Assembly: GCA_030835305.1 (NCBI GenBank)
Contig: JAURPJ010000053.1
Span: forward strand, 1 to 64,000
Origin: Verrucomicrobiota bacterium
Lineage (GTDB): Bacteria; Verrucomicrobiota; Verrucomicrobiia; Verrucomicrobiales; Akkermansiaceae
Direction of reading: 5' to 3'
Length of the DNA: 64,000 nucleotides
Shown: one piece after another, positions 1 through 64,000 of the stretch
How the letters are laid out: each line of letters starts with the position of its first letter
Numbering within the stretch: position 1 is the first letter of the stretch
Translations under genes and position numbers: made by a program
Notes under the pieces: generated by a model
Seen by the model: the letters and a program-made list of their open reading frames with translations, nothing else
Told to the model about the DNA's origin: nothing
The model's database searches: none

Positions 1-1
1 C

Positions 2-400
2 CCCAAATCCGGCCCCCTTGATGGTGCCGGGCGACGCTCGATCTACACCAGCATCCGCCGGAATTTCCTTCCTCCCATGATGCTTGCCTTTGACATGCCA
101 AGCCCTTTTTCCTCAGTCGCCAGGCGCACTGTTTCAAACGTTCCCGCCCAGGCCCTCACCCTGATGAACGACCCCTTCGTCGTCAACGAATCTAAACGCT
201 GGGCCGACTCCACCGCGAATATCAAGGATGACAAAGCTCGGATTGAAACGATGTTCCTGCAGGCCTTTGCCCACCCTCCAACACCGGAACAATTGAAAAC
301 AACCCTCGCCTGGATCCAATCCCACCCTTCCCAACAAAACGCCTGGCAGGACTTCGCCCATTCCCTCTGGAACACCAAGGAATTCATCTTTCTCAACTGA
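2..400 (+). CDS. DUF1553 domain protein, C-terminal part (runs off left edge)
   Basis: The reading frame is open from base 2 and ends at TGA 398-400, so only the last ~132 residues are present. The text matches the conserved end of the DUF1553 (PSD1) domain: 'GRRSIYTSIRRNF', then 'MMLAFDMP' and 'SNVPAQALTLMNDPF', closing with 'LWNTKEFIFLN'. These are very large secreted proteins of Planctomycetes and Verrucomicrobia, usually with an N-terminal cytochrome c-like PSCyt1 and a DUF1549 domain, none of which falls in this window. The next gene starts 33 bp downstream and encodes DUF1501, the standard operon partner. Biochemical role is not established; context suggests processing of complex substrates outside the cytoplasm. 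Confidence 0.9.
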   Translation, partial: PKSGPLDGAGRRSIYTSIRRNFLPPMMLAFDMPSPFSSVARRTVSNVPAQALTLMNDPFVVNESKRWADSTANIKDDKARIETMFLQAFAHPPTPEQLKTTLAWIQSHPSQQNAWQDFAHSLWNTKEFIFLN

Positions 401-433
401 TTCGCCCGCAATCCCTCACTATTTCGCCTCACA

Positions 434-1876
434 ATGCACTGCCGAAACTTTCGTCCTTCCTCACTCACCCGCCGTGACATGCTCCAACAGTCCGCTTGCG
501 GATTTGGAGCTGTCGCTCTCTCCGCCCTCCTCGCTGAAAATGCCTCGGCGGCAAAAGCAGACTACAACCCCACCAATCCCCTCGCACCCAAAAAGCCCCA
601 CTACACGCCGAAGGCAAAGAACGTCATCTTCCTTTACATGGACGGCGGACCTTCGCAAGTCGACACCTTCGACCACAAACCACTCCTCAAAAAGTTCAAC
701 GGACAGGACCCCCGAAAGGCCATCGGCAAGCTCGAACCCACCCAGTTCGACAACATCGGAAAGGTCATGCAATCGCCCTGGACCTTTAAGCAGCATGGTG
801 AATCAGGAGCCTGGGTCAGCGACCTCTTCCCGCACATTGCCAAGGTCGCCGACGACCTCACTTTCATCAAATCGATGACTTCCAAGTTCCCCGAACACAC
901 TGCGGCAAACTACTTCCTCCACACCGGCTCCGGCCTGCAGGGACGCCCCAGCATGGGCGCCTGGGTCGGGTATGGACTCGGTACCGAAAACCAAAATCTC
1001 CCGGGATTTGTCGTTCTCAACGGTGGCCTCATCCCTCCGGGAGGCCTCGACAACTTCAATTCCGGATACCTTCCCGCCGCCTATCAAGGCTCGGTCTTCA
1101 ATCCCGGAAACACTCCCGTCGCCAACATAAAACCGGCCGGTTCGAACCCCGAACTTCAGCGCCGAAAACTGGACCTCATGCGACAGCTTGATCTCTCCTC
1201 CAAAGACCGCTTTGCAGGCGAGGAGCAAATCGAATCCGCCATCCTGAATTACGAAACCGCCTTTCGCATGCAGGCCGCGGTTCCAGACCTCATGGATCTC
1301 TCCGGTGAGTCGGATACCGTGAAAAAAATGTATGGCCTCGAATCAGACTTCAATCAGACCAAAATCTTTGGCCGCCAATGCCTCCTCGCCCGCCGCCTCG
1401 TCGAGCGTGGAGTCCGCTTCATTGAACTCACCTGCCCCGGTGGAAATGGTGACCGCTGGGACCAGCACAATAACCTCGTCGACGGTCACGGAAAGAATTG
1501 TAAAACCGTCGATCAACCCATCGCCGCTCTCATTATGGACCTCAAAAAGCTGGGGCTTCTTGATGAAACCCTTGTGATTTGGACCGGCGAATTTGGGAGA
1601 ACCCCCTTCGCACAAGGCGGAAACGGCCGTGACCACAATCCTTTCGGCTTCACTACCTGGATGGCCGGGGGCGGCGTCAAACCGGGCATCTCCTATGGCC
1701 GGACCGACGACTGGGGCTATAAGGCTATTGAAAACAAGGTCGAGATCCACGACCTCCACGCCACCATGCTCCACCTCCTTGGCATCGACCACACCAAGAG
1801 CACCTTTCGCTTTTCATCAAGAGACATGCGCCTCACCGATGTCCACGGCCACATTTTGAAGGACATTCTAGCCTGA
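434..1876 (+). CDS. DUF1501 family protein with twin-arginine signal
   Basis: A 480-residue protein with an N-terminal twin-arginine motif ('LTRRDML', residues 11-17) and hydrophobic stretch, implying Tat export. The body follows the sulfatase-like/alkaline phosphatase fold of DUF1501: 'FLYMDGGPSQVDTFD' (about 66-80), 'TGEFGRTPFAQGGNGRDH' (about 385-405) with the metal-ligand-type Asp and His residues, and 'VEIHDLHATMLHLLGIDH' near the end. It lies 33 bp after a DUF1553 gene, the characteristic pair in Planctomycetes-Verrucomicrobia. The family has no settled substrate; it is probably a periplasmic or surface hydrolase acting with its neighbour. Confidence 0.92.
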   Translation: MHCRNFRPSSLTRRDMLQQSACGFGAVALSALLAENASAAKADYNPTNPLAPKKPHYTPKAKNVIFLYMDGGPSQVDTFDHKPLLKKFNGQDPRKAIGKLEPTQFDNIGKVMQSPWTFKQHGESGAWVSDLFPHIAKVADDLTFIKSMTSKFPEHTAANYFLHTGSGLQGRPSMGAWVGYGLGTENQNLPGFVVLNGGLIPPGGLDNFNSGYLPAAYQGSVFNPGNTPVANIKPAGSNPELQRRKLDLMRQLDLSSKDRFAGEEQIESAILNYETAFRMQAAVPDLMDLSGESDTVKKMYGLESDFNQTKIFGRQCLLARRLVERGVRFIELTCPGGNGDRWDQHNNLVDGHGKNCKTVDQPIAALIMDLKKLGLLDETLVIWTGEFGRTPFAQGGNGRDHNPFGFTTWMAGGGVKPGISYGRTDDWGYKAIENKVEIHDLHATMLHLLGIDHTKSTFRFSSRDMRLTDVHGHILKDILA

Positions 1877-2056
1877 TGCGTCTTTATAAATTTAACAGCT
1901 GGCGACGCTACCTTCCCGGCAGGGAGTAATTTTTGCGGCAGTCATCGGAACAACCATGCCCAAAGGCTGCGGTGACAGGCAGCAAAACAGGCGGAGCCAC
2001 GCTTACGGGAATCCGTCTTCCGAAACGCAACGAGTGGGTAATTACCCGGGACAGAA

Positions 2057-2634
2057 TCAGAAACGTAACTTTCTACGGCGACGAAACAGAGTAAGAAGAC
2101 CGAGCGCGACCAGAGCCATGCTGGAAGGTTCGGGAAGGGCTAAGCCGTAGATTTCCACCTCCCGCAGGGAGAAGGCGTCCGAGCCGGATGCCCTATTGTT
2201 TGGGCCTTCGATCAATTCGACGCGCACGCGGTCACCGCTTGCAATGAACCCGTCGGTGTCGTCCCGAATGCTAAAAATGGAAGAAGCGTTACCGCCTCCA
2301 GGGAAGTAATGTTCTCCCCAAACTTCGGCGGCCCCATCGAAAATCGAGACTCGAGACTCGGAAATTACTCGGTCTGTCACCACAGCAGTCGCCACAGTTA
2401 TCGAGGGCAAATTTCATTGATGCTGGAAACGGAAGCGAGAGTAATTTCCCAGAAGACAGGAACACCGGCTCCCGGTGCGGTGTGTATGGTTAATCTGCCC
2501 CCAAAGGCATTGGCAAGGTTGCCATCAATTGGCTTGCTGGCATCAGGCATTGCCGGGTTAGCAAGTGGCAAGGACTGGCTGGGTGTGCTGCCGGGAGCCT
2601 GATTTGAAAAGCCGAAGAGCGACGCTCCGAGCAT
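2057..2634 (-). pseudogene. frameshifted PEP-CTERM protein with discoidin-like domain
   Basis: Three reading frames together give one protein. The first frame (2634 downwards) ends with 'PVFWEITLASVSSINEI', typical of F5/8 type C (discoidin-like) domains. It passes by a one-base insertion into a frame reading 'LDNCGDCCGDRPSNFRVS', and then into the frame 'SIFDGAAEVWGEHYFPGGG' that ends in a PEP-CTERM sorting tail ('LPEPSSMALVALGLLTLF' plus an Arg-rich end). The second shift coincides with a 7-bp tandem duplication (GAGTCTC twice, about 2347-2361); removing one copy restores 'NFRVSIFDGAAEVW' in one frame. The intact gene would have made an exported protein handled by exosortase. The true start is uncertain. 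Confidence 0.75.
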
Positions 2635-2798
2635 CTCGACCTCTACAAGTGAAATGGCTTTCTACCCCCATCCACGCTATCGGCATTGCGTTGCACATGA
2701 ACATACCAAGCGGTCACCCCAAGGTTCGAAAAGAAAACGATTGAACCGGCGACGATTTGTTTTTGAAAATTCGATTTCCTGATTAGATTGCCCGGAGC

Positions 2799-4061
2799 AT
2801 GAAACAACAGCTCCTCAACGATCCCGTCTTTGGCATGGCCGCCGGCCAATTCGACCGGGTGGCCGATTTCCTCAATCTCGACCAATCGGTCCGGGAACGC
2901 TGCAAGTGGCCCAAGCGTATTCTCACCTTCAGCCTACCCGTTCACATGGACGATGGCCGAACCGAGGTCTTCTTCGGCTATCGCGTCCAACACCACCTTT
3001 CACGCGGCCCCGTCAAAGGCGGCCTACGCTTTCACCCCAAGGTCAACGTCGGTGAAGTTGCCGCCCTCGCGATGTGGATGAACTGGAAATGTTCCCTTAT
3101 GGGCCTTCCCTATGGCGGGGGTAAAGGCGGCATTACTTGCGACCCCAGCAAACTCAGCATGACCGAGCAAGAGAGATTGACGCGTCGCTTCGCCCAGGAA
3201 ATCACACCCTTCATCGGGCCGGAAATCGATGTTATGGCACCCGATGTCGGGACCAATGCCCAACACATGGCCTGGATCCTCGATACCTACTCCACACACG
3301 CCGGGCGCTTTGTTCCGGAAATCATCACCGGGAAACCGGTGGAACTTCAAGGCAGCGAGGGCCGGACCGAGGCCACCGGTCACGGCGTCGCGTTCCTGGT
3401 GACCCGCGCACTTGACAAGCTTGGCCTGCCCGTTCAGGGAGCCACCGCAATCGTTCAGGGCTACGGAAATGTCGGCTCATATGCTGTAGAAACGATGGAA
3501 GCATTCGGGATGAAAGTACGAGGAGTTTCCGATGTCTCCGGAGCGATCTGGAATGTCAATGGGATCAACTCAGACAAGCTCCGCGCGCATGTCGCCAAAA
3601 CCGGCGGGGTGGCCGGCTTCAAAGAGGCCGAGCCAATTGATCCCGATGAGATGCTTCTACGCGAATGTGATGTTCTCGTCCCAGCCGCCCTGGAACGGGT
3701 CATTACCGAAAAAAATGCTCCCAACCTTCGCTGCAGAATCCTCGCCGAAGCAGCCAACGGTCCGAGCACCCAACCCGCCGATGCCATCATCGAGGAACGC
3801 GGTGACATTTTCCTAATCCCCGACGTCCTCTGCAATGCTGGCGGCGTCACGGTGAGCTACTTTGAATGGGTGCAAAACCTTCAACGCTTCAGTTGGACCA
3901 AAACCGAAGTCCTCACCAAGCTCGAAACCAAACTCAACGAAGCCTTTGAGAACCTCCTTTCTTTCTGCGACCGCAACCAATGCGGCACCCGGCTGGGAGC
4001 GCTCGCCACAGGTGTGGATGCCGTTGCGCGCGTCAAAAAAACCCGCGGCCTCTTTCCATAA
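2799..4061 (+). CDS. gdhA: glutamate dehydrogenase
   Basis: A 420-residue Glu/Leu/Phe/Val dehydrogenase, interconverting glutamate with 2-oxoglutarate and ammonia. The substrate domain has 'RGPVKGGLRFHP' (about 69-80) and 'PYGGGKGG' (104-111) with catalytic Lys at about 109. 'DVMAPDVGTNAQHMAW' follows, and the Rossmann domain shows 'VQGYGNVGSYAVE' (about 221-233). The length (~420) fits the short hexameric enzymes and not the 180-kDa type. Coenzyme preference cannot be told from the sequence. The flanking genes are unrelated, so it probably stands alone; ATG 2799 gives the usual N-terminus. Confidence 0.95.
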   Translation: MKQQLLNDPVFGMAAGQFDRVADFLNLDQSVRERCKWPKRILTFSLPVHMDDGRTEVFFGYRVQHHLSRGPVKGGLRFHPKVNVGEVAALAMWMNWKCSLMGLPYGGGKGGITCDPSKLSMTEQERLTRRFAQEITPFIGPEIDVMAPDVGTNAQHMAWILDTYSTHAGRFVPEIITGKPVELQGSEGRTEATGHGVAFLVTRALDKLGLPVQGATAIVQGYGNVGSYAVETMEAFGMKVRGVSDVSGAIWNVNGINSDKLRAHVAKTGGVAGFKEAEPIDPDEMLLRECDVLVPAALERVITEKNAPNLRCRILAEAANGPSTQPADAIIEERGDIFLIPDVLCNAGGVTVSYFEWVQNLQRFSWTKTEVLTKLETKLNEAFENLLSFCDRNQCGTRLGALATGVDAVARVKKTRGLFP

Positions 4062-4209
4062 TTCGCCTGCGGAAACGAGACGGGCCTATCTCAGCGGCAC
4101 ATCACTCAAAAAAAGAACAATCCCCGCATTAATAAGATTGAATAACGGGGGGCGGTCGCCGTCAGACATTTGTCGACAAATTCCAAACCCTCATTATGCT
4201 GCTATTACT

Positions 4210-4902
4210 ATGAAAACGGTCATTTACCTCGTTCTTCTCCTTGCCTTTCCAGCCATGGCTATCCCCGAAAAGCCCGAGAAAAGTGTGGTCTATGTTGAGG
4301 AATTCGCTCCGAAAGGAATCAAACTCAAAGTCGAGAAGCCCGGCTGGGTTTACTCCACCAATCAGGGCGGTCGCAAGCGTGGCTCGCTCAAGGTCGGCAT
4401 CGACGTCGAACTCGTTTCATTTACCGAGAAAGCCTACTTTGTGCGCGGCGAACGCGACAACGGCATTGGTGTCTCTGGCTGGGTCACTCCTGCGGCCTTT
4501 TCCTCCAAAGATCCCAAGTTTATCGAGAAGCTCAAACAGGTCCACGCACGTCAACTCCTCGTTCGCGAACTCATCGAGAAAAAAGAGGTTGCGATCGGAA
4601 TGACTCCCGAGGAAGTCAGCAAAATCCACAAGCACCCGACCAAAACGAAAGTCAAGCGCACTGCAAAGGGACAAACCACTGTTTGGGAATTCATCGAGTA
4701 TGATACCGTCAGCCACTTCAACACCGTTCGTAACCCCTACACCGGCCAAATCTTCCGCCAGTTGACCCACACCACGAACGAGGAGAAATCCAAGACCGTT
4801 GTCGAGTTCGAGAATGGATACGCAACGTCGATCGAGATCAGCGAAAACAACGGCCTCGGAAATCCAACCATCGTGGCCGCTCCGGTTATTTTCGCCTGGT
4901 GA
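4210..4902 (+). CDS. secreted SH3-like protein with BamE-type tail
   Basis: A 230-residue protein starting at ATG 4210, where a clear Sec signal peptide begins ('MKTVIYLVLLLAFPAMA'). The frame stays open upstream into the gdhA gene, but that part is out of frame with gdhA and lacks coding character. Residues ~30-95 resemble a bacterial SH3 fold. From 'AIGMTPEEVSKIHKHPTK' onward it resembles the SmpA/BamE-like 'G-M-T-x-x-E-V' motif often found in small outer-membrane or periplasmic proteins. I cannot assign a function. Confidence 0.8.
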   Translation: MKTVIYLVLLLAFPAMAIPEKPEKSVVYVEEFAPKGIKLKVEKPGWVYSTNQGGRKRGSLKVGIDVELVSFTEKAYFVRGERDNGIGVSGWVTPAAFSSKDPKFIEKLKQVHARQLLVRELIEKKEVAIGMTPEEVSKIHKHPTKTKVKRTAKGQTTVWEFIEYDTVSHFNTVRNPYTGQIFRQLTHTTNEEKSKTVVEFENGYATSIEISENNGLGNPTIVAAPVIFAW

Positions 4903-4948
4903 TTTCAACTTATGGCACCTTCCAAATAATTAGCGTGACTTATATTAA

Positions 4949-4992
4949 AAATCAACAAAGTCTCCAGCCATGGCTGGAGACTTTGTTGATTT
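4949..4992. repeat. perfect 44-bp palindrome over the LysR start codon
   Basis: Bases 4949-4970 and 4971-4992 are exact reverse complements (left arm AATCAACAAAGTCTCCAGCC followed by AT). The centre of symmetry falls inside ATG 4970-4972, the start codon of the LysR gene. As DNA it could extrude a cruciform or bind a dimeric regulator; as RNA it would bury the ribosome-binding region and the first seven codons in a near loopless hairpin. It may have arisen by inverted duplication of the first codons of the gene. Confidence 0.95.
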
Positions 4993-5881
4993 AAAACAAC
5001 TGCGTTACTTCGCGGAAACGGTGGAAACCGGCACCATGAGCGCCGCCGCGAAACGCTGCAAGGTCAGCCAACCAGCCATGAGTTTGGCCATCAACGAACT
5101 TGAAAAGAGGCTCGGGGAACAATTGCTCATGCGGGGACGTCGTGGCGTTGTTCCCACTGATGCGGGACGTATTCTTCTTCACCACGCCGAAAAACTCTTT
5201 GCAGAAGAAGCCAAACTCAGGCAGCAATTTGATGACCGTAGTGAACTCCGCTCCGGCAAGGTCGCCTTTGGCCTCATCCCGACCCTTGCTCCCTACCTTC
5301 TGCCCTTGCTGCTGGGAGAATTTCGAGGACGCCATCCCGGCATCGAAATCGAAGTTGGCGAAAACCGCACTCCGAATCTCATCCGTCGCATCGCCGATGG
5401 CGAAATCGAGTTCGCCATTCTTAGCGACGTCACGACCGAAGACCACAGACGCTTCGGCCTTCAGACAAAGCTCCTCTTTGAGGAACCTCTCCTCCTCGCG
5501 CTGCCGATTCCCCACGAATGGGCTCACCGCGAAAAGGATCCGGAACCCTCGGAGCTCAAGGCCCAGGACCTTATCCAACTCTCCGACGGCCACTGCCTCC
5601 GCGACCAAACCCTGAAAGCCTGTCAGCTCGATCAATCCGAGCAAGGCCTCCAATGCGACCAACTTGAGACCGCCCTCGCCATGGTCTCCGCAAATCTCGG
5701 TATGGCAGTCGTTCCAAAACTGGCCATTCGCAACAGCATGCCCGACAAAGTAGTCGTACGATCCTTTAGGAACCCTGTTCCCACGAGGAAGATTTACCTT
5801 CTCAAAAAGAAAGGCGCCAAGCTCTCCAAACCAGCAGATCAACTCGCCAGAATTCTTATCTCAGACGCGTGGAAGAGCTGA
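4970..5881 (+). CDS. LysR family transcriptional regulator (CynR-like)
   Basis: A 303-residue LysR-type regulator. The winged HTH covers about residues 7-66 ('LKQLRYFAETVETGTMSAAA', then 'VSQPAMSLAINELEKRLG'). The remainder is a periplasmic-binding-like effector domain, with 'SGKVAFGLIPTLAPYLLP' at about residue 92. The start at ATG 4970 adds five residues (MAGDF) before the usual 'VDLKQLRYF', and those codons lie within the palindrome described separately. There is no in-frame ATG closer to the HTH. Its target is unknown; the palindrome could be an autoregulatory element. No divergent target gene is adjacent. Confidence 0.9.
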   Translation: MAGDFVDLKQLRYFAETVETGTMSAAAKRCKVSQPAMSLAINELEKRLGEQLLMRGRRGVVPTDAGRILLHHAEKLFAEEAKLRQQFDDRSELRSGKVAFGLIPTLAPYLLPLLLGEFRGRHPGIEIEVGENRTPNLIRRIADGEIEFAILSDVTTEDHRRFGLQTKLLFEEPLLLALPIPHEWAHREKDPEPSELKAQDLIQLSDGHCLRDQTLKACQLDQSEQGLQCDQLETALAMVSANLGMAVVPKLAIRNSMPDKVVVRSFRNPVPTRKIYLLKKKGAKLSKPADQLARILISDAWKS

Positions 5882-5953
5882 AACCGGGATCTCATCTTGG
5901 GCTCATCCTTCAGCTTGGAGGCCGTCTGTATGCGTTCCCCCCCTGCTTTCACG

Positions 5954-6060
5954 GCCTGTGAACCGCTCCGGCATAACAATCACTACCCAACTGGCCATTC
6001 GCTATAGCACTCCCGCTTAAATATTCGAACCTCCCTTTCGATTGCCTCTGAAATCGTCAT
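5954..6060 (+). pseudogene. possible remnant of a second LysR C-terminus
   Basis: Downstream of the LysR gene one frame reads 'SGITITTQLAIRYSTPA', a stop, then 'IFEPPFRLPLKSS'. This aligns with the LysR C-terminal stretch 'LGMAVVPKLAIRNSMPDK' and the following R-S-F-R-x-P-x-P. The DNA shares AACTGGCCATTCGC with the intact gene. It looks like the decayed tail of a duplicated or related regulator. The similarity is short, so confidence is limited. Confidence 0.35.
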
Positions 6061-6143
6061 AATTTCACTCGAGAGCCCAACGGATTATTTCACACAATCT
6101 TCTCCTCTCCTTCATTCTCTCTACATACACTCGGGCCACTTTT

Positions 6144-7058
6144 GTGCCCGAAATGAAGACCATCCCTACTCCACGCTACGACATCCTCATCGCGAAACAC
6201 ACCGGTATGTGCTTCGGAGTTCGACAGGCTATTGAAACCACTGATGCCGTTCTTAAAAATGAGTCCGCAACCGTTCTCGGACAACTGGCCCACAACCCCA
6301 CCGTCGAATCACGTCTCGCTTCCCGAGGTGCCCGCTCCGCTCCCCTCGAGCAATCACAAGCTCCAACCAAACGCGTCATCATCACCGCACACGGTGCTGC
6401 TGATCGCGACCGCAGGCGTTGGGCAAACGCCGGTTACCAGGTCACTGACACCACCTGCCCATTGGTCAAGGTCGCTCACGCCAAACTTACCAAGGCCGTG
6501 GCGGATGGATTACAACCGGTCATCATCGGCAAGGAAGGACACGTCGAGGTCCGCGGTCTTCAGGGTGATTTTCCAAACGCCCGCATCATCCTCTCTCCCG
6601 ATGACATCGCAGCCATTCCAGACGTCAAACGCATTGGTATTATCTCACAAACCACCCAGCCCATCGACCGGGTTCGCGCACTTGTGAACGAGGTCCGTAA
6701 ACAGCGTCCCGACGTGGAAGTCGTCTACTTCGATACCGTCTGCCATCCCACCAAGGATCGACAAACCGCGCTACACGAACTCTGCCAGCAGGCTGAACTC
6801 GTTCTTGCGATTGGAGGAAAAAATTCCAATAACACCGCACAACTCGCCCGCACTGCCCGCAAATTGGCTTGTCAAGCCCATCACATCGAAGGACCAAACG
6901 ACATCCAACCAGAATGGCTCGATAGTATCCGCAAAGTAGGACTCACCGCCGGAACCTCAACTCTCGATGAAAGCCTGGAGGCCGTGGTTCAACATCTTCA
7001 AGATCTCGCAAGCTCCCGAACTACTCTCACCAAACAACTCTCCCAAATCGCCTCCTGA
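6144..7058 (+). CDS. ispH: 4-hydroxy-3-methylbut-2-enyl diphosphate reductase
   Basis: A 304-residue LytB/IspH protein, the last enzyme of the MEP isoprenoid pathway, making IPP and DMAPP from HMBPP through an Fe-S cluster. The three cluster cysteines are visible at about C23 ('GMCFGV'), C105 ('TTCPLVKVAH') and C200 ('DTVCHPTKDRQ'). Other family marks are 'QLAHNPTV', 'IIGKEGHVEVRG', 'GGKNSNNTAQL' and 'VGLTAGTSTLDE'. The start may be GTG 6144 or ATG 6153; a weak CGGGC/GCCCG hairpin spans the GTG. The protein is slightly variant relative to E. coli (M-C-F-G-V in place of G-F-C-A-G-V) but keeps all ligands. Confidence 0.93.
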   Translation: MPEMKTIPTPRYDILIAKHTGMCFGVRQAIETTDAVLKNESATVLGQLAHNPTVESRLASRGARSAPLEQSQAPTKRVIITAHGAADRDRRRWANAGYQVTDTTCPLVKVAHAKLTKAVADGLQPVIIGKEGHVEVRGLQGDFPNARIILSPDDIAAIPDVKRIGIISQTTQPIDRVRALVNEVRKQRPDVEVVYFDTVCHPTKDRQTALHELCQQAELVLAIGGKNSNNTAQLARTARKLACQAHHIEGPNDIQPEWLDSIRKVGLTAGTSTLDESLEAVVQHLQDLASSRTTLTKQLSQIAS

Positions 7059-7500
7059 TCAGTGCAACGCAACTCTCACGCGCAGGAAATTCCTAGAGGC
7101 ACTCAGCGGCAGCTCAACGGTCCCGATTTGAAAAAGAATACCATCGCGCACTTCGATTCCGGCCGGGGTCCGCGGCGATCCCGATCGCAGTCGTGTCCCC
7201 GAAATTGGTGATATTAACATTTTGAAACACCGTTCCCGGCGCGAGCCCTATTTCGGTAACCAGCCCAATCGTTCCTTCGTTTCGGAAAGTGAAAATGCTA
7301 AAAGTCACTCCTCTGACATCGCTGAGTGCCTGCCTAGGTCATCACCAAGGGGCCGGGCCCGGCAATTACTCCGGCCGATTCCAGCAAGAGGGTGCTCGCC
7401 CGCAGGGTATTCGTTTGATTGAAGATCAGACTTCCGCTCTTGATCTCAGGCGCCGAAATGGTACAGCACGCCCTCCATTGACTTTGGCTCCGTTGGCCAA
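7059..7500 (-). pseudogene. decayed secreted repeat-type protein, C-terminal remnant
   Basis: On the minus strand, short frames form a coherent C-terminus. Around 7380-7465 one reads 'SGSLIFNQTNTLRASTLLLE'. Around 7200-7308 another reads 'VTEIGLAPGTVFQNVNITNF' and then 'GDTTAIGIAADP'. Removing one C from a CCCC run joins this to 'AGIEVRDGILFQIGTVELPL' and 'SASRNFLRVRVALH', ending at the stop complementary to 7059-7061. The ending (S-R-N-F-L-R-V-R-V) is the style seen at the C-termini of secreted Verrucomicrobia proteins. Several frameshifts and stops show the gene is dead. Function unknown. Confidence 0.55.
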
Positions 7501-7721
7501 GACGCGCCCCCTCCGTAATCGAATCCGGAACGACATTAGGGGTTCAATTTATCGAGCCCTCCAAATTGCGTTCAATTCGCCCACATAAGACCTGAATTCC
7601 TAACCATAGGCCGGAGCCATGAGGAGAAGGCAGCTTAGACTAAAACGAGACAAAAACAGATTCGTGCCTCAAGGCTAACAGATCATTGTCAGAAATTGAA
7701 GCACGTTCTGCGTGCGTTTTG
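7501..7721. other. intergenic, no gene seen
   Basis: Between the decayed gene and the DUF6174 gene I see no convincing frame on either strand and no clear hairpin. The minus strand near 7480-7560 has short coding-like fragments ('ANGAKVNGGRAVPF') that may be a further extension of the upstream remnant. Confidence 0.4.
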
Positions 7722-8402
7722 TCACTCCAACGGGATCAGCTCACTGATAGTCCAGCCCCGCTCCTCGTCTGCAATCCAGTCATCGTAATCAATGTAGCCC
7801 CGCTCGGGAAATCCCAATCCAGCATTCCAGTCGACATCGATCAGGTGGGCATTCTGTTCAATCGCGGACCCAACGATCGCAAACCAATCTTCGATCGTAA
7901 CAGAAGCAGGTACAGAGCCGAACATCGGATCCACAATCGTCTCCACCTTCGTGACCACTCCGTCCACCACGGTGTAACGGGCCGAATAGCCGATTATTCC
8001 CGACCACGATTGCACCACGTAGGTATAGCTGGACACTCCGGCTTCGTTCCATTGGGCCAGCGCCGCCAAATACTCTTGAGACAATTCCTCGTGCCGGAAA
8101 ACCTTCTTGGCCCGAAAAAACACCTTGTCGAGATTTCCACCCTGTAAGGAACTGCGATCAATCTGCACTCCAAAGCCCAAAATACCCAGACCACTTTCAA
8201 AAGGAACCAGATCGGTCCAGCTTTCACCATTACTCGATTGCTGCAACATCCAGCTTTCACTTCGATCAAACGAGTTCAGCTGGAAAGCGAGGGAATCGCC
8301 TTTCATTGTGAACTCAAGCGGAGGAACATCCTGGCTGCGTAAAAAAAGGGTCAGACCGAACACTATGAGTCCTGCCATGGAAAATGATGTCCTTTTCGTC
8401 AC
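7722..8402 (-). CDS. secreted DUF6174-like protein
   Basis: A 226-residue protein with an N-terminal signal peptide ('MAGLIVFGLTLFLRSQ' region). Residues ~30-90 form a short beta-rich segment like those used in Verrucomicrobia for measured-value comparison ('WMLQQSSNGESWTDL'). The C-terminal half matches the pattern of DUF6174: 'W-x-x-A-G-V-S-S-Y-T-Y', 'YTVVDGVVTKVE', 'TIEDWFAIVGSAI' and a final 'GFPERGYIDYDD'. The function of this family is unknown. Its 5' end faces the rhomboid gene, so the two probably share a divergent promoter region near 8400-8480. Confidence 0.7.
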   Translation of the reverse strand: MTKRTSFSMAGLIVFGLTLFLRSQDVPPLEFTMKGDSLAFQLNSFDRSESWMLQQSSNGESWTDLVPFESGLGILGFGVQIDRSSLQGGNLDKVFFRAKKVFRHEELSQEYLAALAQWNEAGVSSYTYVVQSWSGIIGYSARYTVVDGVVTKVETIVDPMFGSVPASVTIEDWFAIVGSAIEQNAHLIDVDWNAGLGFPERGYIDYDDWIADEERGWTISELIPLE

Positions 8403-8482
8403 GGGTAGAGTTTGAGAAGCTCGCAGTCAATTGCGAGAATTTTCTGGTAGGCCGCCACATCGGATTCATCTTTCCCACAACC

Positions 8483-9097
8483 ATGCGCAGTCCCCCTCTT
8501 TCCGTCGATCCCCTGCGTTCTTCGCCCTATTGGGAGCGCCTGAAAGACTTCGCCTTCTTTATTCTCATCCTTTGGATCATCGAGGCTGTCGATCAATTCC
8601 TCCTCGGAAGCACCCTCGAGAATCATGGCATCCATCCACGCAGCTTCTCCCACCTCGAAGGCTTCCTCTTCGCTCCGTTTCTCCACGCAGGCTGGGCGCA
8701 CCTCTTCGGCAACTCAGCTTCACTACTCGTTCTTGGAGCGGCTATTCTGGCCTTTGGTTGGCGCGATCTCGCCACTGTTTCAATCGCCGCGACGATCGGC
8801 GGAGGACTCGTCGCCTGGACCATCGGAACCGGCGGAAGCAATCACATCGGAGCAAGCTCGCTGGTCTTTGGCTACCTCGCCTTTCTTCTCGCGCTTGGAT
8901 TTTATCGACGAACCCCGGCGACCATTCTCTTCTCCCTACTCGTCATCTTTTTTTATGGCGGAGCTTTCTTTGGCATCTTGCCCGGGAAGGAAGGTATCAG
9001 CTGGGAGAGCCACCTCGGGGGCGCGATTGGCGGATTTCTGGTCGCGCGCAGCAAGAGAAAGAAATTAGCTTCCCATTCGGATTTCGCCGCCCGATGA
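8483..9097 (+). CDS. rhomboid family intramembrane serine protease
   Basis: A 204-residue polytopic membrane protein that should cleave substrates within the lipid bilayer. It has the family signature 'HAGWAHLFGNSA' (about 68-79), the catalytic serine in 'GASS' (S125, G-x-S-x) and the catalytic histidine in 'SHLGGAIGG' (H177), so the Ser/His dyad is complete. About six transmembrane segments are visible. The frame extends back to 8384, but that extension overlaps the start of the divergent gene; ATG 8483 begins just before the first membrane segment. The next gene starts 7 bp downstream. Confidence 0.88.
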   Translation: MRSPPLSVDPLRSSPYWERLKDFAFFILILWIIEAVDQFLLGSTLENHGIHPRSFSHLEGFLFAPFLHAGWAHLFGNSASLLVLGAAILAFGWRDLATVSIAATIGGGLVAWTIGTGGSNHIGASSLVFGYLAFLLALGFYRRTPATILFSLLVIFFYGGAFFGILPGKEGISWESHLGGAIGGFLVARSKRKKLASHSDFAAR

Positions 9098-9104
9098 CTC
9101 GCGC

Positions 9105-10016
9105 GTGTTCTTCTTCAAGAGTCCGCTTCTCCCAGCTCTGGTTTGTGCACTGCTCTGGGGAAGCGCCTTTCCCGCAATCAAGACAGTTTACCAGCATTGG
9201 GAGGTGCAGGGAATACAAAGATCACTCCCCATCATTTTTCTCTTTGCCGGTGTGCGATTCTGCCTCTCTGGAGCCGGACTCCTTGTTCTGGGCTGCGGGT
9301 TAAGAAACGAACTTCGCGACACCTCGTGGAAGCTCATTGCCGCCCTGGCCCTTGCCCAAACCTTCATCCAATACGTTTTCTTTTACCAGGCGGTCTCTGT
9401 ATCCAGTGCCAGTCTCGCCGCGCTTCTCGTCGCAACCGGCAGCTTTTGGTGGATGATTCTGGCCCCATTGATTCAAAAAACCCCTTGGCCCACTGCGGTG
9501 CAGTGGTTCGGTCTTGCTCTGGGAGGCCTGGGCGTGGTACTGGCCATCTACAAACCCGGAGCAGGAGCAGGGAATCCTATCCTCGGAGCCCTCTTCATGC
9601 TTACGGCAACCGGGAGCGGAGCTGCCGCCCTCATTATTTTCTCCAAACTCAAACCCACGATGTCGGCCATCAACGCGACCGGACTCTCACTCCTTCTCGG
9701 TGGCATCGGACTCCTTCTGATCGGCGGAAAAGCAGTCCCGGGGATTGGCGGGATGTTTGACCTACCGGTCATCATGGCGACCTTCTGGCTCGCCTTTGTC
9801 TCTGCAGCCGCCTTCAGCATCTGGAATCACCTTTCCACCATCTTTCCCGTGACCCTCCTCGCGAGCTACCGGTTTTTGATTCCGGTCTGTGGCGTTCTCG
9901 AAGCACTCGTTCTCCTCAAAACTGAGTCCCCCGGATGGGGCCTCATCGTGGGTGGCGGCCTCGTGATCACCAGCATGATCCTGGCCAAGCGAACAAGCAA
10001 CAACCGGATGAATTGA
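9105..10016 (+). CDS. EamA/DMT superfamily transporter
   Basis: A 303-residue integral membrane protein with about ten hydrophobic segments arranged as two EamA repeats. The first repeat opens with 'LVCALLWGSAFPAIKTVY' and ends near 'GLGVVLAIYKPGAG'; the second opens near 'LGALFMLTATGSGAAAL' and ends with 'GLVITSMILAKR'. Such proteins export amino acids or other small metabolites, but the substrate is not predictable. The start is GTG 9105, 7 bp after the rhomboid gene, so the two are probably co-transcribed. Confidence 0.88.
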   Translation: MFFFKSPLLPALVCALLWGSAFPAIKTVYQHWEVQGIQRSLPIIFLFAGVRFCLSGAGLLVLGCGLRNELRDTSWKLIAALALAQTFIQYVFFYQAVSVSSASLAALLVATGSFWWMILAPLIQKTPWPTAVQWFGLALGGLGVVLAIYKPGAGAGNPILGALFMLTATGSGAAALIIFSKLKPTMSAINATGLSLLLGGIGLLLIGGKAVPGIGGMFDLPVIMATFWLAFVSAAAFSIWNHLSTIFPVTLLASYRFLIPVCGVLEALVLLKTESPGWGLIVGGGLVITSMILAKRTSNNRMN

Positions 10017-10054
10017 ACTTCGCAAGCGCCGTATCATCCGCTATACCGACCCGA

Positions 10055-10444
10055 ATGAGAGTTATCCTTTCTCTCTTCACAATCCTCTCCCTGCCTCTGG
10101 CCGCCGAATTACCAAATTCCGTTTATCTCAAGTTACAACAAGCGGCACCCGAGGCCCTCGAAATCCGGGTCGATAAAACAAAGCGGGGCACTTGGATTTT
10201 TCCCGGCGAAGTCATCACGGCCACCGTCATGAAGGTCTTCAAAACCACCATCAAGGTCAAAGTGGGTGATGAAATCAAGATTCGCTACCGTCACATCAAA
10301 CTCCGCGGTGCCGTCGGCCCCTCGCCCATTCCCCGTCTCACCAAAAAGAAAATCTATCCGGCCTTCCTGAAGAAATCCGACAACGGACACTTTGAACCAG
10401 CCGCCTGTGGCATGAGCTTTCACAAAATTGACCCAAAACTCTAG
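10055..10444 (+). CDS. small secreted hypothetical protein
   Basis: A 129-residue protein with a Sec signal peptide ('MRVILSLFTILSLPLAAE'). The mature part is basic, with a beta-rich centre ('GEVITATVMKVFKTTIKVKV', 'GDEIKIRYRHIKLRG') that suggests an OB- or SH3-like barrel, and a C-terminal 'FEPAACGMSFHKI' containing the only cysteine. ATG 10055 is chosen because the frame upstream lies inside the EamA gene. I do not recognise the family. It probably belongs to the same transcript as the following VOC-like gene (46 bp gap). Confidence 0.65.
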   Translation: MRVILSLFTILSLPLAAELPNSVYLKLQQAAPEALEIRVDKTKRGTWIFPGEVITATVMKVFKTTIKVKVGDEIKIRYRHIKLRGAVGPSPIPRLTKKKIYPAFLKKSDNGHFEPAACGMSFHKIDPKL

Positions 10445-10490
10445 TATTCCAGCTGGTCACCTCGGCTCAAATCCCTCATCAATATCACCC

Positions 10491-11018
10491 ATGAAATTAG
10501 CAACCCGCCTTCTCGCCATTTTCTCGCTCTTCGTTTCACTGGCCTCCGCCGACGAATCCGAGTTCCGCACAGCCACCATCGATCTCGGTATCGTTGTGAG
10601 TGACCTCGACAAATCAATTAAGTTTTACACCGAAGCCGTGGGCTTCATCTCGACTGGAGAATTCACCGCCGGAAAGGAAATGACCAGGAAATCTGGCCTG
10701 AGCGCCGGCGAGGAAATTGTCATCAAAAAGCTCGCCCTCGGCAAAGGCCCGGGTGCCACCACCATCAAGCTCATGCAGTCCAAAATGGACAAAAGTAAAA
10801 AGAGCGACCAGACCTACATCACGAGCAGCCTCGGCTTCAGCTACCTCACCATCCACGTGAACAGCACCAAAACCGCTCTTGAACGCCTCAAAAAGGCCGG
10901 AGTTGAAGTCCTCGCCAAAGGGCCCGCCCTCGTGCCCGGAGGCAAAGTCGCCCTCACGGTGGTCAAAGACCCCGATGGCAACTTTGTCGAGCTCGTTGGG
11001 CCCGCTGACCACCAGTAG
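10491..11018 (+). CDS. exported VOC/glyoxalase-fold protein
   Basis: A 175-residue protein with a Sec signal peptide ('LLAIFSLFVSLASA') followed by one VOC (glyoxalase/bleomycin resistance) module: 'LGIVVSDLDKSIKFYTEAVG', 'TIHVNSTKTALERLKKAGVE' and the closing 'VKDPDGNFVELVGP', whose Glu is a usual metal ligand. VOC proteins are normally cytoplasmic, so the signal peptide is unusual and points to a periplasmic role. The substrate is unknown. ATG 10491 fits the signal peptide; the frame further upstream overlaps the previous gene. A strong terminator follows. Confidence 0.82.
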   Translation: MKLATRLLAIFSLFVSLASADESEFRTATIDLGIVVSDLDKSIKFYTEAVGFISTGEFTAGKEMTRKSGLSAGEEIVIKKLALGKGPGATTIKLMQSKMDKSKKSDQTYITSSLGFSYLTIHVNSTKTALERLKKAGVEVLAKGPALVPGGKVALTVVKDPDGNFVELVGPADHQ

Positions 11019-11035
11019 AAACTTTGGAACGATCC

Positions 11036-11073
11036 AAACCGCAAGCTCCCCTCACGGAGCGAGCGGTTTTTTT
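11036..11073 (+). terminator. rho-independent terminator
   Basis: AAACCGC...GCTCC pairs with GGAGC...GCGGTTT around a short loop, followed by a T run (11066-11073). It lies 17 bp after the stop of the VOC-like gene and closes that transcript. Confidence 0.85.
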
Positions 11074-11130
11074 ATGGCAATCAACGACTTTGTCTTGGGT
11101 TTCGCAGTTGAGATCTCTATTTAATTGAGT

Positions 11131-12465
11131 ATGCGTGTGGCTCTTTTCTTTCTGGTACTTCTAGGCATGACCTCGTGGGGCGCCCAAAAGCCCAACATTG
11201 TCGTGATTGTCGCCGATGACCTCGGATACGGGGATCTTTCTTGTTACGGAGCCAAGGACCTGAAGAGCCCGCATCTCGATTCCCTGATGGCGAGCGGCCT
11301 TCGCTTCACCAACTTCTACGCCAACTGTCCGGTTTGCTCGCCCACCCGCGCCGCTCTTCTTTCCGGAAAATACCAGGAACTTGTCGGAGTTCCCGGCGTG
11401 ATCCGCACCCACCCTGAAAACAACTGGGGCCACCTCTCCCCATCCGCAACCCTCCTGCCGCAAGCTCTTAAAAAAGAAGGCTACCGAACCGCCGCGATTG
11501 GAAAGTGGCATCTCGGACTCGACGAGAAAGCTCATCCCAATACCAGAGGCTTCGATCACTTCCACGGCTTTCTCGGTGATATGATGGACGACTATTACAA
11601 GCACCGCCGCCACGGACAACATTACATGCGCCTCAACCAAGAGAAAGTCGACCCCGAAGGTCACGCCACCGATGTCTTCACCAACTGGACCATCGATTAC
11701 CTTGCATCCGAGGCAAAACAGAACTCTGAGAAGCCCTTCTTCCTCTACCTTGCCTACAATGCGCCTCACACGCCCATTCAGCCACCCAAGGATTGGCTCG
11801 AGAAAGTGAAGGCACGCGAAGAGGGAATCGATGAAAAGCGAGCCCGACTCGTTGCACTCATCGAGCACATGGACGATGGCATCGGCAAGCTCATCGCCTC
11901 CCTGAAAGAGAACGGCCAATGGGAAAACACCCTCCTCTTCTTTGTCTCCGACAATGGAGGGCAAACCAATGTGGGAGGAAACTGTGGAAACCTGCGTGGA
12001 GGAAAACAGGACATGTATGAAGGCGGAATCCGCGTCCCTGCCTGCGCGGTCTGGCCAGGAATCATCAAGCCTGCCTCGACCGGATTCACAGCCGTGACCA
12101 TGGATATTTTCTCCACTGCCGTGGAAGCCGCCGGAGGAAAAAACCCCGAAGGCCTCGACGGACAATCCTTTCTCCCTTTGCTCAAGACCGGAATGCAAGT
12201 AGCCAGGGAACGTGATCTCTTCTTCACCCGCCGCGAGGGGAACCTCCGCTACATGGGCGAAGTCTCGTGGGCCATGAAACGCGGAAATTGGAAATTGGTG
12301 AAGAACTCACCCATGGGCCCTTGGGAACTTTTTGATCTGGAGAAAGATCCCCTCGAGACCACCGACCTCTCCGAGCGCCAGGCTCCGGTTTTCCGCGACC
12401 TCGCCACCGCCATGCGCGCGCACATCCAGCGCGGCGGAGCAATTCCCTGGCAAAAACCAGATTAA
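11131..12465 (+). CDS. arylsulfatase (sulfatase family, type I)
   Basis: A 444-residue exported sulfatase hydrolysing sulfate esters. After a signal peptide ('LFFLVLLGMTSWGA') come 'PNIVVIVADDLGYGD' (metal-binding Asp pair), the active-site 'CSPTRAALLSGK' with Cys69 as the residue converted to formylglycine, 'GKWHLG', and 'VSDNGGQTNVGGN' near the middle. ATG 11131 is preferred over TTG 11125. Sulfatases of this kind are numerous in Verrucomicrobia that degrade sulfated polysaccharides or mucins. No sulfatase-maturing enzyme gene is in the window. Confidence 0.93.
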   Translation: MRVALFFLVLLGMTSWGAQKPNIVVIVADDLGYGDLSCYGAKDLKSPHLDSLMASGLRFTNFYANCPVCSPTRAALLSGKYQELVGVPGVIRTHPENNWGHLSPSATLLPQALKKEGYRTAAIGKWHLGLDEKAHPNTRGFDHFHGFLGDMMDDYYKHRRHGQHYMRLNQEKVDPEGHATDVFTNWTIDYLASEAKQNSEKPFFLYLAYNAPHTPIQPPKDWLEKVKAREEGIDEKRARLVALIEHMDDGIGKLIASLKENGQWENTLLFFVSDNGGQTNVGGNCGNLRGGKQDMYEGGIRVPACAVWPGIIKPASTGFTAVTMDIFSTAVEAAGGKNPEGLDGQSFLPLLKTGMQVARERDLFFTRREGNLRYMGEVSWAMKRGNWKLVKNSPMGPWELFDLEKDPLETTDLSERQAPVFRDLATAMRAHIQRGGAIPWQKPD

Positions 12466-12812
12466 CAAGATCTTCAGCTCCCGGAGATTGGCGGATGGTT
12501 CCCAAAGGAAAAAGGTAATCCCCTGCTCAGAAAATCCGAAATTCAATCCTCCGGTCAATCGCCCAAACGCGCTTCAGCGGCACGGAGAAAGCAAAGCCTC
12601 CTCACCAGAGGCTCTTAAAGCACCCCAAATTAGGCTAATACCAATTAAATAGTTATTATTGCTACGGTGTCTTCCCGGTATTGGAAGACCTCGGAAACAG
12701 ATCGATGTGATGGGTGAGGGGCCGGAACTCCTTCGCTCTTGAAAAAAGAGAACCCAGGCTAGAGACGTGAACGCATGCTCACCATCAAACGTGTTCTTGA
12801 AGAAGTCCCCAA
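12466..12812. other. intergenic; small hairpin and an orphan gene start
   Basis: This stretch holds a 7-bp inverted repeat (GTCTTCC...GGAAGAC, 12669-12689) and a short plus-strand frame from ATG 12775 reading 'MLTIKRVLEEVPNQSVADDL'. That frame looks like the first residues of a real protein but runs into the decayed gene on the other strand. It may be the stump of a truncated gene. Nothing else is supported. Confidence 0.35.
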
Positions 12813-13482
12813 TCAGAGCGTAGCTGATGATTTGGGAAGAAGTCTCGGTCCGGGGAAAGTTGTCACTCCGTCAACCGTTGGATTTCCCGGTGCTGCTCCT
12901 GCAAGCCAATAAGCTGATTGGACTGCGCCTGTCCCAAAGGTCGCCAGGGTGAGGCCATCACAGAGGTTTACACCTATGATGGCCGCACCATTGAAGCTAC
13001 CATCAGCGGAATTAAAGAAATCGTAAGAATCGGGAAACGCTCCGGTCACAAGGGTTCCGACCGAGGTGACCGTTGGTTCCCATGCCAGCAGTCGGAGGCC
13101 CATTTGTGGCTGACCCGGTGCGCCAACCAAGTCGGTCTCCAGCATCGCGAGAGACATAGCTCGTAGGGGAAATCACTGGAATGGTTAGGGTATTGTATCC
13201 TTGGGCATTCCCGCCTCCATACGCAGCGCTTGAAAGATTACGCGCAATAATCACCACCTCCGCTGGACTATTGCCAGCAATCTTCCCCATTTCATTCAAG
13301 GCATCTTGAGTCGTGTTCGCAATGTAATTTGCGTTATTGCCATGCCGAATCTTGGTGACATTTGCGAATGCACCCTGAATCCAGGTTTCAAGCTCGGTAC
13401 CGGCAAGTTCGGTGTCTGACAACATGACGACAACTCCTGAAGCGCTTTTCCCAACGAGAACGGAAGTCAGAAGAGGAAACAT
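12813..13482 (-). pseudogene. frameshifted secreted protein
   Basis: The first frame starts at ATG 13482 with a hydrophobic leader and continues through 'ALNEMGKIAGNSPAEVVIIA', 'RNLSSAAYGGGNAQGYNTLT' and 'SYVSRDAGDRLGWRTGSATN', but stops after a nonsense tail. The coherent continuation is in another frame: 'EPTVTSVGTLVTGAFPDSYD', 'FFNSADGSFNGAAIIGVNLC' and 'GAVQSAYWLAGAAPGNPTVD'. Removing one G from a GGG run near 13080 joins them. The joined product would be ~220 residues of a secreted Verrucomicrobia-type protein and lacks the C-terminal sorting signal one would expect. Function unknown. Confidence 0.6.
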
Positions 13483-13658
13483 CCGTCAGTCTGTGTGGAC
13501 TGACCTACTTACAATATTCAAGGAAATAATCGTCCCATTAAATTTATCTGATCTAGGATACAGAATCAAGTAGAGAGCATCAAGGTCGTTCCCAGACTGC
13601 AAAGAACTTCAAATGATTCACCCGGATAAATAGAGAAAATCACGATCATTGAGTTCTA

Positions 13659-13680
13659 AATGCTATTTTTGTAACATTTT
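13659..13680. promoter_or_regulatory. degenerate copy of the downstream dyad
   Basis: AATGCTATTTTTGTAACATTTT resembles the perfect dyad at 13701-13720, with its start 42 bp upstream (about four helical turns). Together they could be paired operator half-sites for the DUF4349 lipoprotein gene. Confidence 0.35.
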
Positions 13681-13700
13681 GATTGCCTCCCGGGGTCTTA

Positions 13701-13720
13701 AATGCTGTTTTAACAGCATT
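13701..13720. promoter_or_regulatory. perfect dyad immediately before the DUF4349 start codon
   Basis: AATGCTGTT-TT-AACAGCATT has 9-bp arms and a 2-bp spacer. It ends at the base before ATG 13721, occupying the place where a Shine-Dalgarno sequence should be. It may be an operator or an RNA hairpin controlling translation. Confidence 0.5.
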
Positions 13721-14356
13721 ATGAAATTACTAATTATCACCTCCTTCGTCGCAATCCTATTCTCCTCGTGCTCATCATCCTTTTCACCCTCGGCCGCGAT
13801 GGCGCCAACTACATCTCCCTCCTCGCGTCAAATTCAACGATCTGGGACCATGACCATGAAATCCCGCTCCCTCAAATCCAGCTCGCAAAAATCAGTGGCG
13901 CTCGTTACCCGTCACCAAGCGATCATAACCTCCTCCAGCCTGACCGACGATCGCTACCAAGCTACCATTCGCGTTCCCGCAAGCAACCTTCCCTCCCTCA
14001 TGCAATCGCTCGAGTCAATCGGAAAAGTCACCTCTTCCCGTGTCAGTATGGATGATGTCACAGCCGCTTATCGCGACCTTGAAGCCGCCCTCGAAAACAA
14101 ACGCGCCCTCCGCGACCGCCTCCGCGCGCTTCTCTCCCGGGCCAGCAAGGTGGAGGACATTCTCAAAATCGAAAAAGAACTGAGCCGAGTTCAGACCGAT
14201 CTCGATCAAATGGAGGCCCGTATGAAATCGATGCGCTCCAAAGTTACTCAATCCACTCTGAATCTCTCCATCAAACGGCAACGCCTTCCAGGTCCACTAG
14301 GAATGGTCAGCAAAAGCGGAGGATGGATTTACGATAAATTGAACTACCTCAATTAA
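13721..14356 (+). CDS. DUF4349-like lipoprotein
   Basis: A 211-residue lipoprotein: the lipobox 'ILFSSC' places the acylated Cys at residue 17. The middle shows the DUF4349 pattern: 'RYQATIRVPASNLPSLMQSL', 'GKVTSSRVSMDDVTAAYRDL', then a coiled coil of about 70 residues ('LSRASKVEDILKIEKELSRV', 'QTDLDQMEARMKSM') and 'STLNLSIKRQ'. In related proteins a membrane anchor follows; here the protein stops soon after. It is probably an envelope protein of unknown function. ATG 13721 directly abuts a perfect dyad, so there is no ordinary ribosome-binding site. Confidence 0.8.
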   Translation: MKLLIITSFVAILFSSCSSSFSPSAAMAPTTSPSSRQIQRSGTMTMKSRSLKSSSQKSVALVTRHQAIITSSSLTDDRYQATIRVPASNLPSLMQSLESIGKVTSSRVSMDDVTAAYRDLEAALENKRALRDRLRALLSRASKVEDILKIEKELSRVQTDLDQMEARMKSMRSKVTQSTLNLSIKRQRLPGPLGMVSKSGGWIYDKLNYLN

Positions 14357-14519
14357 ATCACGGACGCAAATCAGCCCATCATTGCCAGCATTGAAGTCTT
14401 TATCCAAAGCCCTTCAGAGCAGCGGTATCGTTTGATTTGCTATACAGCGGGAGCCCTTCGATTCCAAAAGATCGGGGATCAGATCAGAAAAGCCGGGATC
14501 AACCTCAGCCGCCCACGTC

Positions 14520-15275
14520 TCATGGCACAAATTCCACCTCGCCCCAGCGCAAGGGCAGGTGCATGTTCACCGCTCCCTGCGGACTCCAAACCCAGTTATT
14601 CTCGGGGTGCTCCTGCTCCTCAGGATTCAAGCTTTCGGCCAGTGGCGTACCATGCGGGGGAATCCGGACATATTTTCCATCCACTACTTCGTGCTGCCAT
14701 TGCACGCGTGAAAAATTCACCTTCCAAATATCACCCGCTTTCGGAGGCGCACCATCCTTGTGATACTCGGCTAAATCCTTCCAAGGAAAAGCCACCTCCA
14801 CCGACCACCCTTCATCTTCGTCGGTCGGATCATTCAGTGAACCTCTTACTTTTACTGCATATTTTAATCCAGGGAGATTACACCCTAAAATGGGCACTCC
14901 GCCTTCTCCGTATGGCTTTGGCAGGCTCAGCTCCCAAATCGTCCCCAAAGCGTTGATCTCAAACTCGTAATAATTCAACCCGTCACAGTCGGGGTCGATG
15001 AAAACCTCGAAGTCGTTGTCTTCAAACATAACCTCATTCTTCTTGGTAATCGTTCCCCAGACATGAGGTTCCTCAAGCTCTGCGCCCACATAAAAGTAGT
15101 CATCATCCCAGGCCATCTTGATTCGCGTCCGGTAGTGGGGCCGAAGGGCACCCTCTCCGGTGATATCCACGAAATCATCGGTCCAGGGCAGCTCCATCCA
15201 CGCCGGATCCTCCAACGAACCATCAATCTTAATTGGCCCCTTGATCCTTCGGCACTGATAATGTCTCGGCTTCAT
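14520..15275 (-). CDS. carbohydrate-binding family 9-like protein
   Basis: A 251-residue protein without a clear signal peptide. It matches the CBM9-like (DOMON-related) sandwich: 'KIDGSLEDPAWMELPWTDDF', 'TRIKMAWDDDYFYVGAELEE', 'DNDFEVFIDPDCDGLNYYEF', 'GWSVEVAFPWKDLAEY' and 'WKVNFSRVQWQ'. Members bind sugars or act as accessory domains. Its start overlaps the transglutaminase-like gene stop by 4 bp (ATGA, 15272-15275), so the two are translationally coupled. The missing signal peptide is odd for a CBM9 protein next to an exported partner. Confidence 0.85.
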   Translation of the reverse strand: MKPRHYQCRRIKGPIKIDGSLEDPAWMELPWTDDFVDITGEGALRPHYRTRIKMAWDDDYFYVGAELEEPHVWGTITKKNEVMFEDNDFEVFIDPDCDGLNYYEFEINALGTIWELSLPKPYGEGGVPILGCNLPGLKYAVKVRGSLNDPTDEDEGWSVEVAFPWKDLAEYHKDGAPPKAGDIWKVNFSRVQWQHEVVDGKYVRIPPHGTPLAESLNPEEQEHPENNWVWSPQGAVNMHLPLRWGEVEFVP

Positions 15276-16333
15276 TTCAATTGATCCCAGTAAAGATCCA
15301 CCGTCTTTCCAGCCGGCACTTTCACCGACCGGGTCTCACCATCGAGAGTCACTTTGAGTGGTTCTCCAGCCTTGACCTTGAGCTCCGCCATGTCATTCAA
15401 ATCAGCTGTCCCGGCTTTCGATTTCACCGTTCCATTGAGGGTTGCGACAATTCGCTTCCCGCCCTGCCGGTCCCATACCCGAAAGTAAACCACGCCCTCC
15501 GAAGACTCCTTTTTTTTCACATAACGCGAGGTCACATTCACGCCCGGTACCTCCTTGTTTCGAATGTCCCAGACCATCGGGAAATGCACTCCTGTCTTCT
15601 TCCAGGACGAAGCCCAAATCGCATGCTGCCATTGATCTTCGATCGCCTTCGATGCATCACCGGTAAACCATCCCCGGTTCAAACCCTTCGCATCATACTC
15701 ATCAGCCCCCGTGAAGTACCATTCGCCACCATCATAAATCTCAACCCAGGTGTGATTACCACGCTTGTTGTACCACAGCGCCGTTCCCGTGATTCGAGCC
15801 GGGACACCCACCGACCGACAAGCATCCACAAGAATAATCGACAGTCCGGTGCAGGTCGCCTTCCCCAGCTCGATCGACTCCGCTGGGCTCTGGTTCGGAG
15901 CCTTTCGCCCGGTGTTATAGTGAACCCTGATGAGATTGAAAATCCCCTTGTTAATCGCTTGCACCGCCTCGGTGGTCGACTTGGCTCCCTTCACCAGCTC
16001 CTTGCACTTCGGATAAAAAAATGAACGCCAGTCTTCCCGCGTTTCATCCAAGGAAGCATAGGGAAGAACATCATTTAAAAACACTTCTTCCGGCAATTCC
16101 TTCGCCCAGGAAAACTCCTTCCTCGCCTTCAGTGCCAAATCCAAATTCGTTGCAAGGAAATCTTTCGTCAGATTCTCACGATCCGACTTCGGCATTCCCT
16201 CCATCAAAAATCTCGCCGCCTTTCCACCAAACTCCCCGTGCTTTTCCTCCGCAGCTACAACAAACTCCTCCACCTCGCCACCCCAAACCAGACAGGCCAG
16301 CCAAGAATAAAAAAACACCATTCGTTTCATCAT
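15272..16333 (-). CDS. exported transglutaminase-like cysteine protein
   Basis: A 353-residue protein with a signal peptide ('MVFFYSWLACLVWGGE'). The transglutaminase-like core has the catalytic triad in order: Cys161 ('GKATCTGLSIILVDACR'), His194 ('GNHTWVEIYD') and an acidic residue at 211-212 ('GADEYD'). The C-terminal ~110 residues are beta-rich. Such proteins act as proteases, amidases or crosslinkers in the envelope. The coupled CBM9-like gene suggests the pair works on carbohydrate- or glycoprotein-containing material. A hairpin lies 17-54 bp upstream of the start. Confidence 0.87.
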   Translation of the reverse strand: MMKRMVFFYSWLACLVWGGEVEEFVVAAEEKHGEFGGKAARFLMEGMPKSDRENLTKDFLATNLDLALKARKEFSWAKELPEEVFLNDVLPYASLDETREDWRSFFYPKCKELVKGAKSTTEAVQAINKGIFNLIRVHYNTGRKAPNQSPAESIELGKATCTGLSIILVDACRSVGVPARITGTALWYNKRGNHTWVEIYDGGEWYFTGADEYDAKGLNRGWFTGDASKAIEDQWQHAIWASSWKKTGVHFPMVWDIRNKEVPGVNVTSRYVKKKESSEGVVYFRVWDRQGGKRIVATLNGTVKSKAGTADLNDMAELKVKAGEPLKVTLDGETRSVKVPAGKTVDLYWDQLK

Positions 16334-16349
16334 GCCGGGATTCTAGAGC

Positions 16350-16387
16350 AAAACCGCTTGGCATGCCAAAGCAAACGAAGCGGTTTT
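16350..16387. other. 10-bp inverted repeat hairpin upstream of the transglutaminase gene
   Basis: AAAACCGCTT (16350-16359) pairs with AAGCGGTTTT (16378-16387); the 18-nt loop itself contains GGCATGCC. It is symmetric, so on either strand it gives a stem with a T-rich 3' side. It could be a bidirectional terminator or a leader attenuator for the minus-strand gene that starts at 16333. Confidence 0.6.
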
Positions 16388-16620
16388 GATTCCCTGATCG
16401 GGGAGAACCAAACATGACTTATTTCGAGGCTGTATTGGTCAGGATGGCTCTCGATTCCCGGTCGCAGGAGCAAAAATACCAGGGACTTCCGTTCGTCCGT
16501 CTTAAAATTGCCCCTAAAAAAGCTCATTCAGTCCTCGCTATTGCAAATAATCCAGCCACCTTGTTTACACGTAGTCGGAGCGGAGGTCCCGTTCTGACTG
16601 CGTTTTTTAATTCAAAGACT
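16388..16620. other. long upstream region of the RRM gene
   Basis: About 230 bp precede the RRM gene. No gene is convincing here. Long structured leaders are common in front of cold-responsive RNA-binding proteins, but I cannot identify a specific element. Confidence 0.3.
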
Positions 16621-17004
16621 ATGAAACTGTATCTCGGCAATCTGCCCTTTAGTGCTTCGGATGATGACATCCGCGAAGCATTCTCCGCCTACGGAACCAT
16701 CGAAGACCTGTTTATTCCACTTGATCGCGAAACAAACCGCCCTCGCGGATTCGCCTTCATCACTCTTGCCGACGACGACCTCGCTCGCAAAGCTATCGAA
16801 GAAATGGACGGATCCGACCTCCAAGGTCGTAATCTTCGCGTGAACGAAGCTGAAGAGCGTCGCCCACAACAGAACCGCGGTGGTGGTGGCGGATACGGAG
16901 GAGATCGTCGTGGCGGCGGAGGAGGAGATCGTCGTGGTGGCGGTGGCCGGGGTGGACGCGATCGCCGTGGCGGTGGCGGACGTGACAACGAAGGCGGCTG
17001 GTAG
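16621..17004 (+). CDS. RRM-type RNA-binding protein with Gly-Arg tail
   Basis: A 127-residue protein with one RNA recognition motif: RNP2 'LYLGNL' (residues 3-8) and RNP1 'RGFAFITL' (about 42-49). A low-complexity tail of Arg-Gly-Gly and Gly repeats follows ('GGGGYGGDRRGGGG' style). It resembles the small Rbp proteins of cyanobacteria and other bacteria, which bind single-stranded RNA and are often cold-induced. ATG 16621 gives the canonical M-K-L-Y-L-G-N-L start. A strong terminator follows. Confidence 0.93.
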   Translation: MKLYLGNLPFSASDDDIREAFSAYGTIEDLFIPLDRETNRPRGFAFITLADDDLARKAIEEMDGSDLQGRNLRVNEAEERRPQQNRGGGGGYGGDRRGGGGGDRRGGGGRGGRDRRGGGGRDNEGGW

Positions 17005-17030
17005 GCCAGCCCCAGTAAAATACTTTCCAA

Positions 17031-17059
17031 GAGGCCCGCCACTCCGGCGGGCCTTTTTT
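17031..17059 (+). terminator. rho-independent terminator after the RRM gene
   Basis: GGCCCGCC (17033-17040) pairs with GGCGGGCC (17046-17053) around a 5-nt loop, followed by six T residues. Confidence 0.92.
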
Positions 17060-17108
17060 GTCTACTGATCTAACGCTAGCCCGGATATTTTATGAGGACG
17101 GGTGAGGA

Positions 17109-17514
17109 TTATGAACTTGAATCAAGATAGTGATTCGAAGGAAGATTTGCTGGTGATTTGCACCCCGCCCTCTCTTGCTCTACTCGGTTCCCTGTCGACA
17201 TGAGCACAATAGATCTCGTCCTAAAGTTTGCCACAGGTGCCTTCCAGCGGTCCTCGACCTTGTCTAACAGACCGCTCACCAGGTTGGTGAGGCGTTGGTT
17301 TTTGGCAAGCCCCACGATGTCATCGACAGGGTGACAATCACTCACCTGCACCGTGCGCTACCGTCAAAAAATCCTGAGTCGGCGCGCCAGATGAGACGCA
17401 CTTCTTTGGGAGAAAACGGCAGTCAGCACGGACCCCGCTTCCTTTAAAATTGGCCTGAACTTTTTGCCCACGACAACTTGAACACTCAAGTTGAATAGGA
17501 TTCCAATCTATCAT
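17109..17514 (-). pseudogene. IS1380-type transposase relic
   Basis: Three minus-strand frames carry pieces of one transposase in the right order. Near 17440-17500 comes 'IQLECSSCRGQKVQANFKGS', which resembles the N-terminal beta segment of IS1380 transposases. Near 17360-17410 comes 'VRLIWRADSGFFDG', the second catalytic Asp motif. Near 17240-17330 comes 'VDDIVGLAKNQRLTNLV', the conserved block that follows. A large internal deletion and at least two frameshifts separate them, and no terminal repeats are evident. This is a dead, internally deleted insertion sequence. Confidence 0.65.
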
Positions 17515-17676
17515 CGCGCGGTTGGTTCTTCCCGTTGTTGGGCCAGCAGCTACAGTCCTCGGAATTTTACAAACCGAGCGATTTTTCCAGCCCACGTTCA
17601 TGAAATATCCGGAGCCACACCCCCATGTTCTGCTCCGGTTTCCATGGAATGCAAAACGCCATCTGGTAGCCAGATA

Positions 17677-20600
17677 TCAGATCTCTAGCGCCTTCTCAAT
17701 CCGCTTCGCACTCACCTTGCCGACATGCGGAACGCCTGGCGCGAACAATTGCAGTCGCCACTCCTCCAACATCCAGCCGATCTCCCATATCCGCGCCGCC
17801 TCGGGACGTTCGTGCCAAAGAATCATCCACTCGTCCCACAGTGGAAAAAACTGATATTGCTTCTCCTCGTCCCGGATCAAAGGCTGCGTTTCCAGTCGGT
17901 TGATTCGCTCCTCCAGCCCGTAAAAATATCGCTGATACCGCTGCATCCGATTGTAACCGGCTTTCCAGGCAAAGCACGGTCGCAACAACCACTCCCGTTG
18001 TTCCTCCAATTGCCTCACCACCTCGCCCAAATGTCGGTCCTGACGCTTCGCCTCCATCCACTCACGTACTCGGCCATCGGCATCCGCCATGCCTTCGACC
18101 GCTTCCGCCACCTTTTCCGCGCACCCGAACCACTCCCCACGACCCAGAGCAGAAGCCTCCCCAAATTCCTCTTCGCTTCTAGCGATTGTCCCCATTCCTC
18201 CCTCAGCCGAGACACGCAGCAAATCCTCAACCGTGCCATCCGGCAACAAAGGCAGCATAAACCTTCCCGCCATCTTCAGTGGAAAATTCCTCCTCATATA
18301 CTCCCCATGTTCGGCATGTTCTAGCAGAAACAATCTTACCACTCCGGCCCGATGACTCTCGGCCGCTTCCTCTCTCTCCAAATAGGCCCGCATTCCCACC
18401 GTCTCGCCTTCATCCACCAAACCAGGAAAAACATTTCCATCAGCCTCTGCTGGCACCTCTCCGAAGCTCCAAACTTCTCCGCCCGTCATCTCCCATTCTT
18501 CGTTCGCGGCTGCCTCCCGACGCGCTCGCAATTCCCCCGCCAACTTCTCCTTGATCGCCCGGACGTCCTCACCAAAAGCCATCACCTCGTCCTTTTCATT
18601 CCGCACCCGTAGCTTCGGCCGCAAATGCGGAGGCAGCCGATGCGGCTCGAGCCCGTCCAAGGAATTCCGCCCTACCTTCTCTCTCAGATACTCAAGCAAT
18701 GCCTCCTCAAGAATCCCCTCCGGCTCCCAATTTTCCCACTCCTCAAGGAAACCTGTTACTTTTTCAGCCACCGGTTGGCATTCCCGGCGCCAATCCTTTG
18801 GCAGACTCCGAATCAACAATTCCACCCGATCCTCCAGAATTCCGGGCACGCCCCAACCCGGCAGGTAATCGGGAAACCTCCCCAATTCGTCAATCCCGAC
18901 TTCAAAGGTTAGCCCGTCATCCTCCGCCTTCAGATCACTAACGTAGTTTACACGCCACTTGCGCCCCGCATGCTCGACCACATCCGGAAAAAGCCGCAAA
19001 CGATCTTCAACACCTTCTTCCCATATCAAATCGGAGAACCGCACCATCAACTTCCCCGCCTCTTCCGGGTTCTCCGTCAGTTTGTAAAACTGCTTCGTGG
19101 TATTCGTGGACGCCGGGAGGCGTTCAAAAAAGAAGTCGTAAGCTGCCGCCTCGTTCCACAAATATCCTACCCGACGCAGCTTTCGCTCCGCCCCCCAGAT
19201 CGTTTCCTTCACCCAAGCCAGATTCTGCGTCACCAGGTTATTCCCCCGCATCTTCCCGTCGACAAGAGCCTCCCTGACAAACACCTCAAAGGCTATCTTG
19301 GGATTCACCCGCCCGAAGAAGACCCTTCGGTTTTCTACCACCGTCAACCCGCCCATTACGACGTCCTCCGTCCCATAAACCGCACCCTGCTGCTCACTCC
19401 AATAAGGTGAATGATATTTACTCCGGCACAAGTGCGGCACCACTTCCTCGACCCACTTCGGGTTAATCTCCGCCACTTTTCTGGCCCAAAGCCGCGAGGT
19501 TTCTACCAACTCAAATCCAAGAACCCAAAGTGCCCGCTTGCTTTTAAACAAGCCCGACCCCGGAAAAACCGAAAACTGTCGGTTTCCCACGCTATGGTAG
19601 ATCCGCTTCTCCTTATCCCAAACCCCGATTTGCCGCGGTATCCCCGTCAGCACCGATTTATGCACCTCGGCATAAACATCCGCCGCCGTCTCAATCGCCT
19701 TTCCCTTCACCCCTTGCTTTCGAAACGATCGCCGTAACTCCGAATGAATTCCCAACCACTCCCGCACCCGGCGATAGCTCAAAAAATGCTTCTCGCACCA
19801 ACGCCGTACTTGGTTCGACTTCAGCTTCCCGGTCTCACTCCGAAATTCCCGAATCGCTTTCCAAAGATTCAAGAACACCCCGAAGTCCGACTTCTGATCG
19901 AGAAACTCTTTCTGCCGCTCATCCGCCCGCTCTTCCTTCCCTTGCGGCCGCTCCCGCACATCCATCGCCGAAAGGCCCGAAACAATAATCAAAACTTCCT
20001 CAAACACCCCGCGACGCTCACTCTCTACCAACATCCGCCCCAGTCGCGGATCCAGTGGCAGATTGGCCAAAGTCCACCCGGTGTCGGTAAGACGCGCCTC
20101 TGTCTTCTTCGCCACCGCGCCCACTTCCTCGAGCGTTTTCCAACCCTCATTTATCGCACGTGGCCCCGGCGGATCGATGAAGGGAAAATCCCTCACATCA
20201 CCCAGCTTCAACGAAAGCATTCGCAAAATCACTCCGGATAGCGCACTCCGCCGAATTTCCGGATCAGTAAACTCAGACGCCATCTCCAGCGTCTCCTCGT
20301 CATAAAGTTTCACACAGATACCCTCGCGCACCCGCCCGCACCGCCCACGCCGCTGGCGCGCACTCGCTTGCGAAATCATCTCAATCTGCAAGCTCTGCAC
20401 CTGCCGGGTCGGACTGAACCGGCTCACCCGCGCCATCCCGCTATCCACCACCGATACAATCCCCGGAATAGTCAGCGAAGTCTCCGCAACGTTCGTTGCC
20501 AGAAAGACCCTGCGCCTCCCGCTCGGCTGAAAAACGCGCTCTTGGTCCGCCAAGGAAAGCCGAGCAAAAACCGGCACCGCCTCCGTATTAAAAAAGCCCT

Positions 20601-21264
20601 GCCCCTCGATTAAATCCGCACACTCCCGGATCTCCCGCTCTCCAGGGAGGAAGACCAAAACATCGCCATCCCGATCCAGGTCAGTGACATACTCCACTCC
20701 GCGCACCACGTGCTCGCGCAAACTCTCCCCGTCATACCCCGGCAAAAAAACATCCTCCACTGGAAACGTCCGCCCTTCCACTTGCACCACCGGACAATCC
20801 CCAAAAAACTCAGAGAATCGTCCAGCATCGAGCGTCGCTGATGAAATGACAACTCGCAAGTCCTTCCGTCGTTTTACCAGACGCTTCAGATACCCTAGAA
20901 GGAAATCGATGTTCAACGATCGCTCGTGGGCCTCATCGATAATGATGGTATCATACTGCCGCATCTCCCGATCCCCCTGCGTCTCAGCCAGCAGGATCCC
21001 GTCCGTCATAAACTTCACCTTAGTCTCCTTAGAGCAGACCTCGGTAAAACGGACCTGCCAACCGACCTCTTTTCCAATCTCCACTTTGCATTCCTCAGCC
21101 ACCCTTCTTGCCACCGAGGTCGCCGCCAGCCGGCGCGGCTGTGTGCAACCAATCCTCCCCTTCTGCCCAAGCTCGCTCGCCAGTTCCACCGCCATTTTTG
21201 GTAACTGCGTCGTCTTTCCACTCCCTGTTTCACCCACCACCACCACGACCTGCGAAGCCCTCAT
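17677..21264 (-). CDS. hrpA: ATP-dependent RNA helicase HrpA (DEAH box)
   Basis: A 1195-residue DEAH-box RNA helicase. It shows Walker A 'GETGSGKT' (11-18), 'TQPRRLAATSVARRVAEE', 'DEAH' (110-113), 'SSATLDAGRFSEFF' and motif VI 'QRRGRCGRVREG'. The helicase-associated and OB-fold regions and the long DUF3418 C-terminus characteristic of HrpA follow. It unwinds RNA and acts in translation and mRNA metabolism. The first ATG (21264) falls inside a conserved part of the family: the frame stays open upstream for 23 codons reading 'ISYPDLPVARRRAQILEA', which matches HrpA N-termini. The only candidate initiator there is CTG at 21322-21324, so the true protein may be ~20 residues longer. Confidence 0.94.
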   Translation of the reverse strand: MRASQVVVVVGETGSGKTTQLPKMAVELASELGQKGRIGCTQPRRLAATSVARRVAEECKVEIGKEVGWQVRFTEVCSKETKVKFMTDGILLAETQGDREMRQYDTIIIDEAHERSLNIDFLLGYLKRLVKRRKDLRVVISSATLDAGRFSEFFGDCPVVQVEGRTFPVEDVFLPGYDGESLREHVVRGVEYVTDLDRDGDVLVFLPGEREIRECADLIEGQGFFNTEAVPVFARLSLADQERVFQPSGRRRVFLATNVAETSLTIPGIVSVVDSGMARVSRFSPTRQVQSLQIEMISQASARQRRGRCGRVREGICVKLYDEETLEMASEFTDPEIRRSALSGVILRMLSLKLGDVRDFPFIDPPGPRAINEGWKTLEEVGAVAKKTEARLTDTGWTLANLPLDPRLGRMLVESERRGVFEEVLIIVSGLSAMDVRERPQGKEERADERQKEFLDQKSDFGVFLNLWKAIREFRSETGKLKSNQVRRWCEKHFLSYRRVREWLGIHSELRRSFRKQGVKGKAIETAADVYAEVHKSVLTGIPRQIGVWDKEKRIYHSVGNRQFSVFPGSGLFKSKRALWVLGFELVETSRLWARKVAEINPKWVEEVVPHLCRSKYHSPYWSEQQGAVYGTEDVVMGGLTVVENRRVFFGRVNPKIAFEVFVREALVDGKMRGNNLVTQNLAWVKETIWGAERKLRRVGYLWNEAAAYDFFFERLPASTNTTKQFYKLTENPEEAGKLMVRFSDLIWEEGVEDRLRLFPDVVEHAGRKWRVNYVSDLKAEDDGLTFEVGIDELGRFPDYLPGWGVPGILEDRVELLIRSLPKDWRRECQPVAEKVTGFLEEWENWEPEGILEEALLEYLREKVGRNSLDGLEPHRLPPHLRPKLRVRNEKDEVMAFGEDVRAIKEKLAGELRARREAAANEEWEMTGGEVWSFGEVPAEADGNVFPGLVDEGETVGMRAYLEREEAAESHRAGVVRLFLLEHAEHGEYMRRNFPLKMAGRFMLPLLPDGTVEDLLRVSAEGGMGTIARSEEEFGEASALGRGEWFGCAEKVAEAVEGMADADGRVREWMEAKRQDRHLGEVVRQLEEQREWLLRPCFAWKAGYNRMQRYQRYFYGLEERINRLETQPLIRDEEKQYQFFPLWDEWMILWHERPEAARIWEIGWMLEEWRLQLFAPGVPHVGKVSAKRIEKALEI

Positions 21265-21456
21265 AGCCTCGAGAATTTGCGCCCTCCGCCGCGCAACCGG
21301 TAGGTCTGGATAGCTGATATTCAGGGCGTGGGTTTAGCCGCGCTTTCCCCGTCCCGCAAGCCCTTCTCATCTTGAATAAGTCTTCCGCATTAGATCCTCT
21401 CTACACAACCTTCGGGCATAAAGAATATCGTGGCCTGGTTCAACTCGATCACTACT

Positions 21457-21912
21457 ATGAAGACCACCCTCATTCTCTCCCTCCTGATCTCCGTATCTGC
21501 TTTTGGTGATAAGCCCACTGACTCATACAACGCTCTCAAGAAAGCAGGCAATCCCAATTACGACTCCCCCTTTAGGCAAGAGACCCCAGCCAACGACAAA
21601 CTTTGGAGCCAGTTACTCGACGCCATCACCAACACCTTTCCCGACCACCCCTGCGTCTACAATCTCAAGGCCGCCCTTGCCGACGCCAACGGCAAGCCCG
21701 AAGGATCTCAAGATACACAAAATTGCCTCCACGAAAAACTTTAAAGACTCCTTGGTCCTTTCCAACCTCGCCGCCAGCTAAGTCAAGCAGGACAAAAAAG
21801 ATCGATCAAAAGCTGTGGACCAAAAAAAATCCCTCCCGCAGTCGCGGAGCAAATCTTCAATCATGCCAGGGAAAGGCCAATCGCCCTAATCCGGAGCTAA
21901 TATCTAAAAAAG
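21457..21912 (+). pseudogene. frameshifted small secreted protein
   Basis: ATG 21457 opens a signal peptide ('TTLILSLLISVSAFG') and an acceptable mature part ('NYDSPFRQETPANDKLWSQL', 'FPDHPCVYNLKAALADANGK'). After 'GKPE' the frame goes off. The sensible continuation is in the next frame, 'NFKDSLVLSNLAAS', then a TAA where a Tyr codon is expected, then 'VKQDKKDRSKAV', and in yet another frame 'IPPAVAEQIFNHARE'. This resembles a TPR-like secreted protein broken by several indels. If the first frame is taken alone it is a 95-residue protein ending at 21744. Confidence 0.5.
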
Positions 21913-22100
21913 CTGATCCTGGTAATCATCCTTTTGGGGGCTGCTGCTACGACCTTCATTGGATACTGGTTTGGGTTGCACTTCATTCCACGTGCCTTGC
22001 TTTGAGCGTACTTCGTCGCATATGCCGTCGGACTCAGGAAACTCGTCGATGAAACGACTGGCTTTTTCATGGCAGAAAAGAGGTCCAGTCACGGACGAAA
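21906..22100 (+). pseudogene. small membrane protein interrupted by a stop codon
   Basis: One frame reads 'KKLILVIILLGAAATTFIGY' and 'WFGLHFIPRALL', then TGA, then 'AYFVAYAVGLRKLVDETTGF'. The hydrophobic pattern on both sides of the stop fits two membrane segments of one protein; the TGA sits where a Trp (TGG) would fit. There is no ATG at the beginning, so the start is lost or the remnant is part of a larger gene. The family is not recognised. Confidence 0.4.
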
Positions 22101-22165
22101 TCTAAACATCGTCAGTCAAAGAACGCGTGACAAAAATTCTGGCTCGGCTACTTCATCGAAAAGAG

Positions 22166-22765
22166 ATGCTCGCCCAGGCCATTCAATTCATTATCGAGTC
22201 CGAGAAGCTCAAATCCATCGAACGGCAGACCTCGCCGCTGGGATTATCGCGCCGCGAAAACTCGGCAGAGCATAGCTGGACCCTCACCCTAGCTGCCACC
22301 GTCCTCATCCCGGCGGTCGCACCAGATCTTGATCAACTCCGCATCCTCCAAATGCTCATCATTCACGACATCGTCGAGGTCGATGCTGGTGATACCTTTT
22401 GCTATGGCGACCAAACTGGCAAAGCGGAACGCGAGCAAGAATCCGCAGAAAGGCTCTTCGGCCTTCTCTCCGAAAAAACCGGGAAGGAATTCCACCAGCT
22501 CTGGCGGGAATTTGAGGATAATGAAACCCCAGAAGCCCGCTTCGCCAATAGCTTGGACCGCCTCATGCCACTCATCCAAAACTACCACAACAAGGGCGGC
22601 AGCTGGATCCGGCACGGCGTGACCTACGAACAGGTCTATGATCGCAATCGACAAATTCAGAACGGACCACCCGAACTATGGAAATATACCGAAGCTCTCA
22701 TCGAAGCAGCTGCGAACGAAGGGCTACTCCCGCGAGGATTCGAAGTCGAGCCACACAAAGGCTGA
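22166..22765 (+). CDS. HD-domain phosphohydrolase, YfbR/HDDC2-like 5'-deoxynucleotidase
   Basis: A 199-residue HD-superfamily protein. It has 'ENSAEHSWTL' (first metal His), 'LIIHDIVEVDAGDT' (the HD pair and following Asp) and a later 'ANSLDRLMPLIQNY' with the last metal Asp. This order matches the YfbR/HDDC2 group, which removes phosphate from deoxynucleoside 5'-monophosphates. The start is uncertain: GTG 22127 is possible, but the sequence before ATG 22166 overlaps the decayed upstream gene. Confidence 0.85.
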   Translation: MLAQAIQFIIESEKLKSIERQTSPLGLSRRENSAEHSWTLTLAATVLIPAVAPDLDQLRILQMLIIHDIVEVDAGDTFCYGDQTGKAEREQESAERLFGLLSEKTGKEFHQLWREFEDNETPEARFANSLDRLMPLIQNYHNKGGSWIRHGVTYEQVYDRNRQIQNGPPELWKYTEALIEAAANEGLLPRGFEVEPHKG

Positions 22766-23217
22766 TGTTTTTTTCCTCATATTCGCTTACCTCTTTTCCG
22801 ACATCTTTATTGATACCTTCTTCGGGGTCAGGGAATGGCTCATGCTTAACGACTTATCCAGGACCAACCGTCGCAAACCGGACCTCGCCGAAGCACCCAA
22901 CTTATTAGAGTCAGACAGACTCCCCCTCGTTTTTGATTCCGGCGAAGACACCACACTTCTCTGCAACGAATAGAACTTCCCTCTCCAAGATCGCGTCACC
23001 AGGAAGACTGTTCCGGTGTCAAAAAGAGACGTACATCGCTTCGCCAACCGCGGCCTGAAAGGCCTCCGCAGCGCCTCTCTTAAACTTTCGTTAAGATCAC
23101 GCTATACCCGAGAGTGACTTTCCATGCACCCTCGCGATCAGAAGGCGTCATCAAAAACTACCAGTCCCGTTCACTCTTGCCACCCATTCATTTTATGGCC
23201 CACTCAGAGTGAGAAGA
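22766..23217. other. intergenic, no reliable gene
   Basis: A hydrophobic plus-strand fragment around 22765-22830 ('VFFLIFAYLFSDIFIDTFFG') has no plausible start and may be a remnant. I see no other supported feature. Confidence 0.35.
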
Positions 23218-23442
23218 TCAGTATCTCTGGAAAGTCTTTCCAAACCCGATATCAACAGGCTTCCGGAGTGGAGGCAGGAGGCCTATTGAGTGCAGCGCGG
23301 GGGGGGCGAACCAAGCGATTCCTTTTGAGTCCGCTTTTTCCAAGGTCATATTGGGATCGAATTTTTTGATTTCGATCGTCTGGGCTCGAAGAACCGGGCC
23401 AAGGGAAAGAAGGCATGGGATGAGAAGAAAGAGTCCTTTCAT
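23218..23442 (-). pseudogene. truncated secreted protein N-terminus
   Basis: ATG 23442 begins a good signal peptide ('MKGLFLLIPCLLSLGPVLRA') followed by 'QTIEIKKFDPNMTLEKADSK' and 'GIAWFAPP'. Just after that the sequence enters a run of eight C (minus strand) and the frame becomes unconvincing, ending after 74 residues. The N-terminus is like those of secreted Verrucomicrobia proteins that open with short beta strands before a catalytic domain; no such domain follows. It is either a tiny secreted protein or, more likely, a truncated gene. Confidence 0.45.
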
Positions 23443-23558
23443 GAAGCATTAATGAATTTACAAATCGTCGCGTCGGATGGCGAGGAATTCCGTTTATTAC
23501 TGGTGCAGGGCGGAATCCCTGAGAAGCTCTCGAGAACATTTTTGCCCTTTTCATATTC

Positions 23559-24863
23559 GTGTCCAAATCCAACCGACTTTTCAACAAAGGATTCTTTGCA
23601 CTTCTAATCACGCAATTATTTGGAGCAGTCAACGATAGCGTGCTCAAGCAGGTAATCATCCTGGCAGTGGCCTCCGGAGGAATCTGGGCCAACCAATTGG
23701 GCGATGGCGGCCAGGCTTATGTCGCGCTCTGTTTGACCGTGCCCTTTATCCTGCTCTCAGGAATTGCGGGGCAGGTTGCGGATCGCATCAGTAAAAGCCG
23801 GATCACGGTTATCGCAAAAATCGCCGAAGTCGGTATCGCAGCCCTGGCACTTGGAGCATTTTTTGCAGGCAATCTTTGGGCGTGTCTTGGCGCGATGGTT
23901 CTTTTGGCCACGCAGAGTGCATTTTTTGGCCCGGCCAAGTATGGCATGATCCCCGAGCTGGTAAACGAGAAGCACCTCAGCCAGGCAAACGGCTCGATCA
24001 ACATGTTCACCAATCTCGCCGTGATCGGCGGAACCCTGGCGGCAGGGAAAGTTTACACCAGTTACTCATCGGGATTCCCGGGTGGTGAATCAGGTGCACC
24101 CGTCGACCCAGCCATGCTCTGGATTCCTGGAATAGTCCTCGTCTCAATTGCGATTGTTGGTCTCTTGCCTTCTCTCTTGATTCCAAAACTCAAGTCCTTC
24201 GACCGATCCCTGCCCATAGACTTCAATCCCTTCCGCCCCTATGTGCAGGCCATCAAAGACATGGCTCAGTCCCACCTCCTTCTGGTAGCCATGGCGTGGT
24301 CTTTTTTCTACCTCCTCGGAATGATGGCCCTGCTCGTCCTTTCTGATTTTAGCGGGCTCTTACAAATCAGTCCGGAGATGAACAACAACCTTCTTGGGGT
24401 TCTCGGCATCACCATCGGAATTGGCAGTGTTGTAGCGGGTTTGATCTCAGGAAAACACATCGAGCCCCGACTCATTCCCGTTGGAGCCGTTGGGATGACC
24501 GTTTTTTTTGTCCTTCTCGGCCTTGTCCCGCTGAGTTTCTGGACAGTGGCCCTACTTCTGGGGGCAGCAGGACTTTTTGCCGGATTCTACATCGTGCCCC
24601 TGCAGTCCTTGCTGCAGCACCTCTCGCCTCCCGATGAAAGAGGACGATTCCTCGGAACCGCCAATGCCCTGTCCTTCGTTTTCAGCACAATCGGGGCTTT
24701 GTTGGTGCGACTTCTCCGCAATGATTTGGAAATGCCTGCTAACAGAGTCTTTCTTGTCATTGGCACCCTTGCGATTCTGGGATCAGGCGTTCTTTTGTGG
24801 AAAATCCGGGGACTTCTGGTCGATCCCTCTCTGCGAAAAAACACGACTGCGGACAAGAGCTAG
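23559..24863 (+). CDS. LplT-like MFS transporter (lysophospholipid type)
   Basis: A 434-residue major facilitator with about 12 membrane segments. The opening 'FFALLITQLFGAVNDSVLKQ', the loop 'GQVADRISKSRITVIAKIAE' and 'QSAFFGPAKYGMIPELV' closely follow LplT and the transporter half of Aas fusion proteins. LplT flips lysophospholipids to the inner leaflet for re-acylation. A convergent acyl-ACP/CoA synthetase lies 270 bp away, which is the partner expected for this pathway. Translation appears to start at GTG 23559. Confidence 0.85.
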   Translation: MSKSNRLFNKGFFALLITQLFGAVNDSVLKQVIILAVASGGIWANQLGDGGQAYVALCLTVPFILLSGIAGQVADRISKSRITVIAKIAEVGIAALALGAFFAGNLWACLGAMVLLATQSAFFGPAKYGMIPELVNEKHLSQANGSINMFTNLAVIGGTLAAGKVYTSYSSGFPGGESGAPVDPAMLWIPGIVLVSIAIVGLLPSLLIPKLKSFDRSLPIDFNPFRPYVQAIKDMAQSHLLLVAMAWSFFYLLGMMALLVLSDFSGLLQISPEMNNNLLGVLGITIGIGSVVAGLISGKHIEPRLIPVGAVGMTVFFVLLGLVPLSFWTVALLLGAAGLFAGFYIVPLQSLLQHLSPPDERGRFLGTANALSFVFSTIGALLVRLLRNDLEMPANRVFLVIGTLAILGSGVLLWKIRGLLVDPSLRKNTTADKS

Positions 24864-25133
24864 AGATTTCAACCCGGCGAACTCCCGGACCATCGCTTGC
24901 TTTGTCTCATCATGCCGCATTTTTCTTCGGATGACGTAGGTGAAATAATCGACAACGAGGGGTTCCCAGACTTGGTTTGCGGGATCAATTCCCTAAAGTT
25001 TGGAGATTCTGAAAAATTTGTCTGCTTCCCCTGTCCACCAGCGTGAACAGTCAATGCTCACAGCTAAAAACCCCATCGACAAGGGAAGGGATTCACTTGG
25101 CAACGAGTTACTCGATGGAACCCGGCTGGCGCC

Positions 25134-26672
25134 CTATCCTTCCGCTAATTTTTGAAGTTCTTTCAAATCGAGCTTCCCTGTCCCGAGGTAGGGAAGTTGA
25201 GCTACTCTCAAAAATTGACCCGGCCTAGGCTTCCATAAATTGGGGATGGTCGCATCAGCAAGCTTCTTGAGAACCAGCTCAAGCAGCTCGTCATCCGCGG
25301 TATGCACGACCACGAGCCGCTCTCCTTTTTTTTCATCAGGAAGGCCGGTCACGGCGAAGATCTGTTCGTTTCGATCGGCCAAATCGTTCAGGGTTTCTTC
25401 AACATTCCCATGAGGAACCATTTCACCACCAATCTTGCTGAATCGACTCAATCGGCCTTCGATCCACAAGTATCCATCTTCATCAAGGCGGACAATGTCA
25501 CCCGTGTCATACCAACCGTCTTTGAGCACTTCAGCGGTCTTTTCCGGCATACCAAGATAGCCCATCATCACGTTCGGGCCTCTGACTTTGAGCAAACCAG
25601 GTTCTCCCCGGGATAGTTCCTCCCCCGTATCCGGATTCACAATACGAGCCTCCAGGTTCCTCAGCAACCGCCCGATCGAACCCGGCTGATTGGTTTGCGT
25701 GTCATTCACGGCGATGCCGGGTGAGCACTCGGTCGCGCCATAAGCCTCCACCGGCAGACACCCGAATTTCTTCTCAAAAGCGTGGGCCACTTTCGGGGGA
25801 AGCTTCTCGGCTCCGACGACAACGAGTCTCAGCTTCCCGAGCTGCTCCGGCGTCAATCCACGAAGGTAGAACTGCAGAAAAGTCGGGGTGGCAATCATGA
25901 TCGTCACTCCATTCTCCTCCGCCAGAGGCCCAATCACTTTAGACTCCATGGGATTAAAATGATAAACACACCCGAAACCCGCAATGGCGGGCCCGGCGAT
26001 CGTGGCCATGAATCCGAAGGAGTGAAAAAATGGCAGCACGCCCAGCATGCGATCCTGCGACACGAATGAATAAACCTCACCCACCTGCTCCACATTGCTG
26101 ATGATATTGCGATGACTCAACATCACTCCTTTGGGCTGACCCGTGCTTCCACTGCTAAAAATGATCGTGGCAAGATCATCCGGCTTGGCCTGCGAACCTC
26201 CCAATCGTTTGAGCAAGCCTTTTACCGAAGTGCACTTGGCCAGAAACCCTGCCCGTAATCTTTCCATCAATCGCGGTTCGGTGACGAGATCCTCAATGAC
26301 ATGAACGCGGACAGGGAGTTCGAGTTTGAGCCGCTTCATCAACTTTCCCGATACCACCACATCAGTGATTCCGCATTGCTCGAGACAAGAGACAATTCCT
26401 TCCAGCGACAAAGTGTAGTTTAAATTCACCGGAATTTTTCCCATCAACAAAGCCGCCCAATTGACCAACGTGCCACCGACGGAAGGTGGAACCAAAATGC
26501 CGACCTTCGACTGATTCGCCCAGATCGGTTGCAGCCTCCCGGTAAGAAAGAGCGCCTTGGCAAGAGCCTCGCCAAAGGTGACCCTGGCACCGCTCGAATC
26601 GGCTAGGGCCTGGTGGTCGCCGCTATCCCGGCAAGTCCGGATCAGTCTCTCCTGCAAAGTGGTTTCGCTCAT
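25134..26672 (-). CDS. AMP-forming acyl-CoA/acyl-ACP synthetase (Aas-like)
   Basis: A 512-residue ANL-family adenylating enzyme that activates fatty acids with ATP. It has the P-loop-like 'IIFSSGSTGQPKGVMLSHRN' (about 170-189), 'EAYGATECSPGIAVN' (A5 type), 'GWYDTGDIVRLDEDGYL' (A7 type), 'IEGRLSRFSKIGGEMV' (A8 type) and a final 'LPYLGTGKLDLKEL' with the catalytic Lys. It is most like the synthetase half of Aas, the 2-acyl-glycerophosphoethanolamine acyltransferase. With the adjacent LplT-like transporter this suggests lysophospholipid repair. No PlsC acyltransferase domain is present in either protein. Confidence 0.87.
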   Translation of the reverse strand: MSETTLQERLIRTCRDSGDHQALADSSGARVTFGEALAKALFLTGRLQPIWANQSKVGILVPPSVGGTLVNWAALLMGKIPVNLNYTLSLEGIVSCLEQCGITDVVVSGKLMKRLKLELPVRVHVIEDLVTEPRLMERLRAGFLAKCTSVKGLLKRLGGSQAKPDDLATIIFSSGSTGQPKGVMLSHRNIISNVEQVGEVYSFVSQDRMLGVLPFFHSFGFMATIAGPAIAGFGCVYHFNPMESKVIGPLAEENGVTIMIATPTFLQFYLRGLTPEQLGKLRLVVVGAEKLPPKVAHAFEKKFGCLPVEAYGATECSPGIAVNDTQTNQPGSIGRLLRNLEARIVNPDTGEELSRGEPGLLKVRGPNVMMGYLGMPEKTAEVLKDGWYDTGDIVRLDEDGYLWIEGRLSRFSKIGGEMVPHGNVEETLNDLADRNEQIFAVTGLPDEKKGERLVVVHTADDELLELVLKKLADATIPNLWKPRPGQFLRVAQLPYLGTGKLDLKELQKLAEG

Positions 26673-26950
26673 TACTGGAGGATCCTAGCCCCAAATCAGC
26701 CTTCTTACCAATCGATAGATTTTAAGTTAACATCACTCTTATCAATATTTCCAGAAGTCGCTGCGAGAGTATCGAAAAAAGCCTCGCCCAGCAGGGAAGA
26801 AGGACTTTTGAAGAATTCGCGGGCTATTTGGAACGCTCCACGGTCAGGGTGAACGATTGCCCGGCCTCACCGGTTGGAAACCCAAACACTTTTAGGGATA
26901 AAAAGAAGGCGTGGACCGCAGCCTGCAATGGATCCGGCGGCGCACCACAT

Positions 26951-26980
26951 AAAAAGCCCGCACTCCAAGGAGCGCGGGCT
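26951..26980 (-). terminator. rho-independent terminator of the metK-ahcY transcript
   Basis: On the minus strand AGCCCGC-G-CTCC pairs with GGAG-T-GCGGGCT (the plus-strand hairpin spans 26955-26980), followed by five T. It lies about 30 bp after the ahcY stop. Confidence 0.9.
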
Positions 26981-27009
26981 ATCAAAACAGGGAGAGCGTC
27001 CGTCTCCTT

Positions 27010-28428
27010 TTAATAGCGGTAGTGCGCGGGCTTGTAAGGCCCTTCAACCGACACATCAATGTAGTCGGCCTGCTCTTGGGTCAGCTTGGTCAGCTTGGCA
27101 CCAATTTTTTCGAGGTGAAGCTTTGCCACTTCCTCATCCAGCTCTTTCGGAAGCACTTCCACGCCAATCTCTCGTGAGTCCTTGGTCTCCCAAAGTGCAA
27201 TTTGTGCGAGAGTTTGGTTGGTGAAGCTGTTGCTCATCACGAAGCTTGGGTGTCCGGTGGCACACCCAAGGTTCACGAGGCGACCTTCGGCGAGCATGTA
27301 GATGCTGTTGCCCTCTTTGAAGGTGTATTTATCAACCTGCGGCTTGATATTGAGCTTCTGGACTCCCTCAAGAGCCTCGAGCTTATCAATTTGAATCTCA
27401 TTATCGAAGTGACCAATATTACAAACGATGGCCTGGTCCTTCATCTTTTCCATGTGCTCGGCGCGGATAATGTTGAAATTTCCGGTGGTGGTCACATAGA
27501 TGTCACCCCAACCAAGGGTGTCTTCAACGGTGAGGACGCGGAAGCCTTCCATGGCAGCTTGCAAAGCACAAATTGGATCAACCTCGGTCACGACAACCTG
27601 GGCACCCTGGGCGCGAAGAGCCTGGGCACACCCCTTGCCGACATCACCGTATCCACAAACAACCCCGACCTTACCGGAAATCATAACATCGGTGGCACGC
27701 TTGATCCCATCAATAAGGGACTCACGGCAACCGTACAGGTTGTCGAACTTCGACTTGGTCACCGAGTCATTCACGTTGATCGCGGGGAAGAGAAGCTTCC
27801 CGTCCCGCTGCATCTGATAGAGGCGGTGAACGCCGGTTGTGGTCTCCTCGGAGACTCCTTTCAGCTCGGGAACCCAAGCGTGAAAAATGCCGGGCTGCTT
27901 GGCGTGAATGTCTTTGAGAAGAGCTTTGATCACGGCTTCCTCGGTCGAAGAAGCAGGCTCGTTGACCCAATCGGATCCATCCTCGAGCTCGTATCCCTTG
28001 TGGATGAGGAGAGTGGCATCACCACCATCATCGACAATCAACTGGGGACCAAGCGGAAGGCCTCTATCAGGATTGGGGAACTGCAGTGCCTGCCAGGTGC
28101 ACCACCAGTATTCTTCAAGAGTCTCGCCCTTCCAGGCAAAGACAGGATATCCGGCCTCAGCCATGGCAGCAGCGGCGTGATCCTGCGTAGAAAAAATATT
28201 ACAGGAACACCAACGAACATCAGCACCGACTTCACGGAGGGTCTCCATGAGAACTGCGGTCTGGATGGTCATGTGGAGCGACCCCATAACGCGCACACCA
28301 TCGAGCGGCTTCCTGGGGCCATACTTTTCACGAGTGGCCATGAGGCCGGGCATTTCGTGCTCGGCAACATCGAGTTCTTTGCGACCGAAACCCGCGAGGC
28401 CGATATCTTTGACTTTGTAATCTGACAT
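27010..28428 (-). CDS. ahcY: adenosylhomocysteinase
   Basis: A 472-residue S-adenosylhomocysteine hydrolase, splitting SAH into homocysteine and adenosine with bound NAD. It shows '[20 protein letters not shown]', '[17 protein letters not shown]', the NAD loop '[16 protein letters not shown]' and the conserved C-terminus 'PYKPAHYRY'. It lies 22 bp downstream of metK on the same strand, so one transcript covers SAM synthesis and SAH recycling. The gene divergent from metK is a SahR-type regulator. Confidence 0.97.
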
Positions 28429-28450
28429 AATGATTTTTTGTTAAGAGGGT

Positions 28451-29647
28451 TTAGAGAGCGGCCTTAAGAGCATCGACCTTGTCGTTTTGCTCCCATGGAA
28501 GCGAAGCGGAGGAATACCCAAAGTGTCCGTAGTTGGTGGACTGACCGTAGATTGGACGGAGGAGATCAAGTTGCGCGACGATGTCGGCAGCCTTAAAGCT
28601 GAAGACTTTCTTCACCGCTTTCACTATCTTTTCCTCATCAACCTCGTTGGTGCCGAAAGTATTGACGTTGACGCTCACAGGATCGGGATAACCGATGGCG
28701 TAGGCGAGCTGGAGCTCGCACTCGGTCGCGAGACCGGCAGCCACGATATTCTTGGCAACCCAACGCGCCATGTAAGCTGCGGAGCGATCGACCTTGGATG
28801 GATCTTTTCCTGAGAATGCACCGCCGCCGTGACGGCCCATGCCACCGTAGGTATCCACGATGATCTTACGCCCGGTGAGTCCGGCGTCGCCCTCGGGCCC
28901 GCCGATGACAAAACGTCCGGTTGGGTTGATAAGATACTGGGTTTCGTCCCGCAAGAGCTCACCAGGGATAACTTTCTCAATGAGGTCGCGCTTCAAAATC
29001 TCGCGCATCTCCGGTGTATCGATTTCAGCGGCATGCATCGTGGAAACGACCACTGCAGTGACGCTGACAGGCTTGCCATCCTGATATTGCATCGAGACTT
29101 GGGTCTTGGAATCCGGACGGAGCCATGTGTGCACTCGATCCTTTCGAAGGTTGGTCAAGGCTTCACCAAGGCGGTGCGCGTAGGCCACTGGCGCCGGCAT
29201 GAGTTCCTCGGTTTCATCGGCCGCGTAGCCAAACATGATCCCCTGATCCCCGGCTCCCTGCTCGGCAGTGTCCTTGTGATCGGCAACATCGGCGTCCACC
29301 CCTTGAGCGATGTCTTGCGACTGCTTACCGAGAAGGTTCATGAAGAATAGGCTGTCAGCATCAAACTTGGAAGTGTAGCTATAGTTGGTGTTGTCGGCGT
29401 AGGATTTGTCGTAGCCAATCTTGCGGACAGCCTCGCGGGCCACCTCTTCGTAATTGAACTTGGCACCCGTGGTGATCTCACCGGCCAGGGCAAGAACGTT
29501 GTCCTTCACAAGCGTTTCACAAGCAACACGGGACTTGGGGTCTTGCTCAAGGCAGGCGTCGAGGATAGCGTCGGACACGGTATCACAGACTTTATCTGGA
29601 TGCCCTTCGGTGACGGATTCTGAGGAGAAAATGAAGCTTTTGCTCAT
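28451..29647 (-). CDS. metK: S-adenosylmethionine synthetase
   Basis: A 398-residue methionine adenosyltransferase making SAM from methionine and ATP. Signatures are '[20 protein letters not shown]', '[12 protein letters not shown]' (hexapeptide region) and '[16 protein letters not shown]' (P-loop). It is the first gene of the metK-ahcY pair. A 26-bp dyad lies 15 bp upstream of its start codon, between it and the divergent ArsR-methyltransferase gene, a position suited to repression of both. Confidence 0.97.
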
Positions 29648-29661
29648 GGGTCTGTATTTGA

Positions 29662-29687
29662 TATCGTCGAATCGCGATTCGTTGATA
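29662..29687. promoter_or_regulatory. candidate SahR-type operator (imperfect dyad)
   Basis: TATC-GT-CGAATCG | CGATTCG-TT-GATA: two 13-base arms matching except at two positions, with a perfect 14-bp core (29668-29681). It is centred in the 60-bp gap between the start codons of metK (minus) and the ArsR-methyltransferase gene (plus). ArsR-type dimers bind such dyads, so it probably controls both directions. Confidence 0.65.
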
Positions 29688-29707
29688 CGAAGTAATCACC
29701 CATTCTC

Positions 29708-30622
29708 ATGCCGTCAATTCTCAATTCCCTCAAAATGATCTCCGACCCCACGCGGTTGCGCATTCTACTGCTGCTCGGAGACGAATCACTATCGGTCGCC
29801 GAACTCCAGCAAATCCTCGGCATGGGCCAGTCGCGGATCTCGACCCAGCTTTCCCAACTCAAGAAGGAAGGTCTGGTCACCGACCAGCGTTCGGGCAAAA
29901 ACAACATCTACTCCGCGCTCATTCCGGCCGGCCTCGATCAAATCGTCCGAGTAGCCGGCCAGGAACTTCCCGAATGCGAGAAAGACCGCTCCTCGCTCCG
30001 CCATATTCTGCGCAAACGCAAGGACCAGGTCCGGGCCTACTTTGATGAACTCGCCGGCCGATTCGGGCGTGAATACGTCCCCGGCCGCTCCTGGAAAGGC
30101 CTTGCCGAGGCTATGCTAAAAATCCTCAATTATGACGTCGTCGCCGATCTGGGCGCGGGCGAAGGCACCCTTTCCCAGCTCATCGCCCAACGCGCCAAAA
30201 AAGTCATCGCCGTAGATAACTCCGAAAAAATGGTCGAGTTCGGCCAAAAGCTCGCCAAGGAAAACAAGCTCCCAAATCTTGAATACCGTCTTGGCGATAT
30301 CGAATCCCCGCCCATCGACGACTCGTCCGTCGACCTCGCCATTCTTTCGCAAGCCCTCCACCACGCCAAGCAACCGGCCAAAGCCCTCTCCGAAGCACAC
30401 CGCATTCTAAAACCCGGCGGACGCCTCATTGTTCTCGACCTTCTGCAACACTCCTTCGAGAAGGCACGCGACCTTTACTACGACACCTGGCTGGGGTTTT
30501 CCGAAGTCGAGCTTGCCGAAATGATCACCTCGGCCGGTTTTAAAGATGTTGAAACCGCCATAGTTGACCGCGAGGAAATACCACCGAACTTTCAAACCCT
30601 GCTTGCCAGTGCCGGCAAATGA
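29708..30622 (+). CDS. ArsR-family regulator with methyltransferase domain (SahR-like)
   Basis: A 304-residue two-domain protein. Residues 1-90 are an ArsR winged HTH ('LKMISDPTRLRILLLLGDES', 'LQQILGMGQSRISTQLSQLK'). From about 110 on there is a class I methyltransferase fold with motif I 'VVADLGAGEG' (about 144-153) and 'PPIDDSSVDLAILSQALHHA'. SahR of Proteobacteria, as I recall it, has this architecture and represses SAM/SAH recycling genes in response to SAH. Here it is divergent from metK-ahcY with a dyad between, so SAH is probably the ligand of the C-terminal domain. The next gene overlaps its stop by 4 bp. Confidence 0.88.
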   Translation: MPSILNSLKMISDPTRLRILLLLGDESLSVAELQQILGMGQSRISTQLSQLKKEGLVTDQRSGKNNIYSALIPAGLDQIVRVAGQELPECEKDRSSLRHILRKRKDQVRAYFDELAGRFGREYVPGRSWKGLAEAMLKILNYDVVADLGAGEGTLSQLIAQRAKKVIAVDNSEKMVEFGQKLAKENKLPNLEYRLGDIESPPIDDSSVDLAILSQALHHAKQPAKALSEAHRILKPGGRLIVLDLLQHSFEKARDLYYDTWLGFSEVELAEMITSAGFKDVETAIVDREEIPPNFQTLLASAGK

Positions 30623-31458
30623 ATCTGCTGAAACACATCTGCCTCGTCCTGGCCCTCGTCTTCAGCGGGTGCAGCCAACCCCGGACAGAACCGCCCGCTC
30701 AACCTGTCGTTGCCGCCCCGCTGCCCCCGATTCCCCAAATACCTCCAAACCCGGCAATAGCGCCCAAGGTAGCTCCCTCTCAACAGACTCCAACAGTCAC
30801 ACCCAGACACCCGCTCAAAGTCCGTACGGCCTCGCTGAACGGGACCAAATTTACCGCCGTCACCTTTGATCGACGCGACTACTTCCTCAAAGTCATTGAT
30901 CAAAAAAACGGTCCCGGATCACGATTCGAAAGCGCGCAGGCAGCGGGTTCGGGAAGTATTGCAGCCATCAACGGAGGATTTTTTAACCCAGACGGATCCC
31001 CGCTCGGACTCGTCATCAGTGGAGGAGAAGCACGAGGTTCATTCAACTCGGCCTCCTTCCTTGGCACCGGGATTCTCGATGGAAAAAATGTCACGCTCGC
31101 AACCCGCGAGAACTACCAACGCTCCACCGAACTCCTCCAAACCGGCCCCCGGCTGGTCTGGGACGGCGAGAGCCTCACCGGGCTCTCCACCACCAACGAG
31201 CGACCCCGCTCGCTTATGATCTGGGACGGTAAAAACCACTTCGGCCTCGTCCACACCGACACCGCCACCCTCAAAGGCCTTTCAAACAACCTCAAAGCAC
31301 AACCGCTCTCCGGCTTCGACGTCAAATACGCCGTCAACCTCGATGGCGGAACATCGTGTGACCTGTGGGTCTCGGAATCCGTCCCCAGCGGAGGCTTCAG
31401 CAAGAACTCCTTCTTCAGAAAAAAGGCGAGGAATTACCTCGCCCTGCGGGAACGCTAG
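30619..31458 (+). CDS. phosphodiester glycosidase-like (NAGPA) lipoprotein
   Basis: A 279-residue lipoprotein (lipobox 'LVFSGC'), then a Pro-rich linker of ~50 residues ('PPIPQIPPNP' style). Next comes an NAGPA domain: 'VTFDRRDYFLKVID', 'IAAINGGFFNPDGSPLGLVI', 'QTGPRLVWDGES' and 'YAVNLDGGTSCDLWV'. Homologues remove GlcNAc from phosphodiesters or are exopolysaccharide-related. The start overlaps the regulator stop (ATGA, 30619-30622), so the two are co-translated. Why a SAH-sensing regulator should be coupled to this enzyme is unclear. Confidence 0.85.
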   Translation: MNLLKHICLVLALVFSGCSQPRTEPPAQPVVAAPLPPIPQIPPNPAIAPKVAPSQQTPTVTPRHPLKVRTASLNGTKFTAVTFDRRDYFLKVIDQKNGPGSRFESAQAAGSGSIAAINGGFFNPDGSPLGLVISGGEARGSFNSASFLGTGILDGKNVTLATRENYQRSTELLQTGPRLVWDGESLTGLSTTNERPRSLMIWDGKNHFGLVHTDTATLKGLSNNLKAQPLSGFDVKYAVNLDGGTSCDLWVSESVPSGGFSKNSFFRKKARNYLALRER

Positions 31459-31476
31459 AAGACTCCTCTTCTATAA

Positions 31477-32376
31477 CTACTTCGACCACTTTTTCCAAAC
31501 GCCGTCGATTTTCTCAACCGATGGCAGCTCTCCGTCGAGGATCAGGAAGCCATAGTCGAGCTCAAGCGACCCACCCTTCTTAATCTCCTTCTCAAAGAAA
31601 GCTCCAAAGCGACCGTAGTCGCGGTAAGCAGAGTGCACGGTTCCCTTCGGATTGCTCGAAGCATTCATGTGCACTACACCATACTGCTTTCCGGCAAGGG
31701 TGTAATTTTCGGCCGCCCAGGGAAGATCCTTCACGCCCTTCACCTTGGTCACGCCGTTCGGAAAGAGATACTTGGTCTTCTTCTTATCAACCTCGTTTGC
31801 CGGGCGGTACTGCACACCGGCGTGTTCGGGATCACCCTTCAAAAAGACATCTCCATCAACAGGCCTCAGCTTCGTGTGAAAGTCAATCATCACCCGTCCG
31901 CCGTGCACACCCTCGCTCACGGTAAATGTCCGGGCCTCTTCCAAAAACGGCTCCTCTTTTTCATCCATCCAATGGGTCACCGAAGTGAAGGTTGCAGATC
32001 CGTCCTTCACCTCCTGCTTTGAAAACTTCTGGTGAACAATGTCACCTCCTTTCATGTGCCAACGGTCATAGCTCTTGCCGTTCGCCTTGATCTTGCTCCA
32101 ACCGATAAAAATTCCCCGGTGGTGCGTAAATTGTCCCCCCGGCCCCTTGGTTATCGGCATCTTTCCCTCGGCATCAAAGACGTGGAGATACGGCTTGTAA
32201 GTGGCATGATGTTTCTCCGGCGTTGAAGTATCATGCTCATACATGTAGCGCACGATGACCTTGCCATCCGAAAGCACATCAAGGTGTTTCCCTTCGGTAT
32301 CCTTGATTTCAAGCGCGCCCAAAACAGGTATTGCCAGACAAGGCGATGTCAAAAGTATTTTAACCATGGCTATCAT
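31477..32376 (-). CDS. DUF6807 (PmoA-like) family protein
   Basis: A 299-residue protein of the family often labelled 'PmoA' (DUF6807): 'VIVRYMYEHDTSTPEKHHAT', 'YKPYLHVFDAEGKMPITKGP', 'FTHHRGIFIGWSKI', then 'DEHAGVQYRP'-type and 'YGRFGAFFEKEIKKGG' segments near the end. The N-terminus ('MVKILLTSPCLAIPVLGA') looks like a short signal peptide. The start is ATG 32376 or 32367; the longer frame would overlap the acyltransferase gene. Despite the label these are not methane monooxygenase subunits; the family is common in Planctomycetes and Verrucomicrobia near sugar-processing genes. It lies 34 bp after the acyltransferase stop. Confidence 0.82.
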   Translation of the reverse strand: MIAMVKILLTSPCLAIPVLGALEIKDTEGKHLDVLSDGKVIVRYMYEHDTSTPEKHHATYKPYLHVFDAEGKMPITKGPGGQFTHHRGIFIGWSKIKANGKSYDRWHMKGGDIVHQKFSKQEVKDGSATFTSVTHWMDEKEEPFLEEARTFTVSEGVHGGRVMIDFHTKLRPVDGDVFLKGDPEHAGVQYRPANEVDKKKTKYLFPNGVTKVKGVKDLPWAAENYTLAGKQYGVVHMNASSNPKGTVHSAYRDYGRFGAFFEKEIKKGGSLELDYGFLILDGELPSVEKIDGVWKKWSK

Positions 32377-32410
32377 ACTGTCTGACCCCCAGAATATTTC
32401 AATGAGAGAA

Positions 32411-33997
32411 CTATTCCAGAACCTCTGGAATGGGAGGAGGCGCCACCGGCCGCACCTTACGACCATTGAGAAGGGCGCCAATCCAAGTGTAACGAACAGC
32501 GTATTCGTAAACCAGTAGCAGAACTGCGGTGACTCCACCAATGACAATGACGATCTTAAAGACCAGAGGGATCTCCCAACTACTAATCAAAATTTGCACC
32601 GCAACCATCACCGGAAGATGTGCCAAATAGAGCCAGTAGGAGGAGTCTGACAAGTATCGTACTTTAGGCCGGCCATCGCTCATAAATCTCCGGAACAACC
32701 CCATCATCCCAACAATCGTCAGCCAGCAAAAACAAGCCGCTCCTAGAGACCCCAAGGTCGGCTCACTCTTCACCCACATTCGTCCCCACCACCAAAACGG
32801 AAGTGACACAACCAACCATGCCCACCACTTCTCGCCCACCCGCTTCTCCCAAAAGCCCCGACCAAAACTGAGGGCTCCAAAGAAGAAGAAAATGCCATAG
32901 TAAGCCAACTTAATCGGCCACGGGAAGATTCCCGCCGAAGTCCCAGGGCCAAACTGTCCGGGCATCAAGCTCTGCAACCACCACGTCAGCGGGATCAGCC
33001 AAAGCAAACATCCCGGCACACTAATCAAAAAATCAGGCAACCTTATTCCAATTCGTTTCGCGATCAGAGCAACCGGAACAAAAACCAAAAGAAGCCACAA
33101 GAGATCGTAAAGGAACCAAAGGTGATGAAAGACGGGCCAAAAGACACCCGCCCAATACCAGGAAGTATCAGTCTCACCGTCCCCTTCGGCGCCTGCTTCT
33201 TCGAGCACCCCTACCAGTCTTTCCCTTGCCAGCTCATGCTCATCCGTTACCTCAATCTGGAAGTGCTCTGCGATTGCTTTCACAAATTCAAAATCAGCCT
33301 TAGCTGCCTGCATCGCCGTCGACCCTTTGGCATCCTTCGCCGAAACATCCGCTCCCGCCTCCAGCAGCACCCCTGCCACATCCTCTCTTCCAAAGAAACA
33401 GGCCGAGATCAAAGCCGTCCCACCATCCATTGCTCGCCCCTCCAAGTCAGCCCCTTGCTCCATTAAAAGTTCTGCCATCTCACGATCACCGGCAATCGCA
33501 GCGAGGTGGAGTAAAGGGGTCCCGTTGCCATTCCTGCTGTTAGGATCTTTCCCATCCTCCAGTAACGCCCGAACCTCTTCCACATCGCCTCGCAAAACTG
33601 CCGCCGGCAAATCTTCCCCCATCTGAGTCGAAAGCTCCACCCGCTCTTTCTTCACCTGCTCGCCCCAGACCCATAGCCCCGCTATCGACGGGAAAACAAT
33701 GATCACTCCCAGAATCAGCGGCACCCCGATCCGCAAAAGCCTTTGCTTTACCAAGCCTCCCATCCCTCTTTTCCGCCACATCATTGCCGTAAGAAATCCG
33801 CTAACCAAAAAGAAGAGCGACATCCGAAATCCGTGAATCCAATCGATAAGTGGCAGCAGAATTTCGGGCGCAGATTTCACATCGACAGCCAGCCATGCCC
33901 CCATCCCGGCGAACGAAAGCACTCCGTGCAACACGAGTCCCAGCAACATCGCCACGCCACGAAGACCGTCTAAAAAGTGATATCTTTCATTTGCCAT
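32411..33997 (-). CDS. acyltransferase-3 membrane protein with inserted ankyrin repeats
   Basis: A 528-residue protein. Residues 1-115 start an acyltransferase-3 (OpgC/OafA-like) fold: 'RYHFLDGLRGVAMLLGLVLH' and 'GFRMSLFFLVSGFLTAM'. Residues ~129-240 are ankyrin repeats ('TPLLHLAAIAGDREMAELLM', 'GTALISACFFGREDVAGVLL'), replacing what is normally a short loop. From ~280 the membrane domain resumes with eight or so segments ('HHLWFLYDLLWLLLVF', 'YLSDSSYWLYLAHLPVMV'). Acyltransferase-3 enzymes O-acylate envelope sugars. The acyltransferase motifs (D-G-L-R-G and H-x-W-F-L) are intact on either side of the insert. It is divergent from the sigma factor gene. Confidence 0.88.
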   Translation of the reverse strand: MANERYHFLDGLRGVAMLLGLVLHGVLSFAGMGAWLAVDVKSAPEILLPLIDWIHGFRMSLFFLVSGFLTAMMWRKRGMGGLVKQRLLRIGVPLILGVIIVFPSIAGLWVWGEQVKKERVELSTQMGEDLPAAVLRGDVEEVRALLEDGKDPNSRNGNGTPLLHLAAIAGDREMAELLMEQGADLEGRAMDGGTALISACFFGREDVAGVLLEAGADVSAKDAKGSTAMQAAKADFEFVKAIAEHFQIEVTDEHELARERLVGVLEEAGAEGDGETDTSWYWAGVFWPVFHHLWFLYDLLWLLLVFVPVALIAKRIGIRLPDFLISVPGCLLWLIPLTWWLQSLMPGQFGPGTSAGIFPWPIKLAYYGIFFFFGALSFGRGFWEKRVGEKWWAWLVVSLPFWWWGRMWVKSEPTLGSLGAACFCWLTIVGMMGLFRRFMSDGRPKVRYLSDSSYWLYLAHLPVMVAVQILISSWEIPLVFKIVIVIGGVTAVLLLVYEYAVRYTWIGALLNGRKVRPVAPPPIPEVLE

Positions 33998-34156
33998 CGG
34001 TAGTTACTTGATCGAGCCAGAGCCCGAAAAGCGAACACTATTTCACTTACGCAATTTTATTTGGCCTGCACCAACTCGCAACTTTAGGGCCCCCACCGCT
34101 TTTTCCTCCAAATTTCTGTTCGCTTTTCCCAAACTGCTGCGATTTCTCATTAAACC

Positions 34157-36109
34157 GTGCCTCAAACGGATCACCAACTCCTCAAACAGCACATGAGCAA
34201 CCCATCCGGGCAAGCTCTGGGCACCCTCGTGGACCGTCACCTTCCTCTCGTCCACTCCGTGGCACGCCGCATCACCGCGAACCCAGAAGCCGCTCGCGAT
34301 ATTTCCCAAATTGTCTTTCTTCGCCTCGTCAAAAAAGCCGCCAAAATCCCCGACACCCTCCCTCTCACAGCCTGGTTCCACCGCGAAACCCATAGCGCGT
34401 CAGTCGATCACGTTCGCTCCGAAGTCCGACGCCAAAAACGCGAACAAACCGCCGCCGATCTCGATGCCATGAAAGCCTCCTCCGAACCCTGGAATCAACT
34501 TGCGCCCGAAATCGATGGCGCCATTGATGAGCTCCCCGAAAACGAGCGCACCCTCGTCCTCCTTCGATTCTACCAAAACAAAACCTACCCGGAAATCGCC
34601 CGCGAACTTGGTATCAATGGCGACGCCGCCCGCATGCGCGCCAACAGGGCCCTCGAGAAGCTGCACGCCATTCTCTCCAAGCGTGGCATCACCACCACCT
34701 CCGCCCTTCTCGCCTCCACTATTCCCACCAACGCGGTCTCCCCGGCACCCGCCAGCCTTGTCAACGCCATCACGAGTTCAATTCAAGCCACCGCTGCCAC
34801 CACCGGAGCAATCGCTTTCGTCAAAGGTCACCTTCTAGCGTTGGTATCTCTCACCATCGGAATCGCAGCCGTCACGACCCAGCAAATTAAGATCAACAAA
34901 CTCAAAGAAAAACAAAGAACTCTTGTTTCCAAGCCTTCTCCAGGCAGCCTTTCCAATCGAAGCTTCACAACCTCCAAATCCCAAAAATTCACCTCCTTTA
35001 GCGAGCCCGATCTCCTCGCCATTTTCGCCAACCCGGACCCCGCCGAGCGACTCCGGCTCCTCCAAGCCTACTCGCTCGACCTCCCGACCGATCGCATTCC
35101 GGAAGCCCTCGAACTTCTTCGCAGCAAGACTCCGGATTGGGATTCGGAATCAAAAATGCTCACCCACCTTCTACTCACCCGCTGGGCCAAGACCAATCCC
35201 AAAGCCGCTTTCGCCTCGCTGGATGAAGCACAATTTTCCCTCGAACGAGGACACTCTCTCAGCATCCTTTCCGCCCTTGCCGCGCTCGATCCCAATCACA
35301 CCGCCGACTGGCTCACCTCCCCCTCCAACACCCGGGCCTACTACCCTCTCGTTGGCCACATTCTCTCCGGAACCATTGCCAAAGAATGGGCTCGCCAAGA
35401 CCCGCAAGCCGCCCTCGATTGGGCCCGCACCCTTCCCGAACAGCAACAAGCCGGAGCCTACTCCGGAGTGCTCGGGACCATCGCCGCGACCGACCCGCAA
35501 AAAGCCGCAGCCCTCGCTCTGACTTTAAAAACAAGCGAAGCACGAAGTCACATTCTCGATGAAATTGCCAAATCATGGGCACGACATTCACCCGAAGAAG
35601 CGCTCACTTGGGCCTCCTCACTCGAACCCGGTGAAAGCAAAACCGCAACCTCTTTTGCCCTGAAATCTTGGTCTGAAACGAATCCAGAAAAGGCGGCAGA
35701 ATACTTCGACAAAAATCCCAACTCCGCCCATCTCGGGCTCATCGCCACCCAGTGGGCGCAAAGGGACCCGGAAAGCGCCGCCCATTGGATTCATTCCAAA
35801 CCAAGATCACCTCAACGCGACGACGCCCTTGCCAAAACCCTCTGGAATTGGACCACGCAGACGCCCAAAGCCGCCACTGCATGGATCGAAGCCCTACCCC
35901 AAGGATCCTCCCGCGATCAGGCTATCGCAGGCCTCACCACCGCCGCTGTTGAATTCGATCCTCGCAGCGCCCTCGAATGGTCGCTAAAAATCTCCGCCTC
36001 ATCGTTTCGCGACGAGTTGTCCCGGCACACCTTCGAAACCTGGAATCGCCGCGATCCCGAAAAAGCCCGTCGATGGGCGGACGAAAATCAATTTCCCCTC
36101 AACAAATAA
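34157..36109 (+). CDS. membrane-spanning ECF sigma factor with C-terminal W-A/D-P repeat domain
   Basis: A 650-residue fusion. Residues 1-180 are an ECF sigma-70: region 2 around 'ARDISQIVFLRLVKKA' and region 4 'ELPENERTLVLLRFYQNKTY' with 'AARMRANRALEKLHAIL'. Residues ~217-240 form one transmembrane segment ('HLLALVSLTIGIAAVTT'), followed by a low-complexity linker. From ~290 to the end there are about nine ~32-residue repeats built on W-A-x-x-D-P-x-x-A-x-x-W-x-x-x-L-P ('WARQDPQAALDWARTLP', 'WAQRDPESAAHWI'). The repeat domain would be periplasmic. Two downstream proteins are built of the same repeats. Translation starts at GTG 34157. There is no separate anti-sigma gene, so the fused part may supply control. 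Confidence 0.88.
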   Translation: MPQTDHQLLKQHMSNPSGQALGTLVDRHLPLVHSVARRITANPEAARDISQIVFLRLVKKAAKIPDTLPLTAWFHRETHSASVDHVRSEVRRQKREQTAADLDAMKASSEPWNQLAPEIDGAIDELPENERTLVLLRFYQNKTYPEIARELGINGDAARMRANRALEKLHAILSKRGITTTSALLASTIPTNAVSPAPASLVNAITSSIQATAATTGAIAFVKGHLLALVSLTIGIAAVTTQQIKINKLKEKQRTLVSKPSPGSLSNRSFTTSKSQKFTSFSEPDLLAIFANPDPAERLRLLQAYSLDLPTDRIPEALELLRSKTPDWDSESKMLTHLLLTRWAKTNPKAAFASLDEAQFSLERGHSLSILSALAALDPNHTADWLTSPSNTRAYYPLVGHILSGTIAKEWARQDPQAALDWARTLPEQQQAGAYSGVLGTIAATDPQKAAALALTLKTSEARSHILDEIAKSWARHSPEEALTWASSLEPGESKTATSFALKSWSETNPEKAAEYFDKNPNSAHLGLIATQWAQRDPESAAHWIHSKPRSPQRDDALAKTLWNWTTQTPKAATAWIEALPQGSSRDQAIAGLTTAAVEFDPRSALEWSLKISASSFRDELSRHTFETWNRRDPEKARRWADENQFPLNK

Positions 36110-36123
36110 ACCAAGGTTACGCC

Positions 36124-39100
36124 ATGAAACGCTTTCTTGCCGGATTCATTCTCATCACTTTTTCCATTTTGGGTGTCTGGCTTCTTCCCGCCCGCGATCG
36201 AAAGAACACCTCTGGTGACCAGTCAGCCCCTCTCCCCGCCAAAGTGGGCCATCCCTCCTTTCTCAGCCCTCACTTCAGGCCTATCGTCCTCCACCACAAC
36301 CGCCTCTTCGTCGCCAACACCCCGGCCGATACCGTTGACGTCTTTGACGCAAATTCAAACAAACTCCTCACGCGCATCCCCGTTGGCACCGACCCCATCA
36401 GCATCGCGATCCGACCCGACGGCCTCGAGGCCTGGGTCAGCAACCACATCTCGGATTCCATCAGCGTCATCGACACCGATCCCGGGAGCCCAACGCATCT
36501 CCACGTCATCGACACCGTGCAAGACATGGATCTCGAAAAACGTTCCACCAATTTCGACGAGCCCGTCGGCATCGCCTTTGGCAGCAATCAAAAAGCCTAC
36601 GTCGCCCTCTCGTCAGAAAACAAAATCGCAGTCATCGACGTCGCCTCCCGTAAGGTCACCAGGCACCTCTCCATCCCCGCCCAGGATCCCCGCGCCATCA
36701 CCGTCCGAAATGGAAAACTCTACGTTGTCCCCTTCGAATCCAACAACAAGACCCAGCTCTCCGGCGGGTCTAAAATTGATGGCGACCTCGTCACCTTCAA
36801 CGCCCACGAACACTCCATCGCCCATAACAACGTCCTCTCACTTGGACACGTCGTCGACATCGTCAAACACCCCGACGTCCCCGACAAAGACCTCTTCGTT
36901 TTCGACACCGAAACCGATCAACTCATCGAAACCGTCGAGACCCTTGGCACGCTTCTTTACGGCCTCGCTGTCGACTCAAAAGGCTCCGTCTTCGTCGCCC
37001 AAACCGACGCACGCAATCACATCAATGGACGCTCCGGAACGAAAAAACACGGACTCGCCCAACTCCAAAACCGTGCCTTTCTCAACCAAATCACCCGGGT
37101 CGATTTTGAAAAAGATACCGCCAAGGATTCAAGCATCATCAACCTCGAACCTCTTCCCTCCGAAAAGATTATTCCACAGGAAGCCTTCGCCACGCCCTTC
37201 GCCATCGAGATCAGTCCCGACGACAAAACTCTCATCGCCACCGCCGCCAGCTCGGACAAGGTTTTTACCGTCGACACCGCCAGCGGCAAAGTCATGGGTC
37301 ACGTCAGAGTGGGTTCCGTCCCCCGGGGCATCGCCCTCCGATCCAGCGAAAACGGCACACCCTCTCAAGCCTGGATTCTCAATGCCGTGGAAAACTCCGT
37401 GTCACTCGTCGATCTCTCCAATCTGCAAAAACCTGTCGTAAAATCCACCACCCGGCTCGACGACCCCACCCCCGCCCCCTTCAAGCGCGGCCGCATCGCC
37501 TTCAATAACGCCAACGCCTCCAGCACCCGAACCTTCTCCTGTGCCAGCTGCCACCCGGATGGACACACCGACCAACTTCTCTGGGTTCTCAAAACACCCA
37601 TTGTTTCCGGTGGCAACCAAATCCAGCCTCGCTCCACCATGCCGCTTCGCGGACTTCGTGACACCGAGCCCTTCCACTGGGACGGCATTCCCGGCGATCC
37701 CTATGGCGGAAACAACAGTGCCAATGTCCGCGGTCACATCCCACCAAATGTCGACGGCTCCAGCCCCGATAATGCCCTTCGCCATGTCGTCGACGGCGCT
37801 CTAAAATCCACCATGGCCCTCGGCGATACCGCCACCGGCAGGGGCGACCTGCTCGACCGGAACGAGCGCTACTACATGACACGCTTTCTCCTCGCCATCC
37901 CCTATCCTCCTGCCCAAAAGCGAGCCTACACCAACGTCCTCTCAAAGCGCGCCGAAGACGGGTTCAAACTGTTCAACATTAAAGGTAACCACGAAGGCAA
38001 ACCACAACCCAACGTGTGCGGCGACTGCCACCGCATGCCTTTCCTCGTTTCAACCAACACCCCGGGCACCGGAATGGATGCACCAACCTGGCGGGGAGCC
38101 TACGATCGCTTCCTCATCCTTCCACAAGGCCGGCTCAACATCATCAACTTCGATTTTTACCGCAAAATCGCCGAAAAAGGGATTCCCGAGAAGGACCTCT
38201 GGCGCGTTTCCTGGCTAAGCAAACCCCGCTTCGACCCCGTCTGGGAAATGGTCCTGGAAGGCAGCACCGGCTACTCCGGCACCTTCGCCAGACAGCTCAC
38301 CCTCAACCGGAAAACCGCCAGACAAGACCTCACCCGGGACCTCCTCCCCGCCCTCGAGGCCTCCGCCTCCGAGGAAGCTGTCGTCCTGCAAGTCGATGCC
38401 CTCCTCGATGGACAAGATCTCACCCTGCAATTTCAAAACAGTCGCTACATCCAAATCGACGGGACCCGTCAGGGATTCACTCGCGACCAATTAATCTCTC
38501 TCGCACAAGAGGGGAAATTCCTCGGAACCTTCACCGCCCGCCACGGAGCCCACTCCGGTTTCTTCATCCCTCAACCCGCCCTCTGGACCCTCAGCCCCAT
38601 TCACGAGCAAAGCGGCCGACAGCAATTCCCGATTCTCGCAGACGGAAACCAAACCATGACCGTGAATGCCCGGCACGTCACCGAAGACGCCCATGTCATC
38701 ATCAACGGTCGCCGTGCCCAAGCTTCGATCAAGAAAGGCACGGCTGAAACCATTGCCATCACCCTCGACTCACTTCCCCCCAACGGCCTTCACTTTCTTC
38801 AAATCCAGAACGCCCAGGGACTCTTCAGTAACGACTTCATTTTCCACGTTGCCGAAAAAGCAGAAGACGTCAGAACCTCTCCCGGAAGCGACCCCGACCA
38901 ACTCCGAAACCTTCTCGAAAGATCCATCGCCAGCGGCAGTCTCACGCGGGTCAAAAGGCAGCTCCAACTCGGCGCTTCCGTCAATCGACTCCATCAGGAA
39001 AATGGCATGACGCCTCTCGCGAGCGCATCTCTTCATGGACATCCGAAAATTGTTACCCTTCTTCTCGAGCACAAGGCAGACATCAAAAAGCCCAACCGCG

Positions 39101-39363
39101 ATGGTAACACCGCCCTCCACACCGCCGCCTTCATGTGTCGCAGCGGAATCGTCAAAACCCTTCTCGAAAACGGAGCCCCCGCCACCCTGCGCAACCATCG
39201 ACGTGAATTGCTCATCGATGTCGTCTCCGGGGACTGGAGTAGACCTCTTGGTGACCTCTATCGATTTCTAAATACCTTCGTCGCCAACAAAACCAAGCTC
39301 GAGGAATTACCCGCCCAACGGAAAGAGATGACCACCCAACTTCGTAATCTTACGGGCGAGTAG
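36124..39363 (+). CDS. beta-propeller / di-heme cytochrome c / ankyrin fusion protein
   Basis: A 1079-residue exported protein starting at ATG 36124, 14 bp after the sigma factor gene. After a signal anchor ('FLAGFILITFSILGVWLLPA') comes a YVTN-like propeller to about residue 450 ('NRLFVANTPADTVDVFDANS', 'GLEAWVSNHISDSISVIDTD'). A cytochrome domain follows with two heme sites, C-A-S-C-H (about 473) and C-G-D-C-H (about 632). A beta-rich part comes next, then ankyrin repeats at ~943-1035 ('MTPLASASLHGHPKIVTLLL', 'NTALHTAAFMCRSGIVKTLL'). Propeller plus di-heme resembles MauG-like or surface redox proteins; the ankyrin tail is unusual. The tight spacing implies an operon with the sigma factor. 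Confidence 0.87.
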   Translation: MKRFLAGFILITFSILGVWLLPARDRKNTSGDQSAPLPAKVGHPSFLSPHFRPIVLHHNRLFVANTPADTVDVFDANSNKLLTRIPVGTDPISIAIRPDGLEAWVSNHISDSISVIDTDPGSPTHLHVIDTVQDMDLEKRSTNFDEPVGIAFGSNQKAYVALSSENKIAVIDVASRKVTRHLSIPAQDPRAITVRNGKLYVVPFESNNKTQLSGGSKIDGDLVTFNAHEHSIAHNNVLSLGHVVDIVKHPDVPDKDLFVFDTETDQLIETVETLGTLLYGLAVDSKGSVFVAQTDARNHINGRSGTKKHGLAQLQNRAFLNQITRVDFEKDTAKDSSIINLEPLPSEKIIPQEAFATPFAIEISPDDKTLIATAASSDKVFTVDTASGKVMGHVRVGSVPRGIALRSSENGTPSQAWILNAVENSVSLVDLSNLQKPVVKSTTRLDDPTPAPFKRGRIAFNNANASSTRTFSCASCHPDGHTDQLLWVLKTPIVSGGNQIQPRSTMPLRGLRDTEPFHWDGIPGDPYGGNNSANVRGHIPPNVDGSSPDNALRHVVDGALKSTMALGDTATGRGDLLDRNERYYMTRFLLAIPYPPAQKRAYTNVLSKRAEDGFKLFNIKGNHEGKPQPNVCGDCHRMPFLVSTNTPGTGMDAPTWRGAYDRFLILPQGRLNIINFDFYRKIAEKGIPEKDLWRVSWLSKPRFDPVWEMVLEGSTGYSGTFARQLTLNRKTARQDLTRDLLPALEASASEEAVVLQVDALLDGQDLTLQFQNSRYIQIDGTRQGFTRDQLISLAQEGKFLGTFTARHGAHSGFFIPQPALWTLSPIHEQSGRQQFPILADGNQTMTVNARHVTEDAHVIINGRRAQASIKKGTAETIAITLDSLPPNGLHFLQIQNAQGLFSNDFIFHVAEKAEDVRTSPGSDPDQLRNLLERSIASGSLTRVKRQLQLGASVNRLHQENGMTPLASASLHGHPKIVTLLLEHKADIKKPNRDGNTALHTAAFMCRSGIVKTLLENGAPATLRNHRRELLIDVVSGDWSRPLGDLYRFLNTFVANKTKLEELPAQRKEMTTQLRNLTGE

Positions 39364-39403
39364 TCTTCCGCTTTTCAGCTCAAAACCCCATCTTTCCCAA
39401 ACC

Positions 39404-40582
39404 GTGAAAAAAAACATGCTTCACCATCTCATTTGGGCACTCGTGGCCATCACCACTTTTGTGGTGGGTTCAAAAATCAATTCCTCCAATCCTGAGCAAT
39501 CTGCCGGAGCAAAAGAGGGCGGGATAAACAGCCCGGGCAATCGTCGAGCCGAGACTTCGGGCGAAGACGGCTCAACCCGACGCGCGAAGTCAACCCGTTC
39601 CAAATCACGAACCACATCTGAATCGAAAGAGAATGCCCCTCTCACTGATGAAGGCATTGCCGAACTCGGAGCCATCTTCAAAGAAGGCAACCTCATCGAG
39701 CGTAGGCTCGCCTTTGCGGAAATGCTGAAACAACTCACTCCGGAAAATGCCCGGCAAATGCGCGAGCAGATCGCCCACATGCCACAAGACTCTGCCGAAT
39801 TCCGCGAGTTCCATTATGCCTGGGGGGCCATTGCCGGAGATGAAGCCATCATACACGGGAAGGACACTCCCAAGCGCGATATGGCCGCCGCCCTCGCGGG
39901 CTGGGCTTCCGAAGATCCTCAATCAGCCATGGCCTACTTCGAAAGCCTGACACCCGGGGAACAAAACGACGGCGCCCTCATGAAGTGGGGAGCCGCCTTC
40001 GGACTCGCCGACGCCGACCCGCAACTCGCCGCCGAATTCGCCATCGAACGTTCACAAAACGGTGACAAGGACGCCGGTAAAATGATCCACATCGCCGCCG
40101 CTGCCGCTATGAAATTCGGGGACCGCGAAGAGGTCACTCAATGGGCCAACAACATCCCAGAGGGAGACCTGCAGAACACCGCCTTTCAAAAAATTGCCGG
40201 AGACTTCGCCAAGGAGAATCCAGCCGAGGCGGTCGATTGGGCCACCAGCCTTCCCGAAGGCGAAGGCAAAAATCACGCCGTTGGAACTTCTTTCCACCAC
40301 TGGGCCAACCGCGACCCCAGGGAGGCGGCCAGTGCCATCAATTCACTCCCCATCAATCAGCAGGATGCCGCGACTTATGGTTACGCCACCAGCGTCGTCC
40401 ACAAGGAACCTGCTGCCGGAGTCCAGTGGGCCGCCAACATCAAGGATCCGAATGATCGCACCAATGCCATGGTCGATACGGGCCGTGTCTTTTACCGCAG
40501 AGACCGCGAAGCCGCGCAGGAATGGCTTGCAAACTCCAACCTTCCAGAAGAAGCAATCCAGCGAATCACCGGCGAAAAGTAG
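39404..40582 (+). CDS. membrane-anchored W-A/D-P repeat protein, paralogue 1
   Basis: A 392-residue protein starting at GTG 39404 (ATG 39416 is also possible). One N-terminal membrane segment ('HLIWALVAITTFVVGSK') is followed by a charged, disordered linker to ~residue 85, then helical repeats: 'GWASEDPQSAMAYFESLTPG', 'QWANNIPEGDLQNTAFQKIA', 'NPAEAVDWATSLPEGEG', 'WANRDPREAASAINSLP'. These match the C-terminal repeats of the sigma factor two genes upstream. The gene after next (41066-42262) encodes a close paralogue along the full length. Function unknown; probably part of the same envelope module. Confidence 0.82.
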   Translation: MKKNMLHHLIWALVAITTFVVGSKINSSNPEQSAGAKEGGINSPGNRRAETSGEDGSTRRAKSTRSKSRTTSESKENAPLTDEGIAELGAIFKEGNLIERRLAFAEMLKQLTPENARQMREQIAHMPQDSAEFREFHYAWGAIAGDEAIIHGKDTPKRDMAAALAGWASEDPQSAMAYFESLTPGEQNDGALMKWGAAFGLADADPQLAAEFAIERSQNGDKDAGKMIHIAAAAAMKFGDREEVTQWANNIPEGDLQNTAFQKIAGDFAKENPAEAVDWATSLPEGEGKNHAVGTSFHHWANRDPREAASAINSLPINQQDAATYGYATSVVHKEPAAGVQWAANIKDPNDRTNAMVDTGRVFYRRDREAAQEWLANSNLPEEAIQRITGEK

Positions 40583-40629
40583 AACCTCCAAGACCTCTTT
40601 GCAGGTCACATATGAGCTAAAGTCCCACA

Positions 40630-40961
40630 ATGATGAAAGTGAGAATTTTTGTTCCCACCCTTTTCGCGGGCTTCATCCTCGTTTCGTGTGATCAACCACA
40701 ATCCACACCGTTCCCCCAAGCCACTGCTCCAAAGCAAAGTGCGACAAACAAGACGCCCCTAGAGAATGGGAGGCATAGGCCAAGTGGGCTGACGAGAAGC
40801 ATCCCACCGGCGATGGCCAGGGACATCGGCCTGATGTTGGCTCGGATGAACGGGTATACGCTCTCGGCACCCAACTCGGATTTTCAGACAGCCAAGGACA
40901 CGGACCTGACATCAAATCCGACGAGTGGCGCCGCGCCGTGGAGAACAAGTTGCAGCTCTAA
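40630..40961 (+). pseudogene. decayed lipoprotein with QGHxPDxxSDE repeats
   Basis: ATG 40630 gives a lipoprotein start ('FVPTLFAGFILVSC', lipidated Cys). After about residue 45 the frame loses sense and the proper continuation is in another frame: 'EWEA', TAG (probably once Tyr), 'AKWADEKHPTGDGQGHRPDV', 'GSDERVYALGTQLGF', 'SDSQGHGPDIKSDEWRRAVE', 'NKLQL', stop at 40961. The Q-G-H-x-P-D-x-x-S-D-E motif occurs twice. One frameshift and one stop mark it as a pseudogene. It lies between the two paralogous repeat proteins. Confidence 0.6.
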
Positions 40962-40980
40962 TTCAATAAGAGCTGATAAG

Positions 40981-41006
40981 GAATAAGAGCCATGTCGCTC
41001 TTATTC
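40981..41006. terminator. 10-bp perfect hairpin between the paralogues
   Basis: GAATAAGAGC and GCTCTTATTC flank a 6-nt loop. The 3' arm is T-rich but no long T run follows, so it is a weak terminator or a transcript-stabilising hairpin. Confidence 0.5.
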
Positions 41007-41065
41007 GCCTGAAGAAAGAAAGAAGCTGGTTTCCACGTTTAGAAGCTGGATCCGTTTCTTTTGCC

Positions 41066-42262
41066 ATGAAAAAATCTTACCTTGTTCACGTGTTATGGGC
41101 TCTGGTTGCTGTTGCTGCCTTTGCCATCGGTTCCAAAAAAGCCGGCCCGGCGACCAGTGATGAATCTGCAAGCGCAGAGAGAGGAAGCGCCTCGGGCAGC
41201 AGCCTTTCCAGCCGATCAGTCCGAACCAATTCCAGCCGCCCCGGAAATTCGCGCTCCGTCAACCGGAGTCGTGACATCACCGCGACAGGAGAAACCGGAA
41301 GCGGCACACTCTCCGAAAACGAAATCCGCCAAATCGGAATCGAGCTCAAAGCAGCCAAAACGCCCCTCGAACGCCGGGAACTTTTCAATCAAATCCTCGC
41401 CAACCTGACGCCCGAGAATGCCAAACTCATGCGCGAGCAAATCATTCATCTCGACTCGAACAGCTCCGAGTTCCGTGACTTCCATTATCAGTGGGGTGCC
41501 ATCGCCGGCAAGGAAGCAGTCCTCAATGGAGCTGAAACTCCCGAGCGGGACATGGCGACCACCCTCGCGGGTTGGACAGCTTCGGACCCCGACGCCGCGC
41601 TTGCCTACTTCAACAGCCTTGAGCCCGATGCTCAAAACGGCAGCGGGATGAAGTGGGGAGCCGTCTACGGATTGATCGATGCCGATCCCAACCTTGCCGT
41701 TCGCTTCGCCATGGACCGACAGGAAGCGGGCGATCGCGAAGCTTCCCGTCTCATGGATCTCGTCACCCGCCAGGTCATTAAGAGCGGAAATCCCGCCGAA
41801 GCGGCCAACTGGGCCACCGCCCTGCCCTCCGGAGAAATGCAGGATGCCGCCATCCGCCGGGTTGCCGAGGAATACGCTGAAGATGATCCGATCGCCGCGC
41901 TCGATTGGGCCAACACCCTTCCGCAAGGAAACGGCAAAAACCGGGCTATGCGCGAATCCTTTTCCGAATGGGCACGAGCGAATCCACAAGCCGCCGCTGA
42001 TCGACTTGGCTCAATGAGCGCATCACCTGAACGCGACTCAGCCACTTATGGCTACGCCACCCGTGTCGCCTGGGAAAATCCCGCCGCGGCAGTCGAGTGG
42101 GCCAATACCATTTCCGATGAAGGCACCCGCGCCAACGCCCTCATGGAAACCGGTCGGGCCTACTTCCGCAAGGAACCTGATGCCGCCAAACAATGGCTCT
42201 CCAACAGCGGCCTCAACGAAGAGCAACAAAAGCGCGTCACCTCCCGCGACCGACGTCGCTAG
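41066..42262 (+). CDS. membrane-anchored W-A/D-P repeat protein, paralogue 2
   Basis: A 398-residue paralogue of the protein at 39404-40582, with the same order: membrane anchor ('VLWALVAVAAFAIGSKK'), Ser/Arg-rich linker to ~90, then 'LTPENAKLMREQI', 'FRDFHYQWGAIAGKEA', 'GWTASDPDAALAYFNSLEPD', 'NWATALPSGEMQDAAIRRVA', 'DWANTLPQGNGKNRAM' and a closing 'AKQWLSNSGLNEEQQKRV'. It shares the repeat type with the sigma factor. The two copies are clearly a duplication that has diverged, with a dead lipoprotein gene between them. Function unknown. Confidence 0.82.
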   Translation: MKKSYLVHVLWALVAVAAFAIGSKKAGPATSDESASAERGSASGSSLSSRSVRTNSSRPGNSRSVNRSRDITATGETGSGTLSENEIRQIGIELKAAKTPLERRELFNQILANLTPENAKLMREQIIHLDSNSSEFRDFHYQWGAIAGKEAVLNGAETPERDMATTLAGWTASDPDAALAYFNSLEPDAQNGSGMKWGAVYGLIDADPNLAVRFAMDRQEAGDREASRLMDLVTRQVIKSGNPAEAANWATALPSGEMQDAAIRRVAEEYAEDDPIAALDWANTLPQGNGKNRAMRESFSEWARANPQAAADRLGSMSASPERDSATYGYATRVAWENPAAAVEWANTISDEGTRANALMETGRAYFRKEPDAAKQWLSNSGLNEEQQKRVTSRDRRR

Positions 42263-42290
42263 TAAACCGGGCCACGGAACAGACGGCCTC

Positions 42291-44912
42291 TCAAGCTCCC
42301 TGGACCGGGAGTGATCTCTCCAAGACTTCTGCGGCTGCGTTGAGGGAGTCAACCAACTCGGCCACTTCATTTTGGGAATCAGATTTCCGCGTCCCCAAGC
42401 GATCAAAAGCAGCCTCGACCTTGGGCAGCGGAAAGCACGACAAGGCGGCGGTGAGCCGATGCCTCAGCTTTGCAGACACTTCTTCGATTTGGGCGCTGTG
42501 AGCGGAAGTGAGTTCGGCCGCCGCCTCCCGAAATTCCTTTGCCATCGACTTGGCCAATCTCGCCGCCTTTTCAGGACTACCGGGGTGGACACTCTTCAAC
42601 TCCGATGAAAAATCAGGCTCAAGACTCCTCTTCAAAATCGTAAGGACGGCCTCCTTGGTATACGGCTTGAGGAGCACACTCCCGATCCCCGCCTCCTGCG
42701 CGCGACCGTCATGTGCTGCCGAAACCTGGGCGGTCACCAAAACCATGGGAACCCCCGGCATCTCTTCCCGTAATTTTCTGGCCAAGGCCGTACCCGTGAT
42801 ATCGGGCAACTGTAAATCGAGCATGATCAAATCGAAACTCTCACTACGGGAAAGCTCAATCGCTTCCGCCCCCGTCCCGGCATAGCTCATCTCAAACCCC
42901 GTTCCGTCGAGAGTAAACTCCATCACCTCCTGATTCGAAATAGTATCCTCAACGTAGAGAATTTTGCGACCTTTCCCAAAACCCCCGCCATCTCCCGCAG
43001 CCGTCGCCTCTTTCTTACTTTGATCGTCAGCCAATTCATAGGGCAAGCAGAACCGAAAAACCGCGCCTCCATCGGGAGGACATTCCAAAGTCAGGGTGCC
43101 CTTTTGTTGTTCGATCATTTCACGCGAAACTGAGAGTCCAAGTCCGGCACCTCCACCACTTCCATCACCCCGACTGTAAAACGGCTCGAAAATATCATCA
43201 CACTCGCTCCCAGCAATTCCCGGGCCAGAATCGGAAACTGTTCCTTCCAAAGTCCCGCGGGCATACTTCAACACAAGCTTTACAAAGCCTTCCTCCGTAA
43301 ATTTGAGGGCATTGTTCAAAAGATTGTTCAGGACCTGTCGCAAACGAACGGCGTCACCCCGCACCCGCAATACCCCAGGAATTTCAACGACCATTTTCAG
43401 ATTTTTGCTCATCGCCAGAGGCTTCAGGGCGTCGGTCACCTCCCTCGCCAACTCCGCTGCATCAAACTCAGACACTTCATAGCGCACTGCACCTTCATGC
43501 AACCGGGTGTAGTCCAACGCGGTATTCAAAAGAGTCATCAAGTTGCTTGTCGATGACTGAAGAGACGCCAAAATCGGCTTCTGCCTGGGTGTGGGGTCGT
43601 TTGCTTCAAGTGCCCGGACAAGACCGACGACCGCATTCATGGGTGTCCGTATTTCGTGACTCATCACCGCCAAAAAATGCTCCTTTGCCGCCTCCGCCTC
43701 CTCGGCACTCTCGCGCGCGCGATGCAGTTCTTCGACATGCTGGCGAACCTTCGTTGCCATTTCTTCAAAACGCCTGATTGCCACGCCGATCTCATCGCGA
43801 CGAGGATCACTCATAATCACGACCCCATCGTCGCGTCCGTCAAAACGCCTCAACGCTTTTGTCAAACGCCCGAGCCTCCGGGAAAAAAACCAGGCAATTA
43901 CCAAGGCCACAATTGCTCCGCCCAAGACAGCCAGAACGGTAGTCCACAAACCGCGCACTCCCGCCTTTTCCAACACCGGCCGCCAGGTTTCATCCGCCAA
44001 CGCAACCCGAAGATCCAACTGCCTCCCAGGCCACAGCCTCGTGGAAACTTCCCGGGTTGCATAAATCTCCCCACGCCAATGTCCCTTATTCACCGTCACG
44101 TCGTGTCCCAGATCAGAAGCAAAAACAGCCTCTTCATTTGGATTCATGAGAAAATCCCCCTTGCCATCCGAAAGATAAATATTCGCATCAGGAGAGGCTA
44201 AATTCCTCAACTCCGAAAACAACAAGCGCATGTCAGCATTAATAATTAACATCACGCGAGGACCACCTTCAGGCCCGATCCCGATCGCCGAACGCACCGT
44301 TGGAAGCTGTGGATCGGTCAACCTGCCAAACTCACGGTTCAAATTGATTTCCGAAAGATAAACTCCTTCTCCGGGCATCTTCGTAGCCTCCTTAAAATAA
44401 TCTCTCCCGCCCTTCTCCTGGAGTTGATCCCCCGGCGTGACGACAACCAGCCCGTCCCGGCGGTCAAGCCGGACGATCTCACGACCCTCTCCCGGCCCGC
44501 CAATCTCCAGCAATCGCATCTGCGTGTAGGTTGGCTTACCCGCAAACACCGCCCGGAAACTCTCTTCCACAAGCCCACGCCATCTGCGCTCATCAATCGT
44601 CCCCCGCGTCTTAAGAAACTCATCAAGAACCGGGGATTGCGAAATCGAACGGGTATCCTGCCCCAGTGTCTCAAACCATGTCTCGAGACGGATCTCAATC
44701 ACCCCCGCGTCCTGCGAAACCCTATCCTGCAAAGCTCCCACCAGCTGATGCCGGGTATCTCGGTAGGACAACCAACCCGACACCCCCACTGCAGCGCCAA
44801 GCACAATAGACAGGACGGCCGCAAATCGCACCGCAAACGACTTTCTCCAATTAACTTTAAGCTGATCAACTGATTTCTCCTCCACCGCCGCCCATCCTGC
44901 ACACTTGTCCAC
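42291..44912 (-). CDS. hybrid sensor histidine kinase with receiver and HPt-like tail
   Basis: An 873-residue protein starting at GTG 44912. Residues ~28-48 and ~320-344 are membrane segments enclosing a ~270-residue dCache-like sensor region ('GVYLSEINLNREFGRLTD'). Then come HAMP, HisKA with phospho-acceptor His419 ('MSHEIRTPMN'), HATPase_c ('NNLLNNALKFTEEG', 'DSGPGI', 'GGGAGLGLSVSREMI') and a receiver domain with Asp699 ('LIMLDLQLPDITG'). The last ~100 residues form a helical HPt-like domain with 'LRHRLTAALS', whose His could be the phosphotransfer site. It is convergent with the repeat proteins; its sensed signal is unknown. Confidence 0.9.
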   Translation of the reverse strand: MDKCAGWAAVEEKSVDQLKVNWRKSFAVRFAAVLSIVLGAAVGVSGWLSYRDTRHQLVGALQDRVSQDAGVIEIRLETWFETLGQDTRSISQSPVLDEFLKTRGTIDERRWRGLVEESFRAVFAGKPTYTQMRLLEIGGPGEGREIVRLDRRDGLVVVTPGDQLQEKGGRDYFKEATKMPGEGVYLSEINLNREFGRLTDPQLPTVRSAIGIGPEGGPRVMLIINADMRLLFSELRNLASPDANIYLSDGKGDFLMNPNEEAVFASDLGHDVTVNKGHWRGEIYATREVSTRLWPGRQLDLRVALADETWRPVLEKAGVRGLWTTVLAVLGGAIVALVIAWFFSRRLGRLTKALRRFDGRDDGVVIMSDPRRDEIGVAIRRFEEMATKVRQHVEELHRARESAEEAEAAKEHFLAVMSHEIRTPMNAVVGLVRALEANDPTPRQKPILASLQSSTSNLMTLLNTALDYTRLHEGAVRYEVSEFDAAELAREVTDALKPLAMSKNLKMVVEIPGVLRVRGDAVRLRQVLNNLLNNALKFTEEGFVKLVLKYARGTLEGTVSDSGPGIAGSECDDIFEPFYSRGDGSGGGAGLGLSVSREMIEQQKGTLTLECPPDGGAVFRFCLPYELADDQSKKEATAAGDGGGFGKGRKILYVEDTISNQEVMEFTLDGTGFEMSYAGTGAEAIELSRSESFDLIMLDLQLPDITGTALARKLREEMPGVPMVLVTAQVSAAHDGRAQEAGIGSVLLKPYTKEAVLTILKRSLEPDFSSELKSVHPGSPEKAARLAKSMAKEFREAAAELTSAHSAQIEEVSAKLRHRLTAALSCFPLPKVEAAFDRLGTRKSDSQNEVAELVDSLNAAAEVLERSLPVQGA

Positions 44913-45038
44913 CGTATGGCAATTTTCAGATCGTTGGAACGATTCATCCTCCCAAGAAACTCATTCATCCGCTCAAAGGGAACATCCATCCATCGATGCG
45001 TGCCCTCGACCACCAAATCAGGGTAATTATGGGGCGCT

Positions 45039-46583
45039 ATGGAGTTCCCATTCAATTCACACACACTCAGTCTTTTCTGCGCCGCCTCCGTTTTTCTGGG
45101 GGCGTCCGCACCGGCCCAACAAGTCCCCGATCTCAAACCGGGTGACCACAAACCTTCCGCCGCTTACAAATGGCTCGATATCGTCCTCGAAGCTTCTGCG
45201 CGGGATGTCGAGCGCGTCGGTGCCATGCCCACCATCCTCTCCCGCCAGATGGCCATCCCCTGCACCGCCATGTTCAATGCCTGGGCCGCGTACGATGATA
45301 AAGCCGTTGGCACCGAACTCGGTGGAAAACTTCGTCGCCCCGCTGACGAGCGTACCTTGAAGAACAAGGAAACCGCCATCGCCTTCGCCATCTACCGCAC
45401 GGCCGTGGATCAACTCCCCCACTTCAAAGACTACCTCACCAGCGAAATGAAGAAGATGGGCTACGACCCCATGGACATGTCCATGGATCGCAAAACCCCC
45501 GTCGGCATAGGCAACACTGTAGCCAGGGTTCTTCTCAAGAATCGCCACCAGGATGGCGCCAACCAACTCGGCAACGAATCTGGCTCGGACGGCCAACCTT
45601 ACTCCGACTACACCATGTATCTTCCAGTCAACACTCCCGACAAAATCACCGACCCCGACCGCTGGCAGCCCATTCCCTTTGTCAATGACGACGGCACCAC
45701 CTTCGCCCCCGGCTTTCTGACTCCCCACTGGTATCGGGTCAAACCCTTCGGTCTCAAGGCCGCCGAACAGTTCCGCCCCGGTCCGCCTCCACTCGTTGGT
45801 GAAAACCAACTTCTCAAGGAAGTTCTCGAGTGCATCGACATGAACGCCTCACTCACACCCGAGCAAAAGGCGATTGTCGAATTCATGCGCGACGGCCCCC
45901 GCTCCACCGGCCAGTCCGGTCACTGGCTCCGCTTCGCAATGGCCGTTTCACAGCGCGACAAGAATGATCTCGACCGCGACGTAAAGCTCTTCTTCGCCGT
46001 CGGCAACACTGCCCTCGATGCCTTCATCGCCGCGTGGGATTCCAAACGCTACTACGACAGCTCCCGCCCTTGGACTCTGGTCCGCTACTATTTCTCCGGC
46101 AAAACCATCCAGGGATGGGCCGGTCCCGGCAAAGGGGTCATCAACATCCCCGGCGAGAATTGGCATCCCTACTCACCTGCAAACTTCGTCACCCCACCCT
46201 TCCCTGGGTACGTCTCCGGTCACTCAGCCGTCAGCGGCGCCTGCGCGCGTATGTTGAAGCACTTCACCGGTTCCGACCGCTGCGGCCTCATCGAGCCTCG
46301 CAAGGCCGGTGAGATCACCGAGCAAGGATTTAACTGCGAAAATATGCAGCGGCTGCACGGCAAGTCCCTTGCCGAGATGATCGGCGGCGATGCCCACAAA
46401 TCATGCGAGATCACCTTGCAACTTCCCACCTTCACCGAGGTCTCCGAGCTCGCCGGCATCTCCCGTGTCCTCGGCGGATACCACATCCAGGCAGACAACA
46501 TCGAAGGCCTCAAAATGGGACGCAGCGTCGCCGACTACCTCTGGCCCAAGGTTCAAAAATATATCAACGGCACCGCCAAATAA
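45039..46583 (+). CDS. vanadium-dependent haloperoxidase/PAP2-like exported protein
   Basis: A 514-residue protein with a signal peptide ('LSLFCAASVFLGASAPA'). The C-terminal half carries the vanadate/phosphate pocket of the family: 'RYYDSSRPWTLVRYY' with the first Arg, 'FPGYVSGHSAVSGACARML' (Ser-Gly-His motif with the catalytic His), and a C-terminal 'RVLGGYHIQADNIEGLKMG' with the third-block Arg and His. Related enzymes oxidise halides with peroxide or act as phosphatases; the length suggests the haloperoxidase type common in marine bacteria. A terminator and a LytTR regulator gene follow. Confidence 0.85.
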   Translation: MEFPFNSHTLSLFCAASVFLGASAPAQQVPDLKPGDHKPSAAYKWLDIVLEASARDVERVGAMPTILSRQMAIPCTAMFNAWAAYDDKAVGTELGGKLRRPADERTLKNKETAIAFAIYRTAVDQLPHFKDYLTSEMKKMGYDPMDMSMDRKTPVGIGNTVARVLLKNRHQDGANQLGNESGSDGQPYSDYTMYLPVNTPDKITDPDRWQPIPFVNDDGTTFAPGFLTPHWYRVKPFGLKAAEQFRPGPPPLVGENQLLKEVLECIDMNASLTPEQKAIVEFMRDGPRSTGQSGHWLRFAMAVSQRDKNDLDRDVKLFFAVGNTALDAFIAAWDSKRYYDSSRPWTLVRYYFSGKTIQGWAGPGKGVINIPGENWHPYSPANFVTPPFPGYVSGHSAVSGACARMLKHFTGSDRCGLIEPRKAGEITEQGFNCENMQRLHGKSLAEMIGGDAHKSCEITLQLPTFTEVSELAGISRVLGGYHIQADNIEGLKMGRSVADYLWPKVQKYINGTAK

Positions 46584-46595
46584 CCTCCCGGACCG

Positions 46596-46636
46596 AAAAT
46601 CCCTGTATCATCTTGCGACAATGCAGGGATTTTTTT
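46596..46636 (+). terminator. rho-independent terminator after the haloperoxidase gene
   Basis: AAAATCCCTG pairs with CAGGGATTTT around an 18-nt loop, and the 3' arm runs into seven T residues. Confidence 0.82.
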
Positions 46637-46678
46637 GCCTTCATCATTCAGCCTTCAGCCCTCAGAATCATTCCGAGG

Positions 46679-47362
46679 ATGAAATATCTTGTAGTCGACG
46701 ATGATCCACTCACCTGCGACTTGGTTGAAAACTACCTCAACCAAATCGGGGGCATCGACTACTGCCTCAAAGTCAATGACGGCTCCACAGCCCTTCACCT
46801 CCTCGCCGCCGAGACATTCGACGTGGTCTTTCTCGACCTTCAACTTCCCGGTATTGACGGAGTCTCCCTCCTCAAAGCACTCCCTCGAAACACATCGGTC
46901 GTCATCGTCAGTGCAAATGCCGACTTTGGTGCCGAAAGCTACCAGTTCGATGTCGTCGATTATCTGATCAAACCGCTCGAGTTCAGTCGCTTTGCCAAAG
47001 CCGTCCTTAAGCTCAAAAACCGCGCACCTGACGAAGCCGCTCCGCAAGAAGAAGCACTCTTCCTCAAGGACAACGCCACCATCCACCGCATCGACCTCGC
47101 CCGCCTTCTCTACATCGAATCGCAGGGCAACTATGCCTCCTTCATCTTCGAGGCCGAAAAGCCCGTCATGACCCTCATGACCTTGTCAAAGCTCATCACC
47201 CTTCTTCCCGAGAACTTCGTCCGCACCCACCGATCCTTTATCGTCAACCTGCGTGCCATCCGCCTGATCGAAGGCAACCAACTCGACCTTGGTATAACCA
47301 AACTCCCCATCGGAAAATCCTACCGTGATGATCTTCACGAAAAACTGAAGATCATCAACTGA
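46679..47362 (+). CDS. LytTR family response regulator
   Basis: A 227-residue two-domain regulator. The receiver has 'MKYLVVDDDPL' (acidic pocket), phospho-Asp53 ('VFLDLQLPGIDG') and Lys in 'VVDYLIKPLEF'. The C-terminal LytTR DNA-binding domain shows 'LLYIESQGNYASFIF', 'LPENFVRTHRSFIVNLRAI' and 'LPIGKSYRDDLHEKLKII'. ATG 46679 is preferred; the frame runs back into the previous gene without coding sense. No LytS-type kinase is adjacent; the hybrid kinase at 42291 is on the other strand. Confidence 0.92.
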   Translation: MKYLVVDDDPLTCDLVENYLNQIGGIDYCLKVNDGSTALHLLAAETFDVVFLDLQLPGIDGVSLLKALPRNTSVVIVSANADFGAESYQFDVVDYLIKPLEFSRFAKAVLKLKNRAPDEAAPQEEALFLKDNATIHRIDLARLLYIESQGNYASFIFEAEKPVMTLMTLSKLITLLPENFVRTHRSFIVNLRAIRLIEGNQLDLGITKLPIGKSYRDDLHEKLKIIN

Positions 47363-47397
47363 CCGGCCTGCGGAAAACTGCAAGACTTTCCCGCCTT

Positions 47398-50300
47398 CTA
47401 AAACTCCACCACCCGGAAGAACTGGCGACCAAGCCCCGGAACAGGATTGGGGAACGAATACGTCACCTCGTCACCGTCCGATTCCACACTATCATCGACT
47501 TCAAACGTCCATTCTTCTCCATCTGGAGAAGCATAAACGCCATAGACGCTTCCAGGTCGGGTATTCCAGGTCAGAGTGATACTGTCCAATTCACGATCGT
47601 AAACAAACGCGGTGATCTCCAAATCCTGAGTTCCTGCCTGCACGGTCGTCGCTGCAAGCGGAACCGGATAGAGACTTAACTTTGCGATTTGTCCTTCAAA
47701 CCCCGGCCAGGTTGTAGTCGCTCCGGGCAGACTGGAGAGTTGATTTTGCCGGTCACCACCGCGCCCCGCAGACCAACGTCCCAAACCAAGAGTGTCACCA
47801 CCGTCCCAACTGTTTCCATTCCATTCATCAGACGCCACGGCGGAAAATCCGGTCCCAAGATGAGTCACTCCCAGCGTCACCTGCCGGCCCGGCTCAAAGA
47901 CAGCTCGAAGCGTCAGATAATCGTCCGCACTAAATCCGGCCGGCCCATAGAGCGGTGCCAAGTCAACTCCCACTACCGCACCTCCATAAGGAGCTCCATT
48001 TGCATCGTTCACCCCTAAATAAAGCATGCTATCAATCAAGACGATTCCTTGCCCGTCCCCTGTTCCTCCCGATTCCCAGAGATACTGATGACCACCGAAA
48101 TCAGAGTCAGGGCTAAAGATAATCTCAATCGTTGCATTGCTCGTCGTTGTCGCGCCTCCAAAAAGCTCGAAAAGTGCATCCGGCGGGGTCGCCACCCCGA
48201 ATTGGGCGTTGGCCGTAAAGTCAACCGTTTGGGTCAAGCCGGTCTGCACTCCACCTGCTGCTGAGATTTCGACGACTACCGGTGCATTGACAGGATCAAG
48301 AACGGCCCCCGCAGGTGCTCCATCCGTCCCCATTGCCCAGCCGTCTCCACCAAAGCCTGTGCCCAGCGGCTCGTCATCAGCGCACCAAACACCCAAAGCT
48401 TCAGCCTGCGGAGAAGAGCCGGCATCCGTAGGATCACTTCCCGCCAGCGCCTCTGGTCCATCCGAAACACCATCACCATCACTGTCGGATGAAAAAGGAT
48501 TACTGCCCGGTTGGCCAAACGGATTGTCCGGATCATAGGCCAGATTGGGAATCTCAACTGAATCATTCAACCCGTCACGATCGGTATCAGCACTGCGTGG
48601 ACTCGTGCCAGTCGCAGTCGTAGAAACCCACACTCCATCGTCTGTCTCAACTCCATCGCTTAAGCCATCACCGTCAGTGTCCTCCAGAGTCGGGTTAGTT
48701 CCTGCTGCGAACTCCTGCAAGTTGGTCAATAGGTCACCATCACCATCGAGCGTAGCATCTCCAGCATCATCCGGACTCAGACCAAATTTCCTTTCCCAAG
48801 CATCGGGCAAGCCGTCGTTGTCAGCATCATCGATGACTTCGAGCGCATTATCAGCGGAAGCCAGAGCCGCCACATCGGTCGCCGTCAGGGCAAGATTCCA
48901 AAGGGACACTTCATCAATCTCACCCGTCACCCAGTGCGATCTCAGCGCGCGCTGGATTCCCCCAAGCGACGTGGTTGTCACGCTCGGCGAATAGAGGTCC
49001 ACCCACGTGAAACCAGTCGGATCAAGCACGCCATCGACATAGAGCGTGGCCTGATCACCGGCCACCACCCATGCAATGTGATGCCACGTTCCGTCGAGCG
49101 GGTTCGCGGTGGAATACTGATGATTTGGAGTCGTCCCCGTTGAGGACCGCAGGTAGAGATCCAAGCTATCATTCGTCCCGGCGTTGTGCGTCCCAATATT
49201 ATATAAACTCGTATTCTCACGCAGCGAGCCTTCCGAAAAAATCCGACGGTCATCTTGTCCTGTCCCCTTAACTTTCACCCACATCACAATTGAGTGCTCG
49301 GGATTACGTGAGATAGGGAGAAGATCACTCGCGGCCCCGCTCGTCCGGGAAAGCATCGTCTTCTCTGCTGCATCAAAACTCACCGCATTGCCATCCTGGC
49401 CCGGCACGAGAGCCGATTGGTCGAGGTTCGTCCCGATCAAATGGTAAAACCCAAACGCATCCGGAGCTTCCACTCCCGCACCGAGACGATTCAGAGGAAA
49501 ATACGCCACCAGAAACTCGCCCAAATCGGCACGGCTCGCCGCACTATTGAGGTCGGTCCCCATCGCGACTTCCACTCCGTCCACGACCCCGTCGTCGTCC
49601 GAATCCCGGTCCAGCGGATCACTCAACGGAGCATCATTAACCTCCGCTCCATCGGTTCGTCCATCGCCGTCGGTATCCGCCAGAAGAGGATTGGTTCCTG
49701 AGTATCCGGCCTCGGTGGGATCCGCCTCGACCCCATCGGTCAAACCATCATCGTCCGTATCATTTACAGTCGGGTTTGTCTCGGCTGCAAATTCCGCTTC
49801 ATCATTCAACCCGTCACCATCCGCGTCACCACCAGTCGATAACTCATCAAGATCGCCCGGAACATAGAGTTCCTCCCAAAAATCCGGCAAACCATCGTTG
49901 TCACTGTCGTTGCCCACCGGAACCCAACGGGTATTTGCATAAAAACGAAGCCCCTTCACCAAATTCAAAGTACCGGAGGTAAACGCCTCCGATGGGATCG
50001 TTCCGTTCGAACCACTCCCGGTCACTCCTCCCGCCGCACCTAGGCGTGCCCCGTCTCCCCCGGACCAATCGCCACCCGTTGTTCCGCCCTGTGTTGCCAC
50101 CACACCACCATCGACGATGATCGATAAAACCTGCTCTCCACTGCCATCATCAACGTCCACCGCGAAACCAACTTCGATCTCACCTCCATCCACCACCGGT
50201 TGAGGCAGGACATGACTGACGGTCACCAACGCAAGGCCAGCATTGCCAACACTTCTCACCACCAACGTATTCGGCGCTTCATAAACGAAAGAAGTCCCAA

Positions 50301-50568
50301 TCGTTCCCGCACCGGTCTCAAAAATTGTCTCACGTTCTCCTCCTGCCTTGTCCGTGAAGTCGACGTCTACTAAAAAGGTCGCATCTAATAGATCGGAAGT
50401 CGTCTCAAAGCCATCATTTCGCCCATTGAAAGTTGGGTGAGCTCCAACCGTGGACAAAACCAAAGTTGGAACCTCCGGCAAATCGATCGCGTCATCGGCC
50501 ATAGCCGGAAAAGTGAAAATCAGCACCATCGGAGCCACCACTGCGGTAAGGAAGATTGATTTTTTCAT
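47398..50568 (-). CDS. large secreted LamG / thrombospondin type-3 repeat protein
   Basis: A 1056-residue exported protein (signal 'SIFLTAVVAPMVLIFTFPAM' after ATG 50568). Two arrays of calcium-binding TSP3-like repeats occur ('DSDNDGLPDFWEE', 'DTDDDGLTDGVE', 'DTDGDGRTDGAEV'; then 'DADNDGLPDAWERKFG', 'DTDGDGLSDGVET'). Between them is a LamG/concanavalin domain ('NPEHSIVMWVKVKG', 'TWHHIAWVVAGDQATLYVDG'), and a second jelly-roll region comes near the C-terminus. It ends in 'GLGRQFFRVVEF', a C-terminus style repeated in this genome. It is probably an adhesin or carbohydrate-binding surface protein. The frame before ATG 50568 is open but lacks a signal. Confidence 0.88.
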   Translation of the reverse strand: MKKSIFLTAVVAPMVLIFTFPAMADDAIDLPEVPTLVLSTVGAHPTFNGRNDGFETTSDLLDATFLVDVDFTDKAGGERETIFETGAGTIGTSFVYEAPNTLVVRSVGNAGLALVTVSHVLPQPVVDGGEIEVGFAVDVDDGSGEQVLSIIVDGGVVATQGGTTGGDWSGGDGARLGAAGGVTGSGSNGTIPSEAFTSGTLNLVKGLRFYANTRWVPVGNDSDNDGLPDFWEELYVPGDLDELSTGGDADGDGLNDEAEFAAETNPTVNDTDDDGLTDGVEADPTEAGYSGTNPLLADTDGDGRTDGAEVNDAPLSDPLDRDSDDDGVVDGVEVAMGTDLNSAASRADLGEFLVAYFPLNRLGAGVEAPDAFGFYHLIGTNLDQSALVPGQDGNAVSFDAAEKTMLSRTSGAASDLLPISRNPEHSIVMWVKVKGTGQDDRRIFSEGSLRENTSLYNIGTHNAGTNDSLDLYLRSSTGTTPNHQYSTANPLDGTWHHIAWVVAGDQATLYVDGVLDPTGFTWVDLYSPSVTTTSLGGIQRALRSHWVTGEIDEVSLWNLALTATDVAALASADNALEVIDDADNDGLPDAWERKFGLSPDDAGDATLDGDGDLLTNLQEFAAGTNPTLEDTDGDGLSDGVETDDGVWVSTTATGTSPRSADTDRDGLNDSVEIPNLAYDPDNPFGQPGSNPFSSDSDGDGVSDGPEALAGSDPTDAGSSPQAEALGVWCADDEPLGTGFGGDGWAMGTDGAPAGAVLDPVNAPVVVEISAAGGVQTGLTQTVDFTANAQFGVATPPDALFELFGGATTTSNATIEIIFSPDSDFGGHQYLWESGGTGDGQGIVLIDSMLYLGVNDANGAPYGGAVVGVDLAPLYGPAGFSADDYLTLRAVFEPGRQVTLGVTHLGTGFSAVASDEWNGNSWDGGDTLGLGRWSAGRGGDRQNQLSSLPGATTTWPGFEGQIAKLSLYPVPLAATTVQAGTQDLEITAFVYDRELDSITLTWNTRPGSVYGVYASPDGEEWTFEVDDSVESDGDEVTYSFPNPVPGLGRQFFRVVEF

Positions 50569-50737
50569 TGTGTGTGTTGTGTGGAAATTCGGTGACCAAC
50601 AGCCGCCGGAATATGGATCGAGAGAAAACACAAACGCTTCCTTGCCCGAGTCCGGCAGAGGATAGGTGGTCAGAATAAATCCGTCAATGGAGAAGGGAAA
50701 GACAGGGCGATCAGGCTAGGGAAAGGATGGATTATCG

Positions 50738-51222
50738 TTACATGTAGTTGAGCATTGCTTGGCTACGTTTTCGCGGAAGCGATTTGATCGTCGAGTGATC
50801 TTGATTCAAGAGGTTGAGCACAATTCTTCTATCCGTGCCCAAATACTTTGCGGCATTGCCTGCCCGGGTTTTGTTCGCGTCTTCACGGAAGGTGGTGTTG
50901 AGCTGACAGTGACAGTTATTTTCAATCTGCCAATGAGCCCGGATGAGATCTCGTAGTTCTTTGGCATCTGCTCCAAGGCTGCTGAGGTAGTAGCGCTTTT
51001 CGGGACGCTGACTCGGCTCGTTTTTCAGGTGGTCCGGTTCTCGACGATAACCAGGCTTTTCGAACCAGCCCACCTGCCACGAACCCCGGGGTTCATCCAG
51101 TCGAGGCGATCGGCGGCGACAATACTGCACAGGGTTTGGCGTCCGTGATCAGTTTCGTAGTCCTGATGGAGACTTATACCACAATTTATTGTGCTTTCCC
51201 TAGCCTGATTGCACTGGGTCAA
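50738..51222 (-). pseudogene. ISAs1-family transposase remnant
   Basis: Two overlapping minus-strand frames hold the C-terminal third of an ISAs1 transposase. The first has 'DYETDHGRQTLCSIVAADRL' and 'AGSKSLVIVENRTT'; the second, after a frameshift near 51030-51100, has 'EKRYYLSSLGADAKELRDLI', 'RAHWQIENNCHCQLNTTFRE' and 'RRIVLNLLNQDHS'. The N-terminus with the first catalytic Asp is missing, and no inverted repeats are apparent. It is an old, inactive fragment between the LamG gene and queA. Confidence 0.8.
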
Positions 51223-51527
51223 ACCTAATCCTGCTCCTTCACACGTTCTTGATCAAACGAACCCGACTCTCGATATCATCGCTTTCCACCCGATTGCACC
51301 CATCGACGGCTCAATGGCTCTTTATGTTCCATTGATCAGCTATAACAAACAGCCTGACGGGTATGGCCGATGCAAAAGGCACGCCCCTTAAATCGACAAG
51401 AGTTCCACAACAAAAAATCCACCGGCCAAAACAATCCCTGCCAGCAAACTGCCAACCACTGTGCCCGGCCTCAAACAATTTCCCGTCCTTGCAGAATCGA
51501 CAACATACGTCAAAGCTCCCTCCGGAC
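51223..51527. other. region upstream of queA, no gene assigned
   Basis: About 300 bp with scattered short frames on both strands and no recognisable protein. It contains a weak inverted pair (TCAATGG...CCATTGA, about 51310-51337) with unknown role. The queA promoter should lie here. Confidence 0.35.
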
Positions 51528-52499
51528 ATGCGCACCACTGACTTTCACTACGACCTTCCACCGGAACTCATTGCCTCCCGCCCGCTCGCAGACCGGGCCT
51601 CGTCACGCATGATGCTCGTTAATCGGGCCACCGGCGAAATTTCACACCACCACTTCAGCGACTTCGCCGACCTCCTCCCACCCGATCATCTCCTCGTTCT
51701 CAACGACACCAAGGTCATCCCGGCCCGCCTCTTTTCGAATGATGGCAAAATTGAGCTGATCCGCACCGATGCCCCCGACCCCAACCACTGGTGGTGCCTA
51801 GTTCGACCTGGAAAAAAAATGCGGGACGGTCGCAGTGTGGAGGTTGGCAAAAGTACCGGAACCGTGGTGCAAACCAATGACAAAGGCGAGCGCCTCATCA
51901 AATGGGACACCCTTCCCGACCTCGATGAACACGGCCACCTCGCTCTCCCTCACTACATGGGGCGCGAGCCCGATAAGGCCGACCGTGATCGCTACCAAAC
52001 CGTCTACGCCAAAGAAGAAGGAGCCATCGCAGCCCCCACCGCCGGCCTTCATTTTACGCCCGAACTCCTCTCTAAACTCGATCACACCTTTCTCACCCTG
52101 CACGTCGGCGTGGGCACCTTTCGCCCCGTGAAAGCCGAGGACCCGCGCGAGCACGACATGCATTCCGAGCGATACGTCCTCAGCGAGGAAGCCGCCACCA
52201 AAATGCAGGCCGCAAAAAAAATCGCCGCCGTGGGCACTACCGTGACCCGTGTCCTAGAACACCTCGCCCGCGACAGCAAGATCGAAGCCTGCCACGGCGA
52301 GACGGATATCTTCATTTTTCCTCCCCACGAATTTAAAGCGATTAACGCACTGCAAACCAACTTCCACCTCCCCTGCAGCACCCTCATGATGCTCGTCTCC
52401 GCTTTCGCCACCCGTGAACTCATTATGGAAGCCTACGCCAAAGCGGTTGAAGAAAAATACCGCTTCTACTCCTACGGCGACTGTATGTTGATTGTTTAA
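51528..52499 (+). CDS. queA: S-adenosylmethionine:tRNA ribosyltransferase-isomerase
   Basis: A 323-residue QueA, transferring the ribosyl part of SAM to 7-aminomethyl-7-deazaguanine in tRNA to make epoxyqueuosine. Family blocks: 'DFHYDLPPELIASRPLADRA', 'HLLVLNDTKVIPARLF', 'YAKEEGAIAAPTAGLHFTPE', 'HVGVGTFRPVKAED' and 'FHLPCSTLMMLVSAFA'. It is at the short end of the family (~320-360). ATG 51528 gives the standard M-R-T-T-D-F-H-Y start; the frame upstream has no homology. Confidence 0.96.
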   Translation: MRTTDFHYDLPPELIASRPLADRASSRMMLVNRATGEISHHHFSDFADLLPPDHLLVLNDTKVIPARLFSNDGKIELIRTDAPDPNHWWCLVRPGKKMRDGRSVEVGKSTGTVVQTNDKGERLIKWDTLPDLDEHGHLALPHYMGREPDKADRDRYQTVYAKEEGAIAAPTAGLHFTPELLSKLDHTFLTLHVGVGTFRPVKAEDPREHDMHSERYVLSEEAATKMQAAKKIAAVGTTVTRVLEHLARDSKIEACHGETDIFIFPPHEFKAINALQTNFHLPCSTLMMLVSAFATRELIMEAYAKAVEEKYRFYSYGDCMLIV

Positions 52500-52598
52500 C
52501 TTCCAGCAAGTCCCGGCCCCGGTTACTTTGCTAAAATGACCATAGCACGACTCTCGCTTTTCTTTTGCTCACTCAGCGGCTTCCCCTAAAGTCTCCGT

Positions 52599-55249
<2,651 letters not shown>

Positions 55250-55253
<4 letters not shown>

Positions 55254-55865
55254 CATGCTGTCCTTTTGCGGAAAAAGGCGAGCAAGGCCTCACCAAACAA
55301 CACCGCCAGCCCGCTTGAAGGCTCCGGCACATTCCGGTATCCCACGATCCCGATTCCATTGATCGCCGTGGAGCCACTTCCTGTCGACGGACCGGCAATC
55401 AGCGAAAACACCAGCGTCATCAGCCCCGGGTAGCGGAGGTAATTCTCATCATTAGAAACCTGGCTGTAAAGATAACCCGAGGCACCGGCACCGTATCCAA
55501 GTGCATACTCCTGATGCATCAAAGTCGCAATTGGATCGGGGGAGCCTACCCGGGTAATCAAGCATGGATTGGGATGACTCATTCCCTGATCACTGTAAGT
55601 GTAGAGATCATAGTAATCCCCTCCCAAAGCCGGCAAATTCAGCGTCCCGACCTGAAAGGTCGCCTGCTGGACAGAACCAGCGGCATCAACAAAACCTGTG
55701 ATATAGCCCGCTATCATATCCTCGTCCGGATTGGCGTAGGTTAATTCATAGTCTCCGGCCGTGGTGGTTCGAATCTTCGGCTTGCCCCACTTCGCTTCAT
55801 AATAAGCCGGGGATCGTAGGAACCCCGAAGGTAGCCATCAAAGGGAACCAAAAAGTAAATTTCAT
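55250..55865 (-). pseudogene. frameshifted PEP-CTERM protein
   Basis: ATG 55865 (minus) opens a signal peptide 'MKFTFWFPLMATFGVPTIPG'. After that the frame stops, but a second frame carries on directly with 'YYEAKWGKPKIRTTTAGDYE', 'LTYANPDEDMIAGYITGFVD' and a long open body ending in a PEP-CTERM tail ('NVPEPSSGLAVLFGEALL' then F-F-R-K-R-T). One small indel near 55800-55815 separates signal peptide and body. Without it the product would be a ~200-residue exosortase-sorted protein. Read alone, the body starts at ATG 55717. It overlaps the SNF2 stop by 4 bp. Confidence 0.7.
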
Positions 55866-55921
55866 CGACGTCCTTCTGAACAAAATTCCCCCGTCATCGC
55901 TAATCAAATTGTGCTAGACTC

Positions 55922-56533
55922 ATGCACGCTTTGAGCACCTTTCTAATTCCCTCGGAAAACCTCCTCCCGCACGATGGCGAGGCCATCAATCACGGACCCA
56001 TCTTTTCGAAGCCCGAGGCAGATCAAATCTTCGACCAGCTCTTCAGCGAAATCCCCTGGCGAAACGATGTCGTCAAGATGTTCGGCAAAATCATCACCAC
56101 CGCCCGCAAGGTCGCCTGGATTGGCGATGACGGTCTCAGTTACAAATACTCCGGAGCCACCAAACAACCACTTCCCTGGACGAGCCTTTTACATTCCCTG
56201 AAGTCCAGTCTTGAACCCCGCCTCGGCGAATCCTTCAATTCATGCCTCCTCAACCTCTATCACGATGGCAACGAAGGCATGTCCTGGCATCGCGATAACG
56301 AATCATCCATCGTTTCAAACTCCACCATCGCCTGCCTGAGTTTCGGCGCCGAGCGAAGATTCCACTTCAAACACACCACAACCAAGGAGCTCATTTCCAC
56401 CGAACTCGAAAACGGAAGCCTTCTTGTCATGGGCGGTGAAATCCAGACCCACTGGCTTCACGCCCTCCCTAAGAGCAAAAAAATCACCGCTCCCCGTATC
56501 AGCCTGACCTTCAGGCAGATGAAGACCTCATAA
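55922..56533 (+). CDS. AlkB-like 2-oxoglutarate/Fe(II) dioxygenase
   Basis: A 203-residue protein of the AlkB family, which repairs alkylated nucleic acids by oxidative demethylation. It has 'LLNLYHDGNEGMSWHRDNES' with the iron-binding His-x-Asp, 'ACLSFGAERRFHFKH', 'LENGSLLVMGGEIQTHWLHA' with the distal His, and 'APRISLTFRQM' with the two Arg that bind 2-oxoglutarate. It resembles the eukaryote-like ALKBH2/3 group common in marine bacteria. It appears to be a single gene. Confidence 0.93.
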   Translation: MHALSTFLIPSENLLPHDGEAINHGPIFSKPEADQIFDQLFSEIPWRNDVVKMFGKIITTARKVAWIGDDGLSYKYSGATKQPLPWTSLLHSLKSSLEPRLGESFNSCLLNLYHDGNEGMSWHRDNESSIVSNSTIACLSFGAERRFHFKHTTTKELISTELENGSLLVMGGEIQTHWLHALPKSKKITAPRISLTFRQMKTS

Positions 56534-56577
56534 ATTTATTTGGGATCCACCTTTGAAAAAAGATCCACTAACGCCGG

Positions 56578-57110
56578 TCAAGTACCACGATGACAAAGCA
56601 TGAGAATGGTGTCGCCGGCCAACAACTTGGTCTCCAGGCCCGGCCGATGGATTTGCCGACCGTCTTATCGAATGATCTTCACGATAAGGCATGCCGAAGA
56701 CCCCGTTATCTCCAGATCGGAAAGGGGACGATCAACAAGCCGGCATTCCGGAGAGACATCAAGCTCTTCAATCTGAGTCCCCAATTCAGCCAACTCATCT
56801 TGAATGTGTCCGGGCACTGAGCTTGATGAAAACATTAACCGCATCACTCGGGATCACTACCGCTTTTCGTAGAAACACGCTCGATCCTCGCATGACACAG
56901 CAAAATTTCGATGGTAGCATACCCTTCCATGTGAAGGTAGCCCAGCTTTTCAATTTTTTCGGACCGCCCTTCGTTGCTTTCGATCACGACGAAGGAGTAA
57001 CCAGCGGACGCGAGTTCGGTCGCCAGATTTGGCCGACTCGGCCGAAGCCACAGATGATAGAGTGCCTGCTTAAGGACTCTCGGAAACACCCGCATGCATT
57101 ACGCTCACCA
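56578..57110 (-). pseudogene. decayed RCK (TrkA-N/TrkA-C) domain protein
   Basis: Pieces of a K+ channel regulatory domain occur in order on the minus strand. Near 57040-57075 one frame reads 'HSIICGFGRVGQ' (the G-x-G-x-x-G loop). The next frame gives 'NLATELASAGYSFVVIESNE' and 'GYLHMEGYATIEILLCHARI', followed by another with 'QIEELDVSPECRLVDRPLSD' and 'LEITGSSACLIVKIIR'. An in-frame TAA then interrupts before 'DGRQIHRPGLETKLLAGDTI', ending at 56578. At least two frameshifts and one stop kill it. The channel transmembrane part is not found upstream. Confidence 0.7.
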
Positions 57111-57337
57111 AAGATCTCACCAGCCAAATCACCATCGAATTTACCGGCGTTTTGGAATGCTCCCCGGACCTATCCACACCTTTCACCCCGGTTCCCGGCG
57201 CAAGCTCCCCTTTTCTAATCTCGCCGGGTGCTCTTTCCCGCCAGTTCTTCCGGGTCTCACCAAACTAAACGTCCGACCCAAGGCAGCGGAAAAGTAATTT
57301 ACTACCGCTCCGGGATAGTCGATGTAAGGTCCCTGTG
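57111..57337. other. intergenic, nothing recognised
   Basis: Between the decayed RCK gene and the sugar isomerase gene I see no reliable gene or hairpin. Confidence 0.4.
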
Positions 57338-58153
57338 ATGACCGACTCTTCTCCTCTCTGGCAATTTGGTGTCTCTGATTTTTCGACCAGCGAACCCCTT
57401 CAAAACGGTGAGCTCATCAGGGCTAATGGTCTCGACTTTATCGAACCCGGGCTAGCGAAAGCTGCCGCCATGTCCAAAAAAGATTTCCTCGCCGCGGCGG
57501 CTCGGCTCAAGGCCGCTGGTGTTCCGGTGCTCTCCGCGAATTGGTTTCTCCCTCCGGCTCTCAAAGTTGTCGGACCCGAAGTTGACGACGAAAAATCACT
57601 CGCCTTCCTGCAACTTGCTCTTGGGCGGGCCGCTCACCTTGGAGCCAGAGCGATCGTGTTCGGGAGCCCCGGATCACGTTCTATCCCCACCGGCTGGGCC
57701 GAGCTGAAGGCCCGCGAACAGATGATTCGCTTTTGCCGCATGGCTGCCGAAGTCATTCAAGAGAAGAGCCTGGGGCTCCGCATTGCCGTCGAACACGTCA
57801 ACCACACCGAGACCAATTTTCTCAACACCTTTGGGGAAGCCCTCGCCATCACCCGCGAGGTGGACCGGCCTGAAATTGGCCTCGCCGCCGACTTCTTTCA
57901 CTTCGCCATGGAAGGCGAAGGCAGCGACGTCTTGCGCGAAGCCTCCGACCTGATCTGCGCTGTCCAGCTCGCCAATCCCGACGGACGCTCTTTTCCAAAA
58001 ACCGACGCCAATATTCCCGGGATCGACGCCTTTTTCGAACACCTCGCAGGGATCGGATATCAGGGCGGAGTTTCCGTGGAAGCCAACGTGGGAGAAGACC
58101 TCGCTGCTGACTGCGCCGCCGCCGCCCGCTTTTTTGAAAAGCACCGCCGATAG
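57338..58153 (+). CDS. sugar phosphate isomerase/epimerase-like TIM barrel protein
   Basis: A 271-residue xylose isomerase-like TIM barrel (AP endonuclease 2 family). It has 'NGLDFIEPGLAKAAAMSK', 'ARAIVFGSPGSRSIPTGWAE', 'LRIAVEHVNHTETNFLNTFG' (metal-binding Glu/His), 'IGLAADFFHFAMEGEG' (Asp/His) and 'GGVSVEANVGED' (Glu). Such enzymes isomerise or epimerise sugars, inositols or keto acids; the substrate is not predictable. ATG 57338 directly follows a GTG at 57335. A cytochrome/propeller pair lies 17 bp downstream, probably one operon. Confidence 0.87.
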   Translation: MTDSSPLWQFGVSDFSTSEPLQNGELIRANGLDFIEPGLAKAAAMSKKDFLAAAARLKAAGVPVLSANWFLPPALKVVGPEVDDEKSLAFLQLALGRAAHLGARAIVFGSPGSRSIPTGWAELKAREQMIRFCRMAAEVIQEKSLGLRIAVEHVNHTETNFLNTFGEALAITREVDRPEIGLAADFFHFAMEGEGSDVLREASDLICAVQLANPDGRSFPKTDANIPGIDAFFEHLAGIGYQGGVSVEANVGEDLAADCAAAARFFEKHRR

Positions 58154-58169
58154 ACTCCGTTAAGGGTGG

Positions 58170-59111
58170 ATGCGCGCCCTTTTGCTAACGCTCTTCGGGA
58201 TCACTCTGGCTTCAGCTGATCCGCTCACCTTCGACACCACTCCTCTCGGGGAGAAAGATCGTCCCATTATTCTGCGGACCTACGTCCCTGATCCGGGCCT
58301 CGATCCGGCCGTTTTCCCCAACCATGGCAAGGCCTCCAAATCGCCAAAATACAGCCCGAATAGCGGACGTGATACCAAAGGGGAATACGGCATGCTGAAG
58401 GTCATTCCCGCTGCCATCGCAGTGAACCACGGCCCAGCCCTTTCCTATGTCTGGGACACCACCGAGTGCCGCCTCCTCTACGCGTGGCAGGGTGGCTTTC
58501 TCGACCTCTATCCCTACTGGGGAGAGAAGAACCGGGGCGGACGACGTTCCTTCGACTATGGAGCCCGGCTCGTCGGCAATCTTTTTTACCTCGCCAAGCC
58601 CATCAAACGAGAGAGGCCCACCTTCATCGGCTACGACCTTTCGGACAAAGGCGTCCTCACCTTCCGCTACAAGCTCGGCGATAAGGAATACACGGAGAAG
58701 ATTATCCCGTCAGACAAACAGTATTCCTTCATCTCCTATCTGGATGAAGATAAACTCGAATACAAAGGCGATCTGATCTCGAAACACCAGGGCTTCGACC
58801 GAAACCTGAAAATCAAATCAGCCACCGCCAAAGCCGGGGAACAAGTCTTCGGCGCCTACGGCTGCATCGCCTGTCACTCCACTGATGGCTCCAATGGCCA
58901 CGGCCCCAGCTTAAAGGGCCTCGCCGGCTCTACCCGCGACATCGAAGGGGGCGAACCCGTCCTCGCCGACGCCGCTTACCTTACCGAGTCCATCAAAGTC
59001 CCCAACGCAAAAACCGCAAAAGGATTCCCGCCCGGGTACATGCCGCCCTACCAACTCAAGGACAAGGAAATCGAATCCCTCGTGCTCTACATTCAATCTC
59101 TCGCAAAATGA
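58170..59111 (+). CDS. exported protein with C-terminal cytochrome c domain
   Basis: A 313-residue exported protein (signal 'LLLTLFGITLASAD'). Residues ~20-220 are a beta-rich domain ('TYVPDPGLDPAVFPNHGKAS', 'LSYVWDTTECRLLYAWQGGF'). The last ~90 residues are a class I cytochrome c with C-I-A-C-H (about 231-235) and a distal Met in 'GYMPPYQL'. The start of the next gene overlaps its stop (ATGA, 59108-59111). In Planctomycetes and Verrucomicrobia such proteins pair with DUF7133-like propellers in oxidation of sugars or alcohols outside the cytoplasm. Confidence 0.87.
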   Translation: MRALLLTLFGITLASADPLTFDTTPLGEKDRPIILRTYVPDPGLDPAVFPNHGKASKSPKYSPNSGRDTKGEYGMLKVIPAAIAVNHGPALSYVWDTTECRLLYAWQGGFLDLYPYWGEKNRGGRRSFDYGARLVGNLFYLAKPIKRERPTFIGYDLSDKGVLTFRYKLGDKEYTEKIIPSDKQYSFISYLDEDKLEYKGDLISKHQGFDRNLKIKSATAKAGEQVFGAYGCIACHSTDGSNGHGPSLKGLAGSTRDIEGGEPVLADAAYLTESIKVPNAKTAKGFPPGYMPPYQLKDKEIESLVLYIQSLAK

Positions 59112-60559
59112 AACACTCCCTTCTTTTCGCCCTCTTCGCCGCTCCTCTCGTCGCGTCTCCCTACAAAGTGGAAGACATCAAGTTTCCCGCTGAAGTTCCT
59201 CCTGAAGTGGGTGCGATCGACTTCGCTCCCGATGGCACCCTTTTCGCAGTTCTGCGCCGGGGCGATGTCATGCGCGCCAAGCCTGCCACCGACCCCGCAA
59301 ACTGGAAATGGGAGCTATTTGCAACCGGCTTTCACAACGGCTGCGGCATTGATGCCGTTTCACGCGACAAGGTCCGCGTCACCCAGATGGCCGACTTCAC
59401 CGAAGCCACCGATACAGACAACGACGGCACCGCCGACCAATACCGCATCTTCGCCGCAGGCTGGGGACTCTCCGGAAACTATCACGAAACCAACACCATC
59501 GCGGAAGATGGTAAAGGCGGATACTACATCGCCATCGGCACCGCGTCGCACAACGGACCCACCGCCGAACACACCTTCGGCGAGTATTCCAAGTTCGGCC
59601 GACGCGGCCGCAACTTCGCCTCGGTGAAATGGCGGGGTTGCACCCTTCATTGCGATTCGGAAGGAAATCTCACCCCATTCTGCTTTGGATTTCGCATGCA
59701 CAACGGCATCCATCAGGATTCCTCCGGCAACCTCTGGTGCGGCGATAACCAGGGCGACTGGCGTGCCACCACTCCGCTTTATTATTTGGAGAAGGGTAAC
59801 TTCTACGGCCACCCTAGCGCCCTCGTTTGGGATGAGAAGTGGCCCACAGACAAAGACCCGCTTCGCACCTATCGCGAAGATCTTGATGCCTACAACAAAC
59901 ATCGTACTTGGCCCTCCGTGCAAATTCCCCATAAGGAAATGAATCGGTCCGCCGGCGAACCCTATGAGATCCCCGGGGACTTCCCCCATTTTCCCGGTCA
60001 AATGCTCTTGCCCGACAACAACAGCAAGCGCATCACCCGCATTATGCTGGAAAAAGTGAACGGAAAATTTCAGGGAGCCTGCACCCACTTCCTGAATGGA
60101 AATGGCCTTCGCAGCGGCAACCACCGCATTCGCTTTAGCCCTGACCATCAGCAAATCTACGTTGGACAAACTGTTCGCGGCTGGGGTAAGGAAGCGGAAG
60201 GCTTGCAACGGATTACGCCAACCGGAGAGGAACCCTTCGACATCACCGCCTTCAACATCACGCCAAGAGGGTTCCGGCTCACCTTCAACCGCGAGCTTGC
60301 AACAGCTCTTACTGAGAAAGATCTCAAATTCAAATCTTTCACCTACCAATCCAAGTGGACCTATGGTTCGCCGCAGGAAAACAAGGCCGACAACGAGATC
60401 AAATCACTCAAGCCGCTCGATACAAAAACCATCGAAGTCACTCTCGCAGGTTTCAAGCCCGGGCGCATCTACCAACTCGACCTTGGGAAACTGAAATCAA
60501 AAGACGGTATGGAGATCCAAAACCGCCTCTTCTACTACACTGCCAACCAGCTTCCCTGA
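59108..60559 (+). CDS. exported beta-propeller protein (DUF7133-like)
   Basis: A 483-residue exported protein (signal 'LLFALFAAPLVASP'). The body is a propeller of the DUF7133/membrane-bound dehydrogenase type: 'EVGAIDFAPDGTLFAVLRRG', 'GFHNGCGIDAVSRDKVRVTQ', 'DTDNDGTADQYRIF' (a calcium-binding loop), 'FGFRMHNGIHQDSSGNLWCG' and 'LLPDNNSKRITRIMLEKVNG'. Residues ~385 to the end are a separate Ig-like domain ('GFRLTFNRELATALTEKDL', 'GRIYQLDLGKLKSKDG'). It is translationally coupled to the cytochrome gene, which probably accepts its electrons. Confidence 0.87.
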   Translation: MKHSLLFALFAAPLVASPYKVEDIKFPAEVPPEVGAIDFAPDGTLFAVLRRGDVMRAKPATDPANWKWELFATGFHNGCGIDAVSRDKVRVTQMADFTEATDTDNDGTADQYRIFAAGWGLSGNYHETNTIAEDGKGGYYIAIGTASHNGPTAEHTFGEYSKFGRRGRNFASVKWRGCTLHCDSEGNLTPFCFGFRMHNGIHQDSSGNLWCGDNQGDWRATTPLYYLEKGNFYGHPSALVWDEKWPTDKDPLRTYREDLDAYNKHRTWPSVQIPHKEMNRSAGEPYEIPGDFPHFPGQMLLPDNNSKRITRIMLEKVNGKFQGACTHFLNGNGLRSGNHRIRFSPDHQQIYVGQTVRGWGKEAEGLQRITPTGEEPFDITAFNITPRGFRLTFNRELATALTEKDLKFKSFTYQSKWTYGSPQENKADNEIKSLKPLDTKTIEVTLAGFKPGRIYQLDLGKLKSKDGMEIQNRLFYYTANQLP

Positions 60560-60671
60560 CGACCTTCCTCCTTCCAAGACCTCACGCGTCTTCAACAGGG
60601 CGATCAAACCAATCCCCGGCAACGCCTTGGATTTATCGTCGTCCCCTCCCCGGCAGACCCACGCCAAAGGA

Positions 60672-60872
60672 CTACGCTCCAAGCCAAACCAGAAGAAAAA
60701 GAAGAATCACCACGCCGAGCAAAATCATCGCGACATAATTGCCACCCGTCCGGAATCTTCGGACACCGCCACAATCCCGGCACACTTCGCTCTTCGTCGA
60801 CAAGGCGGACCTCACCAGAATAACGATCCATCCAAAAAGGACGACCCAGAGAATGCCCAGACGAGACCGCAC
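60672..60872 (-). CDS. small membrane protein with C-x-x-C motif (tentative)
   Basis: A 66-residue frame with two hydrophobic segments ('GILWVVLFGWIVILVRSAL' and 'YVAMILLGVVILLFLLVWLG') around a short soluble part 'EVCRDCGGVRRFRTGGN' carrying a C-x-x-C pair. The order is plausible for a tiny zinc-ribbon-type membrane protein, but there is no homologue I recognise. A second hydrophobic frame (60812-61069) overlaps it in another register, so only one, or neither, is real. Confidence 0.4.
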   Translation of the reverse strand: MRSRLGILWVVLFGWIVILVRSALSTKSEVCRDCGGVRRFRTGGNYVAMILLGVVILLFLLVWLGA

Positions 60873-61302
60873 CGGATCATCGCTGCTCGTATTCGTGCTC
60901 TTACAGTCGGGACGAGGTAAACCCCGATTCGCAAGCGGAACAACATCGACAAAGTCATTTCAGTTTTGGCTCTTCGAAGTAAGATAAGAATCAATGCCAT
61001 AACTACGGCAAGCCCGACCGCCTTTGACAAGGATCCCCTTAAAATTACCAGACTAACGACACCGAGCATGGCTCTCGAAAGGGACCCAAAACCTTAAGAG
61101 CGAAGTAGAGCGGATCGGAAAGGAGTAGAATCTATGATCGACTGCAATCACAGATTGGCATTTGAACACGGGATATTTTTAAAATGTTCTCCGGCCCGTA
61201 GTCGCTCCTTGTTTGGGTGGACTGAAACATACTGCTTGTATCGCGCCGTCAATTTGAGAATTCTTGCTGATCCGCGCGCTGCGCTCCGATTTGCTTTACG
61301 CT
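60873..61302. other. intergenic at a composition boundary
   Basis: About 430 bp without a convincing gene; a hydrophobic minus-strand frame near 60960-61069 ('SKAVGLAVVMALILILLRR') may be a remnant. The plus strand changes from C-rich to G-rich at the end of this stretch. No DnaA-box-like clusters were seen. Confidence 0.4.
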
Positions 61303-62997
61303 ATGCCCATTCCCAAATTTTTACTCAAGGAATCCATTATTGCCAAGCCTGGCTTCAACCGTTGGTTGGTTCCTCCGGCTTCGATTGCGATTCACCTTTG
61401 CATTGGATCTGTTTACGCGTGGAGTGTTTTTAATGCTCCACTTTCCAAGGAGCTGGGCGTGGTGGGACAAGCAGCGGGTGATTGGAAGTTCGGGCATATT
61501 GTTTGGATTTTCAGTCTGGCGATTGTATTTCTCGGCTTGGCGGCTGCGGTTGCCGGGCGTTGGCTGGAAAAAGTAGGTCCGCGGTGTGTCGGGGTGACGG
61601 CAGCATTGCTCTGGGGTGGTGGCTTTCTGGTGGGATTCCTGGGGATTAAATTGCACAGCCTTCCATTGCTGTATCTAGGTTACGGGGTTCTGGGCGGGTG
61701 TGGATTGGGGCTCGGGTATGTGTCCCCGGTCAGCACCTTGATTCGATGGTTTCCAGATCGACGCGGGCTTGCAACAGGGCTGGCCATCATGGGATTCGGG
61801 GGAGGAGCGATGATCGGAGCTCCGCTGAAGCGATGGCTGCTCCAAAAATTTGACCAAGCCCCTGAATTTTTAGGCTCGGCAGACAGCCTCAAGATGGTCA
61901 CGGAGGAGGGCGTGCGTTACGTGGAGACAGCCACCGGCAAGCAGGAGGTCATTGTGGCCTCGGCAGCCGACGTCTCCCAGTTTGGCGATAACCTGAGTGC
62001 CGGGGTTTACGCGGTTGGAACCGGTAATACGGGGGCTGCCGCAACCTTTCTGGTTCTGGGACTGGTTTACCTGGTGGTGATGCTGATGGCAGCGTTTGCC
62101 TACCGGGTGCCCGCGGAGGACTGGAAGCCGGAAGGTTGGAATCCTCCGGAGGAGGGATCTCAAAAAAGCATGATCTCGCAGCATGATGTTGGAATCTCCG
62201 CGGCAATGAAAACCCCACAATTCATCCTTCTGTGGATCGTGCTGTGCATGAATGTCACCGCAGGGATTGGAGTGATCGGAGTCGCCAAAACGATGATCGG
62301 GGAAATTTTCGGGAGCCAGTTATCTGCGGAGGCGAAGGAGGGGTTCTTTTTTGCCAACTATGTGCTGATGATCTCGGTATTTAACATGGTAGGCCGATTT
62401 TTCTGGGCCAGCATTTCCGACTGGATCGGGCGCAAGCCGACCTACACCATCTTTTTTGTGCTGGGATGCTGTCTCTATCTCTCCATCCCTTGGGCAGCGG
62501 CAAACGCCGGCGCGAGCACGATGTCGACCTCGTTCGTGACTTTTTATGCTGCCACCATGATCATTTTCACGATGTATGGCGGCGGATTCGCCACCATTCC
62601 GGCCTATCTCGCCGACATGTTTGGCTCCAAGTTTGTCGGAGCCATTCATGGCAGACTCCTGACCGCATGGAGTACCGCCGGCGTGCTGGGGCCTGTCGCG
62701 ATTGCAAAACTCCGTGAAGCTTCAATTTCAGACGCCATCTCCAATCTCGCATCGAAAGTCAGCGAGGAGAAATTTGCAGAAACATTCGGCGCACCCGTCG
62801 GGAAACTTGATGAACTGGTGGCCGCAAAAACCGTCTCAGTCCAAAAGCTTATGGAAATCGCGCCGGAGGGGACCATTGACCCGACCCCGAGCCTTTATAA
62901 CTCCACCATGTATACCATGGCGGGGCTTCTGGTCATCGGATTCTTTGCAAACATCATGGTCAAGCCGGTGCATTCCAAATATCATCTCAAACTTTAA
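61303..62997 (+). CDS. OFA-family MFS transporter (oxalate/formate antiporter type)
   Basis: A 564-residue major facilitator with 12 membrane segments. It has 'IHLCIGSVYAWSVFNAPLSK' in the first segment, 'GLGYVSPVSTLIRWFPDRRG' after segment 4, and 'MVGRFFWASISDWIGRKPTY' between the halves, all typical of OFA-type carboxylate transporters. A ~60-residue extra loop in the centre (about 200-255) is longer than usual. The substrate is unclear. ATG 61303 is chosen. Codons here favour CTG, GTG and GGG, unlike the C-ending codons of the genes to the left. A PQQ-type dehydrogenase follows 16 bp downstream. Confidence 0.9.
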   Translation: MPIPKFLLKESIIAKPGFNRWLVPPASIAIHLCIGSVYAWSVFNAPLSKELGVVGQAAGDWKFGHIVWIFSLAIVFLGLAAAVAGRWLEKVGPRCVGVTAALLWGGGFLVGFLGIKLHSLPLLYLGYGVLGGCGLGLGYVSPVSTLIRWFPDRRGLATGLAIMGFGGGAMIGAPLKRWLLQKFDQAPEFLGSADSLKMVTEEGVRYVETATGKQEVIVASAADVSQFGDNLSAGVYAVGTGNTGAAATFLVLGLVYLVVMLMAAFAYRVPAEDWKPEGWNPPEEGSQKSMISQHDVGISAAMKTPQFILLWIVLCMNVTAGIGVIGVAKTMIGEIFGSQLSAEAKEGFFFANYVLMISVFNMVGRFFWASISDWIGRKPTYTIFFVLGCCLYLSIPWAAANAGASTMSTSFVTFYAATMIIFTMYGGGFATIPAYLADMFGSKFVGAIHGRLLTAWSTAGVLGPVAIAKLREASISDAISNLASKVSEEKFAETFGAPVGKLDELVAAKTVSVQKLMEIAPEGTIDPTPSLYNSTMYTMAGLLVIGFFANIMVKPVHSKYHLKL

Positions 62998-63013
62998 CAA
63001 AACCACGCAATCT

Positions 63014-64000
63014 ATGAAAAAAACCACCATTCAATACGCCAGTGCCGCAGCCATGGGAGTTGCCCTGAGTATCGCTCCGGTCACCGCGCAGGATGCCGCT
63101 ACCAAGGTGCCCGCAAAAAAAGAAGACGTCGCCCAACCGGGTAAGGCGAAATTACCCAAGCCGGTCGAAATTGCCATGGTCAAAGTAGCGGGTGATCTGA
63201 TTGATCCCATTAACGTGGCCTCTGCGAATGACGGCACCGGACGCATGTTTATCTGCGAGCGCCATGGTGTCGTGCGTGTTCTCAAGGACGGCAAAATTCT
63301 CAAGCGCCCATTTTTGGACATTTCCGACACCACGGTTAGCTCGTTTCTGGAACAAGGGCTTTACGACATTGAATTCCATCCAAAGTTCAAGGAGAACGGC
63401 AAGTTCTACGTGCACTACTCCGATATGTGGTTCAACGGCGACTCGTTCATCGTGGAATATCAGGTCAACAAGGATAATCCTGACAAGGCAGACCCCAAAA
63501 CAGCACGGGTGATCATGCAGATTGAGCAGCCGTATGCGAATCACAACGGAGGCGAACTGGTCTTTGGCCCGGATGGCTATCTCTACATCGGTTCCGGTGA
63601 CGGAGGCTGGGAGGGCGATGTTCTCGGCGCCGGACAAGATCTCAGCACCTTGCTTGCCAAAGTTCTGCGCATTGACGTCGATACCTCAACTCCCGATCGG
63701 GCCTATGGGATTCCCAAGGACAACCCGTTTGTCACCCCCAAGACCCTGATGGTTCTGTTTGGTGTCAGTGAAGAGGCCTTTGCCAAGATTCACCCGAACG
63801 CCCGCCCCGAGATCTGGGCCTACGGAATTCGTAATCCATGGAAAATGCATTTTGATCAAAAAACCGGGGATCTCTATATCGCCGATGTGGGACAGAACCA
63901 TTGGGAGGAAATTAATTTCCAACCTGCAAATTCCCCGGGCGGTGAGAACTACGGCTGGAAGTTCATGTGTGGCACCCAACCATTTCCCGCGAGTTTGAAA
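63014..64000 (+). CDS. PQQ-dependent aldose sugar dehydrogenase-like protein (runs off right edge)
   Basis: The first 329 residues of an exported protein (signal region 'SAAAMGVALSIAPVTAQ', residues ~10-26). The propeller follows the soluble aldose sugar dehydrogenase (YliI/Asd) pattern: 'MFICERHGVVRVLKDGKILK', 'EQGLYDIEFHPKFKENGKFY', 'NHNGGELVFGPDGYLYIGSG', 'DGGWEGDVLGAG', 'IWAYGIRNPWKMHFD' and 'GDLYIADVGQNHWEEINF'. These blocks place the PQQ/calcium site. It starts 16 bp after the OFA transporter and probably forms an operon with it. The C-terminus, which often holds a cytochrome domain in Verrucomicrobia, is outside the window. Confidence 0.9.
   Translation, partial: MKKTTIQYASAAAMGVALSIAPVTAQDAATKVPAKKEDVAQPGKAKLPKPVEIAMVKVAGDLIDPINVASANDGTGRMFICERHGVVRVLKDGKILKRPFLDISDTTVSSFLEQGLYDIEFHPKFKENGKFYVHYSDMWFNGDSFIVEYQVNKDNPDKADPKTARVIMQIEQPYANHNGGELVFGPDGYLYIGSGDGGWEGDVLGAGQDLSTLLAKVLRIDVDTSTPDRAYGIPKDNPFVTPKTLMVLFGVSEEAFAKIHPNARPEIWAYGIRNPWKMHFDQKTGDLYIADVGQNHWEEINFQPANSPGGENYGWKFMCGTQPFPASLK

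Follow-up and report, generated by a model that had tools for sequence, protein, structure and literature searches.

A predicted membrane-tethered ECF sigma factor with an α-solenoid tail and an anchored look-alike partner: a candidate sigma-factor counterpart of co-component systems in Verrucomicrobiota

Introduction

How might a sigma factor be controlled when its own polypeptide continues into a membrane segment and a repeat domain, and further membrane-anchored proteins built from the same repeats are encoded beside it? The question is raised by a locus in a 64,000-nucleotide stretch of DNA from a member of the Akkermansiaceae (Verrucomicrobiota), here called the window.

Two kinds of system provide a comparison. 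In co-component systems, of which TcpP-TcpH and ToxR-ToxS are described as examples, a transmembrane transcription regulator acts with a single-pass partner that has a periplasmic domain, and TcpH is reported to shield TcpP from two-step intramembrane proteolysis (PMC11323476). Among ECF sigma factors, IutY (ECF243), ECF48, ECF52 and ECF53 are described as carrying a transmembrane extension C-terminal to the ECF core, with IutY being freed by proteolysis, and ECF42 as having a C-terminal TPR extension that is thought to bind another protein (PMC8999054). A system that joins a sigma fusion to a look-alike partner was not found described in the open-licence literature, searched mostly by title.

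On the basis of predicted domains and gene arrangements, we propose, with a probability of roughly 0.6, that the locus encodes a membrane-tethered ECF sigma factor with a solenoid input domain and an N-anchored look-alike partner, which would make it a sigma-factor equivalent of TcpP-TcpH and other co-component systems.

Organisation of the locus

The features considered here are listed in Table 1.

Table 1 Features of the sigma factor locus, with positions in the window
Feature	Position	Strand	Basis and remarks
Acyltransferase (Acyl_transf_3) with inserted ankyrin repeats	32411..33997	-	Pfam; own motif copy; predicted target
Promoter-like motif TGTTCGCTT-N14-CGAT, just before acyltransferase start	34011..34037	-	Exact match
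Promoter-like motif TGTTCGCTT-N14-CGAT, just before sigma start	34117..34143	+	Conserved block, 13 aligned upstream regions
ECF sigma factor with membrane tether and α-solenoid tail	34157..36109	+	650 aa, GTG start; Pfam, NCBIfam, hydropathy, AlphaFold, orthologues
Sigma region 2	34226..34429	+	PF04542 (Sigma70_r2), residues 24-91, above Pfam cut-off
Sigma region 4	34508..34663	+	PF08281, residues 118-169, above Pfam cut-off
Predicted transmembrane segment	34811..34879	+	Residues 219-241; hydropathy (hydrophobic segment at about 218-240, KD19 1.89)
WAxxDP-repeat α-solenoid	35003..36085	+	Residues 283-643, AlphaFold model
prop: YncE-like propeller, two CxxCH, ankyrin; N-terminal hydrophobic segment	36124..39363	+	
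rep1, N-anchored α-solenoid repeat protein	39404..40582	+	
118-aa ORF between rep1 and rep2, lipoprotein-like start (LVSC)	40630..40986	+	
rep2, rep1 paralogue	41066..42262	+	

The sigma ORF scores 81.9 bits against TIGR02937 (NCBIfam; cut-off 42.9), and alignment positions 1-181 match sigma-factor structures in a PDB sequence search, the only other match being one at chance level to an antibody. Hydropathy analysis finds a single hydrophobic segment, modelled by AlphaFold as a low-confidence helix (231-256). The tail beyond it is modelled as about 11 helix pairs across residues 283-643, with block pLDDT mostly 80-93; the repeat unit is of around 32 residues, and a WAxxDP-like signature is found in most of the helix pairs. 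The tail has no Pfam match up to E 1, including anti-sigma, zinc-finger and TPR families. It is fused to the sigma core and probably periplasmic; the charges of the residues after the hydrophobic segment, QQIKINKLKEKQR, run against the positive-inside rule.

The start codon of prop (ATG at 36124) lies 14 bp past the sigma stop. Its YncE-like propeller and ankyrin repeats are above the Pfam cut-off, and a CCP_MauG match is sub-threshold. Both rep1 and rep2, which are 44% identical, consist of an N-terminal hydrophobic segment, a low-complexity linker and then repeats of the sigma-tail type. Few residues precede the hydrophobic segment in rep1, rep2 and the listed partners from other loci, and neither rep1 nor rep2 has a Pfam match to the sigma-binding cytoplasmic domain of a canonical ECF/anti-sigma pair. 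A match to DUF4880 in one of 16 rep proteins is at chance level (E 0.18). No anti-sigma family was matched among the eight window proteins searched with Pfam or the four searched with NCBIfam.

These results bear out much of the initial annotation, which had described an ECF sigma factor with one membrane segment and about nine tail repeats (a fair count), two paralogous membrane-anchored repeat proteins, a propeller/cytochrome/ankyrin protein 14 bp past the sigma gene, and no anti-sigma gene. It had also proposed a fused periplasmic sensor, of which the fused and probably periplasmic domain is supported here. It made no mention of the 118-aa lipoprotein-like ORF, which has a homologue in one relative (G021), or of the divergent, motif-bearing acyltransferase-ankyrin gene. 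The latter gene is divergent from the sigma gene in several loci of the genus and is a downstream neighbour in G119.

The repeat family

By sequence, the repeats give no clear match to an ordinary Pfam TPR, HEAT or PPR family: rep1 and rep2 have no Pfam match up to E 1, with TPR/HEAT families included, and the 16 rep proteins give weak matches only (TPR_19 in six, best E 0.025; DUF2709 in three, best E 0.0002). A fold search with rep1 returned only generic α-solenoids (best Z 10.5, rmsd 16.0 over 306 residues), and a Foldseek search gave nothing with E below 0.001. Searched against PDB sequences, the rep alignment gave weak and mostly antibody-like noise (best E 0.0025). A profile of the repeat unit matched 111 of 1181 ORFs from the fetched loci, which had been selected as related, but not one of these ORFs when reversed, so that the matches exceed chance.

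The family is dispersed in the window's genome, at about ten further places. Around four contigs with dispersed paralogues, no sigma-like ORF was found within the 18-19 kb fetched. In the tree, the sigma tail is nested in a clade of free proteins, here called X (98/93), and rep1 and rep2 belong to another clade, together with two dispersed paralogues from the same genome (100/98). Descent of the window's rep1 and rep2 from the sigma tail, as suggested initially, is therefore rejected.

Presence and loss in the genus

An intact, full-length fusion is present in 12 of 27 genomes of the genus. These genomes are 61-97% complete, so that failure to find it in the other 15 is no proof of absence. 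After the intact sigma gene the next gene encodes a repeat protein in 6/12, and prop followed by rep1 in the remaining 6/12. In G021 the sigma gene has been deleted, prop and rep1 there being 96% and 98% identical to those of the window, and in G005 it is internally deleted; both relatives keep prop, the acyltransferase gene and a gene of the rep1 type. G009, G006 and G020 have rep and acyltransferase genes without a sigma gene. Two pairs of sigma orthologues within the genus gave dN 0.062/dS 0.52 and dN 0.025/dS 0.147, or dN/dS of about 0.12 and 0.17. No adjoining repeat gene was seen beside four fusions from other families for which downstream sequence was visible (G119, G133, L216, L219).

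Pairing of sigma factors with anchored partners

In a wider sample, a gene for an anchored repeat partner directly follows 30 of 36 repeat-tailed sigma genes, whereas among 26 sigma genes with tails of another kind only one is so followed (Fisher P 2e-10). The count is taken from 80 tailed sigma ORFs, less 15 rows of the window's clade and three with under 700 nt of downstream sequence. The sample is biased to close relatives of the window, because the first pass scored at most eight or, in a later round, four candidates per genome. In 20 of the 30 adjacent pairs the partner start overlaps the sigma gene by 4 bases; the six repeat-tailed genes without a partner are L203, L200, L161, L151, L196 and L202. 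All 80 sigma ORFs have a segment with KD19 of at least 1.3, a lenient threshold, within 120 residues past the core. The ORF picker retains the longest of overlapping frames, which is probably the reason why 5 loci of a set of 20 (L260, L262, L264, L266, L269) have no sigma row.

The pairing is seen with other sigma genes across other genera and families, and a version of the link confined to the window's locus was rejected as too narrow. The special sigma-repeat link proposed at the outset stands in this respect, that adjacency recurs in the genus and beyond; it is weakened by the dispersal of the repeats and by the loss of the sigma gene in two relatives.

Across 31 pairs, tree distances of the partner correlate with those of the sigma core (0.364) and of the tail (0.525), and neither value was reached in 2000 within-genome shuffles. 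For 10 of the 31, core and partner have corresponding nearest neighbours.

Pairing also occurs with unrelated ectodomains, matched in some pairs and not in others. Non-repeat tails match their own partners in L258 (7e-39), L265 (4.5e-9), L240 (4e-11) and L153 (3e-17). Overall, a direct match between tail and own partner is found in 19/63 adjacent pairs, the others being linked through family members or not at all. Seven TonB_C-type tails in f9 (one Pfam-confirmed, L241, four more by pattern and two by eye) are paired with a partner domain of another kind. With ectodomain labels assigned manually from the match results, tail and partner agree in 6/14 pairs of the 20-locus set, a figure reached by 10 of 100000 shuffles. 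For all pairs the agreement is 7/21, reached by none of 100000; among them are six pairs of adjacent genes from the first sample whose ectodomains do not match (L172, L155, L173, L167, L195, L168).

The presence of a sigma fusion with a free look-alike as next gene in many relatives suggests a little-studied signalling route from envelope to gene. We regard as unlikely a reading in which partner and rep proteins are mere regulon members with a structural role in the envelope, the tail being borrowed from a common Verrucomicrobiales scaffold repeat and making no contact with the partner. Against the points that it accommodates, namely dispersed repeats, on four contigs with no sigma-like ORF within 18-19 kb, rep genes that outlast the sigma gene, and a tail whose closest relatives are not rep1 and rep2, stand the 4-base overlaps, the contrast in adjacency, the matching of ectodomains in several unrelated domain classes and the tail-partner correlation in excess of shuffles.

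Possible mode of control

In the proposed sigma counterpart of a co-component system, the tail would lie outside the membrane, where its periplasmic α-solenoid would serve as the input. It would bind the co-encoded N-anchored partner, and through this binding the sigma domain would be either retained or set free, most likely by two-step proteolysis.

The co-component regulators TcpP and ToxR are winged-helix DNA binders. The present locus resembles their systems in having a membrane regulator and an adjacent single-pass ectodomain partner, as judged by hydropathy in the sampled pairs, although in the window prop intervenes. It differs in that the regulator is a sigma factor instead of a winged-helix DNA binder, and we therefore consider it co-component-like in its proposed working rather than class it as a co-component system. 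It is also unlike TcpP-TcpH in that regulator and partner often have ectodomains of one family; protection by the partner is hypothetical here.

The predicted transmembrane segment past region 4, which rests on hydropathy, is a likeness to IutY, ECF48, ECF52 and ECF53. An alternative is that the tail is a fused anti-sigma domain that inhibits the sigma factor from the membrane, as in the IutY and ECF52/53 type, and that the free proteins are uninvolved in control. Membrane-fused ECF factors of that kind are already described (PMC8999054), but we think this improbable here: the tail has no anti-sigma or zinc-finger match, and its solenoid comes after the hydrophobic segment. The locus also differs from IutY, ECF48, ECF52 and ECF53 in that no such domain is matched in the tail and that a distinct partner protein, with an ectodomain resembling the tail, is encoded by the next gene or one nearby. 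ECF42 likewise has a helical-repeat C-terminal extension; it differs in that here a transmembrane segment intervenes and the sigma protein has no TPR match. We give very little credence to the sigma gene being a decaying passenger of a conserved rep-prop-acyltransferase unit, as the losses in G021 and G005 and the sigma-less loci of G009, G006 and G020 might suggest, in view of the 12 intact orthologues, the conserved upstream motif and the low dN/dS.

More tentatively, sigma-factor co-component systems may form a broad class in Verrucomicrobiota, in which an ECF factor with a periplasmic ectodomain and an adjacent anchored partner, often with a homologous ectodomain, make up a hetero-complex that acts as sensor. 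Ectodomain types would have been swapped, with both genes changing together in some lineages. The sigma factor of the window's genus would in addition activate a free relative of its own sensor domain as a feedback decoy. If the proposal is true, it adds a paired look-alike-ectodomain architecture to the known modes of ECF sigma control, and suggests a control mode for many verrucomicrobial sigma factors that have no recognised adjoining anti-sigma gene.

A promoter-like motif and predicted targets

Allowing 0-1 mismatch, the motif TGTTCGCTT-N14-CGAT occurs in the window only at the two sites of Table 1, and it precedes the sigma gene with at most one mismatch in all 12 intact orthologues of the genus. 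The 27 genus genomes contain 25 exact sites, compared with three for the reversed pattern: ten before sigma genes, five before acyltransferase genes, four before genes for free X proteins, two at a hydrolase gene, three inside genes and one elsewhere. In four relatives the motif precedes a free X protein related to the sigma tail; no common theme was found among the neighbours of such proteins.

With the same tolerance, no site was found in 249 control genes. In those genomes outside the genus in which the fusion was not found, no site was found at 12/12 X genes, 10/10 prop rows (L128 having none, owing to longest-frame picking) and 8/8 acyltransferase genes; one of these 12 X genomes, G110, has sigma and tail pieces as a mosaic on a separate contig (L095). 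Among seven genomes of the genus that lack an intact fusion at this place, three (G009, G005, G023) retain a one-mismatch acyltransferase site. The two-part motif largely tracks the presence of the fused sigma gene.

We hypothesise that the sigma factor, once released, would activate its own operon, made up of sigma, prop, rep1 and probably rep2. Further targets would be the acyltransferase-ankyrin gene, perhaps a hydrolase that looks secreted, and the free homologue of the tail in those genomes that have it; this homologue would give feedback on the sensor. The upstream motif and the short list of targets make the window's system directly testable. The hydrolase gene is found at eight loci in 7/27 genus genomes. 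The motif was not found at its loci in G002, G025, G019 and G014; one of two G008 fragments has it with one mismatch, and it is exact in G017, 106 nt upstream, and in the window's genome, where it overlaps the longest-ORF start.

Architecture of the locus

As the initial annotation had described, the gene at the head of this locus encodes an ECF sigma factor with a membrane segment and a repeat tail. Sigma-70 regions 2 and 4 are followed by a hydrophobic segment (about residues 218-240) and a tail predicted to form an alpha-solenoid (about residues 283-643; AlphaFold, 18 sequences, mean pLDDT 75.6). The N-anchored repeat protein rep1 had been said to be built like this tail, and AlphaFold indeed predicts the same kind of fold, with a more confident model (mean pLDDT 80.9, with 253 of its 392 residues scoring at least 90). 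A Foldseek search of the PDB gave no match to rep1 with E below 0.001, and a structural aligner found generic solenoids only (best Z 10.5, rmsd 16.0, 306 residues). Pfam has no match for the sigma tail, rep1 or rep2, and only weak matches over 16 rep proteins. Five ORFs lie in order on one strand with small gaps (34157-42262), including a 118-residue lipoprotein-like ORF.

Features of the locus, in window coordinates
Feature	Position	Strand	Remarks
Acyltransferase-ankyrin gene	32411-33997	opposite to sigma	starts from common gap of about 160 bases
Sigma ORF	34157-36109	+	sigma-70 regions 2 and 4
YncE-like propeller/CxxCH/ankyrin gene (prop)	36124-39363	+	
rep1	39404-40582	+	N-anchored repeat protein
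Lipoprotein-like ORF		+	between rep1 and rep2
rep2	41066-42262	+	N-anchored repeat protein
Hybrid histidine kinase	42291-44912	-	receiver domain; convergent with rep2

A homologue of the hybrid histidine kinase is found in the same place in two relatives (G021 and G010).

Searches of the same genome gave 15 matches for the sigma tail and 19 for rep1 (E 0.01 or lower; several per gene), which place the repeat family at about ten further sites outside the locus. No sigma-like ORF was seen in the 18-19 kb fetched around each of four contigs with dispersed paralogues. With the family spread in this way, a shared repeat would on its own be poor evidence.

The locus in related genomes

The full-length fusion was found in 12 of 27 genomes of the genus, this one included, and in three of another family (144 related genomes searched). 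The predicted recurrent adjacency of the fusion with free repeat proteins is supported within the genus: the repeat protein is the next gene in G026, G003, G008, G004, G002 and G017, and prop and then rep1 follow in the window's genome, G013, G019, G025, G016 and G014 (in G014 three ORFs make up prop, and in G013 the contig ends within rep1). The named close-relative loci come from MAGs labelled Akkermansiaceae, Verrucomicrobiales or otherwise Verrucomicrobiota, and one 'Bacterium' only. In two more distant MAGs the fusion adjoins a divergent prop-like gene (L219) or is followed by an acyltransferase-ankyrin gene (L217), and no repeat gene was seen beside either.

Two pairs of sigma genes show purifying selection (dN 0.062/dS 0.52; dN 0.025/dS 0.147). 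In G021 the gene order is kept, with prop 96% and rep1 98% identical to those of the window, and the sigma gene is gone: its trace is a 3' remnant with stop codons, and no motif site (see below) was found at this locus (L104). The sigma gene is internally deleted in G005, while G009, G006 and G020 (on short contigs) have rep and acyltransferase genes with no sigma gene at the locus. These loci count against reading the genes as one signalling module.

On the contig of L095, a sigma ORF adjoins ORFs in which fragments of the sigma tail and domains resembling rep are present (L225:1039-5666); the MAG is labelled Akkermansia muciniphila, and the arrangement may be mosaic or a misassembly.

Pairing of repeat-tailed sigma factors with anchored partners

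Matches in the 144 related genomes yielded 80 tailed sigma ORFs of at least 300 residues. In a phmmer graph (E 0.001), one component holds 53 tails, 37 partners (N-anchored proteins encoded next to a tailed sigma gene) and all 67 other repeat ORFs, together with 6 of 511 other ORFs. Leaving out 15 rows of the window's clade and three with less than 700 nt downstream, an adjacent N-anchored partner from the same component accompanies 30 of 36 repeat-tailed sigma genes versus 1 of 26 other-tailed ones (L172); the Fisher P of 2e-10 overstates independence, the rows being paralogous or related. The partner start overlaps the sigma stop by 4 bases in 20 of the 30, the remainder lying at -1 to +20. 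For comparison, the same loci contain 233 other ORFs that reach 300 residues, and 22 of these have an N-anchored ORF of 300-700 residues, of whatever kind, as the next ORF.

Over 31 pairs, tree distances of the partner correlate with those of the sigma core (0.364) and of the tail (0.525), values reached by none of 2000 within-genome shuffles; single nearest neighbours of core and partner agree in only 10 of the 31. A direct hit of the tail on its own partner was obtained for 19 of 63 adjacent pairs; as members of one repeat family are related to one another, the link for most pairs runs through that family.

In eight loci (L096, L097, L147, L154, L155, L158, L160 and L165) the sigma tail is helical and LTxxQ-like (our label), and no repeat partner accompanies it; membrane sigma factors of a second kind may be encoded there.

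Other ectodomain types

Tailed sigma factors occur in further families too (phylum-wide search, 288 genomes), and an adjacent N-anchored ORF was found for 14 of 26 in this sample, in which five fetched loci yielded no sigma row. The tail matches its own partner in L270 (repeat type, 1e-35), L258 (7e-39), L240 (4e-11), L265 (4.5e-9) and L239 (2e-7), and in L153, from the window's own family (3e-17); the likeness therefore recurs with domains outside the WAxxDP component. By our own class labels, 6 of the 14 pairs are of the same class, a count attained in 10 of 100000 shuffles (shuffle mean 1.72). When all adjacent pairs of non-repeat type in the first sample are included, the figure is 7 of 21, attained in 0 of 100000 (shuffle mean 1.23). 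Of the unmatched pairs, seven have a TonB_C-type tail, always beside one particular other domain type, and seven are of other kinds.

In L238, L241-L244, L261 and L267 the sigma tail is TonB C-terminal-like, and the gene after it encodes an anchored protein with a different type of domain. The tail in L226 is also TonB C-terminal-like; Pfam confirms L241 and L226.

Origin of the ectodomains

A tree of 46 ectodomains was built, with several long-branch rows flagged by the tool's warning. The window tail and its orthologues share a clade with free relatives of the tail (X proteins; 98/93), and fusions from another family join X of G122 (100/99), so that fusion happened twice or was undone. The suggestion that rep1 and rep2 descend from the sigma tail is not borne out, as they group elsewhere in the tree, in a clade that includes two dispersed paralogues from their own genome (100/98). 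Five pairs come from the window's family: their tails cluster together (100/96), as do their partners (100/99), and support for joining these two clades is moderate (92/80).

Possible mechanism

ECF sigma factors with extensions and with membrane fusions are already known. No description of a sigma factor paired with a look-alike partner was found in the open literature searched, and groups of the main ECF classification may overlap with it. The anatomy suggests that the sigma domain would be held at the membrane with its input domain outside, beside a partner of the same topology; we infer the topology, tail-partner binding and proteolysis alike. The closest working model is a co-component system, in which the single-pass protein TcpH is described as shielding TcpP, a regulator that spans the membrane, against proteolysis in two steps (PMC11323476). 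For IutY, a membrane-fused ECF sigma factor, release by proteolysis has been shown, according to PMC8999054.

A promoter-like motif and putative targets

Alignment of 13 genus upstream regions revealed a conserved two-part element, TGTTCGCTT and CGAT, 14 bases apart. It ends 13-14 positions 5' of the conserved sigma start in 12/12 intact genus orthologues (at most one mismatch, 10 exact), and a similar site with 0 to 2 mismatches precedes five other-family fusions. The window has another exact copy, equally far upstream of the divergent acyltransferase-ankyrin gene.

The 27 genus genomes contain 25 exact sites, versus 3 for the reversed pattern. Ten precede sigma, five acyltransferase-ankyrin genes and four free X genes (G025, G016, G013 and G014; 52-64 nt upstream); two are at a secreted-looking hydrolase, three inside genes, and one before an ORF of unknown kind (G021). 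In genomes outside the genus for which no such fusion was found, the motif, allowing at most one mismatch, is absent at 12/12 X, 10/10 prop rows and 8/8 acyltransferase genes. It is likewise absent in 249/249 control genes (1/249 at two mismatches). Within the genus the pattern is less clear-cut. Seven genomes have no intact fusion at the locus; their acyltransferase gene has no motif in G021, G020, G006 and G007, and retains a one-mismatch site in G009, G005 and G023.

This distribution of sites suggests that the sigma factor is active and controls its own operon and the divergent gene, and in four genomes also a free tail relative; the last, putative control points to feedback on the sensor. 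Beyond the window's clade, 31 of 64 sigma genes with tails are preceded within 80 nt by TGT[CT]CG, for the most part 37-52 nt ahead of the codon that opens the core; among control genes the figure is 9 of 224. Self-control may therefore be widespread in the class, and the sequences suggest that it is class-wide with varied specificity.

In G021, which has no sigma gene at the locus, an exact motif lies 7 nt before a secreted-looking ORF with no Pfam match (L291:1-1494). A PQQ-type propeller protein (L072:3841-5208), whose start coincides with a one-mismatch motif in G008, G004 and G017, is a possible further target.
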